Below are positions 1 to 64,000 of a DNA stretch of 64,000 nucleotides, piece by piece (position 1 is the first letter of the stretch; each line of letters begins with the position of its first letter). This DNA comes from Comamonadaceae bacterium (lineage in GTDB: Bacteria > Pseudomonadota > Gammaproteobacteria > Burkholderiales > Burkholderiaceae_C). A program made the position numbers and the translations under genes. The stretch covers positions 1-64,000 of the forward strand of contig SEAY01000004.1 of the NCBI GenBank assembly GCA_004144865.1, in the 5' to 3' direction. The notes under the pieces were generated by a model. The model did no database searches. It was not told the DNA's origin and saw nothing but the letters and a program-made list of their open reading frames with translations.

Positions 1-1
1 G

Positions 2-157
<156 letters not shown>

Positions 158-181
158 GCCAACGCCGCGCGCCGCAAGGAC

Positions 182-208
182 AAAGGGGCTGCATCCGCAG
201 CCCCTTTT
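182..208 (+). terminator. Rho-independent terminator after gap
   Basis: AAAGGGGCTGC-atcc-GCAGCCCCTTTT hairpin plus T-run just after the gap stop. Confidence 0.85.
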
Positions 209-227
209 GCATTCCGGACGCCTCGTT

Positions 228-776
228 TCAGGCCGACAGCCGCGATTCGCCGATCGCCTGCGCCGCGACGCTCGCCAGCAGCGCCACGCCCTCGCGCTCG
301 GCCGGCGTCGGCCGGCGCTGCTCGCGGAAGTAGGTGCCGAAGGTGCCGAGCACCTCGCCGCGGGCGGACTTGATCGGGAAGCTCCAGGCGCCGACGAAGC
401 CCAGGGCCAGCGGCAGGTGGCGCAGCTCGGCCCATTTCTCGTCGTCGTAGAAGCTGGGCGTTTCGACGATCTCCCCCGTGGCCGCGGCCGCAGCGCAGGT
501 GCCGAGCTTCGGGTTGGGCTTGAGCCTGTCGATGGCGTCGAGGTAATCGGCCGGCAGGTTGGGCGAGGCGCCGTTGCGCAGCAGCCCTTCACGGTCGAGC
601 ACGAGGATGGACGAGACCACGCGCTCGCGCGTCAGCGCCTCGGCGGCCGTGGTCAGCTGGGCGAGCACCTCGCGCAGGGGCGCACCCTCGCGCAGCAGCC
701 ACAGCGCGCGCTCCTGGGCGGAGGCGACGAGCTTGCGCTCTTCGGGCGCTAGGGCGGCAGGCGGCACGGCGGACAT
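228..776 (-). CDS. GAF domain-containing protein
   Basis: 182 aa; GAF-like ending ...GAWSFPIKSARGEVLGTFGTYFREQRRPTPAEREGVALLASVAAQAIG. Confidence 0.75.
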   Translation of the reverse strand: MSAVPPAALAPEERKLVASAQERALWLLREGAPLREVLAQLTTAAEALTRERVVSSILVLDREGLLRNGASPNLPADYLDAIDRLKPNPKLGTCAAAAATGEIVETPSFYDDEKWAELRHLPLALGFVGAWSFPIKSARGEVLGTFGTYFREQRRPTPAEREGVALLASVAAQAIGESRLSA

Positions 777-837
777 CGGACAGAAGTATAGGCGGGCCGT
801 CCTGTCGGGCCAGCCGGGGATTCCCGCCTCCGCCGTC

Positions 838-1863
838 TCAGCCGGCCGGCGTCTCCTCGCGCCCGTCCGGATAGCGCGCGAACCGCTTCGGCTCGCTGCC
901 GTGCACCGGCGCGGCGTCGCCGAAGCTCCAGCCGCCGAATTGCGTGCGGCGGTAGTCCTGCATCGCCTGCATGATCTCGGCCTGCGTGTTCATCACGAAC
1001 GGGCCGTACTGCGCCACCGGCTCGCCGATGGGGCGGCCCTGCAGCAGCAGGAACTCGCACACGGTGTCGCCGGCGGCCACGGCGACTTCGACGTCGGCTT
1101 CCAGCGAGATCGCCACCGGTCCCTGCACGGGCTGGCCGCCCACCATCGCGGCATCGCCCTTGAAGAAGTAGAGCGTGCGGCGGGTGCCGGCCAGCACGGC
1201 GGGCGGCAGTTGCAGCGTGGCGCCCGGTTCCATGCGCAGCGTCCAGATCGCGACGTCGGCTTCGTCCTGCGCGGCCCAGGAGTCGGGCGGCGGCGGCAGG
1301 GCCTGCGCGTCGCCGAAGTGGCCGGCGATCACTGCCACTTCGCTCTTGCGGCCTTCGGCGTCGGCCAGCACGCGGCGCGGCACCTGCTCGTTCCACAGCA
1401 TCGTGAAATGAGGCTCCGCCATCTTGTTGCGCTTGGGCAGGTTCAGCCAGATCTGGAACAGCTCCAGCGGGTTGTCCTGCTCCGTCTCCAGCAACGGGAA
1501 CATCTCCGAATGCACGATGCCCTTGCCTGCGGTGACCCACTGCACGTCGCCGCCGCCGAAGCGCGCCACCGCGCCCAGCGAGTCGCTGTGGTCGATCAAG
1601 CCCTTGCGCACGATGGTCACCGTCTCGAACCCGCGGTGTGGGTGCGCGGGAAAGCCCGGCACGCCGTCGCCGTGGTACATGCTCCAGCCGTCCTTGCGGC
1701 TGAAGTCCTGCCCGATGTCGCGCCCGGCGAGCGAAGCCGCCGGCCCCAGCTGCCCGTTGCCGCGCGGATAGGCGTCGTCGTGGTACGCGCAGAACAGGAA
1801 GGGATCGGCGGTTTCCCAGGGGAAGCCGAGGGGGCGGATGGCGAGGACGGGCGAAGTGGACAT
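838..1863 (-). CDS. Pirin family protein
   Basis: HPHRGFETVTIVRKGLIDHSDSLG...GGDVQWVTAGKGIVHSEMF pirin motifs; start MSTSPVLAIRPLG. Confidence 0.9.
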   Translation of the reverse strand: MSTSPVLAIRPLGFPWETADPFLFCAYHDDAYPRGNGQLGPAASLAGRDIGQDFSRKDGWSMYHGDGVPGFPAHPHRGFETVTIVRKGLIDHSDSLGAVARFGGGDVQWVTAGKGIVHSEMFPLLETEQDNPLELFQIWLNLPKRNKMAEPHFTMLWNEQVPRRVLADAEGRKSEVAVIAGHFGDAQALPPPPDSWAAQDEADVAIWTLRMEPGATLQLPPAVLAGTRRTLYFFKGDAAMVGGQPVQGPVAISLEADVEVAVAAGDTVCEFLLLQGRPIGEPVAQYGPFVMNTQAEIMQAMQDYRRTQFGGWSFGDAAPVHGSEPKRFARYPDGREETPAG

Positions 1864-1894
1864 GATGGACAGGTGGGGGCGAAGCCCCGCTTCG

Positions 1895-2371
1895 TCAATG
1901 ATGGTGGCCGTGCTCGCCGTGGACGTGTCCGTGCGCAATCTCCTCGCCCGACGCCATCCGCACGCCGGTCACCTTCAGGTGGAACTTGAGCGCCCGGCCC
2001 GCCAGCGGGTGGTTGCCGTCCAGGTGCACTTCCGGCCCCTTGATCTTCATGACGTGGAAGACATGCGGCGTGCCGTCGTCGGCGCGGCCTTCGAGCTGCC
2101 CCCCGACCTTCACGCCGGGCGGGAACTCGCTCTTGGGGATCACGCGCACCAGCGCCTCGTCGCGCTCGCCGAAGGCGTCGGCCGGTTGCAGGTCCAGCGT
2201 GACCTCGTGGCCGGCTTCCTGGCCTTCGAGCGCTTCCTCGATCTTCGGCAGCGTGTTGTTGTAGCCGCCGTGCAGGTACACCATGGGTTCCTTGCTCTGC
2301 TCGATCAGCTTGCCGCTGGCTTCGGACACCCGGTATTGCAGGGTGACGACGGTGTCTTTCGTGATTTTCAT
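1895..2371 (-). CDS. slyD: FKBP-type peptidyl-prolyl cis-trans isomerase, SlyD-like
   Basis: MKITKDTVVTLQYRVSEASGKLIEQS... with His-rich C-terminus HGHVHGEHGHHH. Confidence 0.88.
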   Translation of the reverse strand: MKITKDTVVTLQYRVSEASGKLIEQSKEPMVYLHGGYNNTLPKIEEALEGQEAGHEVTLDLQPADAFGERDEALVRVIPKSEFPPGVKVGGQLEGRADDGTPHVFHVMKIKGPEVHLDGNHPLAGRALKFHLKVTGVRMASGEEIAHGHVHGEHGHHH

Positions 2372-3657
2372 GAAGCCGATTGTGACGGCTCGCCCGCCGC
2401 CGTGCTGCCCGGCGCCGGGCCCGGCAGGAAGCGGTAGAAGCAGGTGCCGAGCACCAGGAAGAAGGCGATCGCCGCGAACACGGCCGTGTACGTTTCGACG
2501 CCCAGCACGGCGGCGGCGGAGGCGGCCAGCCCGGTCAGCCACTGCATCAACGCGACGCCCAGGAACATGGCCATGGTGAACACGGCCATCGCCCGGCCGG
2601 TCATCAGCGCGGGATAGCTGGCGCGCACGTCCGCGTACTGCATCACCATGTAGCCCGAGACCAGGCCGATGGAGAGCGACAAGGCCACCTCCGGCACCGC
2701 ACCCAGGGGCAGCGCCATGGTGCCGAAGATCGCCGCGCAGCCCAGGGTGTAGCCGGTGATCCAGCGGCGGCGGCGCCGTGCATCGCCGGGATCGAGCCGC
2801 CCGAACAGCGGCGGCGCGATCATGCCGAGCACCGACAGCGCGAAGGCGACGTGCCCGCTCTGCACCAGGCTGAAGCCGTAGCGGTCGATCAGCAGCGGGC
2901 CCAGCCACAGGCCGCGCAAGGCCAGGAAGGAGGCGTACGTGAAGAGCGACAGGCCGATGATGCGGAAGGTCTGCGGCAGCCGGAACAGCTCCCCGTAGCC
3001 ACGCAGCGCGGCGAGCACGTTCGGGCGCTGCGCGGGCGCCGTTGCGGGCTCCTCGCGCACCAGCAGCAGGATCGCGAGCCAGGCCAGCGCCGCGCATGCG
3101 GCCAGCGCTATGAAGCCCGCGCGCCAGCCCCAGGCGGAGATCACCCAGGCCAGCGGCGTGCCGGTGAGCAGCAGGCCCACGGAGCCTATGCCCAGCGCGG
3201 CGCCGTTGACGGAGGCGTATTGCCCGGAGGGAAAGCGCCGCGCGATGAAGACCGTGCAGGCCAGGAAGGCAGGCGCGCAGCCGATGCCGGTGATCACCTG
3301 GCCGGCGAGGAGGCCGGCGTAGGAGTCGGCGCTGGCGGTGACCAGCCCGCCCACCACGGTGAGCGGGAACACGGCCAGCACGGTGCGGCGCGGCCCGTAC
3401 ACGTCGATGCCCATGCCCATGAAAAGCTGCAGCGCGCCGAACGCGAAGTGGAAGGAGCCGGCGAACAGGCCCAGCTGCTGCGGCGTGAGCGCGAAGGCCT
3501 GCGCCAGCGGCGGCGCCATGATGCCGGCGGCGGTGCGGAAAGCCTGGCTGAGGGCGAAGCCCGAGATCAGCACCAGCAGCATGATCCAGGCCGAGCGCAG
3601 GGAGCCGGCGCTCACGGCCAGGCGCGCCACGGTGACGGACTCGCTCGCGCGGGGCAT
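2368..3657 (-). CDS. MFS transporter
   Basis: 429 aa, about 12 hydrophobic segments, MFS-like layout. Confidence 0.85.
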   Translation of the reverse strand: MPRASESVTVARLAVSAGSLRSAWIMLLVLISGFALSQAFRTAAGIMAPPLAQAFALTPQQLGLFAGSFHFAFGALQLFMGMGIDVYGPRRTVLAVFPLTVVGGLVTASADSYAGLLAGQVITGIGCAPAFLACTVFIARRFPSGQYASVNGAALGIGSVGLLLTGTPLAWVISAWGWRAGFIALAACAALAWLAILLLVREEPATAPAQRPNVLAALRGYGELFRLPQTFRIIGLSLFTYASFLALRGLWLGPLLIDRYGFSLVQSGHVAFALSVLGMIAPPLFGRLDPGDARRRRRWITGYTLGCAAIFGTMALPLGAVPEVALSLSIGLVSGYMVMQYADVRASYPALMTGRAMAVFTMAMFLGVALMQWLTGLAASAAAVLGVETYTAVFAAIAFFLVLGTCFYRFLPGPAPGSTAAGEPSQSAS

Positions 3658-3749
3658 GGCAGGAATGACTGGTTGGTTGCAGGAATGGCCTTAGTGTAGG
3701 CGGCCCTCCGTGCCCACACTGGCTGCCAACCCAGCCTACCGATTCCGGA

Positions 3750-4508
3750 CTAGAGCTGGACCTCCGCCTCCCCGATCCCCTCGAACACCGCCCGCACGCG
3801 GTCGCCCTTGCTTGCTTCGAGCAAGCCGCACCACGTGCCCGTGGTCACCACCGTCCCGCGCGGCGCCGTGGCGCCGTTGCGCGTCACGTGGCGCAGCCAC
3901 ACCGGCAGCAGCCAGGCGGGGTCGCCGAACGAATGCGTGCCCTGGAAGGATTGCGCTGGCGCGTCACCAACGTGCACGACGCATGTCTGCTGCGCCCAAT
4001 CCCGCGCCGCGAAAGGTTTCCATTCGCCCAGCGCCAGCGCCCCGTGCGACTGCAGGTCGGCCAGCTTGAGCAGCGCGCCGGCCTCGCGCGCCTGCTTCCA
4101 GCGCGAATCGACGACCTCGATCGAGACCGTCATCGCATCCACCAGCGCCAGTGCAGTTTCCGGCGTGAGCGCCGCCGCATCCGCCGGCGTCACGTCGCGG
4201 CCGAGTCGCAGCGCGACCTCCGCCTCGATCAGCCGCAGGTGGAAGGGAATGTCCCGCATCTGCGCCGGCGAGGCCCGCACGTTCGCGGGCGGCAGCGGCG
4301 CATGCGTGAGCGGCGCGGTCCGCGACGGCCCGCCGGACTTCCAGTGCCGCGGCGCGCCGGCGCCGAACCAGCCCAACTCGCGCGCCACCTGCTCCTGCGC
4401 CGCATAGGCGTCCTCCGGCGACTTCAGCACGGCTTCCAGCGGCGCCGCATCCGCCACCTCCCTGCTGCGGTAGGCTTGGACGAGGGCGGCGGCGACGGCG
4501 CTGGACAT
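3750..4508 (-). CDS. 2-keto-4-pentenoate hydratase / fumarylacetoacetate hydrolase-family hydratase
   Basis: 252 aa; HLRLIEAEVALRLGRDVTPADA...ALVDAMTVSIEVVDSRW. Confidence 0.75.
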   Translation of the reverse strand: MSSAVAAALVQAYRSREVADAAPLEAVLKSPEDAYAAQEQVARELGWFGAGAPRHWKSGGPSRTAPLTHAPLPPANVRASPAQMRDIPFHLRLIEAEVALRLGRDVTPADAAALTPETALALVDAMTVSIEVVDSRWKQAREAGALLKLADLQSHGALALGEWKPFAARDWAQQTCVVHVGDAPAQSFQGTHSFGDPAWLLPVWLRHVTRNGATAPRGTVVTTGTWCGLLEASKGDRVRAVFEGIGEAEVQL

Positions 4509-4539
4509 GGGCTTCCTTGTACGGGCAAAAGCCGCGATG

Positions 4540-5604
4540 CTACTGCTTCGCCTTCTCGCGGTTGGCGTGCAGGCGCGTGTCCACCAGATCCACGATGCGG
4601 TCGATCTCCGGATGGCGCAGCCCGAGCTGGCGCGCCACCAGCTGCACCAGCTTGTCGGCGCGCTCGATGTAGGGCGCGCCGTTCTGCAGCGCGCGCGCGG
4701 CCGAGGCGGGACGCGACAGGCTCTGCGCCGCGGCGGCGTACTTCTCGAACGGCACCAGGTCCTCGTCGCGCGCGCCCAGGCGCTTGCACACGTCGTAGAC
4801 GAAGTCGTAGACCGACTTCGATTGCGCGATGTCCGAGTGCACGGCCTCCTGCGCGGTGCGCATGCCGTCGGCCGTGATGCAGCGGTAGTTGCCCGCCAGC
4901 AGCATCGACCACTTGGCCAGCGGCACGAAGATGGATTCCGACAGGCGCAGCTTCACCGGCAGCTCGATGGGGCCTTCCGGCGCCTGGAAGCGCACCGCGT
5001 CCACGTCCTGCTCCAGCTGGCGCAGCAGCGCGGTGTGCTTCGGGTCGTCGAAGCGCGCCACCTTGAAGTTGGTGGGCAGGGTGACTTGCAGCACGTTGAC
5101 CTGCTCGTTCGGCGGGCGCACGGCCTGCGGGTCGGGGCTGCACAGGGTGAGCAGCTTCGGGTCGAAGGTGTCCCAGACGCTGGCGTCGGTGTACGCGGGC
5201 TTGAGCGCATCGGCGTCCAGGCCCGGGATGCGCCGCAGGTACGGCAGCGGCGGCATGTTCATGATCGACATGCAGGGCACGCGCGAGCGCCCCACCTCCG
5301 CCAGCAGCTCGCGCACGCCCGGCGAGCGGTACTGCGGCTCCTGCATCGCCAGGCCGACGAGGTCGTAGTCGGCCGGGTTCACGTCGCCGGTGCCGCCGGC
5401 CGACACCTTGCCGGGCAGCTTGCGCGAATCGATCTCGACCTGTTCGGCGCGGCCGCGCACCGGCATGCGGACGCGGAAGCCCTCGCTGTTGATCAGGTCG
5501 GCCTCGGCCGGCAGGCAGACGAGCTTCACCTCGTGGCCGCCAAACAGCAGCTTGGAAGCCAGCAGCGAGCCGTAGGAAGCGCCCAGGATCAGGATCTTGG
5601 CCAT
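4540..5604 (-). CDS. Ketopantoate reductase (ApbA/PanE)-like oxidoreductase
   Basis: MAKILILGASYGSLLASKLLFGGHEVKLVC Rossmann N-terminus; about 354 aa. Confidence 0.65.
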   Translation of the reverse strand: MAKILILGASYGSLLASKLLFGGHEVKLVCLPAEADLINSEGFRVRMPVRGRAEQVEIDSRKLPGKVSAGGTGDVNPADYDLVGLAMQEPQYRSPGVRELLAEVGRSRVPCMSIMNMPPLPYLRRIPGLDADALKPAYTDASVWDTFDPKLLTLCSPDPQAVRPPNEQVNVLQVTLPTNFKVARFDDPKHTALLRQLEQDVDAVRFQAPEGPIELPVKLRLSESIFVPLAKWSMLLAGNYRCITADGMRTAQEAVHSDIAQSKSVYDFVYDVCKRLGARDEDLVPFEKYAAAAQSLSRPASAARALQNGAPYIERADKLVQLVARQLGLRHPEIDRIVDLVDTRLHANREKAKQ

Positions 5605-5737
5605 GTCAGTCTCCTCTTTCTCTTGGTTGGCATGCCACCTCGGCGTGCGGGGGCAGACTACGCCTGCACCCGCCGCATGCCAAGTCGAAACGCTTTTGCC
5701 TGAAAGGGATGGACTCGCTGCAGCGCAGCAAAGCCCG

Positions 5738-7141
5738 CTACAGGGCAGGCCACCGGTGCGACCACGGATGCGCCGCCTCGTAGGCCGCGCCCAGGTCCAG
5801 CAGCACGTCGTCGCCGCCGTAGCGTCCCACCACCTGCATCCCGATCGGCAGGCCCTCGCGCGAGGGCTCGCAGGGCAACGCCAGCGCGGGCAGGCCCGCC
5901 GCATTGACCCAGCCGGTATAGACCGCGTGGCCGCGCGGTCCGACTTCCTGGCCGGCGATGTGCGTGGGATAGGCATCTTCGGCCTTCCACGGCAGGGCCG
6001 CCGCCGCGGGCAGCACGATCGCGTCGAAACGGTCGAAGAGGCCGGCGGCATCGCGCCGCAGCTTCTTCACCTGCTCGAGGATCTGCCACAGGCGCGCCGC
6101 GGGAATCGCGCGGCCCTTCTCGGCCATCTCGAGGTACTTGCCCGAGGCCTCGCGTGCCCACGCCGGATGGCGGTCGAACATCTGTGCCAGGCCGGCCTGG
6201 CCGATCTGCGGCCAGGCTTCGGCGAAGAAGTCGAGGTCGAGCGGCAAGGCGCCAGCTTCGACCGGGTGGCCCAGGTCCGCGAGCCGGCGCACCGCCTGTC
6301 CCACGCTCGCGGCCACCTGCGGATCCAGGGGCGCCGTGCCGAAGCGCTCGACGTAGAGGATGCGGCGGACGGCAGGCTGGCCCTGCGCCCGCGCCTGCTC
6401 CGCCGCGAGGGAGGAGCGATCCACGGCAGCCGGCCCGCGCATGATCTCGAACAGCAGCCGGGCGTCGGCGACCGTGCGCGCAAGCGGCCCGATCACCTCG
6501 AAGTCCAGCAGCAGGCTGGGCAGCACGTGCTCGCGCGGCACGGCCGACAGGCTGGGTTTGAGCCCGACCAACCCGGTGTGCGAGGCCGGCCGGCGGATCG
6601 AGCCCCCGCCGTCCTGGCCGATCGCGAGCGGAGCGATCCCGGCCGCCACCGCGGCCACCCCGCCGCCGGTGGAGCCGCCCGGCGTCAGCGCCGGGTTCCA
6701 GGGGTTGCGCGTGACCCCGAACACCGGGTTGGCCGTGTAGCCCTCCAGCGCGAACTCCGGCACATTGGTCTTGCCGACGATCAGCGCGCCGGCCGCGCGG
6801 GCCCGCGCCACGGACAGTTCGTCCTGGCCGGTGGCGTGCTCGCGCAGCGCGCGGCAACCCCAGGTGGTCGGCAGGTCGGCGGTGTAGAGGCTGTCCTTCA
6901 CCGTCAGCGGGATGCCGTCCAGCGGCGAAAGCGGCCGGCCCTGTGCGTGGCGCTCCGTGGACACCGCGGCCTCGCGCAGGAAGTCGGGGTCGCGCCGCGC
7001 CACCACGGCGTTCAGGCGTGGGTTCACCGCCTCCAGCCGCGCCAGGCAGGCCTGCGCCACCGCGACCGGGGTCAGGCTGCCGTCGCGGTAGCGGCGCTGC
7101 AGTTCGGTGGCGGGCAGGCGCCACAGGTCTTGCGTCGGCAT
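5738..7141 (-). CDS. Amidase (amidase signature family)
   Basis: GIPLTVKDSLYTADLPTTWG, GKTNVPEF, NPALTPGGSTGGGVAAVAAGIAPLAIGQDGGGSIRRPAS. Confidence 0.93.
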   Translation of the reverse strand: MPTQDLWRLPATELQRRYRDGSLTPVAVAQACLARLEAVNPRLNAVVARRDPDFLREAAVSTERHAQGRPLSPLDGIPLTVKDSLYTADLPTTWGCRALREHATGQDELSVARARAAGALIVGKTNVPEFALEGYTANPVFGVTRNPWNPALTPGGSTGGGVAAVAAGIAPLAIGQDGGGSIRRPASHTGLVGLKPSLSAVPREHVLPSLLLDFEVIGPLARTVADARLLFEIMRGPAAVDRSSLAAEQARAQGQPAVRRILYVERFGTAPLDPQVAASVGQAVRRLADLGHPVEAGALPLDLDFFAEAWPQIGQAGLAQMFDRHPAWAREASGKYLEMAEKGRAIPAARLWQILEQVKKLRRDAAGLFDRFDAIVLPAAAALPWKAEDAYPTHIAGQEVGPRGHAVYTGWVNAAGLPALALPCEPSREGLPIGMQVVGRYGGDDVLLDLGAAYEAAHPWSHRWPAL

Positions 7142-7146
7142 GGGGC

Positions 7147-8439
7147 TCACATCCTCGAGGGCAGGAAGGTCACGAGCTGCGGCACCGCCAGCAGCAGCAG
7201 CGTGAACGCGATCATGATCAGCGCGTAGGGCAGCGCGCCCCAGATCGCGTCCTCGATCCCGCCCTGGTCGGGGCGGATGCCGTGCACCACGAACAGGTTC
7301 ATGCCCACCGGCGGCGTGATCAGGCCCAGCTCGCACATCAGCACGATGAAGATGCCGAACCAGATCGGGTCGATGCCGACCGCCACCGCGATCGGGTAGG
7401 TGATGGGAATGGTGGCCACCTGCATGGACAGCACGTCCATGAACATGCCCAGGACCAGGTAGAACACGATCAGGGCCAGGATCAGCCCCGTCGGCGTCAG
7501 CCCCAGGCTGGTCACCCACTTGGTCATCGCCTCGGCAACCCCGGTCAGGCTGATGGCCAGGTTGAGGACGAAGGCGGCCGTCATGATCAGCAGGATCATG
7601 CCGCTCACCCGCGCGGTGGAAATGAAGCAGTTGCGCAGCAGCTCGCGGCTCATCTTGCCCGAATGCCAGACGAAGCCCAGCGCGGCCATCACGCCGAGCG
7701 CCGCGCTCTCCGTGGTGGTCGCGATCCCGAAGTAGAGGCTGCCCATGACGATGCCGAACACCACCAGGGGCGGCACCAGGTGCACCAGGCTGCGCAGCTT
7801 GTCCGCCAGCGGCACCTTCGCCTCGCGCATCACCTCGCCACTCATGATGCTGGAGATGCCGATGTACAGCATGAACAGCGCGGTGAGCAGCAGGCCGGGG
7901 ATGATGCCGGCGATGAACAGCTGGCCGATCGAGTTGTTGGTGAGCGAGCCGTAGACGATCATGTTCACGCTGGGCGGGATCAGGATCCCCAGCGTGCCGC
8001 CGGCGGCGAGGCTGCCGAGCGCACCGCGCATCGAATAGCCGCGCCGCTGCAGCGAGGGCAGGGCCACCGTGCCGACCGTCGCCGCGGTCGCCACCGAAGA
8101 CCCCGAGGTGGCCGCGAACAGCGCGCAGCTGCCGATGTTGGTGTGCAGCAGCCCGCCGGGCAGGCGGCCCAGCCAGGCCGACAGCGCGATGTACATGCGG
8201 TCGGCGATGCCCGAGCGCAGCAGCAGCTCGCCGAGCAGCACGAACAGCGGGATGCAGGTGAGCAGGTTCTCGTTGTGCACGCCCCAGACCACGGGCGCGA
8301 TCGAGTCCATGAAAGGCGCGCCATAGGCGGCAATGCCGCCGATGATGCCCACCAGAGCCATGGAGACGGCGATGGGCAGGCCGACGAGCATCATGCCCAG
8401 CATCGCCGTGAAGGCGAGGCCGAAGAAGGGAAGGCTCAT
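7147..8439 (-). CDS. TRAP transporter large permease (DctM)
   Basis: MSLPFFGLAFTAMLGMMLVGLPIAV...; DctM pattern GTLGILIPPSVNMIVYG. Confidence 0.92.
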   Translation of the reverse strand: MSLPFFGLAFTAMLGMMLVGLPIAVSMALVGIIGGIAAYGAPFMDSIAPVVWGVHNENLLTCIPLFVLLGELLLRSGIADRMYIALSAWLGRLPGGLLHTNIGSCALFAATSGSSVATAATVGTVALPSLQRRGYSMRGALGSLAAGGTLGILIPPSVNMIVYGSLTNNSIGQLFIAGIIPGLLLTALFMLYIGISSIMSGEVMREAKVPLADKLRSLVHLVPPLVVFGIVMGSLYFGIATTTESAALGVMAALGFVWHSGKMSRELLRNCFISTARVSGMILLIMTAAFVLNLAISLTGVAEAMTKWVTSLGLTPTGLILALIVFYLVLGMFMDVLSMQVATIPITYPIAVAVGIDPIWFGIFIVLMCELGLITPPVGMNLFVVHGIRPDQGGIEDAIWGALPYALIMIAFTLLLLAVPQLVTFLPSRM

Positions 8440-9089
8440 GGCTTGACTCCTTCGGCGGCCTGCCGGCTGGCCAGGTCGTCCAGTTCTTCCTTGAGCTCTT
8501 CCTTCGCGCTCTTCGGATGGAAATCGGTGTTGAGCGTCGCGATGCGGCCTCGCGCCAGCAGCAGCGTGGCGCGCAGGGCGTAGCCGGTGGCCACCAGGGC
8601 GAAGATCACCAGCCCGGCGTACCACACGGATTGCGGCCAGATCAGGGGCGTCGCCCAGGGGGTCTGCGCCGTACTGCCGTACTCCAGGGTGTCGGCAACC
8701 ACCTTGGTCGCCACCCAGGCGACGAAGGCGCCGAAGGCGGCCATGCTGACGATGGAGATCCAGTTCAGGAAGGCTTGCGCCCGGGGCGGGAACATCCCGT
8801 GGAACACGTCCACGCGGATATGGTTGCGGCCCATCAGGGCCAGGCTGAAGGCGATCGTCGAGCCGACCGCGAGCGCGTAGCCTCCCAGCTCGTCGGCGCC
8901 CTGCAGCGACACGTTGAAGACCTTGCGCGAGATCGTCTCCACCGTGACGACCAGGGCCAGCGCGATGAAGATGCCGCCGAACAGCCAGGCCAGCACGGTC
9001 TCGATGTGCTCCTTCACGCCGGCGGCCGCGGGGGAGGACGCGCGCGGCGCGCCTTCCTCCTGCTCCACGAGGGACGCGCCGTGGTTCAC
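8436..9089 (-). CDS. TRAP transporter small permease (DctQ), GTG start
   Basis: Four-TM protein overlapping the DctM start; VETISRKVFNVSLQGADELGGYALAVGSTIAFSLALMGRNHIRVDVF. Confidence 0.85.
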   Translation of the reverse strand: MNHGASLVEQEEGAPRASSPAAAGVKEHIETVLAWLFGGIFIALALVVTVETISRKVFNVSLQGADELGGYALAVGSTIAFSLALMGRNHIRVDVFHGMFPPRAQAFLNWISIVSMAAFGAFVAWVATKVVADTLEYGSTAQTPWATPLIWPQSVWYAGLVIFALVATGYALRATLLLARGRIATLNTDFHPKSAKEELKEELDDLASRQAAEGVKP

Positions 9090-10135
9090 TTCAGCCCCAG
9101 CACCGGTGCGACGGTGGCTTTCCATTGCCTCGAGCAGTCGGCGTTGGACTTGTCGCACACCTCGGACCAGGCCGGCAGCGACACCTTGCTCACTGCGCTG
9201 CGGATCAGTTCGCCGTCGGCGGGCGAGACGGGCACGTTCACCAGCTTGAACTTCTTGCCGGTGGTACAGGGGTCCTTGCCGGCGTTGCAGTTCAGGGCGT
9301 CCTGGAACAGCTGCTCGGAGTAGGTCCAGATGTCGCTGGTCAGGCCCTCGAAGGCGGTCTTCAGCTTGGCCTGCTGGTCGGGCTTGAGCTGGTTCCAGGC
9401 CTTCAGCGAGATCGCATAGCCGTTCAGCGCCATCTGGAAGCCCAGGGGCAGCTGGTGTGTCGTCACCTCCGGCCAGCCGGCGGAGTTGGCGGAGCTGGGG
9501 CCGGTGATCGCGCAATCGACCACGCCCAGCGACAGCGACTGGTGGGTGTCGGCGAAGGACACGGGCACCGGCGTGCCGCCCACCATCTCGATGAACTTGG
9601 CCAGGTTCTGGTCGTACACGCGGACCTTCATGCCCTTCACGTCGGCCAGCTGCGTGATCGGCTTCTTGCAGAACAGGATCTGCGGGCCGAACGGCCATAC
9701 GCCCAGCAGCTTGACGTTGAACTGCTTCTGCAGGCGGGCGTCGATGGTGTCGAAGTAGGCCGCGGCCACCTTGCGCCCGGTGGCGTAGTCGGGCGAGGCG
9801 CCGACCAGGTCGAGGCCCAGCAGCGTGGGCTCGTCGCGCGAATTCTGCGACACGCGCAGCGACACGATGTCGAACAGGCCGGCCTTCATCACGCGCAGCT
9901 GCTCGGTGTCCTTCAGCCCCAGCGTGTCGATCGGCTTGTAGTCGACGTCCGCCGCGATGCCCGTGCGCTGGGCGAAATTCTCGAAGAAGGGCTGTTCCTT
10001 GTTCTTCTGGATCAGGCCCGTGGCCAGCGGCTGGCCGATGGCCTTGAACTTGATGCGCTCCTGCGCGGCAGCGGGCAGCGCCAGGGCGGCGGCGACCGCG
10101 AGGGCGGCCAGGGATCGGAGGGAGAGGGCGGACAT
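9086..10135 (-). CDS. TRAP transporter substrate-binding protein (DctP)
   Basis: Signal peptide; KGMKVRVYDQNLAKFIEMVGGTPVPVSFADTHQSLSLGVVDCAITG. Confidence 0.9.
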   Translation of the reverse strand: MSALSLRSLAALAVAAALALPAAAQERIKFKAIGQPLATGLIQKNKEQPFFENFAQRTGIAADVDYKPIDTLGLKDTEQLRVMKAGLFDIVSLRVSQNSRDEPTLLGLDLVGASPDYATGRKVAAAYFDTIDARLQKQFNVKLLGVWPFGPQILFCKKPITQLADVKGMKVRVYDQNLAKFIEMVGGTPVPVSFADTHQSLSLGVVDCAITGPSSANSAGWPEVTTHQLPLGFQMALNGYAISLKAWNQLKPDQQAKLKTAFEGLTSDIWTYSEQLFQDALNCNAGKDPCTTGKKFKLVNVPVSPADGELIRSAVSKVSLPAWSEVCDKSNADCSRQWKATVAPVLGLK

Positions 10136-10162
10136 GGGACTCCTCGGGAGTGGCGGAAGGGA

Positions 10163-11443
10163 TCAGTAACCCAGCGCGCGCGGCAACGCGGTCACCAGGG
10201 GCGGGAACAGCATGCAGGCCGCCAGCACCGCGTACATCAGCGCGATGAAGGGCCAGACGTTGGCGACCAGCTCGCGCATGCGCACGCCGGTGATGCCGCA
10301 GACGACGAACAGCACGACCCCCACCGGCGGGGTCAGCATGCCGATCACCAGGTTGAGCACGAAGAGGAAGCCGAAGTGCAGCGGGTCCAGCCCGAACTGC
10401 AGGGCGATGGGGTGCAGCAGCGGCACCAGCATGATGTAGGCGGCGTTCGACTCGAGGAACATGCCCACCACGAACAGCAGCACGGACACCAGCAACAGGT
10501 AAACCAGCCCGCTGTCGGTGAAGCCGGTGAGCAGCGCCGTGAGCTTCTGCGGCAGCAGGTCCACCGTCATCAGGTAGGTGATGACGGAGGCGAAGGCGAT
10601 CAGCGCGCCCACCATGGCGGTGGTGATCGCCGCCCGCACCACGATGCCGGGCAGGTCCGAAGGCTTGAGCGTGCGGGTGACGAAGAAGCCGAGCAAGGCG
10701 GCGTAGACCACCGCGATCGCGGATCCCTCGGTGGCGGTGAAGGCGCCGCCCACGATGCCGCCGATCACCAGCACCGGCATGGCCAGCACGATGGCGGAGC
10801 GGCGCAGCTCCGCGAGTACCACGCGCAGGCGGAAAGGCTCGCCCGTGACGGCCCAGCCGCGGCGAGTGGCGATCCACGAGCACAGGGCCATGAAGCCCAC
10901 GGTGATGATGAGGCCGGGCACGACGCCCGCCATGAACATGCCGCCCACCGACACCGAGGAGCCCGCCATGAAGGCGTAGACGATCATCGCGCCGCTCGGC
11001 GGGATGATGGGGCCGAGGTTGGCGGCGGCGGCCACGATCGCGGTGGCGAAGCCTTTGTCGTACACCTTGGCCAGCGAGGGCACCAGCGTGGCGGACAGCG
11101 CGCTCGCGTCGGACACCGCCGCGCCCGACACCGTCGCGAGACCGGCGCCGGACAGCATGGTGACTTGGGCGAGGCCACCGCGCACCCGCCCGACGATGGC
11201 GTTGGCCAGCGTGATCAGCCGCTCCACGATGCCCGCCTTGATCATCAGCTCGCCGGCGAGCATGAAGAAGGGAATGGACATCAGCGGGAAGGAGTTGACC
11301 GCGTGCATCATGCGCTGAGGCACCATGGTCAGGTCGACGCCGGTGGCCAGCAGCGCGAGCAGCGCGGCCACGCCCATGGCGAAGGCGATCGGCAGGCCCA
11401 GCAGCGACAGGCCCATGAAGCCGGCGATCACGGCCCCGCTCAT
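10163..11443 (-). CDS. TRAP transporter large permease (DctM), second set
   Basis: MSGAVIAGFMGLSLLGLPIAFAMG...NLGPIIPPSGAMIVYAFMAGSSVSVGGMFMAGVVPG. Confidence 0.92.
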   Translation of the reverse strand: MSGAVIAGFMGLSLLGLPIAFAMGVAALLALLATGVDLTMVPQRMMHAVNSFPLMSIPFFMLAGELMIKAGIVERLITLANAIVGRVRGGLAQVTMLSGAGLATVSGAAVSDASALSATLVPSLAKVYDKGFATAIVAAAANLGPIIPPSGAMIVYAFMAGSSVSVGGMFMAGVVPGLIITVGFMALCSWIATRRGWAVTGEPFRLRVVLAELRRSAIVLAMPVLVIGGIVGGAFTATEGSAIAVVYAALLGFFVTRTLKPSDLPGIVVRAAITTAMVGALIAFASVITYLMTVDLLPQKLTALLTGFTDSGLVYLLLVSVLLFVVGMFLESNAAYIMLVPLLHPIALQFGLDPLHFGFLFVLNLVIGMLTPPVGVVLFVVCGITGVRMRELVANVWPFIALMYAVLAACMLFPPLVTALPRALGY

Positions 11444-11985
11444 TCCGCACCTCCCGCGCGCTTGACGGGCGGCCCGGCGACGACGACGTGCAGCAGGTGG
11501 AAGGCGCTGAACAGCGCGCCCACGGCGACCGGCACGATGAACCAGGCGACGCTGATGTCCACGGTGGACATCAGTTCGTCCCATTGCTCCAGGCACGTTC
11601 GGATGGCGGCCCAGCAGATCGCGCCCATCATCGCCGCGCCAAGGGCGGCGCCCGCGCGGCGCAGCAGCGACTGGCCGGTGGCCGGCAGCTTGTCCACCAG
11701 CAGGTCGATGCCGATGTGGGCCCCGTCGCGTACGCCCAGCGGAATGGCCAGGAAGATCGACCAGACGAAGGCGAGGCGGCCCACTTCGTCGGCCCAGTCG
11801 ATGGAGCGGTTGAAGCCGTAGCGCAGCGCGACCTGTGCCGAGACCACGGCCACCATCGTGGCGACGGCCGCCACCAGCACGGCGGTGAGGGCGCGGTCGG
11901 CGACGCGCAGCAGGCGCAGCGGCCAGGCGGTGGGCGCGCTCACGGCCGGCAGGGGCAGGGCATGTTCCACGGCTTCGGTCTCCAT
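11440..11985 (-). CDS. TRAP transporter small permease (DctQ), second set
   Basis: RYGFNRSIDWADEVGRLAFVWSIFLAIPLGVRDGAHIGIDLL. Confidence 0.87.
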   Translation of the reverse strand: METEAVEHALPLPAVSAPTAWPLRLLRVADRALTAVLVAAVATMVAVVSAQVALRYGFNRSIDWADEVGRLAFVWSIFLAIPLGVRDGAHIGIDLLVDKLPATGQSLLRRAGAALGAAMMGAICWAAIRTCLEQWDELMSTVDISVAWFIVPVAVGALFSAFHLLHVVVAGPPVKRAGGAE

Positions 11986-11989
11986 GGCT

Positions 11990-12982
11990 TCAGTGCTTGG
12001 CGGCCTCGCCCAGCACCTGGTTCACCAGCTCGGCGCCGGCGCGCTTCTTCACGTCCTCGATGACGGGCAGCGAAGCCTTGCGCATTTCCTCGCGGGCGGC
12101 CGGGGTGACTTCCGTGAAGGTCATCTTCGCCTTCAGTTCGGCGAACTTCGCGGCATCCTGCTCCGCCGCCAGCTTGCGCTGGTAGGTGATGGTGGCGGTC
12201 ATCGCCTCGCGCACCGCCTTCTGGTGCTCGGGCTTCATCTGCTCGAAGGCCTTCTTGCTGGCGACGACGGCGATGAAATCGAAGAAGTGACCCGTGTTGG
12301 ACAGGTGCTTCTGCACTTCGCCGAAGCGGCTGGCGGAGATCACCGTGTAGGGGTTCTCCTGGCCGTCCACCACGCGTTGCTCGAGCGCGGAGTACAGCTC
12401 CTTCACGTCCATAGCCACCGGGTTGGCGCCCAGCGCGCGGAAGGTGTTGAGGTGGGTCTCGTTCGGCTGCAGCCGCACCTTCAGGCCCTTGAGGTCCGCC
12501 ATCGTGCGGATCGGCCCCTTGCTGTTGGTGACGTGGCGCATGCCCAGCTCCATCCAGCCCAGCGAGACGAAGCCCTTGGCCTGCAGCTTCCTGTCGATCG
12601 CGTCGCCCACGGGGCCGTCGATCACGCGAAAGGCCGACTCGCGGTTGGCGAACACGAACGGCAGGCTCACGGCTTCCAGCTCGGGCGCGATGCGCGAGAG
12701 GAACGCCGCGCCGACCCAGGTGAGGGCCAGCGTGCCGGAGCGCACCGCATCGACGTTCTCCTTCGCGCCGCCCAGCTGCATGGCGGGGAACACGTCCACC
12801 TGCAGCTGGTTGTTGGTGAGGCGGGCGACTTCCTTGCGGAACACCTGCTCCACGGCGACGCTGGAAGGATGCTCGGTGGCGAAGTTGCCGGCGATCTGCA
12901 GCTTCTGCTGCGCGGCGGCGGGCAAGGCGCAGCCGGCAGCGAGCAGGGCGGCGATGGCGACGCGGGCGAGGGAGGGCTTCAT
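11990..12982 (-). CDS. TRAP transporter substrate-binding protein (DctP), second set
   Basis: Signal peptide; DLKGLKVRLQPNETHLNTFRALGANPVAMDVKELYSALEQRVVDGQENPY. Confidence 0.92.
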   Translation of the reverse strand: MKPSLARVAIAALLAAGCALPAAAQQKLQIAGNFATEHPSSVAVEQVFRKEVARLTNNQLQVDVFPAMQLGGAKENVDAVRSGTLALTWVGAAFLSRIAPELEAVSLPFVFANRESAFRVIDGPVGDAIDRKLQAKGFVSLGWMELGMRHVTNSKGPIRTMADLKGLKVRLQPNETHLNTFRALGANPVAMDVKELYSALEQRVVDGQENPYTVISASRFGEVQKHLSNTGHFFDFIAVVASKKAFEQMKPEHQKAVREAMTATITYQRKLAAEQDAAKFAELKAKMTFTEVTPAAREEMRKASLPVIEDVKKRAGAELVNQVLGEAAKH

Positions 12983-12998
12983 GGGCGTTCCTGTGGTT

Positions 12999-13745
12999 TC
13001 AGCGAGGGGAATCGAGCAGCCGCGCGATCGCGTCGGGCAGGCCGCGGTGGGGTTTGGCGGGCGGCATGGCGAAGCTGCCGCGCCGGGCGCGGCCCGGCTT
13101 CAAGGCGGCCAGGGTTTCGGCGTGGCGCACGGCGCTGGAGACGCCGTCGACCACCGGCACCGGCAGCTGGCCCTGCAGCGAGCGCGCGAGGCCGGCGAGC
13201 GGCGCGCCCGCCAGGATGATCACTTCGGCGCCGTCCTCGGCGACCGCGCGTTCGGCCAGCGCCTTCAGGGCCTGCGCGTGTTCTTCCTGCACGCCGCCTA
13301 TGCTGGAGAGCGGGCGGTCCAGCGCGCGGATGCTGGCGAGGCGGCTGCCGAAGCCGTAGCTTTCGACCACCTCGCGGTACCAGGCCTGGATGCGCTGCGA
13401 GATCGCGATGATGGAAATGCGGTGGCCCAGCAGGTGCGCGCTGGCGAGCGCCGCCTGCGTCATACCGGTCACGGGCACGGGCATCACTTCGCGCAGCGCG
13501 GCGAGGCCCGGGTCGCCGAAGGCGGCCACCACGATGGCGTCGGCGCGCGCGCAGTGCTCCGCCGCAAGCTGCGCCGCTGCGTACGCACCCAGCATCGCCT
13601 CGAAACGCGTCTCTATGTAGGCGACGCCGAGGGGCGCCGTCAGCACTTCGATCTCGGTGCCGGGCGAAGCGCTGCGCCGTGCCTCGGCGGCTATCAGGTC
13701 CGACACGCTGTCGGAGATGTTGGGGTTGATCAGCAGCACGCGCAT
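12999..13745 (-). CDS. Asp/Glu/hydantoin racemase-family protein lacking the canonical cysteines
   Basis: MRVLLINPNISDSVSDLI...ADAIVVAAFGDPGLAALRE...EVIILAGAPLAG; family fold motifs present, both Cys positions are Ala. Confidence 0.85.
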   Translation of the reverse strand: MRVLLINPNISDSVSDLIAAEARRSASPGTEIEVLTAPLGVAYIETRFEAMLGAYAAAQLAAEHCARADAIVVAAFGDPGLAALREVMPVPVTGMTQAALASAHLLGHRISIIAISQRIQAWYREVVESYGFGSRLASIRALDRPLSSIGGVQEEHAQALKALAERAVAEDGAEVIILAGAPLAGLARSLQGQLPVPVVDGVSSAVRHAETLAALKPGRARRGSFAMPPAKPHRGLPDAIARLLDSPR

Positions 13746-13756
13746 CGTCGTTCCCT

Positions 13757-15178
13757 TCAGGTGCGCCGGGGCAGCAGGGAGGGCGTGCCGCAGGGCAGGA
13801 ACTTGCCCCGGCCGGCCTGGCCGGTGAACTTCTGACCGTCCCACACCACCTCGCCGCGCGAGAGCGTGAGGCCGGGCCAGGCAGCGAGCTTCATGCCCTG
13901 GTAGGGCGTGTAGTCCACCGCGTGGTGCAGCTTTGCGTTGTCCAGCGTCGTCTCCCGCTCGTCCCACACCACCAGGTCGGCGTCGCTGCCCACCGCGATC
14001 GTGCCCTTGCGCGGGTGCAGGCCGTAGGCCTTCGCAGGGTTGGTGGCGGTGAGCTCGACGAACTTCTGCAGCGTGATGCGGCCGCCGAGCACGCCTTCGG
14101 AATACAGCAGCGGCAGCCGCGTCTCCAGCCCGGGGATGCCGTTGGGGATGTGGCGGAAGGCAACTTCCTGGCCGCCGATCTTCTTGCCCTGCGGATCCTC
14201 GTAGCGGAAGGGCGCATGGTCGGAGGAGAACACGGTGAACAGGCCGTCACCCAGGCCGTCCCAGATGATTTCCTGGTTGGCCTTGTCGCGCGGCGGCGGG
14301 CTGCAGATGCAGCGCGCGCCCAGGTAGCTGTCGTCGATGCCGAGGTCCTCGGCGGTAAGGAACAGGTACTGTGGGCAGGTTTCGGCGAACACGTTCAGTC
14401 CGTGGGCGCGCGCCCAGCGAATTTGCTCGATCGCCTCGCGGCCCGACACGTGCACGATGAGGATCGGCACGTCCACCAGCTCGGACAGCGCGATGGCGCG
14501 ATGGGTCGCCTCGCGCTCCACGAGCATGGGCCGCGCGTGCGCATGCCAGCGCGGCGCCGTGCGTCCGGCCGCCTCCAGGCGCTTGGTGAGCCACTCGATG
14601 CAGTCGGCGTTCTCGGCGTGGACCATGGCCAGCGCGCCGTGGGTGCGGGCGACGTCCAGCACGTCCAGGATCTGCGCGTCATCGAGCTTCAGGTCGTCGT
14701 AGGTCATGTAGACCTTGAACGACGTGTAGCCCTGGGCGATCAGCGCGGGCAGCTCTTTCGTGAGCACTGCGGGCGTGGGATCGCTCACGATCAGGTGGAA
14801 GGCGTAGTCGATGCACGCCTTGCCCTCGGCGCGCCCGTGGTAGTCCACCACGGCGGCTTCGAGCGACTGGCCCTTCATCTGCGCCGCGAACGGGATGATC
14901 GTGGTGGTGCCGCCGCACGCCGCCGAGCGGCTGCCGGTGAGGAAATCGTCGGCCATCTTCGCCGGGCCTTCCATCGGCTGGTCGAGGTGGCAGTGCGCGT
15001 CCACGCCGCCCGGGGTGACGGTGCGGCCGGCGGCGTCGATCTCGCGCGCTCCGGCCGGCAGGCCTTCTCCCAGCAGTGCGATGCGCCCGGCACGGATGCC
15101 GATGTCGCAGGAGAACGTGTCGCTGGCCGTCGCCACGCGGGCGTTGCGGATCACCAGGTCGAGCGCGGTGTCAGCCAT
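13757..15178 (-). CDS. Dihydropyrimidinase / D-hydantoinase family amidohydrolase
   Basis: GGVDAHCHLDQPMEG, YTSFKVYMTYDD, MVHAENADC, HVSGREAIEQIRWA, FSSDHAPF. Confidence 0.92.
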   Translation of the reverse strand: MADTALDLVIRNARVATASDTFSCDIGIRAGRIALLGEGLPAGAREIDAAGRTVTPGGVDAHCHLDQPMEGPAKMADDFLTGSRSAACGGTTTIIPFAAQMKGQSLEAAVVDYHGRAEGKACIDYAFHLIVSDPTPAVLTKELPALIAQGYTSFKVYMTYDDLKLDDAQILDVLDVARTHGALAMVHAENADCIEWLTKRLEAAGRTAPRWHAHARPMLVEREATHRAIALSELVDVPILIVHVSGREAIEQIRWARAHGLNVFAETCPQYLFLTAEDLGIDDSYLGARCICSPPPRDKANQEIIWDGLGDGLFTVFSSDHAPFRYEDPQGKKIGGQEVAFRHIPNGIPGLETRLPLLYSEGVLGGRITLQKFVELTATNPAKAYGLHPRKGTIAVGSDADLVVWDERETTLDNAKLHHAVDYTPYQGMKLAAWPGLTLSRGEVVWDGQKFTGQAGRGKFLPCGTPSLLPRRT

Positions 15179-15238
15179 GCGCGCCTCCGGTGGGCACCGC
15201 GATGGTGCGGACTTCACCCCGTTGGAGTGCAGACAACA

Positions 15239-15248
15239 TTGTCGACAA
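15239..15248. promoter_or_regulatory. Candidate GntR operator 1 (TTGTCGACAA)
   Basis: Perfect 10-bp palindrome in the divergent intergenic region; sister site at 15405-15417. Confidence 0.5.
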
Positions 15249-15404
15249 CTTCATGCGGGTGCGGCGGAAAACGAGGAGCAGGTCGTTCATGGGATTCAAG
15301 GGAGCAAGTGCAACTTCCGGGCCACCCCGAGGGCGGGGCGTGGCGGGTATGCCGGCGTGGCAACTATGGTGGACGACGGCGGCGGCAGCTTCGGTGTTTA
15401 CACC

Positions 15405-15417
15405 AATGTCGACAATT
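15405..15417. promoter_or_regulatory. Candidate GntR operator 2 (AATGTCGACAATT)
   Basis: Palindromic TGTCGACA core shared with site 1. Confidence 0.5.
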
Positions 15418-15496
15418 TGAAGCAAAATGCCGTCGTACCGGCGCTTGCCGCCATCCATACTGCAGGGCAGCCCGAAGGCTGCTGGAGACCGATCCC

Positions 15497-16222
15497 GTGA
15501 CCCGACCGTTGCGCCTCGGGGTGCTGACCCCCTCCTCCAATACCGCGCTGGAGCCTCTGACGGCCGCCATCGTGGGCGCCCTGCCCGGCGCGAGCGTGCA
15601 TTTCTCGCGCTTTCGCGTGACCGAGATCGCGCTCGATGCCGCGGCGCTGGGTCAGTTCGACGACGCGCCCATCCTCGCGGCCGCCGAGCTGCTGGCGGAC
15701 GCCAAGGTGGACGTGATCGGCTGGAGCGGCACGTCTTCCGGCTGGCTGGGGTTCGAGCGCGACCGCGCCCTCGTGCGCCGGATCCGCGAGCGCACGGGCA
15801 TCCCCGCCACGACGGCGGTGCTCGCCCTGAACGAACTGCTCGCGCTGCGCGGCATTCGTCGGCTCGCCCTCGTCACGCCCTATACCGCGGACGTGCAGGA
15901 GCGCATCGTGGAGAACTACCGGGCGCTCGGAATCGAGGTCGTCGCCGAGCGCCACCTGGGCATCCGCGTGAACCACGACTTCGCCGGCGTCGCGCCGGAA
16001 ACCCTGGCGGCGCTGATGCGCGAGGTGACGGCCGCCCGGCCCGAGGCCATCACCACCTTCTGCACCAACCTGCACGCCGCGCAGCTCGCGCCGGCCATCG
16101 AACGCGAGCTGGGGATTCCCTTGCTGGACACCGTGAGCACCACGGTGTGGGGCATGGTCCGCGCGGCCGGCGCCTCGCCCGCGGGCATAGTCGGCTGGGG
16201 GGAGCTGTTCCAATGGACCTGA
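15497..16222 (+). CDS. Asp/Glu racemase superfamily, maleate isomerase/arylmalonate decarboxylase-like (GTG start)
   Basis: LRLGVLTPSSNTALEPLT...VDVIGWSGTSSGWLG...ITTFCTNLHAAQLAPAIERELGIPLLDTVS. Confidence 0.8.
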   Translation: MTRPLRLGVLTPSSNTALEPLTAAIVGALPGASVHFSRFRVTEIALDAAALGQFDDAPILAAAELLADAKVDVIGWSGTSSGWLGFERDRALVRRIRERTGIPATTAVLALNELLALRGIRRLALVTPYTADVQERIVENYRALGIEVVAERHLGIRVNHDFAGVAPETLAALMREVTAARPEAITTFCTNLHAAQLAPAIERELGIPLLDTVSTTVWGMVRAAGASPAGIVGWGELFQWT

Positions 16223-16251
16223 AGCCGCGCGGCGCGCGGACCGCCGATAGA

Positions 16252-17001
16252 ATGCCCGCCGCCCTGTCCCCCCGCAACGCCAGCAAGCGACCCATGCCCG
16301 AAAGTCCGCGCAAGACGCCTGGCGGCCCCGCCGAGCGCGAGAAGTCCCTGGACGAGATCTACGAGCGGATCTACGTCGCCATCCTCGAGCACCGCCTGCA
16401 CCCCGGCACCAAGCTGGGCGAGGAGCGGTTGGCGGACATCTTCGGCGTGAGCCGCGCGCGCATCCGCGAGGTGCTGGCGCGCCTGGCCCACGAGCAGATC
16501 GTGGAGCTGTTCCCGCAGCGCGGTGCGTACGTGGCCAAGCCCACCATCGAGCAGGCGCGCGACACCTTCGAGGCCCGGCGGCTGATCGAGCCCGCCGTCC
16601 TGCGGCGGCTGGTGGACACGCTGACTCCCGAGAAGATCAACCGCCTGCGTTCGCACGTGGAGCTCGAGGCCGACGCCCGGCGCCGCGGCGACAAGCGGGC
16701 CATCATCCGGCTCTCGGGCGAGTTCCACACCCTGGTGGCGGAGCTGGCCGGCAACTCCGCGCTGGCGCGCAGCATGCGCGAACTGTGCATGCTGACCTGC
16801 CTGACCATCTTCCTGTACGACGCGCCCACGGCCAAGAGCTGCCGGGAGGACGAGCACCAGACGATCATCGACGCGGTGGCCCGCCGCGACCGCGCACGCG
16901 CCGAGAAGCTGATGCTGGACCACCTGGACCACATCGAGGGCAGCCTGCAACTCGACCAGAACAACGGCGAGGCGGACCTGGAGTCGATCTTCCGCGGTTG
17001 A
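16252..17001 (+). CDS. GntR family transcriptional regulator (FCD type)
   Basis: LHPGTKLGEERLADIFGVSRARIREVLARLAHEQIVELFPQRGAYVAKP wHTH plus C-terminal FCD-like domain. Confidence 0.93.
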   Translation: MPAALSPRNASKRPMPESPRKTPGGPAEREKSLDEIYERIYVAILEHRLHPGTKLGEERLADIFGVSRARIREVLARLAHEQIVELFPQRGAYVAKPTIEQARDTFEARRLIEPAVLRRLVDTLTPEKINRLRSHVELEADARRRGDKRAIIRLSGEFHTLVAELAGNSALARSMRELCMLTCLTIFLYDAPTAKSCREDEHQTIIDAVARRDRARAEKLMLDHLDHIEGSLQLDQNNGEADLESIFRG

Positions 17002-17117
17002 CCGCCGTGAAGAAGTCACGTGGCCCCGGGCCGGTCATCGGGCCCGTTGCGCCATTTACGCTGCCTTTACCGCCGTGGCGCAGGCTGGCGCGTTGAGGGA
17101 TCATCCGATTCCGTGAG

Positions 17118-18866
17118 TTGCACGCCATGCCCTTCGCCGCTTCACGAACCTTCTGGCGCAGCCTGCCCTGGGCAGCGGCGCTGCTGTTGCTGACCCTGGC
17201 CGCGTCCGCCTTCGCGCAGGACGAGGCCGATCCGCCCTCGCGCGTGGCGCACATGAGCGCTCGCCAGGGCAGCGTGGTCTTCGCGCCGCAGGGCGAAGAG
17301 GAATGGACCGAGCTGCCGCAGAACCGGCCGCTGACCGGCGGCGACCGCATCTGGAGTGATCGCGGCGCGCGCGCCGAGCTGCAGCTGGGCACCGCCACGC
17401 TGCACGTGGACGGCCAAAGCCACCTGGGCTTCAGCGAACTGGACGAGGGCAGCGCGCAGTTCATCCTGCAGCAGGGCACCGTCAACGCGCGCGTGCGTGA
17501 GCTCGCGCCGGGCGAGAACTTCGAGATCGACACGCCCAACCTGGCTTTCCGGGCCTTGCAGTCCGGTGACTACCGCATCGACGTGGATCCGCGCAGCGGC
17601 GAAACGCGCGTGGTGGTGGCGAGCGGACGCGCGGCGCTGTACGGCGAAGGCGGCCAGAGCGTGCAGCTGGCCGCCGGGCAGCAAGGCACTTTCAGCGGTC
17701 GCGCCCTGGCGCAGGTGAACGCGCAGCGGCTCGGCCAGGACGATTTCGGGGCCTGGGCCGCGAGCCGCAACCGCGCGGAGGACCAGGCGATCGCGGGGCG
17801 CTACGTGCCGCGCGGGGTGGTCGGTGCCGCCCAGCTCGACCAGTACGGCACCTGGAGCCAGGACGCGAACTACGGGACCGTCTGGTACCCGCAGGTCGTG
17901 GTGCAGGACTGGGCGCCTTACCGCTACGGCCACTGGTCCTGGGTCGCGCCCTGGGGCTGGACCTGGATCGACGATGCGCCCTGGGGCTTCGCGCCCTTCC
18001 ACTACGGGCGCTGGACGATGATCGGCCCCCGCTGGGCCTGGGTACCGGGACCCATGGCGCCGCGGCCGGTGTATGCGCCGGCGCTGGTGGCGTTCTTCGG
18101 CGACGGCGGCTCCGGCGTGAGCTTCACCATCGGCTCCGGCCCGGGGGTGGGTTGGTATCCGCTCGCCCCCGGCGAAGCCTGGTGGCCGTGGTACCGCACC
18201 TCGCCGCGTTACGTGGGCTACGCCAACCACCGCATCGACCTGCGCGCGCACCCGCGCAACACGCACAACCATGTGTGGCGCCAGCGCCCCTTTGCCATCA
18301 CGGCGGTGCGCGAGGACGATTTCCGCCGCGGCCGGCCGGTGCATCGGCAGTGGCAGCGGGTGGAGCCCGATCGCGTGGGCCGCGCGCGCCTCGACGCCGT
18401 GCCGCAGCGTCCCGACTTCCGCCGCGAGCGCGAGACCCGGGCGCAGCCGCGCCTGCAGGCGGCGCCGCCCGTTGCCGTGCAGCCGCGCGAATGGGCGCGG
18501 CGGGAGGTGCCGCCTGCCGTGCGCGAGCAGTACCGTGCCCAGCGCGAGCAGGATCGGCTGCAATCCGACGCGGAGCGCGACGCGCGCCGGCAGATCCGCC
18601 AGGCCGAGCAGCAGCGCCGCCAGGACGATCCGCGCGTGCAGCAGGAGCGGGTGTATCGCCAGCAGGAGCGCAGCACGGGCGGCTTCGAACGCGAGCGCCG
18701 GCGCGATGGCGACAACGGACGCGGGAATGGCCGCGCCGACCGAGGTGATCGGGGTGATCGAGGTGATCGGGGCGACCGCGGCGGCCGCGCGATCCGGGAC
18801 GACCGGGATGACCGCGGCGGTCGCGGCCAGCGCGACGAGGGCGGGCGGGGTCGCGGCTTCCAGTAA
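17118..18866 (+). CDS. FecR-domain / DUF6600-like exported protein with RGD-rich tail
   Basis: Signal peptide; FecR-like region; YGTWSQDANYGTVWYPQVVVQDWAPYRYGHWSWVAPWGWTWIDDAPWGFAPFHYGRW. Confidence 0.8.
   Translation: MHAMPFAASRTFWRSLPWAAALLLLTLAASAFAQDEADPPSRVAHMSARQGSVVFAPQGEEEWTELPQNRPLTGGDRIWSDRGARAELQLGTATLHVDGQSHLGFSELDEGSAQFILQQGTVNARVRELAPGENFEIDTPNLAFRALQSGDYRIDVDPRSGETRVVVASGRAALYGEGGQSVQLAAGQQGTFSGRALAQVNAQRLGQDDFGAWAASRNRAEDQAIAGRYVPRGVVGAAQLDQYGTWSQDANYGTVWYPQVVVQDWAPYRYGHWSWVAPWGWTWIDDAPWGFAPFHYGRWTMIGPRWAWVPGPMAPRPVYAPALVAFFGDGGSGVSFTIGSGPGVGWYPLAPGEAWWPWYRTSPRYVGYANHRIDLRAHPRNTHNHVWRQRPFAITAVREDDFRRGRPVHRQWQRVEPDRVGRARLDAVPQRPDFRRERETRAQPRLQAAPPVAVQPREWARREVPPAVREQYRAQREQDRLQSDAERDARRQIRQAEQQRRQDDPRVQQERVYRQQERSTGGFERERRRDGDNGRGNGRADRGDRGDRGDRGDRGGRAIRDDRDDRGGRGQRDEGGRGRGFQ
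18741..18776 (+). repeat. 4 x 9-bp in-frame tandem repeat (cgR-ggY-gaY, Arg-Gly-Asp)
   Basis: cgaggtgat cggggtgat cgaggtgat cggggcgac. Confidence 0.9.
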
Positions 18867-18872
18867 GCCGCG

Positions 18873-20927
18873 TCAGCTGTCGTCGCGCAGCTGGAATTTC
18901 GAGGCGAGCTGCGACTGCACGGTGGGTGGCACCGCCTCGTAGTGGCTGAACGCGATCGTGTAGCGGCCCTGGCCGCCGGTGAGGGAATTCAGCCGCGACT
19001 GGTAACTCGCCAGCTCCGACAGCGGCGCCTGCGCCAGCACGGTCAGCGTGCCGGCCGACGTGGACTGGGTGCCGTTCACCTGTCCGCGGCGCGCCGCGAG
19101 GTCGCCGGTGATGTCCCCCATGTTCTCTTCCGGCGCGGAGATCTCCACGTCCACGATGGGTTCCAGCACGCAGGGACGCGCAGCCTGCACCGCCTCGATC
19201 AGCGCCTTCTTGCCGGCCTGCACGAAGGCGATCTCCTTGCTGTCCACGGTGTGGTGCTTGCCGTCGTACACCGTCACCTTCAGGTCCACCAAGGGATAGC
19301 CGGCCACCACGCCCTGGTCCATCGCGAGGCGCACGCCCTTCTCCACCGCCGGCATGAAGTTGTGCGGGATGGCGCCCCCCTTGACTTCATCCGCGAACTG
19401 GAAGCCGCTGCCGCGCGGCAACGGCTCGATGCGCAGGTACACCTCGCCGAACTGGCCGGCGCCGCCGGTCTGCTTCTTGTGCCGGTGGTGGCCTTCTGCG
19501 TTGCCCATGATGGTCTCGCGGTAGGCAATGCGCGGCGGCCGCGTTTCCACCTGGCAGTTGTGCACCTCGGTCAGGCGCTCCAGCAGCGTGCGCAGGTGCA
19601 GTTCGCCGAGGCCGTACACCACGGTCTCGTTGGTGCTCGCCACATGGTCGACCCGCAGGCACGGGTCCTCGCTCACCAGCTTCTGCAGGATGTCGTGCAG
19701 GCGCTGCTCGTCACCGCGGCGCTTCGGCTCGATCGCGAGGCCGTGCACCGGGACCGGAAACTCCAGCGGCTTCAGGTGGATGTGCGCGTCTTCCGCGGCG
19801 TCGTGCAGCACCGCGTCGAAGTGCAGTTCCTCCACCTTCGCGATGGCGCAGAGGTCTCCCGGCACCGCCTTCGCCACCTCCTTCAGCTCCCTGCCCTGCA
19901 GCATGAAGAGGTGGCCCACCTTGAAAGGGCGGCGGCCATCGCCCACGTAGAGCTGGCTGTCGCGCGTCACCGTGCCCTGGTGCACGCGCAGCACCCCCAT
20001 CTTGCCGACGTAGGGATCCTGCGTGATCTTGAACACGTGCGCGAGCACGTGCCTGGCGGGATCGACCACCGCTTCGATGGGCTTGGCCGCGTCGCCTTCG
20101 CCCTCGAGGAAAGCGGGCGGATTGCTCTCGGTGGGGTCCGGCAGCAGGCGCTCGATCACGTCCAGCAGCTCGGGCACGCCCGCGCCGGTGCGCGAGGACA
20201 CGAAGCAGATCGGCACCAGGTGCCCTTCGCGCAGCGCCTGCTCCAGCGGGGCGTGGAGTTCCGCCGGGTCGACGTCGCCGTCGTTGAGGTAGCGCTCGAC
20301 GAACGCGGCGTCCACCTCCACCACCTGCTCCACCAGCGCGCGGTGCGCCTGCTCCACCGAGGAGAAGTCGGGCGGCGGCCCGTCGTCCTTCATCTTCCAG
20401 AAGCAGTCGAGCACCCGCTCGCCCTTTTGCGACGGCAGGTTGAGGGGCAGGCATTCGCGGCCGAACGCCGCCTGGATCTCGCCCACCAGCGCCTGCAGGT
20501 TCAAGCCCTGCCCGTCGATCTTGTTGACGATGATGATGCGGTCGCGCTCGCGCTGCCTGGCCCACTCCATCATCCGCACCGCCATCGGCTCGATGCCGTT
20601 GGCGGCATTGATCACGATCGCCGCGGTCTCCACCGCCTCCAGCGCGGGCAGTGATTGGCCGAGGAAATCCGGCGCGCCGGGCGTGTCGACGAGGTGGGTG
20701 GTGATGCCCCGGTGCTCGAAGTGCAGCAGGGTCGTGTTGAGCGAGCGGAAGGACCGTTTCTCCATCGGGTCCTGGTCGGACACCGTGGTGCCCTTGTCGA
20801 CGCTGCCGGGGATACCCAACGCCCCGGCCTTCCACAGCAAGGCTTCGGCCAGGCTGGTCTTGCCGGCGGCGCTGGGACCCACGAGGGCCACCGTGCGCCT
20901 TGCGGCGATGTCGCGATGAGTAGCCAC
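18873..20927 (-). CDS. Elongation factor G-like GTPase
   Basis: VALVGPSAAGKTSLAEALLW, DTPGAPDF, NKIDGQG; full EF-G layout, 684 aa. Confidence 0.88.
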   Translation of the reverse strand: MATHRDIAARRTVALVGPSAAGKTSLAEALLWKAGALGIPGSVDKGTTVSDQDPMEKRSFRSLNTTLLHFEHRGITTHLVDTPGAPDFLGQSLPALEAVETAAIVINAANGIEPMAVRMMEWARQRERDRIIIVNKIDGQGLNLQALVGEIQAAFGRECLPLNLPSQKGERVLDCFWKMKDDGPPPDFSSVEQAHRALVEQVVEVDAAFVERYLNDGDVDPAELHAPLEQALREGHLVPICFVSSRTGAGVPELLDVIERLLPDPTESNPPAFLEGEGDAAKPIEAVVDPARHVLAHVFKITQDPYVGKMGVLRVHQGTVTRDSQLYVGDGRRPFKVGHLFMLQGRELKEVAKAVPGDLCAIAKVEELHFDAVLHDAAEDAHIHLKPLEFPVPVHGLAIEPKRRGDEQRLHDILQKLVSEDPCLRVDHVASTNETVVYGLGELHLRTLLERLTEVHNCQVETRPPRIAYRETIMGNAEGHHRHKKQTGGAGQFGEVYLRIEPLPRGSGFQFADEVKGGAIPHNFMPAVEKGVRLAMDQGVVAGYPLVDLKVTVYDGKHHTVDSKEIAFVQAGKKALIEAVQAARPCVLEPIVDVEISAPEENMGDITGDLAARRGQVNGTQSTSAGTLTVLAQAPLSELASYQSRLNSLTGGQGRYTIAFSHYEAVPPTVQSQLASKFQLRDDS

Positions 20928-21142
20928 GAAAGACCCTCCAGCGAACCCAAGGGAGGACCATCGTACGCACGCCGCGTGCGCATCGCAACGATGGCAGCGC
21001 GGCCGTACTGCGCACCGAGCGCGCTGTCGTCATGCTGCCTCTTCCGTTGACGACTTCCGGCGCGTGTGCGCGTGGGACAACTCCCACAGGCATTGCAGCG
21101 GACACCTACAGAATGTGAGCGCCCGCTCGCTATCCTGCATGG

Positions 21143-21358
21143 ATGCCCGACAGGAAGTTGAATCGACAAGGGGCCAAGCGCGAGTTCGAGGTGGCCTGGT
21201 ACACCAAGGAACTGGGCCGGCCGCTGCAGCGCGAGATGCTGCAACAACAGCTCGCCTTGCTGAGCGAGAGCAGCGCGAACGCGCGCACCGCCAGCCATGG
21301 GGAGGACGCCGCCCCGGAATCGGACCCCGCTCTCCCGCAGCAAGACCGCGCGGGCTGA
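21143..21358 (+). CDS. Hypothetical small protein (71 aa)
   Basis: ORF in an otherwise empty gap: MPDRKLNRQGAKREFEVAWYTKELGRPLQREMLQQQLALLSESS. Confidence 0.35.
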   Translation: MPDRKLNRQGAKREFEVAWYTKELGRPLQREMLQQQLALLSESSANARTASHGEDAAPESDPALPQQDRAG

Positions 21359-21488
21359 GCGCGCCTTTCACTTTCATACACACCCGCGCCGTGCGCTGCC
21401 ACGGCGGCGGGCGCTTGCGCCCCACAGCCGCGCGGAACGCTGTCAAGATTGGAACGCACAACGTCCAGTCCCCAGGGAGTCCGCGCCA

Positions 21489-22847
21489 GTGGCCAGCCAG
21501 AACCATCCCGCGCTCGAGAAGCTGAAGAAGAGCGGCGCCGCCAAGGTGAAGGTGGCCGTCAGCGACATCGACGGCATCCTGCGCGGCAAGTACCTGCACA
21601 TCGACAAGTTCGAGGGCGCGGCCGAAGGCGGCTTCGGCTTCTGCGACGTGGTGTTCGGCTGGGACGCGCATGACGTCACCTACGACAACACGAGCGTCAC
21701 CGGCTGGCAGCACGGCTTTCCGGATGCGCTTGCGCGCGTGGACCTCGGCACGGCTCGCAACGTGCCCTGGGACAACGGCGTGCCGTTCTTCCTCGGCGAG
21801 TTCGTAAACGCGGACGGCTCGCCGCATCCCGTGTGCCCGCGCCAGACGCTCAAGCGCGTGCTGGCGCGCGCCGAGAAGCTCGGCTTCCAGCCCATGTGCG
21901 GCATGGAATTCGAGTGGTTCAACTTCCGCGAGACCCCGCATACCTGGGCCGCGAAGAACGGTGCTCCGCCGGAGCCGATCACGCCAGGCATGTTCGGCTA
22001 CTCGCTGCTGCGCATGGCCGACAACCCGGGCTTCTTCAACGCGCTGATGGACGAGATGCTCGCCTTCGACGTGCCGATCGAAGGGCTGCACACCGAGACC
22101 GGGCCCGGCGTCTACGAAGTCGCGATCGGGTTCTCGACCGCGCTGGAGCAGGCCGACCGCGCCATCCTGTTCAAGACCGGCGCGCGCGAGATCGGCAAAC
22201 GCTTCGGCATCATGCCCAGCTTCATGGCCAAGTGGAGCCAGAAGTACCCCGGCTGCAGCGGCCACATCCACCAGAGCCTGTCCGACGGCAAGAAGAACCT
22301 CTTCCACGACGGCAATTCGCCGCGCAAGATGAGCGCGCTCTTCGAGAGCTACCTCGCCGGCCAGGTGGCCTGCATGATGGAGTTCGGGCCCATGCTGTGG
22401 CCCACCATCAACAGCTACAAGCGCCTGGTCGACGGTTTCTGGGCGCCGGTGAAGCCGACCTGGGGCATCGACAACCGCACCGCCAGCTTCCGCGTGCTGG
22501 CCGGCTCGCCCAAGGCGACGCGCCTGGAGACGCGCTGCCCCGGCTCCGACGTCAACCCGTACCTCGCCATGGCCGCCGTCATCGCGGCCGGCATGCACGG
22601 CGTGGAAAAGGGGCTCAAGCTCACCGTGCCGCCGGTCACCGGCACCAACGAGGGCAGCGAGAACGTGCCGCGCGCACCGCGCACCCTGATAGAGACCACG
22701 CGCATCTTCCGCGAATCGCAGGTCGCCCGCGACTGGCTGGGAGACACCTTCGTCGATCACTACGCCGCCACGCGCGAATGGGAATGGCGCCAGTGGCAGG
22801 ATGGCGTGACCGACTGGGAATTGAAGCGCTACTTCGAGATCATCTGA
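21489..22847 (+). CDS. Glutamine synthetase family protein (GlnT/PuuA-like), GTG start
   Basis: KVAVSDIDGILRGKYLHIDKF...CGMEFEWFNF...HTETGPGVYEVAIGFSTALEQADRAILFKTGAREIGKRFGIMPSFMAKW...GCSGHIHQSL. Confidence 0.88.
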   Translation: MASQNHPALEKLKKSGAAKVKVAVSDIDGILRGKYLHIDKFEGAAEGGFGFCDVVFGWDAHDVTYDNTSVTGWQHGFPDALARVDLGTARNVPWDNGVPFFLGEFVNADGSPHPVCPRQTLKRVLARAEKLGFQPMCGMEFEWFNFRETPHTWAAKNGAPPEPITPGMFGYSLLRMADNPGFFNALMDEMLAFDVPIEGLHTETGPGVYEVAIGFSTALEQADRAILFKTGAREIGKRFGIMPSFMAKWSQKYPGCSGHIHQSLSDGKKNLFHDGNSPRKMSALFESYLAGQVACMMEFGPMLWPTINSYKRLVDGFWAPVKPTWGIDNRTASFRVLAGSPKATRLETRCPGSDVNPYLAMAAVIAAGMHGVEKGLKLTVPPVTGTNEGSENVPRAPRTLIETTRIFRESQVARDWLGDTFVDHYAATREWEWRQWQDGVTDWELKRYFEII

Positions 22848-23347
22848 TGCTCGTGCGAATGCTGGGACCCGCCGACGCGACCCTGTACCGATCCTTGCGC
22901 CTGCGCGCCCTGCGGGAGCACCCCGATGCTTTCACCTCCAGTTACGCGGAAGACCGCGAGCAGCCCGTGGAGGCCGCGGCGCAGCGGCTCGCGGCCCACC
23001 CTTTCTGGGGCGCGTACCAGCACGCGGAGCTGTACGGCTTCGTCGGCCTCGAGCGCGAACTGCGAGCCAAGAGCCGCCACAAGGCCACGGTGATGGGCAT
23101 GTATGTCGCGCCCGAAGTCGGCGGCCAGGGCGTGGGCCGCGCCCTGCTCGATGCGCTGGTCCGCCACGCGCGCGCCAACGGCCTCGAATCGCTGGTGCTG
23201 ACCGTCACCGAGGGCAATGCCCGCGCCCGACGGCTGTACGAGGCCGCGGGCTTCCGCTCCTTCGGGATCGAGCCCGACGCCGTGCGCGTCGAGGGCCGTT
23301 CCTTCGCCAAGAACCACATGCACCTGGACCTGCGCAGCAACCCATGA
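22847..23347 (+). CDS. GNAT family N-acetyltransferase
   Basis: MGMYVAPEVGGQGVGRALLDALVRHARANGLESLVLTVTEGNARARRLYEAAGF. Confidence 0.9.
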   Translation: MLVRMLGPADATLYRSLRLRALREHPDAFTSSYAEDREQPVEAAAQRLAAHPFWGAYQHAELYGFVGLERELRAKSRHKATVMGMYVAPEVGGQGVGRALLDALVRHARANGLESLVLTVTEGNARARRLYEAAGFRSFGIEPDAVRVEGRSFAKNHMHLDLRSNP

Positions 23348-24477
23348 GCCTCGCCAATTTCTCCTTTCCCACCGCCATCCAGTTCGGGCCCGGCGCCCGC
23401 AAGGAGGTGGCGGCGCATCTGCTGGCGCAGGGCCTGAAGCGCCCGCTGATCGTGACCGACAGGGCCCTGGGCGCCTTGCCGGTGCTGGAGGAATTCCGTT
23501 CCCACCTGCGGGGGCTGGACGTGGCCGTGTTCTCCGGTGTGTTCGGCAACCCGACGGCCAGCCAGGTGATGGCGGGGGCGGCGGCGTTCAAGGCGCACCG
23601 CGCCGATTGCGTGATCGGCTTCGGCGGCGGCGCGGCGCTCGACGTGGCCAAGGTCGTGGGCGTGGCGGCGACGCACGAGGGCGACATCATCGAGTACGTG
23701 TGGGACCACCCGAAGGTGCGCGCGATCGAGAAGGAACTGCCGTACTTCGTCGCGCTTCCGACCACCGCTGGCACCGGATCCGAGGTGGGGCGCTCGTCCG
23801 TCGTGAGCGAGGACGCGACCCACCTCAAGCGCGTGGTGTTCAGCCCGAAGATCCTGGCGCGCAAGGTCTTCGCCGACCCGGAGCTGACGCTGGCGCTGCC
23901 GCCGCACGTGACCGCCGCCACCGGCATGGATGCGCTCACGCACAACATCGAGAGCTATCTCTCGCCGGCGTACCACCCGCTGTGCGACGGCATCGCGCTG
24001 GAGGGCGCGCGCATCGCGGCGCGCTCGCTGCAGCGCGCGGTGCAGGTGCCGGGCGACATCGCCGCGCGCAGCGACATGATGATGGCCTCGATGATGGGGG
24101 CGATCGCGTTCCAGAAGGACCTGGGCGCGGTGCATTCCTGCGCGCATGCGCTCGGCGCCGTCTGCGACCTGCATCACGGCCTGGCCAACGCGCTGATGAT
24201 CGACGCCGTGCTGGAGTGGAACCACGAGCGGGTGCCGGAGAAATTCGAGGAACTGGCCCATGTGTGCCGCGTGCCCGGCGGCGGCAAGGCGTTCGTGCCG
24301 TGGCTGAAGCAGCTCAAGCAGAGCATCGGCATCACCGGCACCTTGTCGTCGCACGGCGTGACGCGCGAGCACTTCCCCAAGCTGGTGGACATCGCGTTCA
24401 AGGACAGCTGCCACCAGACCAACCCCCGTCCGTGCACGGCGCAGGACTTCGAGCGGCTTTTCGCCGCGGCGATGTGA
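23344..24477 (+). CDS. Iron-containing alcohol dehydrogenase
   Basis: CVIGFGGGAALDVAKVVGV, PTTAGTGSEVGRSSVV, GMDALTHNIESYLSPAYHPLCDG, HSCAHALGAVCDLHHGLANALM. Confidence 0.93.
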   Translation: MSLANFSFPTAIQFGPGARKEVAAHLLAQGLKRPLIVTDRALGALPVLEEFRSHLRGLDVAVFSGVFGNPTASQVMAGAAAFKAHRADCVIGFGGGAALDVAKVVGVAATHEGDIIEYVWDHPKVRAIEKELPYFVALPTTAGTGSEVGRSSVVSEDATHLKRVVFSPKILARKVFADPELTLALPPHVTAATGMDALTHNIESYLSPAYHPLCDGIALEGARIAARSLQRAVQVPGDIAARSDMMMASMMGAIAFQKDLGAVHSCAHALGAVCDLHHGLANALMIDAVLEWNHERVPEKFEELAHVCRVPGGGKAFVPWLKQLKQSIGITGTLSSHGVTREHFPKLVDIAFKDSCHQTNPRPCTAQDFERLFAAAM

Positions 24478-25247
24478 TGGACCGGCTGAAGATCGGCATC
24501 AGCGCCTGCTTCTTCCACCCGGACGGCGAGCGCAAGGCGGCCCCTTCCAAGACGCTGCTCTGGATCGAGCAGTCGACGGCGCACTGGCTGATGTCCGAAG
24601 GCGCGCTGCCCGTGATGATCCCTTCGCTCGACGGGCCGACCTTCCGCGGCAACGTGACCGCGGCGGACTATGCGCGCGAGCTCGATGGCGTCCTGATGCA
24701 TGGCGGCGCCGACGTCTGGCCGGGCAGCTATGGCGAGGAGCCGCTGCGTCCCGAGTGGCACGGCGACCGCCTGCGCGACGAATACGAAATGGCGCTGGTG
24801 CGCGCCTTCTCCGCCGCCGGCAAGCCCGTGTTCGGCATCTGCCGCGGCGTGCAGCTGATCAACGTGGCCCACGGCGGCACGCTCTACCAGGACATCACCA
24901 CGCAGAAGCCCGGCGCGCGCGTGCACCGTGACGCGGAGATCTACGACCTGAACTTCCACGAGGTGGACGTGCTGCCGGGCACGCGCCTCGCCGGGCTGCT
25001 GAAGGCCGGGCGCCACAGGATCAACAGCGTGCACCACCAGGGCATCAAGGACATCGCGCCCGGCTTCGAGGTGGAGGCCGTTTCCCCCGACGACGGCGTG
25101 ATCGAAGCCATCCGCCATGCGGGCCGGTCCTGGGTGGCCGGCGTGCAGTGGCATCCCGAGTTCCATCGGCCGGAGCTGGGCGTCGTCGACGACACGCCCC
25201 TGCTGCGCGACTTCCTGCATGCCGCCCGTGCGGCCCGCAACCCATGA
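24477..25247 (+). CDS. Gamma-glutamyl-gamma-aminobutyrate hydrolase family (class I amidotransferase-like, PuuD-like)
   Basis: GKPVFGICRGVQLINVAHGGTLYQDI...GVQWHPEFH. Confidence 0.9.
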   Translation: MDRLKIGISACFFHPDGERKAAPSKTLLWIEQSTAHWLMSEGALPVMIPSLDGPTFRGNVTAADYARELDGVLMHGGADVWPGSYGEEPLRPEWHGDRLRDEYEMALVRAFSAAGKPVFGICRGVQLINVAHGGTLYQDITTQKPGARVHRDAEIYDLNFHEVDVLPGTRLAGLLKAGRHRINSVHHQGIKDIAPGFEVEAVSPDDGVIEAIRHAGRSWVAGVQWHPEFHRPELGVVDDTPLLRDFLHAARAARNP

Positions 25248-26617
25248 CCAACCTCCATGTCCACAACCCGGCGACGGGTGAACTCGTCATCGCCCTGCCG
25301 GCCGATGACGCCGCATCCGTAGCGGCGAAGGCGCAGGCGGCCCGCGCCGCGCAGCCCGCGTGGGCAGCGCGCGGGCTGGAGGACCGCAAGGCCTGCATCG
25401 CCCGTTTTCGCGAAGGCGTCGTGCGCGACCTCGAACAGCTGGCCGCGACCATGACGCGCGAAACCGGCAAGCCGATCCGCATGTCGCGCAACGAGCTCAA
25501 CGGCCTGTTGCCCCGCATCGACTTCTTCCTGGAGCGCACCGGGGAGGCGATCGCGCCCGAGACGGTGTACGACGAGGGCGGGATGCGCGAGCGCATCGAG
25601 CATGAGCCGCTGGGACTGGTTGCGAACGTCTCGGCCTGGAACTATCCGTGGTTCGTGGGCTGCAACGTGATCCTGCCGGCGCTGCTGACCGGCAATGCCG
25701 TGCTGTACAAGCCCTCGGAGTACGCGACGCTCAGCGGGCTGGAGATCGCCCGCCTGCTGCACGAGGCGGGCGTGCCGCGCGACGTGCTGGTGGGCCTGGT
25801 GGGTGCCGGCGAAGTGGGCGCGGCGCTGCTGGAGCAGAAGCTCGATGGCGTGTTCTTCACCGGCTCGCACGCCACCGGCCAGCGCATCGCGCAGGCGGTG
25901 GGCGGCCGCTTTTTGAAGCTGCAGCTGGAGCTGGGCGGCAAGGACCCCACCTACGTGTGCGAGGACGCGGACCCGAAGGCCGCGGCGGAGTCGCTGGCCG
26001 ACGGCGCCATGTACAACACGGGCCAGAGCTGCTGCTCGGTGGAGCGCATCTACGTGCACGAGAAGATCCACGACGCCTTCGTCGATCATTTCGTCGCCGC
26101 GGTGAAGGGCTTCCGCATGGGTGACCCGATGCGCGAGGACACCTACATCGGCGCCATCACGCGCGCGCCGCAGCTCGACGTGCTGGAAGACCAGGTGGAC
26201 GACGCGCTGGCCAAGGGCGCGGCGCTGCTGGTGGGCGGCGAGCGCCGCATCGGCGAAGGCAACTGGTTCGATGCCACCGTGCTGGTGAACGTGGACCACA
26301 CCATGGACGTGATGCGCGAGGAGAGCTTCGGTCCCGTCATCGGCATCCAGAAGGTGCGCGACGACGAACAGGCCGTGCACTGGATGAACGACACGCGCTA
26401 TGGCCTGACGGCGGGCGTGTACACCAAGGACGAGGCGCGCGCCAAGCGCATCCTGTCGCAGGTGCGCGCAGGCACGGTCTACTGGAACTGCTGCGATCGG
26501 GTGAGCCCGCGGCTGCCGTGGAGCGGCGTGGGCGATTCCGGCGTGGGCCTGACGCTGTCGAAGTACGGGATCCAGGCGTTCACTCGGATGAAGGCGTGGC
26601 ACCTGCGTCAGCCCTGA
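25244..26617 (+). CDS. Aldehyde dehydrogenase family protein
   Basis: FTGSHATGQRIAQA, LELGGKDPTYVCEDAD, GAMYNTGQSCCSVERIYVHE. Confidence 0.94.
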   Translation: MTNLHVHNPATGELVIALPADDAASVAAKAQAARAAQPAWAARGLEDRKACIARFREGVVRDLEQLAATMTRETGKPIRMSRNELNGLLPRIDFFLERTGEAIAPETVYDEGGMRERIEHEPLGLVANVSAWNYPWFVGCNVILPALLTGNAVLYKPSEYATLSGLEIARLLHEAGVPRDVLVGLVGAGEVGAALLEQKLDGVFFTGSHATGQRIAQAVGGRFLKLQLELGGKDPTYVCEDADPKAAAESLADGAMYNTGQSCCSVERIYVHEKIHDAFVDHFVAAVKGFRMGDPMREDTYIGAITRAPQLDVLEDQVDDALAKGAALLVGGERRIGEGNWFDATVLVNVDHTMDVMREESFGPVIGIQKVRDDEQAVHWMNDTRYGLTAGVYTKDEARAKRILSQVRAGTVYWNCCDRVSPRLPWSGVGDSGVGLTLSKYGIQAFTRMKAWHLRQP

Positions 26618-26642
26618 GCACGGCAGTTTCGCCGCGCCGTAC

Positions 26643-27461
26643 TTACCGGGCCGGTACGCGCCCGCGCACGGCCCAGGCCCGCGCGACGAGCGCGATCGAA
26701 CCGTCGGCCTGCACGGGCAGGCGGGCCTCCAATGCATCGCGCAAGGCCTGGCGCCGCTCGGGCGGGAGCGACATCGCATAGGCCGGCGCCGGCCCCTGGC
26801 CGCCGAGGAAGGGTTTCCAGTAGGCGGCGAAGCTCTCGAACACGGTGGGAATCTCCAGCCCGGTGACGCCCACCTCCTGCAGGTGCGCCTGGCGGAACGC
26901 GGCTTCCAGCGCCTGCGGCCGGCACAGGGGAAAGCGCACGCCTTCGTCCAGGGCGGCCGCAGCGGGATCGAGCCGCGCGGCGGCCTCCCAGAAGTGCTGC
27001 ATCAGCTCCATGCGTTGCGCGTAGTCCCAGACGTAGGCCGCCACCGTGCCACCCGCGGCAGTGATGCGGACCATCTCGCGCAAGCCCGCCGCGACGTCGG
27101 GCAGGAAGTTCAGCACCAGGCCGGACACCGTCGCGTCCGCGCTTGCGTCGGGAAGGGGTAGGGCCTCGGCGCTGCCGCGATGCAGTTGCGCCCGCGCGCC
27201 AAGCCGCTCGCGCGCCTGCTCCAGGAAGCCTTCCGAGGGTTCGAAGCCGGTGACGCTGCGCGGCGCGGACCCGGAGGCGATGGCTTCGGCGAGCGCACCG
27301 GTGCCGCAACCCACGTCCACCCAGCGCAGCCCCGCGGGCAGGTCCAGCCAGGCGAGGAAGGCAGGGGCCACTTGGCGGCTCCAGCGTCCCACGTACTGTT
27401 CGTACGGGCTGCCGCGCTCCCAGCTGTCGGGAGGACGCGAGGCGGGATGGGCGGGGCGCAT
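26643..27461 (-). CDS. Class I SAM-dependent methyltransferase
   Basis: LRWVDVGCGTGALAEAIASGSAPRSVTGFEPSEGFLEQARE...DATVSGLVLNFLPD. Confidence 0.9.
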   Translation of the reverse strand: MRPAHPASRPPDSWERGSPYEQYVGRWSRQVAPAFLAWLDLPAGLRWVDVGCGTGALAEAIASGSAPRSVTGFEPSEGFLEQARERLGARAQLHRGSAEALPLPDASADATVSGLVLNFLPDVAAGLREMVRITAAGGTVAAYVWDYAQRMELMQHFWEAAARLDPAAAALDEGVRFPLCRPQALEAAFRQAHLQEVGVTGLEIPTVFESFAAYWKPFLGGQGPAPAYAMSLPPERRQALRDALEARLPVQADGSIALVARAWAVRGRVPAR

Positions 27462-27524
27462 CGCGCGATGATGGCCTCGCGCCCGCGCGCCGCCAAGTCG
27501 GTGGGCATGCCGCACTGCTGCAGC

Positions 27525-27554
27525 TTGACAACAGATGTAGCCGGATGTTACTAA
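27525..27554 (+). promoter_or_regulatory. Candidate sigma70 promoter of the DUF3703 gene
   Basis: TTGACA-18 bp-TACTAA ending 6 bp before the ATG. Confidence 0.45.
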
Positions 27555-27560
27555 TCGAGG

Positions 27561-27944
27561 ATGAACCCTTTGACCGCGAGTGAGCGGCGCATCGTTTATG
27601 CCCGCCTCGTTCGCGGTTTCACGGACACGGCGGCCGCGCGGCAGGCGCTGGCCATGCAATGGATCTGGCTCGAAGCGGCCCACGTCGTCGGCCAGCACGA
27701 CGTCGGGTTGCACTTCGACAGCCATCGCCGGATGCTGGCCCTCGCACGGCAGGTGCGCGACTGGAAGGAGGTCGCCGGCCAGCTCGCGCGGCTGGCTTTG
27801 CTGCCCCTGGGGCACCTGCTGCGGCGCATTCCCATGGGCAACACCGGGCGCTCCACGGTGCCGATCACGCGCGAGATGCAGCCCCCCGAGACGGTGCAGG
27901 TGCTGATCGACTGGGCGACGCTGGCGGCGAAGCTGCCGGAGTAG
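27561..27944 (+). CDS. DUF3703-like protein
   Basis: 127 aa; AWxxLEAAHVVGQ..-type core: MQWIWLEAAHVVGQHDVGLHFDSHRRMLALARQVRDWKEVAGQLARLALLPLGHL. Confidence 0.65.
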   Translation: MNPLTASERRIVYARLVRGFTDTAAARQALAMQWIWLEAAHVVGQHDVGLHFDSHRRMLALARQVRDWKEVAGQLARLALLPLGHLLRRIPMGNTGRSTVPITREMQPPETVQVLIDWATLAAKLPE

Positions 27945-27973
27945 GAGAGGGGGCAGCGAAGCTGCCCACCATC

Positions 27974-30958
27974 TCACGACAGGTGCTTGCCCACGATCCC
28001 CGCCAGCTCGAACATCGTCACCTGGTTCTTGCCGAACACCGCGCGCAGCTTCTCGTCGGCATTGATGGCGCGCTTGTCCTTGGTGTCCTGCAGGCCCTGG
28101 GCCTTGATGTAGTCCCAGATCTTCTTGATCACCTCGGTGCGCGCGAGCGGCTCGCTGCCCACCACGGCGGCGAGTTCCGGACTGGGCTTCAGGCCTGGCC
28201 CGGTCTTGCGCGGGGTGGCGGCCTTCCTGGCCGGCGCCTTCTTCGCCGCAGGTCCAGCCTTCTTCGCCGGCGCAGCCTTCTTGCCCGCGACCGCCTTCGC
28301 GGCCTTCGCCGTGGCCTTGTACGGCGTGCCGGGCTCCTTCGCCGTCTTGCCGGGCGCGCCCTTGCGCGGCGGGAACTTGCTCGCGCGCGGCTCGAACTCG
28401 AAGTTCACCTTGCCCGCTTCCGCATCCCACGCCAGGAAGGCCTTGAACGGGCGGCGCGTGCGCATGGAGATGAACTTGTCCAGCAGGTCGGTCTTGCCGC
28501 TGGCCAGCAGCTTGGCCATCTGCTCGCGCTCCACTGGCTGCTGCAGGATGATCTTGCCGCTCTTGAAGTCGCAGGTCGGCACGGGGTGCTCCTGCGTCGG
28601 CACCGAGCGTTCGCACAGGTAGTTGCTGCCCCACTCGAACACGCGGTGCCCGCACTTCGGACAGGGACCCAGCGGCTCCTGCGCCGAGAAGTCCACCACC
28701 TCGCCGGTCTCGGCCGGGTTGTCCTCGTTGCCGAAGTCGAACTCCAGCTTCCAGTTCTTCTCTTCCTCGTCGAAATTCAGCGCGAGTTCGGCGGTGAAGG
28801 GCCAGCCCGCCTTGGAGCGGAACCCTTGCAGCGGGCCGATGCGCTTGTCGCGCAGGAAGGTCTCCACCTCGTCGAGCTCGAAGGCGCGACCCGCGGGGAT
28901 CTTGGTGAACGAGAAGCCGCAGGGCTCCTTGCCGTTGCCGCCCACGCAGTTGTAGCGGCGATAGGTTTCCTGCACCACGCCGCCGCAGTTGGGGCAGGGC
29001 GTCTTCAGCGTCGCGTAGTCGCCCGGCACCGTGTCGCGGTCGTACTCCTTGGCCTTCATGACGATGCGCTTGGTCATGTCGGCGATCTCGTGCATGAACT
29101 GGTCGCGCGACAGCTTGCCGTGCTCCATCTGCGCGAGCTTGTATTCCCATTCGCCGGTGAGTTCCGGCTTGCTCAGTTCCTCCACGCCCAGGCCGCGCAG
29201 CAGCGTCATGAGCTGGAAGGCCTTGGCCGTCGGGATCAGCTCGCGGCCCTCGCGCAGCATGTACTTCTCGTTGATCAGGCCTTCGATGATGGAGGCGCGC
29301 GTGGCCGGCGTGCCCAGGCCCTTCTCGGCCATCGCTTCGCGCAACTCGTCGTCCTCGACGAACTTGCCGGCGCCCTCCATCGCGCCGAGCAGCGTCGCTT
29401 CGCTGTAGCGCGCGGGCGGGCGGGTCTTCAGGCCCTTGGCCTCGACCGACTCGGCGCGCACCATCTCGCCCGGCTTCACGGGCACCAGGTTCTGTCCCTT
29501 GTCGCCTTCCTTCGCGTCCTCCACTTCGGCGGCCGCCTCCTTGCCGTAGATGGCCAGCCACCCCGGCTTGACCAGCACCTTGCCTTCGGTTTTGAAGTGG
29601 TGGCCCACGGCCTGGCTGATGCGCGTGGTCACCAGGTACTCGGCGCTCGGGAAGAACACCGCCAGGAAGCGGCGCACGACGAGGTCATACAGCTTCTGCT
29701 CCGCGTCCGACAGGCCGCTCGGGGCCTGCAGCGTCGGGATGATGGCGAAGTGGTCCGAGACCTTGCTGTCGTCGAACACCCGCTTGATCGGCTTGACGTA
29801 GCCCTCCTTCACCGCCTGCGCGGCGAAGGGCGCCAGGTGGCCCATGCCGCTGTCCGCCAGCATGCCCATGGTGTCGTGCACCACCTTCACGTAGTCCTGC
29901 GGCAGGTGGCGGGAATCGGTACGCGGGTAGGTCAGGGCCTTGTGCCGCTCGTAGAGCGACTGCGCCAGCGACAGGGTGGTCTTGGCCGAATAGCCGAAGC
30001 GGCCGTTGGCCTCGCGCTGCAGGGAGGTGAGGTCGAACAGCCCGGGCGGGGCCTGCGTGGTCGGCTTGGATTCCTCGGTGACCGTGGCGGCCTTGCCACG
30101 CACCGCCTCGGCGATGGCGTGCGCGTCCTTCTCGTTCCACAGGCGGTCGGCGCGCTTCTCCGGATCTTCCGGATCCTTCTTGAAGGCGGGATCGAACCAC
30201 TTGCCCGGGTACTCGCCGGCGTCCGCGAGGAAGCTGCCGTGGATTTCCCAGTAGTCGCGGCTGATGAACTTGCGGATCTGTTCCTCGCGCTCCACCACGA
30301 TGGCCAGCGTCGGCGTCTGCACGCGGCCCACGGTGGTGAGGAAGAAGCCGCCGTCGCGCGAGTTGAAGGCGGTCATCGCCCGCGTGCCGTTGATGCCCAC
30401 CAGCCAGTCGGCTTCGGAGCGCGAACGCGCCGCGTGCGCCAGGCCGGCCATCTGCTGGTCGCTGCGCAGCTTCTCGAACCCCTCGCGGATGGCCTGCGGC
30501 GTCATGGACTGCAGCCACAGGCGCCGCACCGGCTTGCGGGAGTTCGCCGCCTTCTTGGCCGGGGCCTCGCCTTCGCCGCCGAAGGCGTACTGCTCGATGA
30601 GGCGGAAGATCAGCTCGCCCTCGCGGCCCGCGTCGCAGGCGTTCACCAGCTCGGTGACGTCCTTGCGCTTGGCCAGCTTGACCACCGCGTTCAGGCGCGA
30701 CTTGGTCTTGTCGACCGGCTTGAGGTCGAAGTACGGCGGGATCACCGGCAGGTGCGCGAAGCTCCACTTGCCGCGCTTGACGTCGAACTGCTCCGGCGCG
30801 TGGATCTCCACCAGGTGGCCCACGGCGCTGGTGACGACGTACGTGTCGTTCTCGAAGTGTTCGTCGTGCTTGTCGAACTTGCCGGCCACGGGCGTCAGGG
30901 CCCGGACGATGTCCTGGGCCACGGACGGCTTTTCGGCAATGACCAATGTTTTGCTCAC
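27974..30958 (-). CDS. topB: DNA topoisomerase III with Lys/Ala/Pro-rich linker and C-terminal SWIB domain
   Basis: TLVIAEKPSVAQDIVRAL, ACDAGREGELIFRLI, ALTYPRTDSRHLP; Cys-rich zinc regions; linker GKKAAPAKKAGPAAKKAPARKAATPRK; SWIB-like ELAAVVGSEPLARTEVIKKIWDYIKAQGLQDTKDKRAINADEKLRAVFGKNQVTMFELAGIVGKHL. Confidence 0.93.
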   Translation of the reverse strand: MSKTLVIAEKPSVAQDIVRALTPVAGKFDKHDEHFENDTYVVTSAVGHLVEIHAPEQFDVKRGKWSFAHLPVIPPYFDLKPVDKTKSRLNAVVKLAKRKDVTELVNACDAGREGELIFRLIEQYAFGGEGEAPAKKAANSRKPVRRLWLQSMTPQAIREGFEKLRSDQQMAGLAHAARSRSEADWLVGINGTRAMTAFNSRDGGFFLTTVGRVQTPTLAIVVEREEQIRKFISRDYWEIHGSFLADAGEYPGKWFDPAFKKDPEDPEKRADRLWNEKDAHAIAEAVRGKAATVTEESKPTTQAPPGLFDLTSLQREANGRFGYSAKTTLSLAQSLYERHKALTYPRTDSRHLPQDYVKVVHDTMGMLADSGMGHLAPFAAQAVKEGYVKPIKRVFDDSKVSDHFAIIPTLQAPSGLSDAEQKLYDLVVRRFLAVFFPSAEYLVTTRISQAVGHHFKTEGKVLVKPGWLAIYGKEAAAEVEDAKEGDKGQNLVPVKPGEMVRAESVEAKGLKTRPPARYSEATLLGAMEGAGKFVEDDELREAMAEKGLGTPATRASIIEGLINEKYMLREGRELIPTAKAFQLMTLLRGLGVEELSKPELTGEWEYKLAQMEHGKLSRDQFMHEIADMTKRIVMKAKEYDRDTVPGDYATLKTPCPNCGGVVQETYRRYNCVGGNGKEPCGFSFTKIPAGRAFELDEVETFLRDKRIGPLQGFRSKAGWPFTAELALNFDEEEKNWKLEFDFGNEDNPAETGEVVDFSAQEPLGPCPKCGHRVFEWGSNYLCERSVPTQEHPVPTCDFKSGKIILQQPVEREQMAKLLASGKTDLLDKFISMRTRRPFKAFLAWDAEAGKVNFEFEPRASKFPPRKGAPGKTAKEPGTPYKATAKAAKAVAGKKAAPAKKAGPAAKKAPARKAATPRKTGPGLKPSPELAAVVGSEPLARTEVIKKIWDYIKAQGLQDTKDKRAINADEKLRAVFGKNQVTMFELAGIVGKHLS

Positions 30959-31019
30959 GGGATCCAGCGGCCTGCCTTTCGGCGGCCCCTCCTTGGGTTC
31001 TTACAATCTGCGCTTTCCT

Positions 31020-31057
31020 CGCGCGTACGCGCATGCGCACGCGCGCACACGTGTACG
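31020..31057. repeat. 38-bp uninterrupted alternating pyrimidine/purine tract (Z-DNA-prone)
   Basis: cgcgcgtacgcgcatgcgcacgcgcgcacacgtgtacg; strict alternation over all 38 positions. Confidence 0.9.
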
Positions 31058-31085
31058 AAACCAAATTAACAGAAATTTTTTCCCG

Positions 31086-31568
31086 ATGCCCGCCAAGTCC
31101 GCCCCGGCCCCGAGAACCAACCGAAGAATCCAGGTCCGCAAGTCGGGCGTCCACGGCAAGGGCGTGTTCGCGCTGCAGGACATCCCCGAAGGCGAGACGC
31201 TGATCGAATACGTGGGCGAAATCATCACCTGGAAGGAGGCCCAGCGCCGCCATCCCTGGAACCCGGAAGACCCCAACCATACGTTCTACTTCCACATCGA
31301 CGACGGGCGCGTGATCGACGCCGCCGTGGGCGGCAACGCCGCGCGCTGGATCAACCACTCCTGCGAGCCCAACTGCGAGGCGGACGAGGAAGGGGGCCGC
31401 GTGTTCATCAAGAGCCTGCGCAACATCAAGGCCGGCGAGGAGCTGAACTACGACTACGGCCTGATCATCGACGAGCCGTACACGAAGAAGCTGAAGGCGG
31501 AGTACCCGTGCTGGTGCGGCAGCAAGGACTGCCGGGGCACGCTGCTGGCGCCCAAGCGCAGGCGATGA
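31086..31568 (+). CDS. SET domain-containing protein-lysine N-methyltransferase
   Basis: VRKSGVHGKGVFALQDIPEGETLIEYVGEIITW...WINHSCEPNCEADEEGGRVFIKSLRNIKAGEELNYDYGL...CWCGSKDCRGTL (SET core plus post-SET-like Cys). Confidence 0.95.
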   Translation: MPAKSAPAPRTNRRIQVRKSGVHGKGVFALQDIPEGETLIEYVGEIITWKEAQRRHPWNPEDPNHTFYFHIDDGRVIDAAVGGNAARWINHSCEPNCEADEEGGRVFIKSLRNIKAGEELNYDYGLIIDEPYTKKLKAEYPCWCGSKDCRGTLLAPKRRR

Positions 31569-32326
31569 ACTGGCCGGCCGAGGCGATCTGGGAAGCCGTG
31601 GCGCCCGCGTTGCCCGGCTTCACGGTGGAGATCCTGCCCGAGGTCGACTCCAGCAATTCGGAGCTGATGCGTCGCGCCCGGGCGGGCCGCACCGAGCCCG
31701 TCCTGCTGGTGGCCGAGCGGCAGACCGCCGGCCGCGGCCGGCTGGGTCGCGCCTGGGAAAGCGCGGCGGGGGACTCGCTGACCATTTCGCTCGGCCTGCC
31801 GCTCGCACCGGCGGACTGGTCCGGCCTCTCCCTGGCCGTCGGCGTGAGCGTCGCCGAGAGCCTGCACCCGGCCATCCGCCTGAAGTGGCCCAACGACCTG
31901 TGGCTGCAGGACCGCAAGCTCGGCGGCATCCTCATCGAGACGGCGAGCTTCGGTGATGGCGCCGGCAGCCGTTACGCCGTGATCGGCGTGGGCATCAACA
32001 TCGCGCCGCGCCCCGCCGAAGGCTTGTCCACGCCGCCCGCCGCGCTGCACGAGCTGCTCCCGCAGGTGGATGCGGCCGGCGCCCTGCTGCGGCTCGCACC
32101 GTCGCTCGTACGCGACATCCAGGGCTTCGAGCAGGCGGGCTTCCGGGCCTTCCAGCTGCGCTTCGAGGCGCGCGACGCCCTGCGCGACCGCCCCGTGACG
32201 CTCAGCGACGGGACCGCCGGCACGGCGCACGGGGTGACCGAGGCCGGCAGCCTGCTGGTGCATACTGCGGCCGGCCTGCAGGCCGTGAGCAGCTCCGAGG
32301 TGAGCGTCCGGCCGGCCGCACCCTGA
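31565..32326 (+). CDS. birA: Biotin--[acetyl-CoA-carboxylase] ligase
   Basis: VDSSNSELMRRA, AERQTAGRGRLGRAWES, LKWPNDLWLQDRKLGGILIE, GVGINI. Confidence 0.93.
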   Translation: MNWPAEAIWEAVAPALPGFTVEILPEVDSSNSELMRRARAGRTEPVLLVAERQTAGRGRLGRAWESAAGDSLTISLGLPLAPADWSGLSLAVGVSVAESLHPAIRLKWPNDLWLQDRKLGGILIETASFGDGAGSRYAVIGVGINIAPRPAEGLSTPPAALHELLPQVDAAGALLRLAPSLVRDIQGFEQAGFRAFQLRFEARDALRDRPVTLSDGTAGTAHGVTEAGSLLVHTAAGLQAVSSSEVSVRPAAP

Positions 32327-32333
32327 AACACGC

Positions 32334-32990
32334 ATGCTGCGCCTGATCGTCCTGCTCCTGCTGCTGGCCAACGCCCTCTTCTACGCCTGGTCGCAGGGCT
32401 ACCTGCTCGCCTGGGGCACGGGGCCGACGCAGCAATCCGAACCCCAGCGCCTGGCGCAGCAGGTGCGGCCGCAGTCGGTGCAGGTGCTGCCCGCGGAAGA
32501 GTTGCGGCGCCTCGAGTCGCAGTTCGCGCAGGACCCTCGCCCGCCGGAATGCCTGGCGTCCCCGATGCTGGCGGAGGCCGAGGTGGGCAGCCTGCGCACG
32601 GTGCTCGACTCCTTCCCGCCCGGCACCTGGTCGCTGGAGCAGGCGGTGGAGCCCGCGCGCTGGCTGGTCTACATGGGTCCTTATCCCGGCGTGGAGCAGG
32701 TGGCGCGCAAGCGGGCCGAGCTGCGCCAGCTGGGCGTGTCGTTCGAGGCGCTGCCCAATCCGGCGCTGGAGCCGGGACTCTCGCTGGGCAGCCATGCCAC
32801 CGAGGCGGCCGCCAACCAGCAGCTCGCCGCGCTGGCCGAGCGGGGCGTCCGCACCGCGCGCGTGGCCCTGGAGCGCCCCGAACAGCGCGGCCAACGCCTG
32901 CTGCTGCCTGCCGTCGACGACACCTTGCGCCCGCGCCTGGAAGAACTGCGCGGCGTGCTGAGCACCAAACCCCTGCGGCCCTGCCGCTGA
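32334..32990 (+). CDS. SPOR domain-containing membrane protein
   Basis: N-terminal TM; YMGPYPGVEQVARKRAELRQLGVSFEALPNPALEPGLSLGSHATEAAANQQLAALAERGVRTARV. Confidence 0.75.
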   Translation: MLRLIVLLLLLANALFYAWSQGYLLAWGTGPTQQSEPQRLAQQVRPQSVQVLPAEELRRLESQFAQDPRPPECLASPMLAEAEVGSLRTVLDSFPPGTWSLEQAVEPARWLVYMGPYPGVEQVARKRAELRQLGVSFEALPNPALEPGLSLGSHATEAAANQQLAALAERGVRTARVALERPEQRGQRLLLPAVDDTLRPRLEELRGVLSTKPLRPCR

Positions 32991-33010
32991 AACCCCTGCG
33001 GAGACCTCCC

Positions 33011-33670
33011 ATGTCCATGAAGCTCTATTTCGCCCCGGGCGCCTGCTCCTTCGTACCCCACAGCCTGCTGGAGATGGCGGGCGCCGAGTTCGAGCCGGTG
33101 ATGGTCAAGCTGCACAAGGGCGAGCAGAACGAGCCGGCCTACCGGGCGGTCAACCCGCGCGGCCAGGTGCCGGTGCTGGTGGACGGCGAGCACACCATCA
33201 CGCAGATCGCCGCGATCGTGCAGTACCTCGATGCGAAGTTCCCGCAGCAGGGTTTCCTGCCCCAGGACCTGCTGGCGCGGACCAAGGTGCTGGAGACGCT
33301 GGCCTGGATGAACAACACGGTGCACCCGACGTTCACCCACGTGTTCATGCCGTACAAGTTCGCGGGAACCCCCGAGACGCAGGCCGAGCTGAAGTCGTTC
33401 AACGCGAAGGTGTACGCCGGCCTGCTGGGCGAGATCGAGCAGACGGCGAAGCAGGCGGCCGAGAGCGGCCAGGCGTTCCTGGGCGGCGCGAAGTTCGGCC
33501 CGCTGGACGCCTACGCGCTCACCCTGCTGCGCTGGGGCGGCTTCGCCCAGATCGATCCCACCGGCTACCCGGCGCTGTGGGCGCACGTGCAGAAGGTGGC
33601 GCAGCTGCCGGGCGTGGCGAAAGCGATCGAGCGCGAGCGCCTGCAGCTGAATCTCTACAAGGCGGCCTGA
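33011..33670 (+). CDS. Glutathione S-transferase family protein
   Basis: MKLYFAPGACSFVPHSLLEMAGAEFEPVMVKL...NPRGQVPVLVDGEHTITQIAAIVQYL. Confidence 0.93.
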   Translation: MSMKLYFAPGACSFVPHSLLEMAGAEFEPVMVKLHKGEQNEPAYRAVNPRGQVPVLVDGEHTITQIAAIVQYLDAKFPQQGFLPQDLLARTKVLETLAWMNNTVHPTFTHVFMPYKFAGTPETQAELKSFNAKVYAGLLGEIEQTAKQAAESGQAFLGGAKFGPLDAYALTLLRWGGFAQIDPTGYPALWAHVQKVAQLPGVAKAIERERLQLNLYKAA

Positions 33671-35130
33671 GCGGCCTCCACGCCGGGCTCGCTGGCTTCA
33701 CCGCCGGCAAAGCGCACGGTGACGCGCGTGCCGGGCGGCACGTGGCCCGGCCGGGTGTCGCCGATCTCGATGGTGGCGTCGTGCTGGCGGGCGATCTCCA
33801 GCACGATCGGCAGCCCCAGGCCCGAGCCGTCGACGTTGGTGCCCAGCGAGCGGTAGAAAGGCTGGAACACCAGCTCGCGCTCGGCTTCCGGGATGCCGGG
33901 GCCGGTGTCCTCCACCTGCAACACGATGGCGCCGCCGAAGGGGTCGGCGAGCACGTGCACCGTCACCACGCCCGGATGCTGCGGACTGGAAGGCGTGTAG
34001 TTCACCGCGTTGTCCAGCAGGTTGCGGATCATCTCCTTCAGCAGCGTCGGGTTGCCCTGCAGCTTGACGGCGGCGGCGCCGGGCTCCTCGCCGTCATAGC
34101 CCAGGTCGAGGTGCTTCTCCATGGCGCGCGGCACCGTGTCGCGCACGGCTTCCACCGCCAGCGCCGCCAGGTCGCAGGGCTGGCGCACCAGCGCCTTGCC
34201 GCTGCTTTCGGCGCGGGCCAGCGCCAGCAGCTGGTTCACCGTGTGCGTGGCGCGCATGCTGGAGCGGCCGATCTGCTTGAGCGACTGCTTCAGCTCCTCG
34301 GCGCTGGAGCCTTCCCGCTGCGCCAGGTCCGCCTGCATGCGCAGGCCCGCGAGCGGCGTCTTCAGCTGGTGGGCGGCGTCGGCGAGGAAGCGCTTCTGCG
34401 TGGCGATGGAGCCCTTCAGGCGCGTGAGCAGGTCGTTCACGGAGGACACCAGCGGCGCCACTTCCAGCGGCACCACCTTCTCGTCGAGGGGGCTCAGGTC
34501 GTCGGGCTTGCGGGCGCGGATGCGCTCTTCCAGCTCCGACAGCGGCTTGATGCCGCGCACCAGCGCCAGCCACACCAGCAGCACCGCCAGCGGCAGGATC
34601 ACCAGCTGCGGCAGCATCACCCCCTTGATGATCTCGGTGGCCAGCACGGAGCGCTTCTCACGCGTCTCGGCCACCTGCACCAGCGCCGGGCGCGAGCCGG
34701 GCAGGTCCAGCTTCACCCAGGTGTAGGCCACGCGCACCTCCATGCCGCGCATGTCGGCGTCGCGCAGCAGGGTCTCGCCGAGCACGGGGATCTCGTCCTC
34801 GGGCGGCAGCGGCAGGTCGCGGTCGCCGGACAGCAGCTCGCCGCGCGCGCCCAGCACCTGGTAGTAGACGTGGTCGGAATCGTCGGCGCGCAGGATCTCG
34901 CGCGCGGGCTGCGGCAGGTTGAAGACGACGCGGCCGCCCTGCACCGCCACCAGCTGGGCGATCGCCTGCGCGTTGTATTCGAGCGCGCGGTCGAAGGGCT
35001 TGCCGGCGATGCTCTGCGCCACCAGCCAGGTGAGCGCCAGGCTCACGGGCCACAGCAGCAGCAGCGGCGTGAGCATCCAGTCGAGGATCTCGCCGAAGAG
35101 CGAGCGCTGCTCGCGCTGGAAGATCTTCAT
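33655..35130 (-). CDS. Sensor histidine kinase (TctE/QseC type)
   Basis: FLADAAHQLKTPLAGLRMQ H-box, NLLDNAVNYT N-box, VEDTGPGIPEAERELVFQPFYR. Confidence 0.93.
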   Translation of the reverse strand: MKIFQREQRSLFGEILDWMLTPLLLLWPVSLALTWLVAQSIAGKPFDRALEYNAQAIAQLVAVQGGRVVFNLPQPAREILRADDSDHVYYQVLGARGELLSGDRDLPLPPEDEIPVLGETLLRDADMRGMEVRVAYTWVKLDLPGSRPALVQVAETREKRSVLATEIIKGVMLPQLVILPLAVLLVWLALVRGIKPLSELEERIRARKPDDLSPLDEKVVPLEVAPLVSSVNDLLTRLKGSIATQKRFLADAAHQLKTPLAGLRMQADLAQREGSSAEELKQSLKQIGRSSMRATHTVNQLLALARAESSGKALVRQPCDLAALAVEAVRDTVPRAMEKHLDLGYDGEEPGAAAVKLQGNPTLLKEMIRNLLDNAVNYTPSSPQHPGVVTVHVLADPFGGAIVLQVEDTGPGIPEAERELVFQPFYRSLGTNVDGSGLGLPIVLEIARQHDATIEIGDTRPGHVPPGTRVTVRFAGGEASEPGVEAAQAAL

Positions 35131-35134
35131 CCCT

Positions 35135-35212
35135 GCGTCGTCCCCGCGGAGGCGGGGACCCAGTGCTTGCGCATTTCGATGCCCTGGATTCCCGCCTGCG
35201 CGGGAATGACGG
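35135..35212. repeat. REP/BIME-like paired hairpin repeat, copy 1
   Basis: gcgtcgtccccgcggaggcggggacccag...ccctggattcccgcctgcgcgggaatgacgg; same pair at 38115-38219. Confidence 0.75.
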
Positions 35213-35215
35213 AAA

Positions 35216-35887
35216 TCAAGGAATCTTCTCCAGGCAATACCCCAACCCCCGCACCGTCGCGATGCGGATCGGCCCCTTCTCGATCTTCTTGCGCAGGCGA
35301 TGGATGTACACCTCGATGGCGTTGTTGCTCACCTCCTCGCCCCACTCGCACAGTCGCTCCACGAGCTGGTCCTTGCTCACGAGGCGGCCGGCGCGCTGCA
35401 GCAGCACTTCCAGCAGCCCCAGCTCGCGCGCGGAGAGCTCCACCATCTTGCCGTCGATGGTGGCCACGCGCCCGGCCTGGTCGTAGACCAGCGGGCCATG
35501 CTTGATCGTGCTGCTGGAGGCGCCCATGCCGCGCCGGGTGAGGGCGCGCACGCGCGCCTCCAGTTCGGAGAGCGCGAACGGCTTGGCCATGTAGTCGTCG
35601 GCGCCGAGGTCCAGGCCCTTCACGCGCTCCTCGATGGCGTCGGCGGCGGTGAGGATCAGCACCGGCATCTGCGAGCCGCGGGCGCGCAGCTTGCGCAGCA
35701 CCTCCAAGCCGTGCATCTTGGGCAGGCCGAGGTCCAGGATCAGGAGGTCGAACTCGTTGTTCGTCACCAGCGCCGTGTCGGCCTCGGTGCCGCTGGCGAC
35801 GTGGTCCGCCGCGGCGCCCGAGGCGCGCAGGCTGCGCAGCAGCCCGTCGGCCAGCACCTGGTCGTCTTCCGCAATGAGGATGCGCAT
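35216..35887 (-). CDS. OmpR-family response regulator
   Basis: MRILIAEDDQVLADGL...DLLILDLGLPKMHGLEVL...VEVYIHRLRKKIE-type wHTH. Confidence 0.95.
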   Translation of the reverse strand: MRILIAEDDQVLADGLLRSLRASGAAADHVASGTEADTALVTNNEFDLLILDLGLPKMHGLEVLRKLRARGSQMPVLILTAADAIEERVKGLDLGADDYMAKPFALSELEARVRALTRRGMGASSSTIKHGPLVYDQAGRVATIDGKMVELSARELGLLEVLLQRAGRLVSKDQLVERLCEWGEEVSNNAIEVYIHRLRKKIEKGPIRIATVRGLGYCLEKIP

Positions 35888-35972
35888 GCTTGTCTCCTGG
35901 GATGGACGCCTTCGAGGTGGGCGCTGTTGCGTTCGATTCTAGGCTCCGGCCCCCGCACCCACCTGACGCAGG

Positions 35973-36467
35973 TCAGCCCGCCCCGCCGGCGTACGCCTCG
36001 AGCCCGATCTTCACGACCGTGGCCACGTCCTGGCCCACTTCGGCGCGGAACTCGCGCTCGGCCTGCGACACGGCGTCCTTGAACGCCTGCAGCCACAAGA
36101 GGCCGGTGGGTGTGAAGACCACCAGGCGGGCGCGCGCATCGCGCGGGTCGGCCTCGCGCCGCACCAGGTCCCAGGCCTCGCACTGGTCGACCAGGTCGCC
36201 CATCGCCTGCTTGCTCATGCCGGCCTTGTCCGCCAGCTCGGTGAGGCGGGTGCCCTGCAGGTCCAGGTGGCGCGTGATGTGGATGTGCGCGGCGCTGATC
36301 TGCGCGCGGGCCGCCAGGTTCGACAGGGCCAGCGGCACGTCGATGTTGTGGGCCATCAGGTGCAGCACGCGTTCGTCGAAGCGGCGCATGGCATGCCCGA
36401 GCAGCCGCCCGAGGTGGGTGAGGCGCCAGCCTTCCTCTTCCTTGGTCATGTCCAGATCGTAAGGCAA
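35973..36467 (-). CDS. MarR family transcriptional regulator
   Basis: [63 protein letters not shown]. Confidence 0.88.
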
Positions 36468-36484
36468 ACTGACGAAAAAACCTG

Positions 36485-36531
36485 TTGTCCGCGCGGCACC
36501 TCGCTCGTTACATTACTGGGCATGCATCCAG
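36485..36531 (+). promoter_or_regulatory. recA promoter with LexA-type SOS box
   Basis: TTGTCC-17 bp-TTACAT (36485-36513) followed by CTG-N10-CAG (CTGGGCATGCATCCAG, 36516-36531). Confidence 0.7.
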
Positions 36532-36592
36532 CCTGTTCGTCGAACCAGTGGGTGCACCCAACACCAAGTCATTGATGCGCAAGGAGAAACAG

Positions 36593-37657
<1,065 letters not shown>

Positions 37658-37659
37658 GC

Positions 37660-38109
37660 ATGGCCTTCGGGCAGCTGTCCGTGAAGGGCCGGGCGCTGAA
37701 GCTCCTGGCCGGCCGCGAGTACTCCCGCTTCGAGCTGGAGCGCAAGCTGGCCGCCAAGGAGCCGGATCCGGCCGAAGTGAAGAAGGCGCTCGACGAGCTG
37801 CAGGCCAAGGGCTTCCTCGACGAGCAGCGGGTGGTCGATTCCCTGCTGCACCGCCGCTCCGGGCGCCTGGGCGCCACGCGCATCCGCCAGGAGCTGCAGG
37901 CCAAGGGCATCGATGCCGAGCGCGTGGCCGTGGCGGTGGCGAGCCTCAACGCCACCGAGTTCGAACGGGCGCGCGAGGTGTGGCGACGGCGCTTCGGCAC
38001 GCTGCCCGCCGATGCGGCGGAGCGCGGCAAGCAGGGGCGCTTCCTGGCGGCGCGCGGGTTTGGAGGGGAAGTCGTGCGGCGCGTGCTGAATACGCCGGAC
38101 GACGAGTAG
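37660..38109 (+). CDS. recX: Regulatory protein RecX
   Basis: Immediately after rec[22 protein letters not shown]...[37 protein letters not shown]. Confidence 0.93.
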
Positions 38110-38114
38110 ATCCC

Positions 38115-38219
38115 CGTCGTCCCCGCGCAGGCGGGGACCCAGGGCGTTGAAAACGAAAAGCGGCCGATGGCCGCTTTTCTCCTGGAAGCCCTGGATTCCC
38201 GCCTGCGCGGGAATGACGG
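38115..38219. repeat. REP/BIME-like paired hairpin repeat, copy 2 (with a terminator nested inside)
   Basis: cgtcgtccccgcgcaggcggggacccag...ccctggattcccgcctgcgcgggaatgacgg. Confidence 0.75.
38156..38178. terminator. Bidirectional Rho-independent terminator between convergent recX and argC
   Basis: AAAAGCGGCC-gat-GGCCGCTTTT. Confidence 0.85.
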
Positions 38220-38221
38220 GG

Positions 38222-39142
38222 CTAGATCCCCAGCATCAGCTTCAGGTTCTGCACCGCCGCGCCGCTGGCGCCCTTGCCCAGGTTGTCCAGACGAGCCACC
38301 AGCACGGCATGGTGATAGTCCATGTTGCCGTACACGCGCAGCTCCATCTTGTTGGTGTCGTTCAGCGCCGTCGGTTCCAGCTTGCCGTCTTCCGTCGCCG
38401 GCTCCACCGTCACCCACTCGCTGCCCTCGTAGTGGCGCTTGAGCACGGCCTGGAGGTCGCCCACGGTGGGCTTGCCCGGCAGCGTGTCCAGGTGCAGCGG
38501 CAGCTCCACCAGCATGCCCTGGCGGAAGTTGCCCACCGAGGGGATGAAGATCGGGCGGCGCACCATGCCCGTGTACTTCATGATCTCCGGCAGGTGCTTG
38601 TGCTTCAGGCCCAACGCGTAGATCTCGTACGGTGGCGCGCTGCCGCCCTCGTAGGCCTCGATCATCGTGCGGCCGCCGCCCGAATAGCCGCTCACCGAAG
38701 GCAGCACCACGGGATAGTCCGAAGGCAGCACGCCCGCATCCACCAGCGGGCGCAGCAGGGCGATGGCGCCGGTGGCGTAGCAGCCGGGGTTGCTCACGCG
38801 CTCGGCCTGGCGGATCGCCTCGCGCTGGCCGGGGGCCAGCTCGGCGAAGCCGAACACCCAGCCTTCGGCCACGCGGTGCGCGGTGGAGGCGTCGATGATG
38901 CGGGGCTTCTTCCCGCCGGCGCGGCCGATCTCCTCGATCATCGCCGCGGATTCGCGCGCCGCGTCGTCGTGCAGGCAGAAGATCACCAGGTCCACGCCCG
39001 CCATCAGTTCGCGCTTGGCGGCCGGGTCCTTGCGCCGCTCGGGCGCGATGCTCACCAGCTCGACCTGCGGCATGGTCACGAGCCGTTCGCGGATCTGCAG
39101 GCCGGTGGTGCCGGCCTCGCCGTCGATGAAGACCTTGGGCAT
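38222..39142 (-). CDS. argC: N-acetyl-gamma-glutamyl-phosphate reductase (short type)
   Basis: [19 protein letters not shown]...[18 protein letters not shown]...[11 protein letters not shown]. Confidence 0.93.
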
Positions 39143-39193
39143 CTCTTTTCCTATAGCGAACGCTTATGGTGAGCCAAAGCGGGACGCTCTGGT

Positions 39194-39208
39194 TGGTGCA
39201 GTGCACCA
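39194..39208. promoter_or_regulatory. 15-bp palindrome upstream of sucC (candidate operator)
   Basis: TGGTGCA-G-TGCACCA, followed by TACATT. Confidence 0.4.
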
Positions 39209-39311
39209 TGATACATTTCAAGGCTGCTCCGTGCAGGCTCCCTGCGCGCCGCACGCGTCCCACCGCCGGGACGCCCTCCCCCGACCCCCAAAGATCCTCG
39301 AGAGAGACCTC

Positions 39312-40478
<1,167 letters not shown>

Positions 40479-40487
40479 GGAACAGAC

Positions 40488-41381
40488 ATGTCGATCTACA
40501 TCAACAAGGACACCAAGGTCATCACCCAGGGCATCACGGGCAAGACCGGCCAGTTCCACACCGAGAAGTGCCAGGAATACGCGAACGGCAAGAACTGCTT
40601 CGTCGCCGGCGTGAATCCCAAGAAGGCGGGCGAGTCGATCTTCAACATCCCGATCTACGCCTCGGTCAAGGAAGCCGCGCAGCAGACGGGCGCCACCGTC
40701 TCCGTGATCTACGTGCCGCCGGCGGGCGCCGCGGCCGCCATCTGGGAAGCGGTGGAAGCCGACCTGGACCTGGCCATCTGCATCACCGAAGGCATCCCGG
40801 TGCGCGACATGCTGGAAGTGCGCAACCGCATGAAGCAGAAGGAAGCCAAGGGCGGCAAGAAGACGCTGCTGCTGGGCCCCAACTGCCCGGGCCTCATCAC
40901 GCCGGACGAGATCAAGATCGGCATCATGCCAGGCCACATCCACAAGAAGGGCCGCGTCGGCGTGGTCTCGCGCTCCGGCACGCTGACCTATGAAGCGGTG
41001 GCGCAGCTCACCGAGCTGGGCATCGGCCAGTCGAGCGCCGTGGGCATCGGCGGCGACCCGATCAACGGCCTGAAGCACATCGACGTGATGCAGGCCTTCA
41101 ACGACGATCCGGACACCGACGCCGTGATCATGATCGGCGAGATCGGCGGCCCCGACGAGGCCGACGCCGCCCGCTGGTGCAAGGCCAACATGAAGAAGCC
41201 GATCGTGGGCTTCATCGCCGGCGTCACGGCGCCCCCCGGCAAGCGCATGGGCCACGCCGGCGCGCTGATCTCCGGCGGCGCCGACACGGCGGATGCCAAG
41301 CTCGCCATCATGGAAGAGTGCGGCTTCAAGGTGACGCGCAACCCGTCCGAGATGGGCAAGCTGTTGAAGGCGCTGCTGTAA
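40488..41381 (+). CDS. sucD: Succinyl-CoA synthetase alpha subunit
   Basis: [28 protein letters not shown]...[42 protein letters not shown]. Confidence 0.98.
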
Positions 41382-41408
41382 GGCACCTGCGGTAATCCAC
41401 AACCCGGG

Positions 41409-41439
41409 GCCGATTGTCGTCATGGACAATCGGCTCTTT
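41409..41439 (+). terminator. Terminator after sucD
   Basis: GCCGATTGTC-N6-GACAATCGGC hairpin followed by TCTTTC. Confidence 0.75.
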
Positions 41440-41468
41440 CGCTTGCAGAACAAAAGAGACAGACGAGC

Positions 41469-42179
41469 ATGGACTTCATGGAATTCCTGACCCCCGCTTT
41501 CTGGGTCGCCGTCGGCCAGATCATCCTGATCGACATCCTCCTGGGCGGTGACAACGCGGTGGTGATCGCACTGGCCTGCCGCGGCCTGCCGCCCAAGCAG
41601 CGCAAGATGGGCATCATCTACGGCACCGCGGGTGCCATCATCCTGCGCGTCATCCTGATCGCCTTCGCGCTCGCGCTGCTGGCCATTCCCTACCTGAAGG
41701 TGGTGGGCGGCCTGCTGCTGATCTGGATCGGGGTGAAGCTGCTGATGCCGCAGGACGACGGCGACGAGCACGGCAGCATCCAGTCCAGCGACAAGCTGTG
41801 GGGCGCCGTGAAGACGGTGATCATCGCGGACCTGGTCATGAGCGTGGACAACGTGCTGGCCATCGCCGGCGCGGCCGAGAGCGCGGGCCAGCACCAGTTG
41901 CCGCTGGTGATCTTCGGCCTGCTGGTCTCCATCCCGATCATCGTGGCCGGCAGCCAGATCGTGCTGAAGCTGATGGACCGCTTCCCCATCATCATCACCC
42001 TCGGGGGTATGCTGCTCGGCTGGATCGCGGGCCAGATGATGTACACCGACCCCGGCTTGAAGCCCTACCTGCCCGATGCCAAGACCTGGGAGTACGCCTC
42101 CGCCGCCGCGGGCGCGCTGCTGGTGCTGGCCATCGGCAAGGGCCTGCAGCTGCGCAAACCGCCCGCCGAAGCGGCTTGA
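41469..42179 (+). CDS. TerC family integral membrane protein
   Basis: LIDILLGGDNAVVIALACRGLPPKQR...IIADLVMSVDNVLAIAGAA. Confidence 0.92.
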   Translation: MDFMEFLTPAFWVAVGQIILIDILLGGDNAVVIALACRGLPPKQRKMGIIYGTAGAIILRVILIAFALALLAIPYLKVVGGLLLIWIGVKLLMPQDDGDEHGSIQSSDKLWGAVKTVIIADLVMSVDNVLAIAGAAESAGQHQLPLVIFGLLVSIPIIVAGSQIVLKLMDRFPIIITLGGMLLGWIAGQMMYTDPGLKPYLPDAKTWEYASAAAGALLVLAIGKGLQLRKPPAEAA

Positions 42180-42212
42180 AGCCCGCGCGGCGCGGGTCCC
42201 GCGCCGCCGCCC

Positions 42213-42245
42213 GGATGCAACAAAGGTTCAAGGGATGCAACAAAG
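42213..42245 (+). repeat. 13-bp direct repeat (GGATGCAACAAAG) x2, 20-bp period
   Basis: 42213-42225 and 42233-42245 identical. Confidence 0.85.
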
Positions 42246-42403
42246 TCCCTTGTCCATTGGCGGACCCTCTGCTAACTTCCCGTAACAGTCCTGCGCCCCT
42301 AGGGAGGTGACCGGGCACGTGTTGGCTGGGGGTTGCCGGCGGCGCCGCTGCCGTGGATTTGCCCGGCATTCGTACGGCGCATCGCCGGGCAAGGGGCAGG
42401 CAA

Positions 42404-45138
<2,735 letters not shown>

Positions 45139-45142
<4 letters not shown>

Positions 45143-45924
45143 ACTACGAGTTTTGCTTCCGCACCGATCCCGGTCTGGCGCGGGAAAACAACGAAGATTC
45201 GGTCACTGTGGACGAGCCGACCCGCCTCGGCATCCTGGCGGATGGCATGGGCGGCTACAACGCCGGCGAAGTGGCCAGCGGCATGGCCACGACCTTCATC
45301 AAGTCGGAGCTGGGGCGCTGGCTCGCGCAGGCCGGCCGGCATGCGAACGGCCGCGAAGTGCGCCGCGCGATGGAAATCTGCGTCGACAACGCCAACCGCT
45401 CCATCTTCAACGCCGCCAATTCCAACCCGCAGTACAGCGGCATGGGCACCACGCTGGTGGTGGGCGTGTTCCAGGACGGCCGGCTGATGCTGGGCCACAT
45501 CGGCGATTCGCGCTGCTACCGCCTGCGCGCCGGCCAGATCGAGCAGATCACCAAGGACCACTCGCTGCTGCAGGAGCAGATGGACGCGGGCCTCATCACG
45601 CCGGAACAGGCGGCGACCTCGACCAACAAGAACCTGGTCACCCGCGCGCTCGGCGTCGAGGACGCCGTGCTGCTGGAGGTCAACGAGCACCGGGTGGAGC
45701 CCGGCGACCTGTTCCTGATGTGCTCCGACGGCCTGTCCGATATGCTGGACGACGAGGCGATCGCCCACATCCTGGCGTCGGAAGGCTCGCTCGAACAGAA
45801 GTCGGTGCAGTTGGTCGACGCCGCGAACGCGAACGGCGGGCGCGACAACATTTCGGTGCTGCTGGCACAGGCCAACAGCGGCTCCAGGAGGAGGGGCCTG
45901 ATCTCACGTTGGCTGGGACAGTGA
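45139..45924 (+). CDS. PP2C-family Ser/Thr phosphatase
   Basis: DPGLARENNEDSV, ILADGMGGYNAGEVAS, GTTLVVGVF, LGHIGDSRCYRLR, LMCSDGLSDML. Confidence 0.94.
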
Positions 45925-45973
45925 CCCCGAGAAACATAACAGCGGTCTTGGATTTGAAATACAGGAGTCGACC

Positions 45974-46666
45974 ATGCCGAAAATGATCGTTTCGATCGAC
46001 GGTGTCGTCATCAAGGAAGTACAGCTGACGAAGGACCGGACGACGCTGGGCCGCCGTCCGTACAACGACATCGTGATCGACAACCTCGCCGTGTCCGGCG
46101 AGCATGCGGTGCTGCAGCTGACCGGCAACGAGGTCTTCCTGGAAGACCTGAACTCCACCAACGGCACGTACGTGAACGGCAAGGCCGTGAAGAAGCAGTT
46201 GTTGCAGAACAACGACACGGTGGAGATCGGCAAGTACAAGATCAAGTTCATTAACGAGGCGCCGGGGGCGAACTTCGAGAAGACCATGATCTTCAAGCCG
46301 GGCATGGTGCCGCCGATGCCCCCGAAGGCTGCCGCCCCAGCTGCCGCGCCTGCCGCTGCCGCCACCCCGCCCGCGGGAGAGGCCGCGCACGCAGCCCCGG
46401 GCGCGAATGCCAGCATCAAGGTGCTGTCCGGCGCCGCCGCGGGCCGCGAGGTGCCGCTGGTCAAGGTGGTCACCACCATCGGCAAGCCGGGCGTGGCCGT
46501 CGCCGCCATCACCAAGCGCTCCCACGGCTTCGTGGTCGCCCATGTCGAAGGCTCCAGCAAGCCGACGCTCAATGGCGCGGCGATCGGGGCCGAACCCGTC
46601 ACCCTGAAGGACGGGGACATGCTGGAACTCGCCGGCACGCAGATGCAGTTCCTCCAGGCGGGCTGA
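45974..46666 (+). CDS. FHA domain-containing protein
   Basis: TTLGRRPYNDIVIDNLAVSGEHAVLQLTGNEVFLEDLNSTNGTYVNGKAV; second degenerate FHA-like repeat at the C-terminus. Confidence 0.92.
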   Translation: MPKMIVSIDGVVIKEVQLTKDRTTLGRRPYNDIVIDNLAVSGEHAVLQLTGNEVFLEDLNSTNGTYVNGKAVKKQLLQNNDTVEIGKYKIKFINEAPGANFEKTMIFKPGMVPPMPPKAAAPAAAPAAAATPPAGEAAHAAPGANASIKVLSGAAAGREVPLVKVVTTIGKPGVAVAAITKRSHGFVVAHVEGSSKPTLNGAAIGAEPVTLKDGDMLELAGTQMQFLQAG

Positions 46667-46688
46667 CGCCCGCCGGCCGCTCCAGCCC

Positions 46689-48941
46689 ATGGTGGAGTCG
46701 CTTCGCCGGCACTGGCCCCGCATTGCGATCACGCTGGTTCCGTTGCTGTTCGCGCTGGCCCACGCCATGGGCGCCCTCCCGATCGGGGTGGTGCAGCGCC
46801 TCGACGCCATCGTCTACGACGCCCGCCTGCGCGCGACCATGCCGCGCACGCTGGACGAGCGCATCGTCATCGTCGACATCGACGAGAAGAGCCTGGCCGA
46901 AGTGGGCCGCTGGCCCTGGAGCCGCAACCGCCTGGCCCAACTGGTGGACGAACTGTTCGACCGGCAACAGGTGGCCCTCCTCGGCTTCGACGTGCTGTTC
47001 GCGGAAGCCGATGACAGCTCGGGCCTGCAGCGCCTGCGGCAACTGGCGCGAGGAGAGTTGAAGGACAACGCGGCGTTCGGCGAGCGGCTGGGGGCCTTGC
47101 AGGCGTCCCTGGACTACGACGCGCTGTTCGCCCGGGCGCTGAAGGACCGGCCGGTGGTGCTGGGCTTCTACTTCAGCGGCGACCAGCAGGGGCGCACCTC
47201 CGGCGTGTTGCCGGCGCCGGTGATGACGCGCGAGTCGCTGCGCGGGCGGCCGATCCGCTTCACGCGCTGGGACGGCTACGGCGCCAACATCGAGCAGCTC
47301 GCGCAGGCCGCGCCGGTGGCGGGCTTCTTCAATTCGCTGCCGGATTCCGACGGCGTGGTGCGTTCCGTGCCGCTGGTGGCGCAGCACCAGGGCGCCTACT
47401 ACGAGTCGCTGTCGCTGGCCATGTTCCGCATGCTCATGGGCTCGCCCACGGTGGAGCCCGGCTTCCCGCAGGAGACGTACCTGCCGCGCAGCTACCAGGG
47501 CCTGGACCACATCCGCCTGCGCCTGGGCAGCCGCAGCCTGGCCGTGCCCGTGGCCGAGGGCGTGTTGACGCTGGTGCCCTTCCGCGGACCCGGCGGCCCG
47601 CAGGGCGGCTCCTACCGCTACGTCTCCGCCTCCGACCTGCTGGCCAAGCGGGTGGAAGCCGGCAAGCTGCAGGGGAAGATCGTGCTGCTCGGAACCACGG
47701 CACCGGGCCTCCTGGACCTGCGCGTGACGCCGGTCGGCGAGGCCTACGCCGGCGTGGAGACGCACGCCAACATCCTGTCGGGCCTGCTCGATGGAAAGAT
47801 CCCGGTGGAGCCGGACTGGGCGCTGGGCTACGACGTGGTCATCCTGCTCGCGGCGGGGCTGCTGCTCGCCTTCGCCCTGCCGATGCTGTCCGCGCCGCGC
47901 GCGGTGCTGCTGTCGGCGGTGGTGGCCGCCGCCGTCGTGGCGCTGAACTTCTACCTGTACACGGCCCACCTGCTGGCGCTGCCGCTGGCCGCGGCCCTGC
48001 TGATGGTGGCCACGGCCTTCGCGCTGAACATGAGCTACGGCTACTTCGTGGAAAGCCGCAGCAAGCGCGAGCTCGCCAACCTGTTCGGCACCTACGTGCC
48101 GCCCGAACTGGTCGACGAGATGGTGAAGGATCCGGACAGCTACAGCATGAAGGCCACCAGCAAGGAGCTGACCGTCATGTTCTGCGACATGCGGGGCTTC
48201 ACCCAGATGTCCGAGCGGATGGAGCCCACGCAGCTGCAGGAGCTGCTCAATGCGGTCTTCAGCCGGCTTACCGACATCATCCGCGCGCACCGCGGCACGA
48301 TCGACAAGTACATGGGCGATTGCGTCATGGCCTTCTGGGGCGCGCCGGTGGACACGCCGAACCACGCGCAACTGGCGGTGAAGACCGCGATGGAGATGGC
48401 GGGCGCGGTGCACCGGATCAACGAGGAGCACCGCGCGAACGGCATCCCGGAGATCGGCGTGGGCATCGGCTTGAACACCGGCACTATGTGCGTGGGCGAC
48501 ATGGGATCGGACCTGCGCCGCAGCTACACCGTGATCGGCGACGCCGTGAACCTGGGCTCCCGCCTGGAGGGCCTGTCCAAGGTCTACGGCGTGGACATCG
48601 TGGTGAGCGAGGCCGCCCGGCGCCAGGCGCCCGACTTCGCCTGGCAGGAATTGGACCGCGTGCGGGTCAAGGGCAAGGAGCAGGCGGTGGGGATCTTCTA
48701 CCCGCTTGCACCCGCCGGCGGCCTCGATCCGCAGCAGGCGGAAGAACTGCGCACCTGGGGCGCCTTCCTCAAGGCCTACCGGGCCCAGGACTGGGACCAG
48801 TGCGACCTGCAGCTGCTCAATCTGCAGCGATTGGGCGCCAAAAAATACCTTTACGAGCTGTACTCCGAACGTGTAGCCTCGATGAGGTTGCTGCCATTCG
48901 ACCCGGGCTGGGACGGCGCGACCAACTTCGAGACCAAATAA
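46689..48941 (+). CDS. CHASE2 domain-containing class III adenylate/guanylate cyclase
   Basis: CHASE2 DERIVIVDIDEKSLAEVGRWPWSRNRLAQLVDELF; TMs; ELTVMFCDMRGFTQMSE, GTIDKYMGDCVMAFWGAP, RRSYTVIGDAVNLGSRLEG. Confidence 0.93.
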   Translation: MVESLRRHWPRIAITLVPLLFALAHAMGALPIGVVQRLDAIVYDARLRATMPRTLDERIVIVDIDEKSLAEVGRWPWSRNRLAQLVDELFDRQQVALLGFDVLFAEADDSSGLQRLRQLARGELKDNAAFGERLGALQASLDYDALFARALKDRPVVLGFYFSGDQQGRTSGVLPAPVMTRESLRGRPIRFTRWDGYGANIEQLAQAAPVAGFFNSLPDSDGVVRSVPLVAQHQGAYYESLSLAMFRMLMGSPTVEPGFPQETYLPRSYQGLDHIRLRLGSRSLAVPVAEGVLTLVPFRGPGGPQGGSYRYVSASDLLAKRVEAGKLQGKIVLLGTTAPGLLDLRVTPVGEAYAGVETHANILSGLLDGKIPVEPDWALGYDVVILLAAGLLLAFALPMLSAPRAVLLSAVVAAAVVALNFYLYTAHLLALPLAAALLMVATAFALNMSYGYFVESRSKRELANLFGTYVPPELVDEMVKDPDSYSMKATSKELTVMFCDMRGFTQMSERMEPTQLQELLNAVFSRLTDIIRAHRGTIDKYMGDCVMAFWGAPVDTPNHAQLAVKTAMEMAGAVHRINEEHRANGIPEIGVGIGLNTGTMCVGDMGSDLRRSYTVIGDAVNLGSRLEGLSKVYGVDIVVSEAARRQAPDFAWQELDRVRVKGKEQAVGIFYPLAPAGGLDPQQAEELRTWGAFLKAYRAQDWDQCDLQLLNLQRLGAKKYLYELYSERVASMRLLPFDPGWDGATNFETK

Positions 48942-48954
48942 GGGGCCGCTGCAA

Positions 48955-49746
48955 ATGAGGGTGCGGGTGCTGGGCTGTTCCGGCGCGATCGCGAAGGACT
49001 GCCGGACCACGTCCTTCCTGATCGACGGGGACGTGCTCGTCGACGCCGGCACCGGCGTGGGCGACCTGACCCTGGAGGAAATGCGCGGCATCCGCCACGT
49101 GCTCCTCACGCACTCCCACCTCGATCACGTGGCCGCCCTGCCCCTGATGGTGGACGCGGTCGCATCGCACATCACCGAGCCGATCCGCGTGAGCGCGCTT
49201 CCCGGCACGATCTCCGCGCTGAAGACGCACGTGTTCAACAACGTGATCTGGCCGGACTTCAGCCGCATCCCCTCGCCGCATTCGCCTTTCGTGAGCTTCC
49301 ACGAGATCCAGGTGGGCCAGGTGCTGGACCTCGCCGGCAAGGCGATCGAGGTGCTGCCGGCGGTGCACACCGTGCCGGCCTGCGGCTACGCCGTTTCCGC
49401 CGGGCAGGGCAGCTGGATTTTCACCGGCGACACCGAGCGCAACCCTGCTTTCTGGCGCCGCATCAACCAGATGGACGTCGCGGCGCTGGTGATCGAGACG
49501 GCCTTCAGCAACCGCGAGCAGGACCTCGCGAAGCGCAGCCTGCACTTGTCGCCGCATGCCCTCGCCGAGGAACTGGACTGCATCGACAAGGGCAAGCACT
49601 TCCCGATCTACATCACGCACACCAAGCCCGCCGAGACCGAGCTGATCATGGCGGAGATCCAGCGCTTCGACCAGACGCAGCCGTTCGGCCCCAACGTGAT
49701 CCACGACATCCGGTGGCTGCGCGCCGGGCAGGAGTTCGAGCTGTGA
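48955..49746 (+). CDS. MBL-fold metallohydrolase, class II 3',5'-cyclic nucleotide phosphodiesterase-like
   Basis: VRVLGCSGAIAKDCRTTSFLIDGDVLVDAGTGVGDL...VLLTHSHLDHVAALPLMVDAV...FTGDTERN...THTKPAE. Confidence 0.85.
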   Translation: MRVRVLGCSGAIAKDCRTTSFLIDGDVLVDAGTGVGDLTLEEMRGIRHVLLTHSHLDHVAALPLMVDAVASHITEPIRVSALPGTISALKTHVFNNVIWPDFSRIPSPHSPFVSFHEIQVGQVLDLAGKAIEVLPAVHTVPACGYAVSAGQGSWIFTGDTERNPAFWRRINQMDVAALVIETAFSNREQDLAKRSLHLSPHALAEELDCIDKGKHFPIYITHTKPAETELIMAEIQRFDQTQPFGPNVIHDIRWLRAGQEFEL

Positions 49747-52151
49747 GCGCTGTCCTCAAGGCTTCGCGCGACAGCGAGCAGGAGTTCCTGAGTTCGCAGC
49801 AGCTGCCGCCCGACCAGCGCGGCATCTCCTTCGAGGCGCTGTTCTTCCGCCAGCTGCAGGCGGTGACGACCCGCATCCACGCCACCGAGAACGTGGACGA
49901 GATCATGCTGGAGGCGAGCCAGGACATCTGCAAGCTGTTCCACGCCGACCGGCTCACGCTCTACGCGGTCAACGAGGACCGCAGCGCCATCGTCTCCAAG
50001 GTGAAGACCGGCCTCAACACCAGCCGCGACCTGAAGCTGCCGGTCAGCGCGCAGAGCATCGCCGGCTACGTCGCGCATGCGAAGCAGCTGGTGAACATCG
50101 CCGACGTCTACGACGACGAGGCGCTCAAGCGCATCCACCCCAACCTGAGCTTCCTGAAGGAAGTGGACAAGCGCTCGGGCTACCGCACCCGGCAGATGCT
50201 GGTGGTGCCGATCCTCGATGGCGACGTGCTGCACGGCGTGCTGCAGGTTATCAACAACAAGAGCGACCAGCCCTTCGGCGAGCTCGAGGTCGAGGGCGCG
50301 ACGCAGCTTTGCAAGACGCTCGCCACCGCGATCCACCAGCGCGTGCGCCGCGCCGAGGAATCCACCCGGCGCAAGGCGACCAAGTACGACGGCCTGGTCG
50401 CCGACGGCGTGCTGACGCACGAGGAACTGCAGGCTGCGGTGCAGAAGGCCCGCGAGGAATCGATGCCGGTGGAGCAGGTGCTGGTGGAGGACTACTCCAT
50501 CAAGCCGGCGCAGATCGGCCCCTCGCTCGCCAAGTTCTTCGGCGTGCCCTACGAGCCGTCGAATCCGGGGCGCATCCGCGTCGAGGCGCTGCAGGGCGCG
50601 CTGAAGCCCGACTTCGTGATGGAGCAGGGCTGGATCCCTCTGGAGGAAAGCCCCGAGGGCCTGGTCGTGATGTGCCTGGATCCCGAGGCCGTGCGCAATT
50701 CGCGCATCGTGCCGCAGGTGTTCCCGCGCACCGCGAAGTTTGCCTGGCGCGTCACCACGCAGGCCGAATTCGGCCAGACGCTCAACCAGCTCTGGGGCGC
50801 GCACCTCTCTGAGGAGTCGGTCGAGGAACTGCTCGCCGACCTGACGGCGCCCATGGACGACGAGGGCGAGGGCGATCCGCTCGAGTCCGCGGCGGCCGAC
50901 AACGAACTGGTCAAGTTCGTCAACAAGATCATCATCGACGCGTACAACCAGCGCGCCTCGGACATCCACATCGAGCCCCTGCCGGGCAAGGCGAAGACCG
51001 GCATTCGCCTGCGCATCGACGGCTCGCTCATGCCCTACGTGGAAGTGCCGGCCCACTTCCGCCAGGCGCTGGTGACGCGCCTGAAGATCATGTGCGACCT
51101 CGACATCTCCGAGAAGCGCAAGCCGCAGGACGGCAAGATCAAGTTCAAGAAGTTCGGCCCGCTCGACATCGAGCTGCGCGTGGCGACCATTCCTTCGGCA
51201 GGCGGCGTCGAGGACGTCGTGATGCGCATCCTCGCCGCGGGCGAGCCGATCCCGCTGGAGAAGCTGGGGCTCACCCCGCACAACCGCGAGGCCCTCGAGA
51301 AGACGGTGAGCAAGCCCTATGGCCTGTTCTACGTCTGCGGCCCGACGGGTTCGGGCAAGACGACCACTCTGCATTCCATCCTGAAGTTCCTCAACACGTC
51401 CGAGACCAAGATCTGGACGGCGGAGGACCCGGTGGAAATCACGCAGAAGGGCCTGCGCCAGGTGCAGGTGAACAGGAAGGCCGGCATCGACTTCGCGATG
51501 GTGATGCGCGCCTTCCTGCGCGCCGACCCCGACATCATCATGGTCGGCGAGTCGCGCGACAAGGAAACCGTGGCGATGGGCGTGGAAGCATCGCTCACCG
51601 GCCACCTCGTGTTCTCCACGCTGCACACCAACTCCGCACCGGAGTCCATCACCCGATTGCTGGACATGGGCATGGACCCGTTCAACTTCGCCGATGCGCT
51701 CCTGGGCGTCCTGGCGCAGCGCCTGGCCAAGCGCCTGTGCGACTGCAAGGAACCGTATGTGCCCGCGCACGCGGAGCTGCGCAGCTTCATCGACGAATAC
51801 GCGCTGGACCTGAAGAACACCGGCCCGTGGGTGGCCGATGCCGGCGGCGAGGCGCAGAAGCTGTACGAAAGCTGGATCGAAACCTACGGCAAGGACGGCG
51901 AGCTGCGCCTGTACCGCGCGGTGGGTTGCGAGAAGTGCAACAAGACCGGCTACAAGGGCCGCGTCGGCCTGCACGAACTTCTGGTGGCCGACGACCTGGT
52001 CAAGCGGCTGATCCAGGAACGCGCGCGCGTGACCGACCTCTTCGTCGCCGCCGTGGCCAGCGGCATGCGCACGCTGAAGATGGACGGCATGGAAAAGATC
52101 CTGATGGGGCTGACGGACCTGAAGCAGGTTCGGTCGGTTTGCATCCGCTAA
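49743..52151 (+). CDS. GAF domain + GspE/PilB-type ATPase (GTG start)
   Basis: N-terminal GAF-like region; GspE N domain-like; Walker [92 protein letters not shown]. Confidence 0.93.
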
Positions 52152-52241
52152 CCGACAAATTTGTCGGCGCACACGACGCGTTGCGTCGGTTCACCCGCCA
52201 GATACACGGCGAAATCTGCCAACTAGTTCACGAAGGCACGC

Positions 52242-52257
52242 TGGCACACCGCTTGCA
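52242..52257 (+). promoter_or_regulatory. Sigma54 (RpoN) promoter of the pilin gene
   Basis: TGGCAC-ACCGC-TTGCA, exact match to TGGCAC-N5-TTGCA, 40 bp before the ATG. Confidence 0.88.
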
Positions 52258-52296
52258 ATTACCTCCTCGCTTCTTCACACACATTCTGGAGGTTTC

Positions 52297-52887
52297 ATGA
52301 AGCGTGCTATTCAAAAGGGCTTTACCCTGATCGAACTGATGATCGTGGTTGCGATCATCGGTATCCTGGCCGCCGTCGCGCTGCCCGCTTACCAGGACTA
52401 CATGATCCGCACCCGCGTGTCTGAAGGCCTGGCGCTGGTCGAGCCGGCCAAGGTTGCCCTGGCTTCCGAAGGTGTCTCGTCCATCAACGAAATGGGCACC
52501 GTGACCCGCGACTGGAACGCCCAGGCCGGCGGCGTCGGTGCGGCGTCCAAGTTCGTCACGTCCATCCAGTTCGCAGGCGCGCCCGCCGCTGGCGTCAACC
52601 CCCCGGCGCAGACCGCCAACCCGGTGATCACCATCACCTACAACGCTGGTAACGTGGGTCTTGGTGCGGCCGCCAACACGCTGACGTTGACCCCCTGGAT
52701 GCGCACCGGCCAAGGTGGCGCCACCGTCGGTGAGTCCGCGTTCGACGCCGTGACGGCCGGCCGCAGCGGCTCGCTGGATTGGGGCTGCGCTTCGGTGAGC
52801 GGCAACAACGCTCTCGGTTCGAACATCGCCGTGGGTGCCAACCTGGGCACGATGCTGGCCAAGTTCGCGCCCGCCCAGTGCCGCTAA
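52297..52887 (+). CDS. pilA: Type IV pilin
   Basis: [46 protein letters not shown]-terminal Cys pair region DWGCAS...APAQCR. Confidence 0.96.
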
Positions 52888-52940
52888 TGGCCTGATCGGA
52901 TGCGTGGAAGGTGCCTGGCACTTTCCAGGTTCGAACCGAA

Positions 52941-52968
52941 AAGGATTCCCGCGAGGGAATCCTTTTTT
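52941..52968 (+). terminator. Rho-independent terminator after pilA
   Basis: AAGGATTCCC-gcga-GGGAATCC-TTTTTT. Confidence 0.92.
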
Positions 52969-53030
52969 CATTGCAGCCACCCGCGCCATGCGGCCCGGTG
53001 CCGCCGGCCTCCTTTGCCACAATTGCCTCC

Positions 53031-53801
53031 ATGATCAGCTCCACACGGATCCGTGCCGCTGCGAATGCGGCGCTCGTTCACCTGGGCCTCAGCGCCCTCG
53101 TCGGCCTGGCCACGGCCGCACTCGTCTTTGGTTTGTGGTTCCCCTATCCTTTCCGCAACCTTTCGGGCGGACAGGAGCTGTTTTTGCTGCTGGTCAGCGT
53201 GGACGTGGTGTGCGGCCCGCTGCTGACGGCGGTGCTGTTCAACACCCGGAAGTCGCGGCGCGAACTGACGCTGGACTTGTCGCTGGTCGCCCTCGTGCAG
53301 CTCGCGGCGCTGGTGTACGGCGTCCATGTGATCAGCCAGGCGCGCCCCGTCGTCCTTGCCTATGAAACGGATCGCCTCGTGGCGGTCTCCGCAGCCCAGG
53401 TCGATCCCGCAGACCTCGGCAAAGCCCCGCCGGATTTCCAGAATCTTTCCTGGAGCGGCCCTGTCCTCGTGGGCACACGGGACGCCAAGCCGGGAGAGAC
53501 CTTGGAAAGCGTGTTGCTTTCGACGCATGGGGTGGAGCCCAGCGCCCGACCGAGCTGGTGGCAGCCCTACGAGAAGAACCGTCCGCAGATCCAACAGCGG
53601 ATGAAGAAGCTGGCGGACCTGCGTGCCGCACGCCCGTCCGCAGCGCAGGCCGAGATCGATGCAGCAGCGGCGAAGGCCGGATTGCCCGTCGCGGATCTTT
53701 TCTATGTCCCCTTGACGAGCCAGAAGATGCTCGATGGCTGGATCGCCCTGCTCGATCGCGATACCCGCATCGTCGGATACGCGCCCGTGGACGGGTTCTG
53801 A
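53031..53801 (+). CDS. TfpX/TfpZ-like type IV pilin accessory protein
   Basis: Hydrophobic N-terminus LVGLATAALVFGLWFPYPFRNLSGGQELFLLLVSVDVVCGPLLTAVLFNTRKSRRELTLDLSLVALVQLAALVYGV; directly after pilin. Confidence 0.8.
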   Translation: MISSTRIRAAANAALVHLGLSALVGLATAALVFGLWFPYPFRNLSGGQELFLLLVSVDVVCGPLLTAVLFNTRKSRRELTLDLSLVALVQLAALVYGVHVISQARPVVLAYETDRLVAVSAAQVDPADLGKAPPDFQNLSWSGPVLVGTRDAKPGETLESVLLSTHGVEPSARPSWWQPYEKNRPQIQQRMKKLADLRAARPSAAQAEIDAAAAKAGLPVADLFYVPLTSQKMLDGWIALLDRDTRIVGYAPVDGF

Positions 53802-53820
53802 CGCCGCGCGGAGCCCCGCC

Positions 53821-55425
53821 CTGAAACCCATCCCGCTCGCCGCCGGCGTGGCGGCTGTCCTCGCCGCCTTGCCGTGGATCCAGCCCTGGACGGCCGGACC
53901 GTCGCCCCAGGCCGTGCCGTGGATGGTGAGCGCGCTGTGCGCGCTCGCACTCTGGCTTCTTGCACGCGCAGCCGTCCCCCCGCGGCGCCTGCCTGCCTGG
54001 TTGTGGAGCGGTTGCGTGGCCGTGCTGGGGTGGACGCTGCTCGCGCATGGCGCGCGGCCCGAGGTCTTGATGCTGGCCGGCGCGCTGTTGCTGGTCCTGC
54101 TGGCCGCAGGGCTCGCGACGGAGGGGCGTCTCGCGACTGCCGTGCAGGTGGGCTGGCTGGCCGCCGCGGCGCTCACCGCCTTGGCCGGCCTGGCGCAGTA
54201 TCTCGGCGTCACGTCGGGCCTGGAGGCGCTGGTGCGCGTCGCTTCGCCTTCCACCGCCTACGGCAACCTGGGACAGACGAACCAGTACGCCACCTTCTGC
54301 TGGATGGGCGCGGCGGTCGTGCTGTGGGCGCCGCTGCGGCTTCCCATGGCTGCGCGGACCGCCCTGGTGGTTCTCCTCGCTTTCGGCAGCGCCGCCTCCG
54401 CGTCGCGCACCGGCATGCTCGAAGGCGGCTTGCTGGTGGTGCTGGCGCTCCTGTGGACCGGCCCGGGCCGGCGCGAGCGCCTGCTGCTTTGCGCCGCAGC
54501 CTCCGTCGCCTACGCCGCCGGCGTGGCGCTGCTGCCCGCCCTCCTGGAGATGCGCACCGGCCTCGAGATGCCGCGCGCGCTATGGAACCGCTTCGGCGGC
54601 GACGGCTGCTCGAGCCGCCTGGTGGTGTGGTCCAACGTGCTGCACCTGATCGGCCAGAAGCCGCTGGCAGGCTGGGGCTGGGGCGAGCTCGATTACGCGC
54701 ACTACATGACGCTCTACGAGGGCGCGCGCTTCTGCGAGATTCTCGACAACGCCCACAACCTCCCGCTGCACCTGGCCGTCGAACTGGGCGTGCCGGCGGC
54801 GCTGCTCATCGTCGGCACGGTGCTCTTGTGGGGTTGGCGGCAACAGCCCTGGCGTGAGGAGGATCCGCAGCGGCGGCTGGCTTGGGCCGTGCTGGGCCTG
54901 ATCCTGCTGCACAGCCTGCTGGAATACCCCCTCTGGTACGGCCCGTTCCAGATCGCTTTCGGGGTGTGCCTGGGCTGGCTCGTCGCAGCGCCCGTGCCGG
55001 GAGCTGCATCCGCTTCGCCGCTGCCGCGTACCGCGTTCGCCGCCCTGGTTCTCGGCGGCCTGGGCTACGCGGCCTGGGACTATGCGCGCGTGAGCCAGGT
55101 CTATCGCCAGCCGGAGGAGCGCCTTGCCGCGTGGTCCGACGACACCCTGGACCACGTGCGACGTTCCTGGCTCTTCTCCGGGCAGGCGGGATTCGCGGAC
55201 TTGACGCTCGCCACGCCCGCGCGTGACAACGCGCCATGGATGTACGCGCTGGCGCAACGCACGCTGCACTACTCGCCGGAGCCGCGCGTCATCGAGCGAC
55301 TGGTGGAAAGCGCCACCTTCCTGGGCCGCACCGACGAAGCGGTGCAGCACCTCGCGCGCTACCGCGCCGCGTTCCCGGCAGACTACGAAGCCTGGCGCCG
55401 GGCGCAGCGCCTGCCGCCGCGCTGA
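53821..55425 (+). CDS. O-antigen ligase/PglL-family O-oligosaccharyltransferase-like membrane protein (start uncertain; ATG ORF opens at 53734)
   Basis: Multi-TM; STAYGNLGQTNQYATFCWMG; GWGELDYAHYMTLYEGARFCEILDNAHNLPLHLAVELGVPAALLIV. Confidence 0.83.
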   Translation: MKPIPLAAGVAAVLAALPWIQPWTAGPSPQAVPWMVSALCALALWLLARAAVPPRRLPAWLWSGCVAVLGWTLLAHGARPEVLMLAGALLLVLLAAGLATEGRLATAVQVGWLAAAALTALAGLAQYLGVTSGLEALVRVASPSTAYGNLGQTNQYATFCWMGAAVVLWAPLRLPMAARTALVVLLAFGSAASASRTGMLEGGLLVVLALLWTGPGRRERLLLCAAASVAYAAGVALLPALLEMRTGLEMPRALWNRFGGDGCSSRLVVWSNVLHLIGQKPLAGWGWGELDYAHYMTLYEGARFCEILDNAHNLPLHLAVELGVPAALLIVGTVLLWGWRQQPWREEDPQRRLAWAVLGLILLHSLLEYPLWYGPFQIAFGVCLGWLVAAPVPGAASASPLPRTAFAALVLGGLGYAAWDYARVSQVYRQPEERLAAWSDDTLDHVRRSWLFSGQAGFADLTLATPARDNAPWMYALAQRTLHYSPEPRVIERLVESATFLGRTDEAVQHLARYRAAFPADYEAWRRAQRLPPR

Positions 55426-55437
55426 TCGCACCCTTCG

Positions 55438-55558
55438 TCAACCGGCGCGGTAGCTCCCCGACTTCCCGCCATGCTTCTCCAGCAGCTTCACGTCGGTGAT
55501 GGTCATGCCGCGGTCCACCGCCTTGCACATGTCGTAAATGGTGAGCAGGGCGACGTTC
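55438..55558 (-). pseudogene. moaC: 3' remnant of moaC (cyclic pyranopterin monophosphate synthase), 5' part missing from window
   Basis: Minus strand reads [39 protein letters not shown], a MoaC C-terminus; upstream in the same frame it hits a TAA within about 8 codons. Confidence 0.88.
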
Positions 55559-55578
55559 GTCCTTGATAAATCAAGGAC
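55559..55578. repeat. 20-bp inverted repeat at the moaC/island junction
   Basis: GTCCTTGAT-AA-ATCAAGGAC. Confidence 0.85.
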
Positions 55579-55820
55579 TTAGCTTCGCCACGACGGTAAG
55601 TGCCTGCCTCGAAACATCGATCCTGGCCAACGCAGTTGGACAGAAAGTGGACACGAAACCGTCCACGCGAGGAGCTTAGATCGAAGCCTCTGCAGAAGTC
55701 AATTCGCAGAAAGTAGATCGCGAACAGGAACCCGGGGACGTGACAGCCCAAGCGTCCGGTCGCGAACAGGGCAACGAGTAAAACCGGTGCAATGAGGGCG
55801 TATGTTAGTCTTGTCGAGCT

Positions 55821-56564
55821 ATGCGGCATGTGCAGGTCGAAGAGGTGATGGGACGCGTCGAACAGGGGCGTACTGAACCCTTTCTGTGCCGCTGCACCGA
55901 CGGTGCTACCTATGTGGTCAAGGGGCGCTCGGCTGGTCGAAGAGGCCTGGCCTCGGAGGTGATCTGCGCAGGCCTGGCACAGATTCTCGGGCTCCCAGTT
56001 CCGGAGCCAGTCATAGTGCACGTGCCAGCAGAACTTCTGGAAGCGAGCGACGCCGTCGGACTGCCGCTTACCGACCTCGGGACTGGGCCCGCCTTCGGCT
56101 CACTTCATGTAAAGGCGGTGGAATTCACAATGGCGCACCGCGACCTAGTATCGGAAGAGCAACGCCAGGCAGTCGCGGTGTTCGACTGGTGGATTTGCAA
56201 CGAGGACCGCACGTTGACCCCGCTGGGGGGAAACGTGAACTTGCTTTGGGCTGTCCCCCCGATAGAAGGCTTGGTCGTGATCGACCATAACCTCGCGCTG
56301 GAGAGCTTAGACAGGGCCGCCTTTCTGACTACCCACGTTTTTGCAAGCGATTTTCTGGCAGTAGCCGCTGACTTCGTCTTACGTGACGCGTGGCGACAAA
56401 GACTCCAAGCCGCTGCGGACGAGTGGGACCATATCGTCAGTGAGGTTCCTCCTGAGTGGGACTTCATTGACTTCGAACAGACCGTGCCCTCAAATGTCGA
56501 TTTCACCGCCATGAAGGAACGGCTGGACCGCTGCAGAGCGGCAACTTTTTGGGACCAGGCATGA
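55821..56564 (+). CDS. HipA-like kinase domain protein
   Basis: TYVVKGRSAGRRGLASEVICAGLAQILGLPVPEPVIVHV...AVFDWWICNEDRTLTPLGGNVNLLW...LVVIDHNLAL. Confidence 0.78.
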   Translation: MRHVQVEEVMGRVEQGRTEPFLCRCTDGATYVVKGRSAGRRGLASEVICAGLAQILGLPVPEPVIVHVPAELLEASDAVGLPLTDLGTGPAFGSLHVKAVEFTMAHRDLVSEEQRQAVAVFDWWICNEDRTLTPLGGNVNLLWAVPPIEGLVVIDHNLALESLDRAAFLTTHVFASDFLAVAADFVLRDAWRQRLQAAADEWDHIVSEVPPEWDFIDFEQTVPSNVDFTAMKERLDRCRAATFWDQA

Positions 56565-57550
56565 CATTCGCCTGCCACTACGCCATCGTTCGATTCGTGC
56601 CATTCGCCGAGACCGGCGAGTTCGCGAACGTGGGCGTTGTGTTGTTCTCTCCGAAGGCGAGGTTCTTCAGCTTTCAGCTGATGAAGAACCGCTATGCACG
56701 CATCACTAATTTTTTCGAGGAGCTGGACGCGAAGGTCTACCGCACAGTGATGCGAAACGCACAAGAGGAGCTGCAACGGGTTGCACAGCAGTTCAAACCC
56801 CTCGGCACGGATAGGCGGTTCAAACTCTTCGACAATTCAGCCGCGTACGCGCTTTGGGCGGAGCTAACAAAGCCGCTTGCATCGATGCTGCGAATGAGCG
56901 AGCCCCGGCTCGTGATGGCGGATGACCCAGCCAAGAAGCTGAAGGACCTCTTTGCGTACTACGTGGAGCGCAACTTCGTCACGCGAGAGTACCAAGATGA
57001 ACTTCTGATTCGCGCAGTGCGCGGAGTCCTGCGGGACGCGGGGGTACTCGATCGTTTCCACCAGATGCGTGTGGGCAATGACGAATATCACGCGACGTTC
57101 CCCTTTGTGGCTTCTGTTGACGATCAGCCAGTGCAGATCATCAAGCCGCTCAACCTGTCACAAGCCGAGCCCACAAAAATCCTAGATCACGGTCTGGCCT
57201 GGGTGTATCGATTGAAGACGTTGAGGCGAAAGAATCTTTTGCCGGAGCAGGTCTTAGTGGCAGTCGGAGATCCGCAACCCGGTACAACCGATAAACAGAT
57301 GGCGGCCAGAAACGATGTGCTCGGAGAGTTCGCCGACCTCAATGTCCTCGTTCGGCCAATCCAAGACGCCGCTGCTCTCAAAGCATTTGCGGCACGCGCT
57401 CTTGATCTGCCTCTGCCTCTGCCTCTGCCTCAAGCACCGGCGGTGGATGAACTTCTCAGCACGTTGAAGTCTGCTCAGCTTGGCCTCCTCGCACCAGGCG
57501 AAGCTGCGCAAAACTGGCCCGAACTGCCCGCTCCGAAGAAGGACAAGTAG
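56561..57550 (+). CDS. DUF3037-like protein, coupled to the HipA-like kinase (ATGA overlap)
   Basis: MTFACHYAIVRFVPFAETGEFANVGVVLFSPKARFFSFQLMKNRYARITNFF. Confidence 0.78.
   Translation: MTFACHYAIVRFVPFAETGEFANVGVVLFSPKARFFSFQLMKNRYARITNFFEELDAKVYRTVMRNAQEELQRVAQQFKPLGTDRRFKLFDNSAAYALWAELTKPLASMLRMSEPRLVMADDPAKKLKDLFAYYVERNFVTREYQDELLIRAVRGVLRDAGVLDRFHQMRVGNDEYHATFPFVASVDDQPVQIIKPLNLSQAEPTKILDHGLAWVYRLKTLRRKNLLPEQVLVAVGDPQPGTTDKQMAARNDVLGEFADLNVLVRPIQDAAALKAFAARALDLPLPLPLPQAPAVDELLSTLKSAQLGLLAPGEAAQNWPELPAPKKDK
57407..57430 (+). repeat. Hexanucleotide SSR (CTGCCT)x4 in the DUF3037 gene
   Basis: ctgcctctgcctctgcctctgcct, encoding Leu-Pro repeats. Confidence 0.95.
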
Positions 57551-57599
57551 ACGCTCGGATGTACATTCAAGCGACTTTGTAGGCAAGCGATGCGGTGCT

Positions 57600-58232
57600 C
57601 TAGCCTTTAGCCAAGAGCACGCCCAGGCCACCTTGCCAGTCTGAACTGCCGCAGTACAACAGTACCCCCAGCGCAAGCAGGAATGGAAGCAGGTAGTCCG
57701 TTCCCACTGTACTCCTGAACACGGCGTCGATGATTGAGAGGGTGATCCGCGCCGCGACCATGGGACGGTTTAGCCTCACTTCAAACTCTCGACGACCGAC
57801 TTCCTTCCCGCCTTCCATGATCCGCTCTTCGGAGCGAACCACAAAGGTAGTCTTGAAAAGATCGATCATCCTTGGAAACCCCGTCTTAGTTTCCCAGCCG
57901 GGATGCACCTTCTGGACTCTCGCCATCCACACCAGGGCAAGGTTGTCCATCCGTGACCGAAAAGCGTCCAAAACTTCTTGCTGTGCGAACCGAACGAAGT
58001 ACTGGTAGTACCGGTACAAGAAGTAGGCGAAGGCTATCCAGATCGCTAGATAGAGAGCGTCGGGACGATTGAAGGTCACATCGAACCCTGCAAGGCTCAT
58101 CTTCTCTAGCTTCACTTCACCGAACCGCAGCAGCCATAGGACAGTGCACACCAGGATCAAGTTGCGGCGCTGACGGAGCAGCCCCTCGTTCATGGACTGG
58201 CTCTCCTTGCGACCAAACAGGTTGTCATCCAC
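57600..58232 (-). CDS. Hypothetical membrane protein (210 aa)
   Basis: TMs LILVCTVLWLLRF, LYLAIWIAFAYFLYRYY and C-terminal LLPFLLALGVLLYCG; same strand, downstream of the GHKL ATPase. Confidence 0.7.
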   Translation of the reverse strand: MDDNLFGRKESQSMNEGLLRQRRNLILVCTVLWLLRFGEVKLEKMSLAGFDVTFNRPDALYLAIWIAFAYFLYRYYQYFVRFAQQEVLDAFRSRMDNLALVWMARVQKVHPGWETKTGFPRMIDLFKTTFVVRSEERIMEGGKEVGRREFEVRLNRPMVAARITLSIIDAVFRSTVGTDYLLPFLLALGVLLYCGSSDWQGGLGVLLAKG

Positions 58233-58412
58233 CGACCAACTCCGACGAGCAAAGACACTGAATCAATATCGCCCCTTGGGACGATGAGAGCTACAAGATG
58301 CAGCCGAACGCGTACACGCTCAGGTAGAAGGCTTCAATCTTTTCTGATGAGCCTCGCAGCTCGCGGCCAGAGCCTATCAAGGCGGCGCGAAATCGGCAGG
58401 AGGGCTACGCCG

Positions 58413-60395
58413 CTATTCATCCTTGTAGTACATCTTCTGCCGCGCTTCTTCCTCGCTCCGGTCAGTAAGGAAGCCGATCAAGTCTTTGAGTACCACCACC
58501 TCGAAGCTCATTTCAGAGGCGCTGTCGGCGAACGCTTGGTGTGTCGCGCCGAAGTGCACTCGTTCGGAGCCTTCATCGGCAACCAGCATGGACCGGAAGT
58601 AGAACTTGTCCCGATAGCGCGGACTGCAAGACCAGCAGACGACGAGATCAATCTGTTGTGCGCTCTTCTCCTCCTTCTCAATGTCATCCATGAGGGAGTC
58701 GAACTCAAACTTGTATTCCAGCACTCTGGGTTCCGTCACATGCCCGAGGTACTTATGCGCCACCGCCAGGGGACGAGTTTCCCGGTCATAGCGGAATTCG
58801 GGTTCGTCGGGGTATTCCAGTTCGTACAGGCTGTCGTAGGTCTCGCTCTGCGACGTCGCGAAGATGTTGTAGCCTTTAAGCAGTCCACACCCTAGTAGCT
58901 GATGAAAGAGCGCGATGACGTCTTGCTCCTTCTGCGGCTCCGAGATCATCGCCAGCTTTACGCCGTTCAGAACCAGGCTCACCTGCTTCTGTTCTCTGTG
59001 CGCCTCCTGCGCCTTCTTCCATTCGTGAAGCTGTTTACTCGCGGAGACCGTCGGCGGTCCAACATCTGGCCGGCGGTGGGACAAGAACCGCTTGAAGATT
59101 GTGACGACCCGCACCGCCAGCTTCTCAGCCAAACGCTTGAGTTCTGGCTGGAACACCTTGCGGCCCATGTCGGGGTTGCCCTCGCTGAAATGCACAATGA
59201 CGTGCGAGTTCGCTTGATAGCCGATTGTGCTTGTCAACGGGATCACCAGCGGATCGCCTTGCACCATGCCGTCGCAAGCCAGTTGAAGGCCACCCTTCAT
59301 GATTTGGGTCGTCTTGCGGAGTCCAATTACTTCGTCATTGAACATGGCCCACTGCTTGGACGAGGATAAGAACGCCCCATAGATCACGATGTTGTGCCGT
59401 TCTACGAGGATGACTTCTTCTGGGTCGAGCACACCGGTGAAATCACCTCCCTCTTTTAGCAGGTCATCCTTTGTCCAGATGTCCCACATGGTGTCGAGCT
59501 TCTTGAGGTGGCCAGGCAATTTAGTGAACTTAGTCTTCACATCGCCGGGGATGGCATTGAGGGCCTTGGATATGTCCCCGAGCGCAGCGACCTTTCCAGG
59601 GATTTCGTGAGGGTAGTAGTACTCGCAGTGCGCAGTGTGCGTTGTACTAACTCCGCCCTCGGTATCGACAACGGTGAGGGTCACCTCGGGTGCGAACTTG
59701 TCCGTTGTGAGGGTGATCGCGCCCAGCGGAGTCTTTATTCGCAGCACGTCCAGCCATTGGTTGGCAGTACGGGCACCAATCCAACCGAGATCACGAGGAC
59801 GCTCGCCGGGAGAGTCTCCCAGCACCACCTCAAAGGACGCTCCGCTTTCCTCGTGCTCAAGCTCCGCGACCGAGAACTTCTGCGCTTCAAGTCTGGGCCG
59901 GGGCACTGCGCCGCTGATGTTCTCCGCCCACTTTCTGCCGCCTCGAAGAATTGCAGAAAGTTCAACTCCATCCTTCTTCGACTGAATGCGGATCTGCGAG
60001 AAGCCGTAAGCCAAGTAGGTCGCCCCAACCCCCTTATTGCCCCTTAGCTTCTCTCCGCGCTTGAACGTGACGTTCGGTCGGAAGCAGAACTTGAACTCGG
60101 TGGCCGACATCCCAACGCCGTTGTCAGTGATGCGGACCCTGCGGTCCTTCATGTCGATCAATAGCCAAATGCGCGGTTTGTAAGTCGGAGGCGAATGCCT
60201 TGCCTTGTGCTGCGTAGCATCCAGCGCGTTCTGCACGAGTTCCGAAAACAAGTCGTAGAACCCGGTGTACGAGTTCAGCACGTTGAGCACAACTGGCTTG
60301 TTCGGGTCCATCCCGGCGGTCGTGTTAGGCACCCCCTCCAACGGATCGAACCCGTCGAGATCCTTTTCATAGTCAGCCAGCTTGGACATCGGCAA
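58413..60395 (-). CDS. GHKL/HATPase (MORC/Hsp90-like) ATP-binding protein, 660 aa
   Basis: FSELVQNALDATQ (N-box), RITDNGVGM (G1), GNKGVGATYLAYGFSQI (G2); C-terminal VLEYKFEFDSLMDDIEKEEKSAQQIDLVVCWS. Confidence 0.85.
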   Translation of the reverse strand: MPMSKLADYEKDLDGFDPLEGVPNTTAGMDPNKPVVLNVLNSYTGFYDLFSELVQNALDATQHKARHSPPTYKPRIWLLIDMKDRRVRITDNGVGMSATEFKFCFRPNVTFKRGEKLRGNKGVGATYLAYGFSQIRIQSKKDGVELSAILRGGRKWAENISGAVPRPRLEAQKFSVAELEHEESGASFEVVLGDSPGERPRDLGWIGARTANQWLDVLRIKTPLGAITLTTDKFAPEVTLTVVDTEGGVSTTHTAHCEYYYPHEIPGKVAALGDISKALNAIPGDVKTKFTKLPGHLKKLDTMWDIWTKDDLLKEGGDFTGVLDPEEVILVERHNIVIYGAFLSSSKQWAMFNDEVIGLRKTTQIMKGGLQLACDGMVQGDPLVIPLTSTIGYQANSHVIVHFSEGNPDMGRKVFQPELKRLAEKLAVRVVTIFKRFLSHRRPDVGPPTVSASKQLHEWKKAQEAHREQKQVSLVLNGVKLAMISEPQKEQDVIALFHQLLGCGLLKGYNIFATSQSETYDSLYELEYPDEPEFRYDRETRPLAVAHKYLGHVTEPRVLEYKFEFDSLMDDIEKEEKSAQQIDLVVCWSCSPRYRDKFYFRSMLVADEGSERVHFGATHQAFADSASEMSFEVVVLKDLIGFLTDRSEEEARQKMYYKDE

Positions 60396-60473
60396 AGCTC
60401 CTCCTCGTTATGCAGCCACTAGAAAACCAGCACCTTAGCTCATACCACCTCTGCTGACCAGAATCGTCCCCTT

Positions 60474-60490
60474 CTGGACACCCTGTCCAG
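60474..60490. repeat. Inverted repeat CTGGACA-CCC-TGTCCAG upstream of the recombinase
   Basis: Perfect 7-bp arms. Confidence 0.7.
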
Positions 60491-60509
60491 GCGTGTTCAA
60501 AAACTAGGG

Positions 60510-60538
60510 TTGACGACTTTCCGGCAGGCGGCTACATT
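60510..60538 (+). promoter_or_regulatory. Sigma70-type promoter of the serine recombinase
   Basis: TTGACG-17 bp-TACATT. Confidence 0.7.
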
Positions 60539-60577
60539 CCGCCACCCTTTATGAACACCCACGGAGGCGAGAGCAGC

Positions 60578-61165
60578 ATGTCCCGAGTCTTTGCGTATTG
60601 CCGCGTGAGCACGCACGATCAGACGACCGAGAACCAAGTCCGAGAGATTAGGGCGGCGGGCTTCGCGGTCACGCCCAGCCGAGTCGTGGCAGAGACCATC
60701 TCCGGTGGCGTGCCTGCCGGTGATCGTCCAGGCTTCACGCTCCTGAGGCACAAGCTGGAGGCGGGAGACGTTCTCGTCGTCACCAAACTAGATCGACTTG
60801 GCCGGAATGCCATGGACCTGCGGGCCACGGTGGAGAGCCTCGCAGCCGACGGCATCCGTGTTCACTGCCTCGCGCTGGGTGGCGTGGACCTGACCAGCCC
60901 CGCAGGGAAGATGACCATGGGTGTCATCGCTGCCGTCGCGGAGTTTGAGCGGGACCTGCTGATCGAGCGGACCGCCTCGGGACTCGCCCGCGCGAAGGCA
61001 GCTGGAAAGCCGCTGGGGCGTCCGCCAGCCTTGGACAAGGGTCAGGTGGCCACCGCACTCCAAAAGCTCGCTGGCGGGGCCTCCGTGGCCTCCGTGGCCC
61101 GTGACATGAAGGCGAGCCGAGCAACCATCGCCCGCATCCGGGACGGCGTAGCTGCCGGCGCCTGA
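60578..61165 (+). CDS. Serine recombinase / resolvase family protein
   Basis: MSRVFAYCRVSTHDQTTENQVREI...VVTKLDRLGRNAMDLRATVESL...LDLTSPAGKM-type, EFERDLLIERTASGLARAKAAGKPLGRPP, C-terminal HTH. Confidence 0.95.
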   Translation: MSRVFAYCRVSTHDQTTENQVREIRAAGFAVTPSRVVAETISGGVPAGDRPGFTLLRHKLEAGDVLVVTKLDRLGRNAMDLRATVESLAADGIRVHCLALGGVDLTSPAGKMTMGVIAAVAEFERDLLIERTASGLARAKAAGKPLGRPPALDKGQVATALQKLAGGASVASVARDMKASRATIARIRDGVAAGA

Positions 61166-61272
61166 CTCCCTCACCTCGGGTGCGCGGCTAGCTTCGCGCC
61201 CCCGCCCCTCTCTCATGCTTCCTGTGCCGCCGCCGGGCGGTTCCTCACGGATAGATCGCAGAGCCGACCCGT

Positions 61273-61294
61273 CCTGTAATACAGGTACCGGAAG
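61273..61294 (+). repeat. att-like direct repeat, copy 1
   Basis: cctgtaAtacaggtaccggaag; 21/22 identity to 63342-63363. Confidence 0.8.
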
Positions 61295-61522
61295 ACCCCA
61301 GCGCCCCTGCGCTGGGACGCCTGCACCCACAGGTATCCATTCCCGCGCAGCCCCCTACGTGCCCACAGGAGCGCATGGGCGAGCCCGCCCGGGCCTACCC
61401 CAGGCGCCCGGCAGCGCGAGCGCCTACAGGCCCGCGCATGCGGCTGCGCCCGCTCGCGCCCGCGCACAGGCAGGCACCGCACGGGGGAGCGCGTGCGCAC
61501 GGTGGTCTGAGGTGCCGCCTCG

Positions 61523-61798
61523 CTACTGCGAAACATTTTTGGCTTGCACCTCCTGAGACCCGGGCATCAAAAGCTCATAGGCCTGGAGACCGAACGCCTT
61601 CGCCAGTTTGTCGAGGTTGTCCAGTGAGATGTTCCTTGCCTGCCGCTCCACATGCGCAACGAACGTCCGGTGCAAACCGCATTCGAGGGCTAGATCCTCT
61701 TGCGACCAGTCCCGCGCCCCCCGTAGCCGAATGAGGTTGAGGGCCAAAAGCTCCCGCACTGGTGCGTGGCGGGGCTTGGACTTGGCGGCTGGTGGCAC
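61523..61798 (-). CDS. XRE-family helix-turn-helix regulator
   Basis: LNLIRLRGARDWSQEDLALECGLHRTFVAHVERQARNISLDNLDKLAKAFGLQAYELL. Confidence 0.93.
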   Translation of the reverse strand: MPPAAKSKPRHAPVRELLALNLIRLRGARDWSQEDLALECGLHRTFVAHVERQARNISLDNLDKLAKAFGLQAYELLMPGSQEVQAKNVSQ

Positions 61799-61887
61799 GC
61801 CGCGAAGTCTTGAAGTTCCGAGCCTTTGAGTCAGCCGCGTTTAAGTCACATTCCTGTTACCCTCGCGGCGCCATTGAGGAGAGAACT

Positions 61888-62490
61888 TGTGTGCACGCTC
61901 AGACGCTTTGCCGCATTGCTTTACCTAGCCGCTTTCGGGAACCGCCAACTGCGTACGAGTTGGCCCCGCAGGGAATGAGGGATCACTGCATCGCTGGGGT
62001 GTGCATTGGCATGACGGTGAAGGAGGTTGAAGCGATAGGGCCACTTCGCCACAGCTTCGCCGGCAGTCCAACGGACTCAATCACCTGCGATCTAAACAGT
62101 CCTTTCATGAAGACTAGAGCGCGGCTTGTGACACCGGAAGGAACTCGCCTACGGCTGGCTTTTGACCTAGTCACGCAGCGCGGGAACCCGGACACCAAGT
62201 ACCGGCTGCACTTCATTGCGGTTGAAGTACCAGGGGGAACACCAGCTCAAATCGCCGAGTTGCTGGACACGCTACAGGACCGCTTTAGGGCGTCCTATAG
62301 GGTCAATCGGCAGATGTGGATGCGCCCGGAGACGCCGGACGATGCATTCACCGTGTTCGTCGGCGCCACTGCTCCGGGCCAGTACGAGCCCGGGGACGCG
62401 CCCAGTGTCGTCCTAATGGTCGAATACCGGCACAAAAAGGAATGGCTCATGAGTCAACCTGTGTGCCGAGAAGGAATGCCAAAGCTATAG
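61888..62490 (+). CDS. Hypothetical protein, start/frame uncertain
   Basis: Frame of ORF 61762..62490: GVCIGMTVKEVEAIGPLRHSF...; the N-terminal part does not look coding in this frame. Confidence 0.45.
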   Translation, partial: CVHAQTLCRIALPSRFREPPTAYELAPQGMRDHCIAGVCIGMTVKEVEAIGPLRHSFAGSPTDSITCDLNSPFMKTRARLVTPEGTRLRLAFDLVTQRGNPDTKYRLHFIAVEVPGGTPAQIAELLDTLQDRFRASYRVNRQMWMRPETPDDAFTVFVGATAPGQYEPGDAPSVVLMVEYRHKKEWLMSQPVCREGMPKL

Positions 62491-62560
62491 AAACAAAGAC
62501 AGATGCCGGGCGCTCTTGAACCGAGTCCCCCGAGGGCCGGGGGAGGTAAAGGCGCGGTGC

Positions 62561-63250
62561 CTAGGACGCCTTGGGCTTCGCGTGCAAGGCCGCTTCTAGG
62601 GCGGGAATCGGCAGTCGAACGATCGGATACTCCTTCCCTTTGGCGCGGTTCACAGTGCGTTTGAACCTGTGTCCGTTCACAAGAACGGCATCGTCGGTGA
62701 TTGCGACGAGCACGGTCGCACGCGTCCCCTTGCCTTCGACTGCGGCTTTGACGGCGTTGTGCAGTTCCTTCAACGTCATTTCGGCCCTGAGTTTCAGCGA
62801 CGAGACCGGCGGCGGCGCTCCGGCAATCATCGACCTGGCGCGACTGAGAGCCCATTTAGGGAGGGGCTTCGTCCACGTCTTGTAAACCGCATGGGAGGGG
62901 AACTGCGCCTCCACAATCTGCCGACATTCCTGCTGGGTCCGCGCGGCAGATGCCGGGCTCAAGATGACCTGGATCAGGCGCAGCAATACGGCACTTTGCC
63001 CCTTCGTCTGCGCTGGCCTGAAATCCGGTCCGCCTGAGACGGCGAGCCCGGCGCAAAGGTCTGAGTTCCGTTGAAGGAAACTGGCTACGAATCTCTCATA
63101 TTCGGGTTGAAACGCCTTCGCTGCTGCCGCGCGGCGTTCGAGTAGTCGGGGGTCAGACGCCCGTCGCTGCGTAGCTCCGAGCGCCTCGGGTGCCGGGTCT
63201 TCGCCGAGCAGAAATGGCAAGTCTTCGGGGTCCAGCTCAAATATGTTCAT
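62561..63250 (-). CDS. Hypothetical protein (229 aa)
   Basis: MNIFELDPEDLPFLLGEDPAPEALGATQRRASDPRLLERRAAAAKAFQPEYERFVASFL. Confidence 0.6.
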   Translation of the reverse strand: MNIFELDPEDLPFLLGEDPAPEALGATQRRASDPRLLERRAAAAKAFQPEYERFVASFLQRNSDLCAGLAVSGGPDFRPAQTKGQSAVLLRLIQVILSPASAARTQQECRQIVEAQFPSHAVYKTWTKPLPKWALSRARSMIAGAPPPVSSLKLRAEMTLKELHNAVKAAVEGKGTRATVLVAITDDAVLVNGHRFKRTVNRAKGKEYPIVRLPIPALEAALHAKPKAS

Positions 63251-63341
63251 CCACTCCTCCTGCCCTATATCTCCTGTGGAGATTCTTAGGGGATTTGTCC
63301 AACAGTGTGAGGCACACCGCGAGGGCCACGGGCAGCACCTG

Positions 63342-63363
63342 CCTGTAGTACAGGTACCGGAAG
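63342..63363 (+). repeat. att-like direct repeat, copy 2, just past the integrase 3' end
   Basis: cctgtaGtacaggtaccggaag. Confidence 0.8.
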
Positions 63364-63379
63364 GGGTTCAGCCGCGCTT

Positions 63380-64000
63380 TCAGCCCAGCTTTTGAGCCAG
63401 TGACTCCGCGCTGGGGTGGTAGTACCGCTTGAGCATCTGAATTGTCCGATGGCCTGTGACAGAGGCGAGTTCAATGACGTTGGGCAGCTTGGCGGCCATC
63501 TCGCTGGTGGCCGTATGCCGCAAGTCGTGAAACCGGAGGTCGTGCACGCCCGCTCGAGTTCGCGCCCTCTTGAACGCGGCCTCCATCGTCTGCGCTGAAA
63601 CGGGGAACACCCGACCATCGGCAGAGCGTTGCAGCCCAGAAAGGACTGCCGAGGCGTTGGAGGACAGGGGAACTGCGCGAGGCTGTCCATTCTTCGTCAT
63701 TGGTAGAAGGGCCACCCGGCGAACAAGATCGACATGGTCCCAGCGAAGCGAGAGCAATTCGCCCCGCCGCATCGCTGTGTAGAGAGCGAGCTGGGCGAGT
63801 GGCAACATCCATGGATTGCGCCGCCCCGATGGGGCCAGCGCGGCAAAGAGCCGTTCCCGCTCCTCGGCCGACAGCACCCTGCTACGTCCCGGCGGCGTGG
63901 CTGGCTTCCGCACAAGGGCGCATGGGTTCTCGACGGCGAGTCCCCATTCGCGGCGAGCATGGTTGATTACGCTCGACAGGAGTGAGAGGTCGCGGATGAC
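63380..64000 (-). CDS. Tyrosine-type recombinase/integrase (N-terminus beyond window)
   Basis: VIRDLSLLSSVINHARREWGLAVENPCALVRKP...LALYTAMRRGELLSLRWDHVDL...HDLRHTATSEMAAKL...VTGHRTIQMLKRYYHP (R..HxLRH..H..Y). Confidence 0.96.
   Translation of the reverse strand, partial: VIRDLSLLSSVINHARREWGLAVENPCALVRKPATPPGRSRVLSAEERERLFAALAPSGRRNPWMLPLAQLALYTAMRRGELLSLRWDHVDLVRRVALLPMTKNGQPRAVPLSSNASAVLSGLQRSADGRVFPVSAQTMEAAFKRARTRAGVHDLRFHDLRHTATSEMAAKLPNVIELASVTGHRTIQMLKRYYHPSAESLAQKLG

Follow-up and report, generated by a model that had tools for sequence, protein, structure and literature searches.

Results

A single gene, carried by a mobile island in the analysed window (the whole stretch of 64,000 nucleotides), probably constitutes a defence system by itself: its product is best explained as a predicted dimeric GHKL ATPase of the Hsp90/MutL/MORC type, fused to a probable PD-(D/E)XK DNA nuclease according to the paraMORC3 design. 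Its most likely role is predicted to be that of an ATP-gated DNA nuclease restricting invading DNA. The features of the island are reported in Table 1.

Table 1. Features of the island, with window coordinates unless otherwise indicated. Residues of the GHKL protein are counted, here and in the text, from TTG 60395, not from ATG 60389.
Feature	Position	Strand	Details
Left copy of moaC 3'-end duplication (att-like)	55450..55557	.	Right copy at contig position 64519-64626, just past the window
HipA_2 kinase + DUF3037 pair	55821..57550	+	Pfam 2.3e-73 and 3e-24; PADLOC PDC-M66; HipAD/DS-6 type
Membrane protein	57600..58193	-	197 aa from ATG 58193; 210 aa from GTG 58232; judged outside the system
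GHKL-S5-nuclease gene (paraMORC3-like)	58413..60389	-	658 aa
C-terminal domain, residues 447-660	58416..59057	-	E490, D521, E560-x-K562; conserved K577, R612, T618-H619
D409-x-G-R412-K413-x-F415-Q416, transducer (S5-like) segment	59148..59171	-	Invariant; Foldseek to Hsp90, TopoVI-B, SMCHD1
GHKL ATP-site motifs	60024..60242	-	N-box E52/N56/D59; D91-x-G93-x-G95; R118-G-x-K-G-V-G124
Resolvase	60551-61165		Island
HTH regulator	61523-61798		Island
Two island proteins	61762-62490, 62561-63250		No Pfam match
Tyrosine integrase of the island	63380..64000, on to contig position 64393	-	Pfam Phage_integrase 2.5e-26; full ORF in L008

The GHKL gene and its ATPase module

In the list of open reading frames the gene appears as a 660-aa frame at 58413-60395 (minus strand), counted from TTG 60395. 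The best start is ATG 60389, because it lies 8 nt after GAGGAGGAG, a likely ribosome-binding site to which TTG 60395 is too near. The gene is present in single copy in its own genome. When it is compared with its nearest relative, a Methylibium sequence (L011) 71% identical to it, codon positions 1/2/3 differ 25/16/59%; since the differences concentrate at third positions, the comparison indicates that purifying selection acts on the gene.

The intact GHKL ATP site reported in a preliminary description of this DNA is borne out by motifs, by Pfam matches and by conservation within the family. ELVQNALDA, DNGVGM and GNKGVG are all present, and both HATPase_c (residues 45-124) and HATPase_c_3 score above their cut-offs. 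Among 75 full-length members the ATP-site motifs are invariant or conserved in at least 97%; the N-box residues E52, N56 and D59, the D91-x-G93 and R118-G-x-K-G-V-G124 motifs, and D409-x-G-R412-K413 are invariant. From the motif pattern, R412 is proposed as a catalytic arginine of the Hsp90 type, its motif being one that we take to resemble the catalytic-arginine segment of Hsp90.

The AlphaFold model of the full-length protein (pLDDT 89.5) was compared by Foldseek with the PDB, where Hsp90 was the best match, followed by TopoVI-B and SMCHD1, with E-values down to 6e-13. In these matches, with E-values from 6e-13 upwards, the ATPase modules align over some 440-480 columns, and the model shows an Hsp90/TopoVI-like ATPase-plus-transducer architecture. 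It is in this architecture, by structure, that the protein resembles Hsp90/HtpG, TopoVI-B and SMCHD1/MORC; unlike it, these families carry no nuclease fusion, and the window protein scores far under their family cut-offs.

The C-terminal domain

Near the C-terminus an E-x-K, followed by a hydrophobic D-LVVCW, had been noticed and likened to PD-(D/E)XK cores. Both elements are present, as VLEYK at residues 558-562 and IDLVVCW at residues 582-588. E490, D521, E560 and K562 are all invariant (100%) in the 75 full-length members and, since E560 and K562 are kept in 75 relatives spanning 30-71% identity, sequence comparison indicates that the two motifs exceed chance. The AlphaFold model of the domain (pLDDT 92.4, pTM 0.90) shows the order H44-56/E63-65/E76-82/E111-118/H120-127/E138-143, that is, a helix with E490, a strand, a strand beginning at D521, a strand with E560-x-K562, a helix and a strand. 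As modelled, this alpha-beta-beta-beta-alpha-beta order, together with the E-D-ExK set, is that of PD-(D/E)XK domains.

The suggested core was thus sustained by the predicted order and by the invariance of E-D-ExK, and not by a fold match, as Foldseek returned none for the domain from the PDB and from viral structures. A sequence search against the PDB gave 0 matches at E<=5; Pfam left the domain uncovered in all 75 members, with nothing credible over the last 210 residues of the window protein. Comparing profiles with those of SduA_C, NOV_C, Vsr and CfrBI gave no match either, which is weak counter-evidence of low power, because known PD-(D/E)XK families, used as a yardstick, mostly go unmatched as well when they are compared with one another in this way. 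A PD-(D/E)XK fold is considered probable from the model, and the domain is likely to be a nuclease, on the basis of its motif and of the predicted order of its secondary-structure elements. No Pfam, NCBIfam or PADLOC model was found for it, so that defence surveys built on these collections would miss the family.

Comparison with described systems

The paraMORC3 proteins, described by Iyer, Abhiman and Aravind in 2008, consist of a GHKL domain, an S5 domain and a C-terminal RE-fold domain with E-D-ExK; they are frequent in proteobacteria and Bacteroidetes, either linked to R-M systems or standalone (PMC2292703). In the window family, GHKL ATP-binding motifs are found in the 75 members (HATPase_c/HATPase_c_3), an S5-like transducer after the GHKL domain is predicted by the match of the model to Hsp90, TopoVI-B and SMCHD1, and E490, D521, E560 and K562 stand in a C-terminal domain with the expected predicted order of secondary-structure elements. 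The C-terminal domain of paraMORC3 has been described as similar to RecB nucleases (PMC2292703), whereas the window domain had no match in Pfam or PDB searches, the yardstick being here of low power. As compared through its published description, paraMORC3 is a design that the window protein fits.

VcSduA, the GHKL-type Shedu (type I-D) of Vibrio cholerae, joins GHKL to DUF4263 and acts against phages; its protection is abolished by E27A and by K557A, both ATPase and nuclease residues being needed (PMC12137116). The term "undescribed", applied to the candidate in the preliminary description, was therefore too strong: the GHKL-nuclease design dates back to 2008, and an anti-phage example also precedes. 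The window protein is like VcSduA in being encoded by a single gene on a mobile island, with a GHKL N-terminus, a predicted C-terminal PD-(D/E)XK domain and a similar spacing between the ATPase Glu and the nuclease Lys. The nuclease of VcSduA is, however, DUF4263/SduA_C, that of the window protein is not, and the alignment is limited to the ATPase domains. PF14082 (DUF4263/SduA_C) had no match at E<=1 in the 75 members. By hhalign, with L115 (GHKL + SduA_C make-up) and plasmid relatives as stand-ins for VcSduA, the ATPase domains gave 91.5%, whereas the window nuclease, compared with VcSduA-like proteins and with SduA_C domains, reached a probability of 0.2-0.5%. Membership of Shedu by sequence was rejected, the SduA_C test having failed. 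The VcSduA-like GHKL + SduA_C protein of L115 is encoded at 190-1956; a distant plasmid relative of it (L132) lies directly after a DNA cytosine methyltransferase.

PADLOC gave no model for the window GHKL protein. Some relatives showed weak HMM matches at the ATP site to TmtA, which we take to be the Tiamat protein, and the window protein itself showed none. About 75 ATP-site residues were matched, out of models of 1370-1782 positions, and Tiamat was rejected for lack of any full-length TmtA match.

Distribution and neighbourhoods of the family

By tblastn and profile scans, relatives were identified in 5 of 399 genomes from this bacterium's order (including the genome of origin and one marginal match), as well as on three plasmids, on 76 contigs of genomes and on 8 of viral origin. 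The hosts belong to Pseudomonadota, Acidobacteriota, Bacteroidota, Bacillota, Chloroflexota, Planctomycetota and others, as well as archaea, the family being patchily present over about ten phyla and archaea. Phyla are mixed in the tree, with 16 label changes against a minimum possible of 9 and a mean of 34 for shuffled labels; the window protein falls within a well-supported clade of ten members, on a long stem. The window protein had no match among GenBank phages, and the P2-prophage copy none among E. coli genomes.

No recurrent partner gene was found among 83 loci: the family is a single-gene one, without conserved partner. Its commonest neighbours are integrases (10 of the 83 loci; the sequences of the cluster served to name it) and C5 methylases (7 loci), and many homologues adjoin housekeeping genes rather than defence genes. 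In two P2-like prophages (L088 and L089) the GHKL gene is alone between V (gpV) and S (gpS), as lone cargo of the interval 5264-10995 and in opposite orientation. Since the position of the P2 hotspots was not found in Rousset et al. 2022 (PMC9122126), we do not equate the V-S site with a hotspot published there. In another prophage (L087) the GHKL gene precedes an AAA gene and a GmrSD_N gene. In five Chloroflexota loci it is directly followed by a relative of the CfrBI-family restriction endonuclease, identified by a Pfam match in L034 and by clustering in L038, L042, L059 and L082.

The adjacent membrane protein

The preliminary description had combined the ATPase with the small membrane protein that follows it into a two-gene module. 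The protein is indeed present on the same strand, with 219 bp between the two genes, and three hydrophobic stretches are recognised in it by eye. The ATG start is more likely than the GTG, because AAGGAG, taken as its ribosome-binding site, lies upstream of it. Promoter and terminator predictions between the two genes gave nothing above chance.

Searches with a three-sequence profile, and with the single sequence, found relatives of the membrane protein at none of 84 GHKL loci (63 of which have 2 kb or more of flanking sequence on either side), not even beside the 71%-identical homologue. A further 150 genomes from the taxonomic family of the host contained none, and neither did viral contigs. 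Two relatives lie elsewhere, without a GHKL gene: one (L126) is flanked by ppk and lnt, genes identified by their sequences, and the other, on a Pseudoalteromonas plasmid (L096), has an integrase as its neighbour. The membrane protein is judged to be unrelated island cargo and not a conserved partner, and the two-gene module, a false lead, is removed. The small family that it forms with L096 (5965-6588) and L126 (5939-6571) is sporadic in Gammaproteobacteria, has no Pfam model and shares an N-terminal LLRQRRNL.

Proposed function and alternative explanations

GHKL ATPases act as gates in chaperones, in topoisomerases and in mismatch repair. In the protein described here, ATP binding would close the ATPase domains as a clamp on DNA bearing a feature that is foreign or belongs to replicating phage. 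Turnover of ATP would then position the C-terminal nuclease, which would cut the clamped DNA. No methyltransferase is linked to the window gene, and a search of the 93%-complete genome of origin found none of the C5 type; self and non-self would thus probably be told apart through the condition of the DNA (ends, topology, modification) rather than through a methylated site. By analogy with VcSduA, direct restriction of the phage would be expected, rather than killing of the cell. In favour of this reading are the intact ATP site, the modelled architecture, the invariant E-D-ExK set, the lack of a conserved partner gene, the patchy distribution, the integrases, C5 methylases and Dcm/Vsr genes near some copies, the location in prophages and on an island with att-like repeats and a HipAD-type pair, and the precedent of VcSduA; against it stand the missing fold, Pfam and profile matches of the C-terminal domain, the missing PADLOC model and the many copies beside housekeeping genes. 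If this is true, a compact and widespread protein, in which an ATP switch and a nuclease are joined, would offer a clean system for the study of how clamp closure licenses DNA cutting in immunity. Only tentatively can a further step be taken, namely that the family represents an anti-phage system of its own, made of a single gene and with a nuclease lineage unrelated to Shedu. GHKL-gated nucleases would then have arisen more than once, one ATP switch having been fused to PD-(D/E)XK domains of different kinds, and K577 and R612...T618-H619 may read a DNA feature unused by known systems.

Cytosine methylation could still enter the picture if the protein were an orphan subunit from an R-M or repair system linked to 5-methylcytosine, of the Dcm/Vsr type, i.e. 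a DNA-looping, MutL-like ATPase-nuclease needing a methylase or helicase for target choice. The C5 methylases within 6 kb of the GHKL gene in 7 of 83 loci, accompanied in some by Vsr, are in agreement with this, as are the Dcm/Vsr genes adjoining a relative on a Rhizobium plasmid, the CfrBI-type endonuclease adjacent in Chloroflexota and the assignment of paraMORCs to R-M systems by Iyer et al. (PMC2292703). The majority of loci, however, have no methylase, the prophage copies stand alone, and the lack of any C5 methylase found in the genome of origin adds to making this explanation unlikely. For copies found outside R-M contexts, the same authors proposed roles in repair (PMC2292703), and a MutL analogue for DNA or mismatch repair, or a housekeeping nuclease of mobile elements, would serve genome maintenance and not defence. 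The fusion of GHKL to a nuclease does resemble MutL, and several copies lie amid housekeeping genes; patchy presence, mixing between phyla, location in prophages and islands and the occurrence of defence neighbours render such a role quite improbable. Abortive infection, as proposed in the preliminary description, with the GHKL protein as sensor and the membrane protein as effector, could draw on the common strand, the short distance and the lack of any terminator-like site found between the genes. This model falls, because relatives of the membrane protein were found at none of the 84 GHKL loci and are located elsewhere; the ATPase, moreover, bears a likely effector domain of its own, and we regard the explanation as very improbable indeed.

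The island and its other genes

The location on a mobile island, already proposed, was confirmed by an integrase and by a 108-bp direct repeat, 97% identical, of the 3' end of moaC, a gene recognised from its translated sequence. Because of this repeat, the 9.2-kb integrase island inserted in the moaC 3' end is real. Two partial matches, lying 21.6 kb apart in a genome of the same genus (G1308:C80), suggest that the moaC 3' end is used repeatedly as an insertion site.

The HipA_2 and DUF3037 genes, which overlap by 16 bp and are convergent with the membrane protein gene, are a second, independent defence system on the island. DS-6/HipAD systems protect E. coli, HipA being the toxin and DUF3037 the antidote (PMC13092281, PMC12548924).

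Near-identical 22-nt repeats, CCTGTA(A/G)TACAGGTACCGGAAG, with a palindrome-like CCTGTA..TACAGG core, are located at 61273-61294 and 63342-63363, and may serve the island as operators or as sites of recombination. To the left of the island, the region 52297-55425 contains a type IV pilin-like gene, followed by genes for a 296-aa membrane protein and for a multi-pass protein, which by eye resembles O-antigen ligase/polymerase; it is perhaps a pilin glycosylation cluster.
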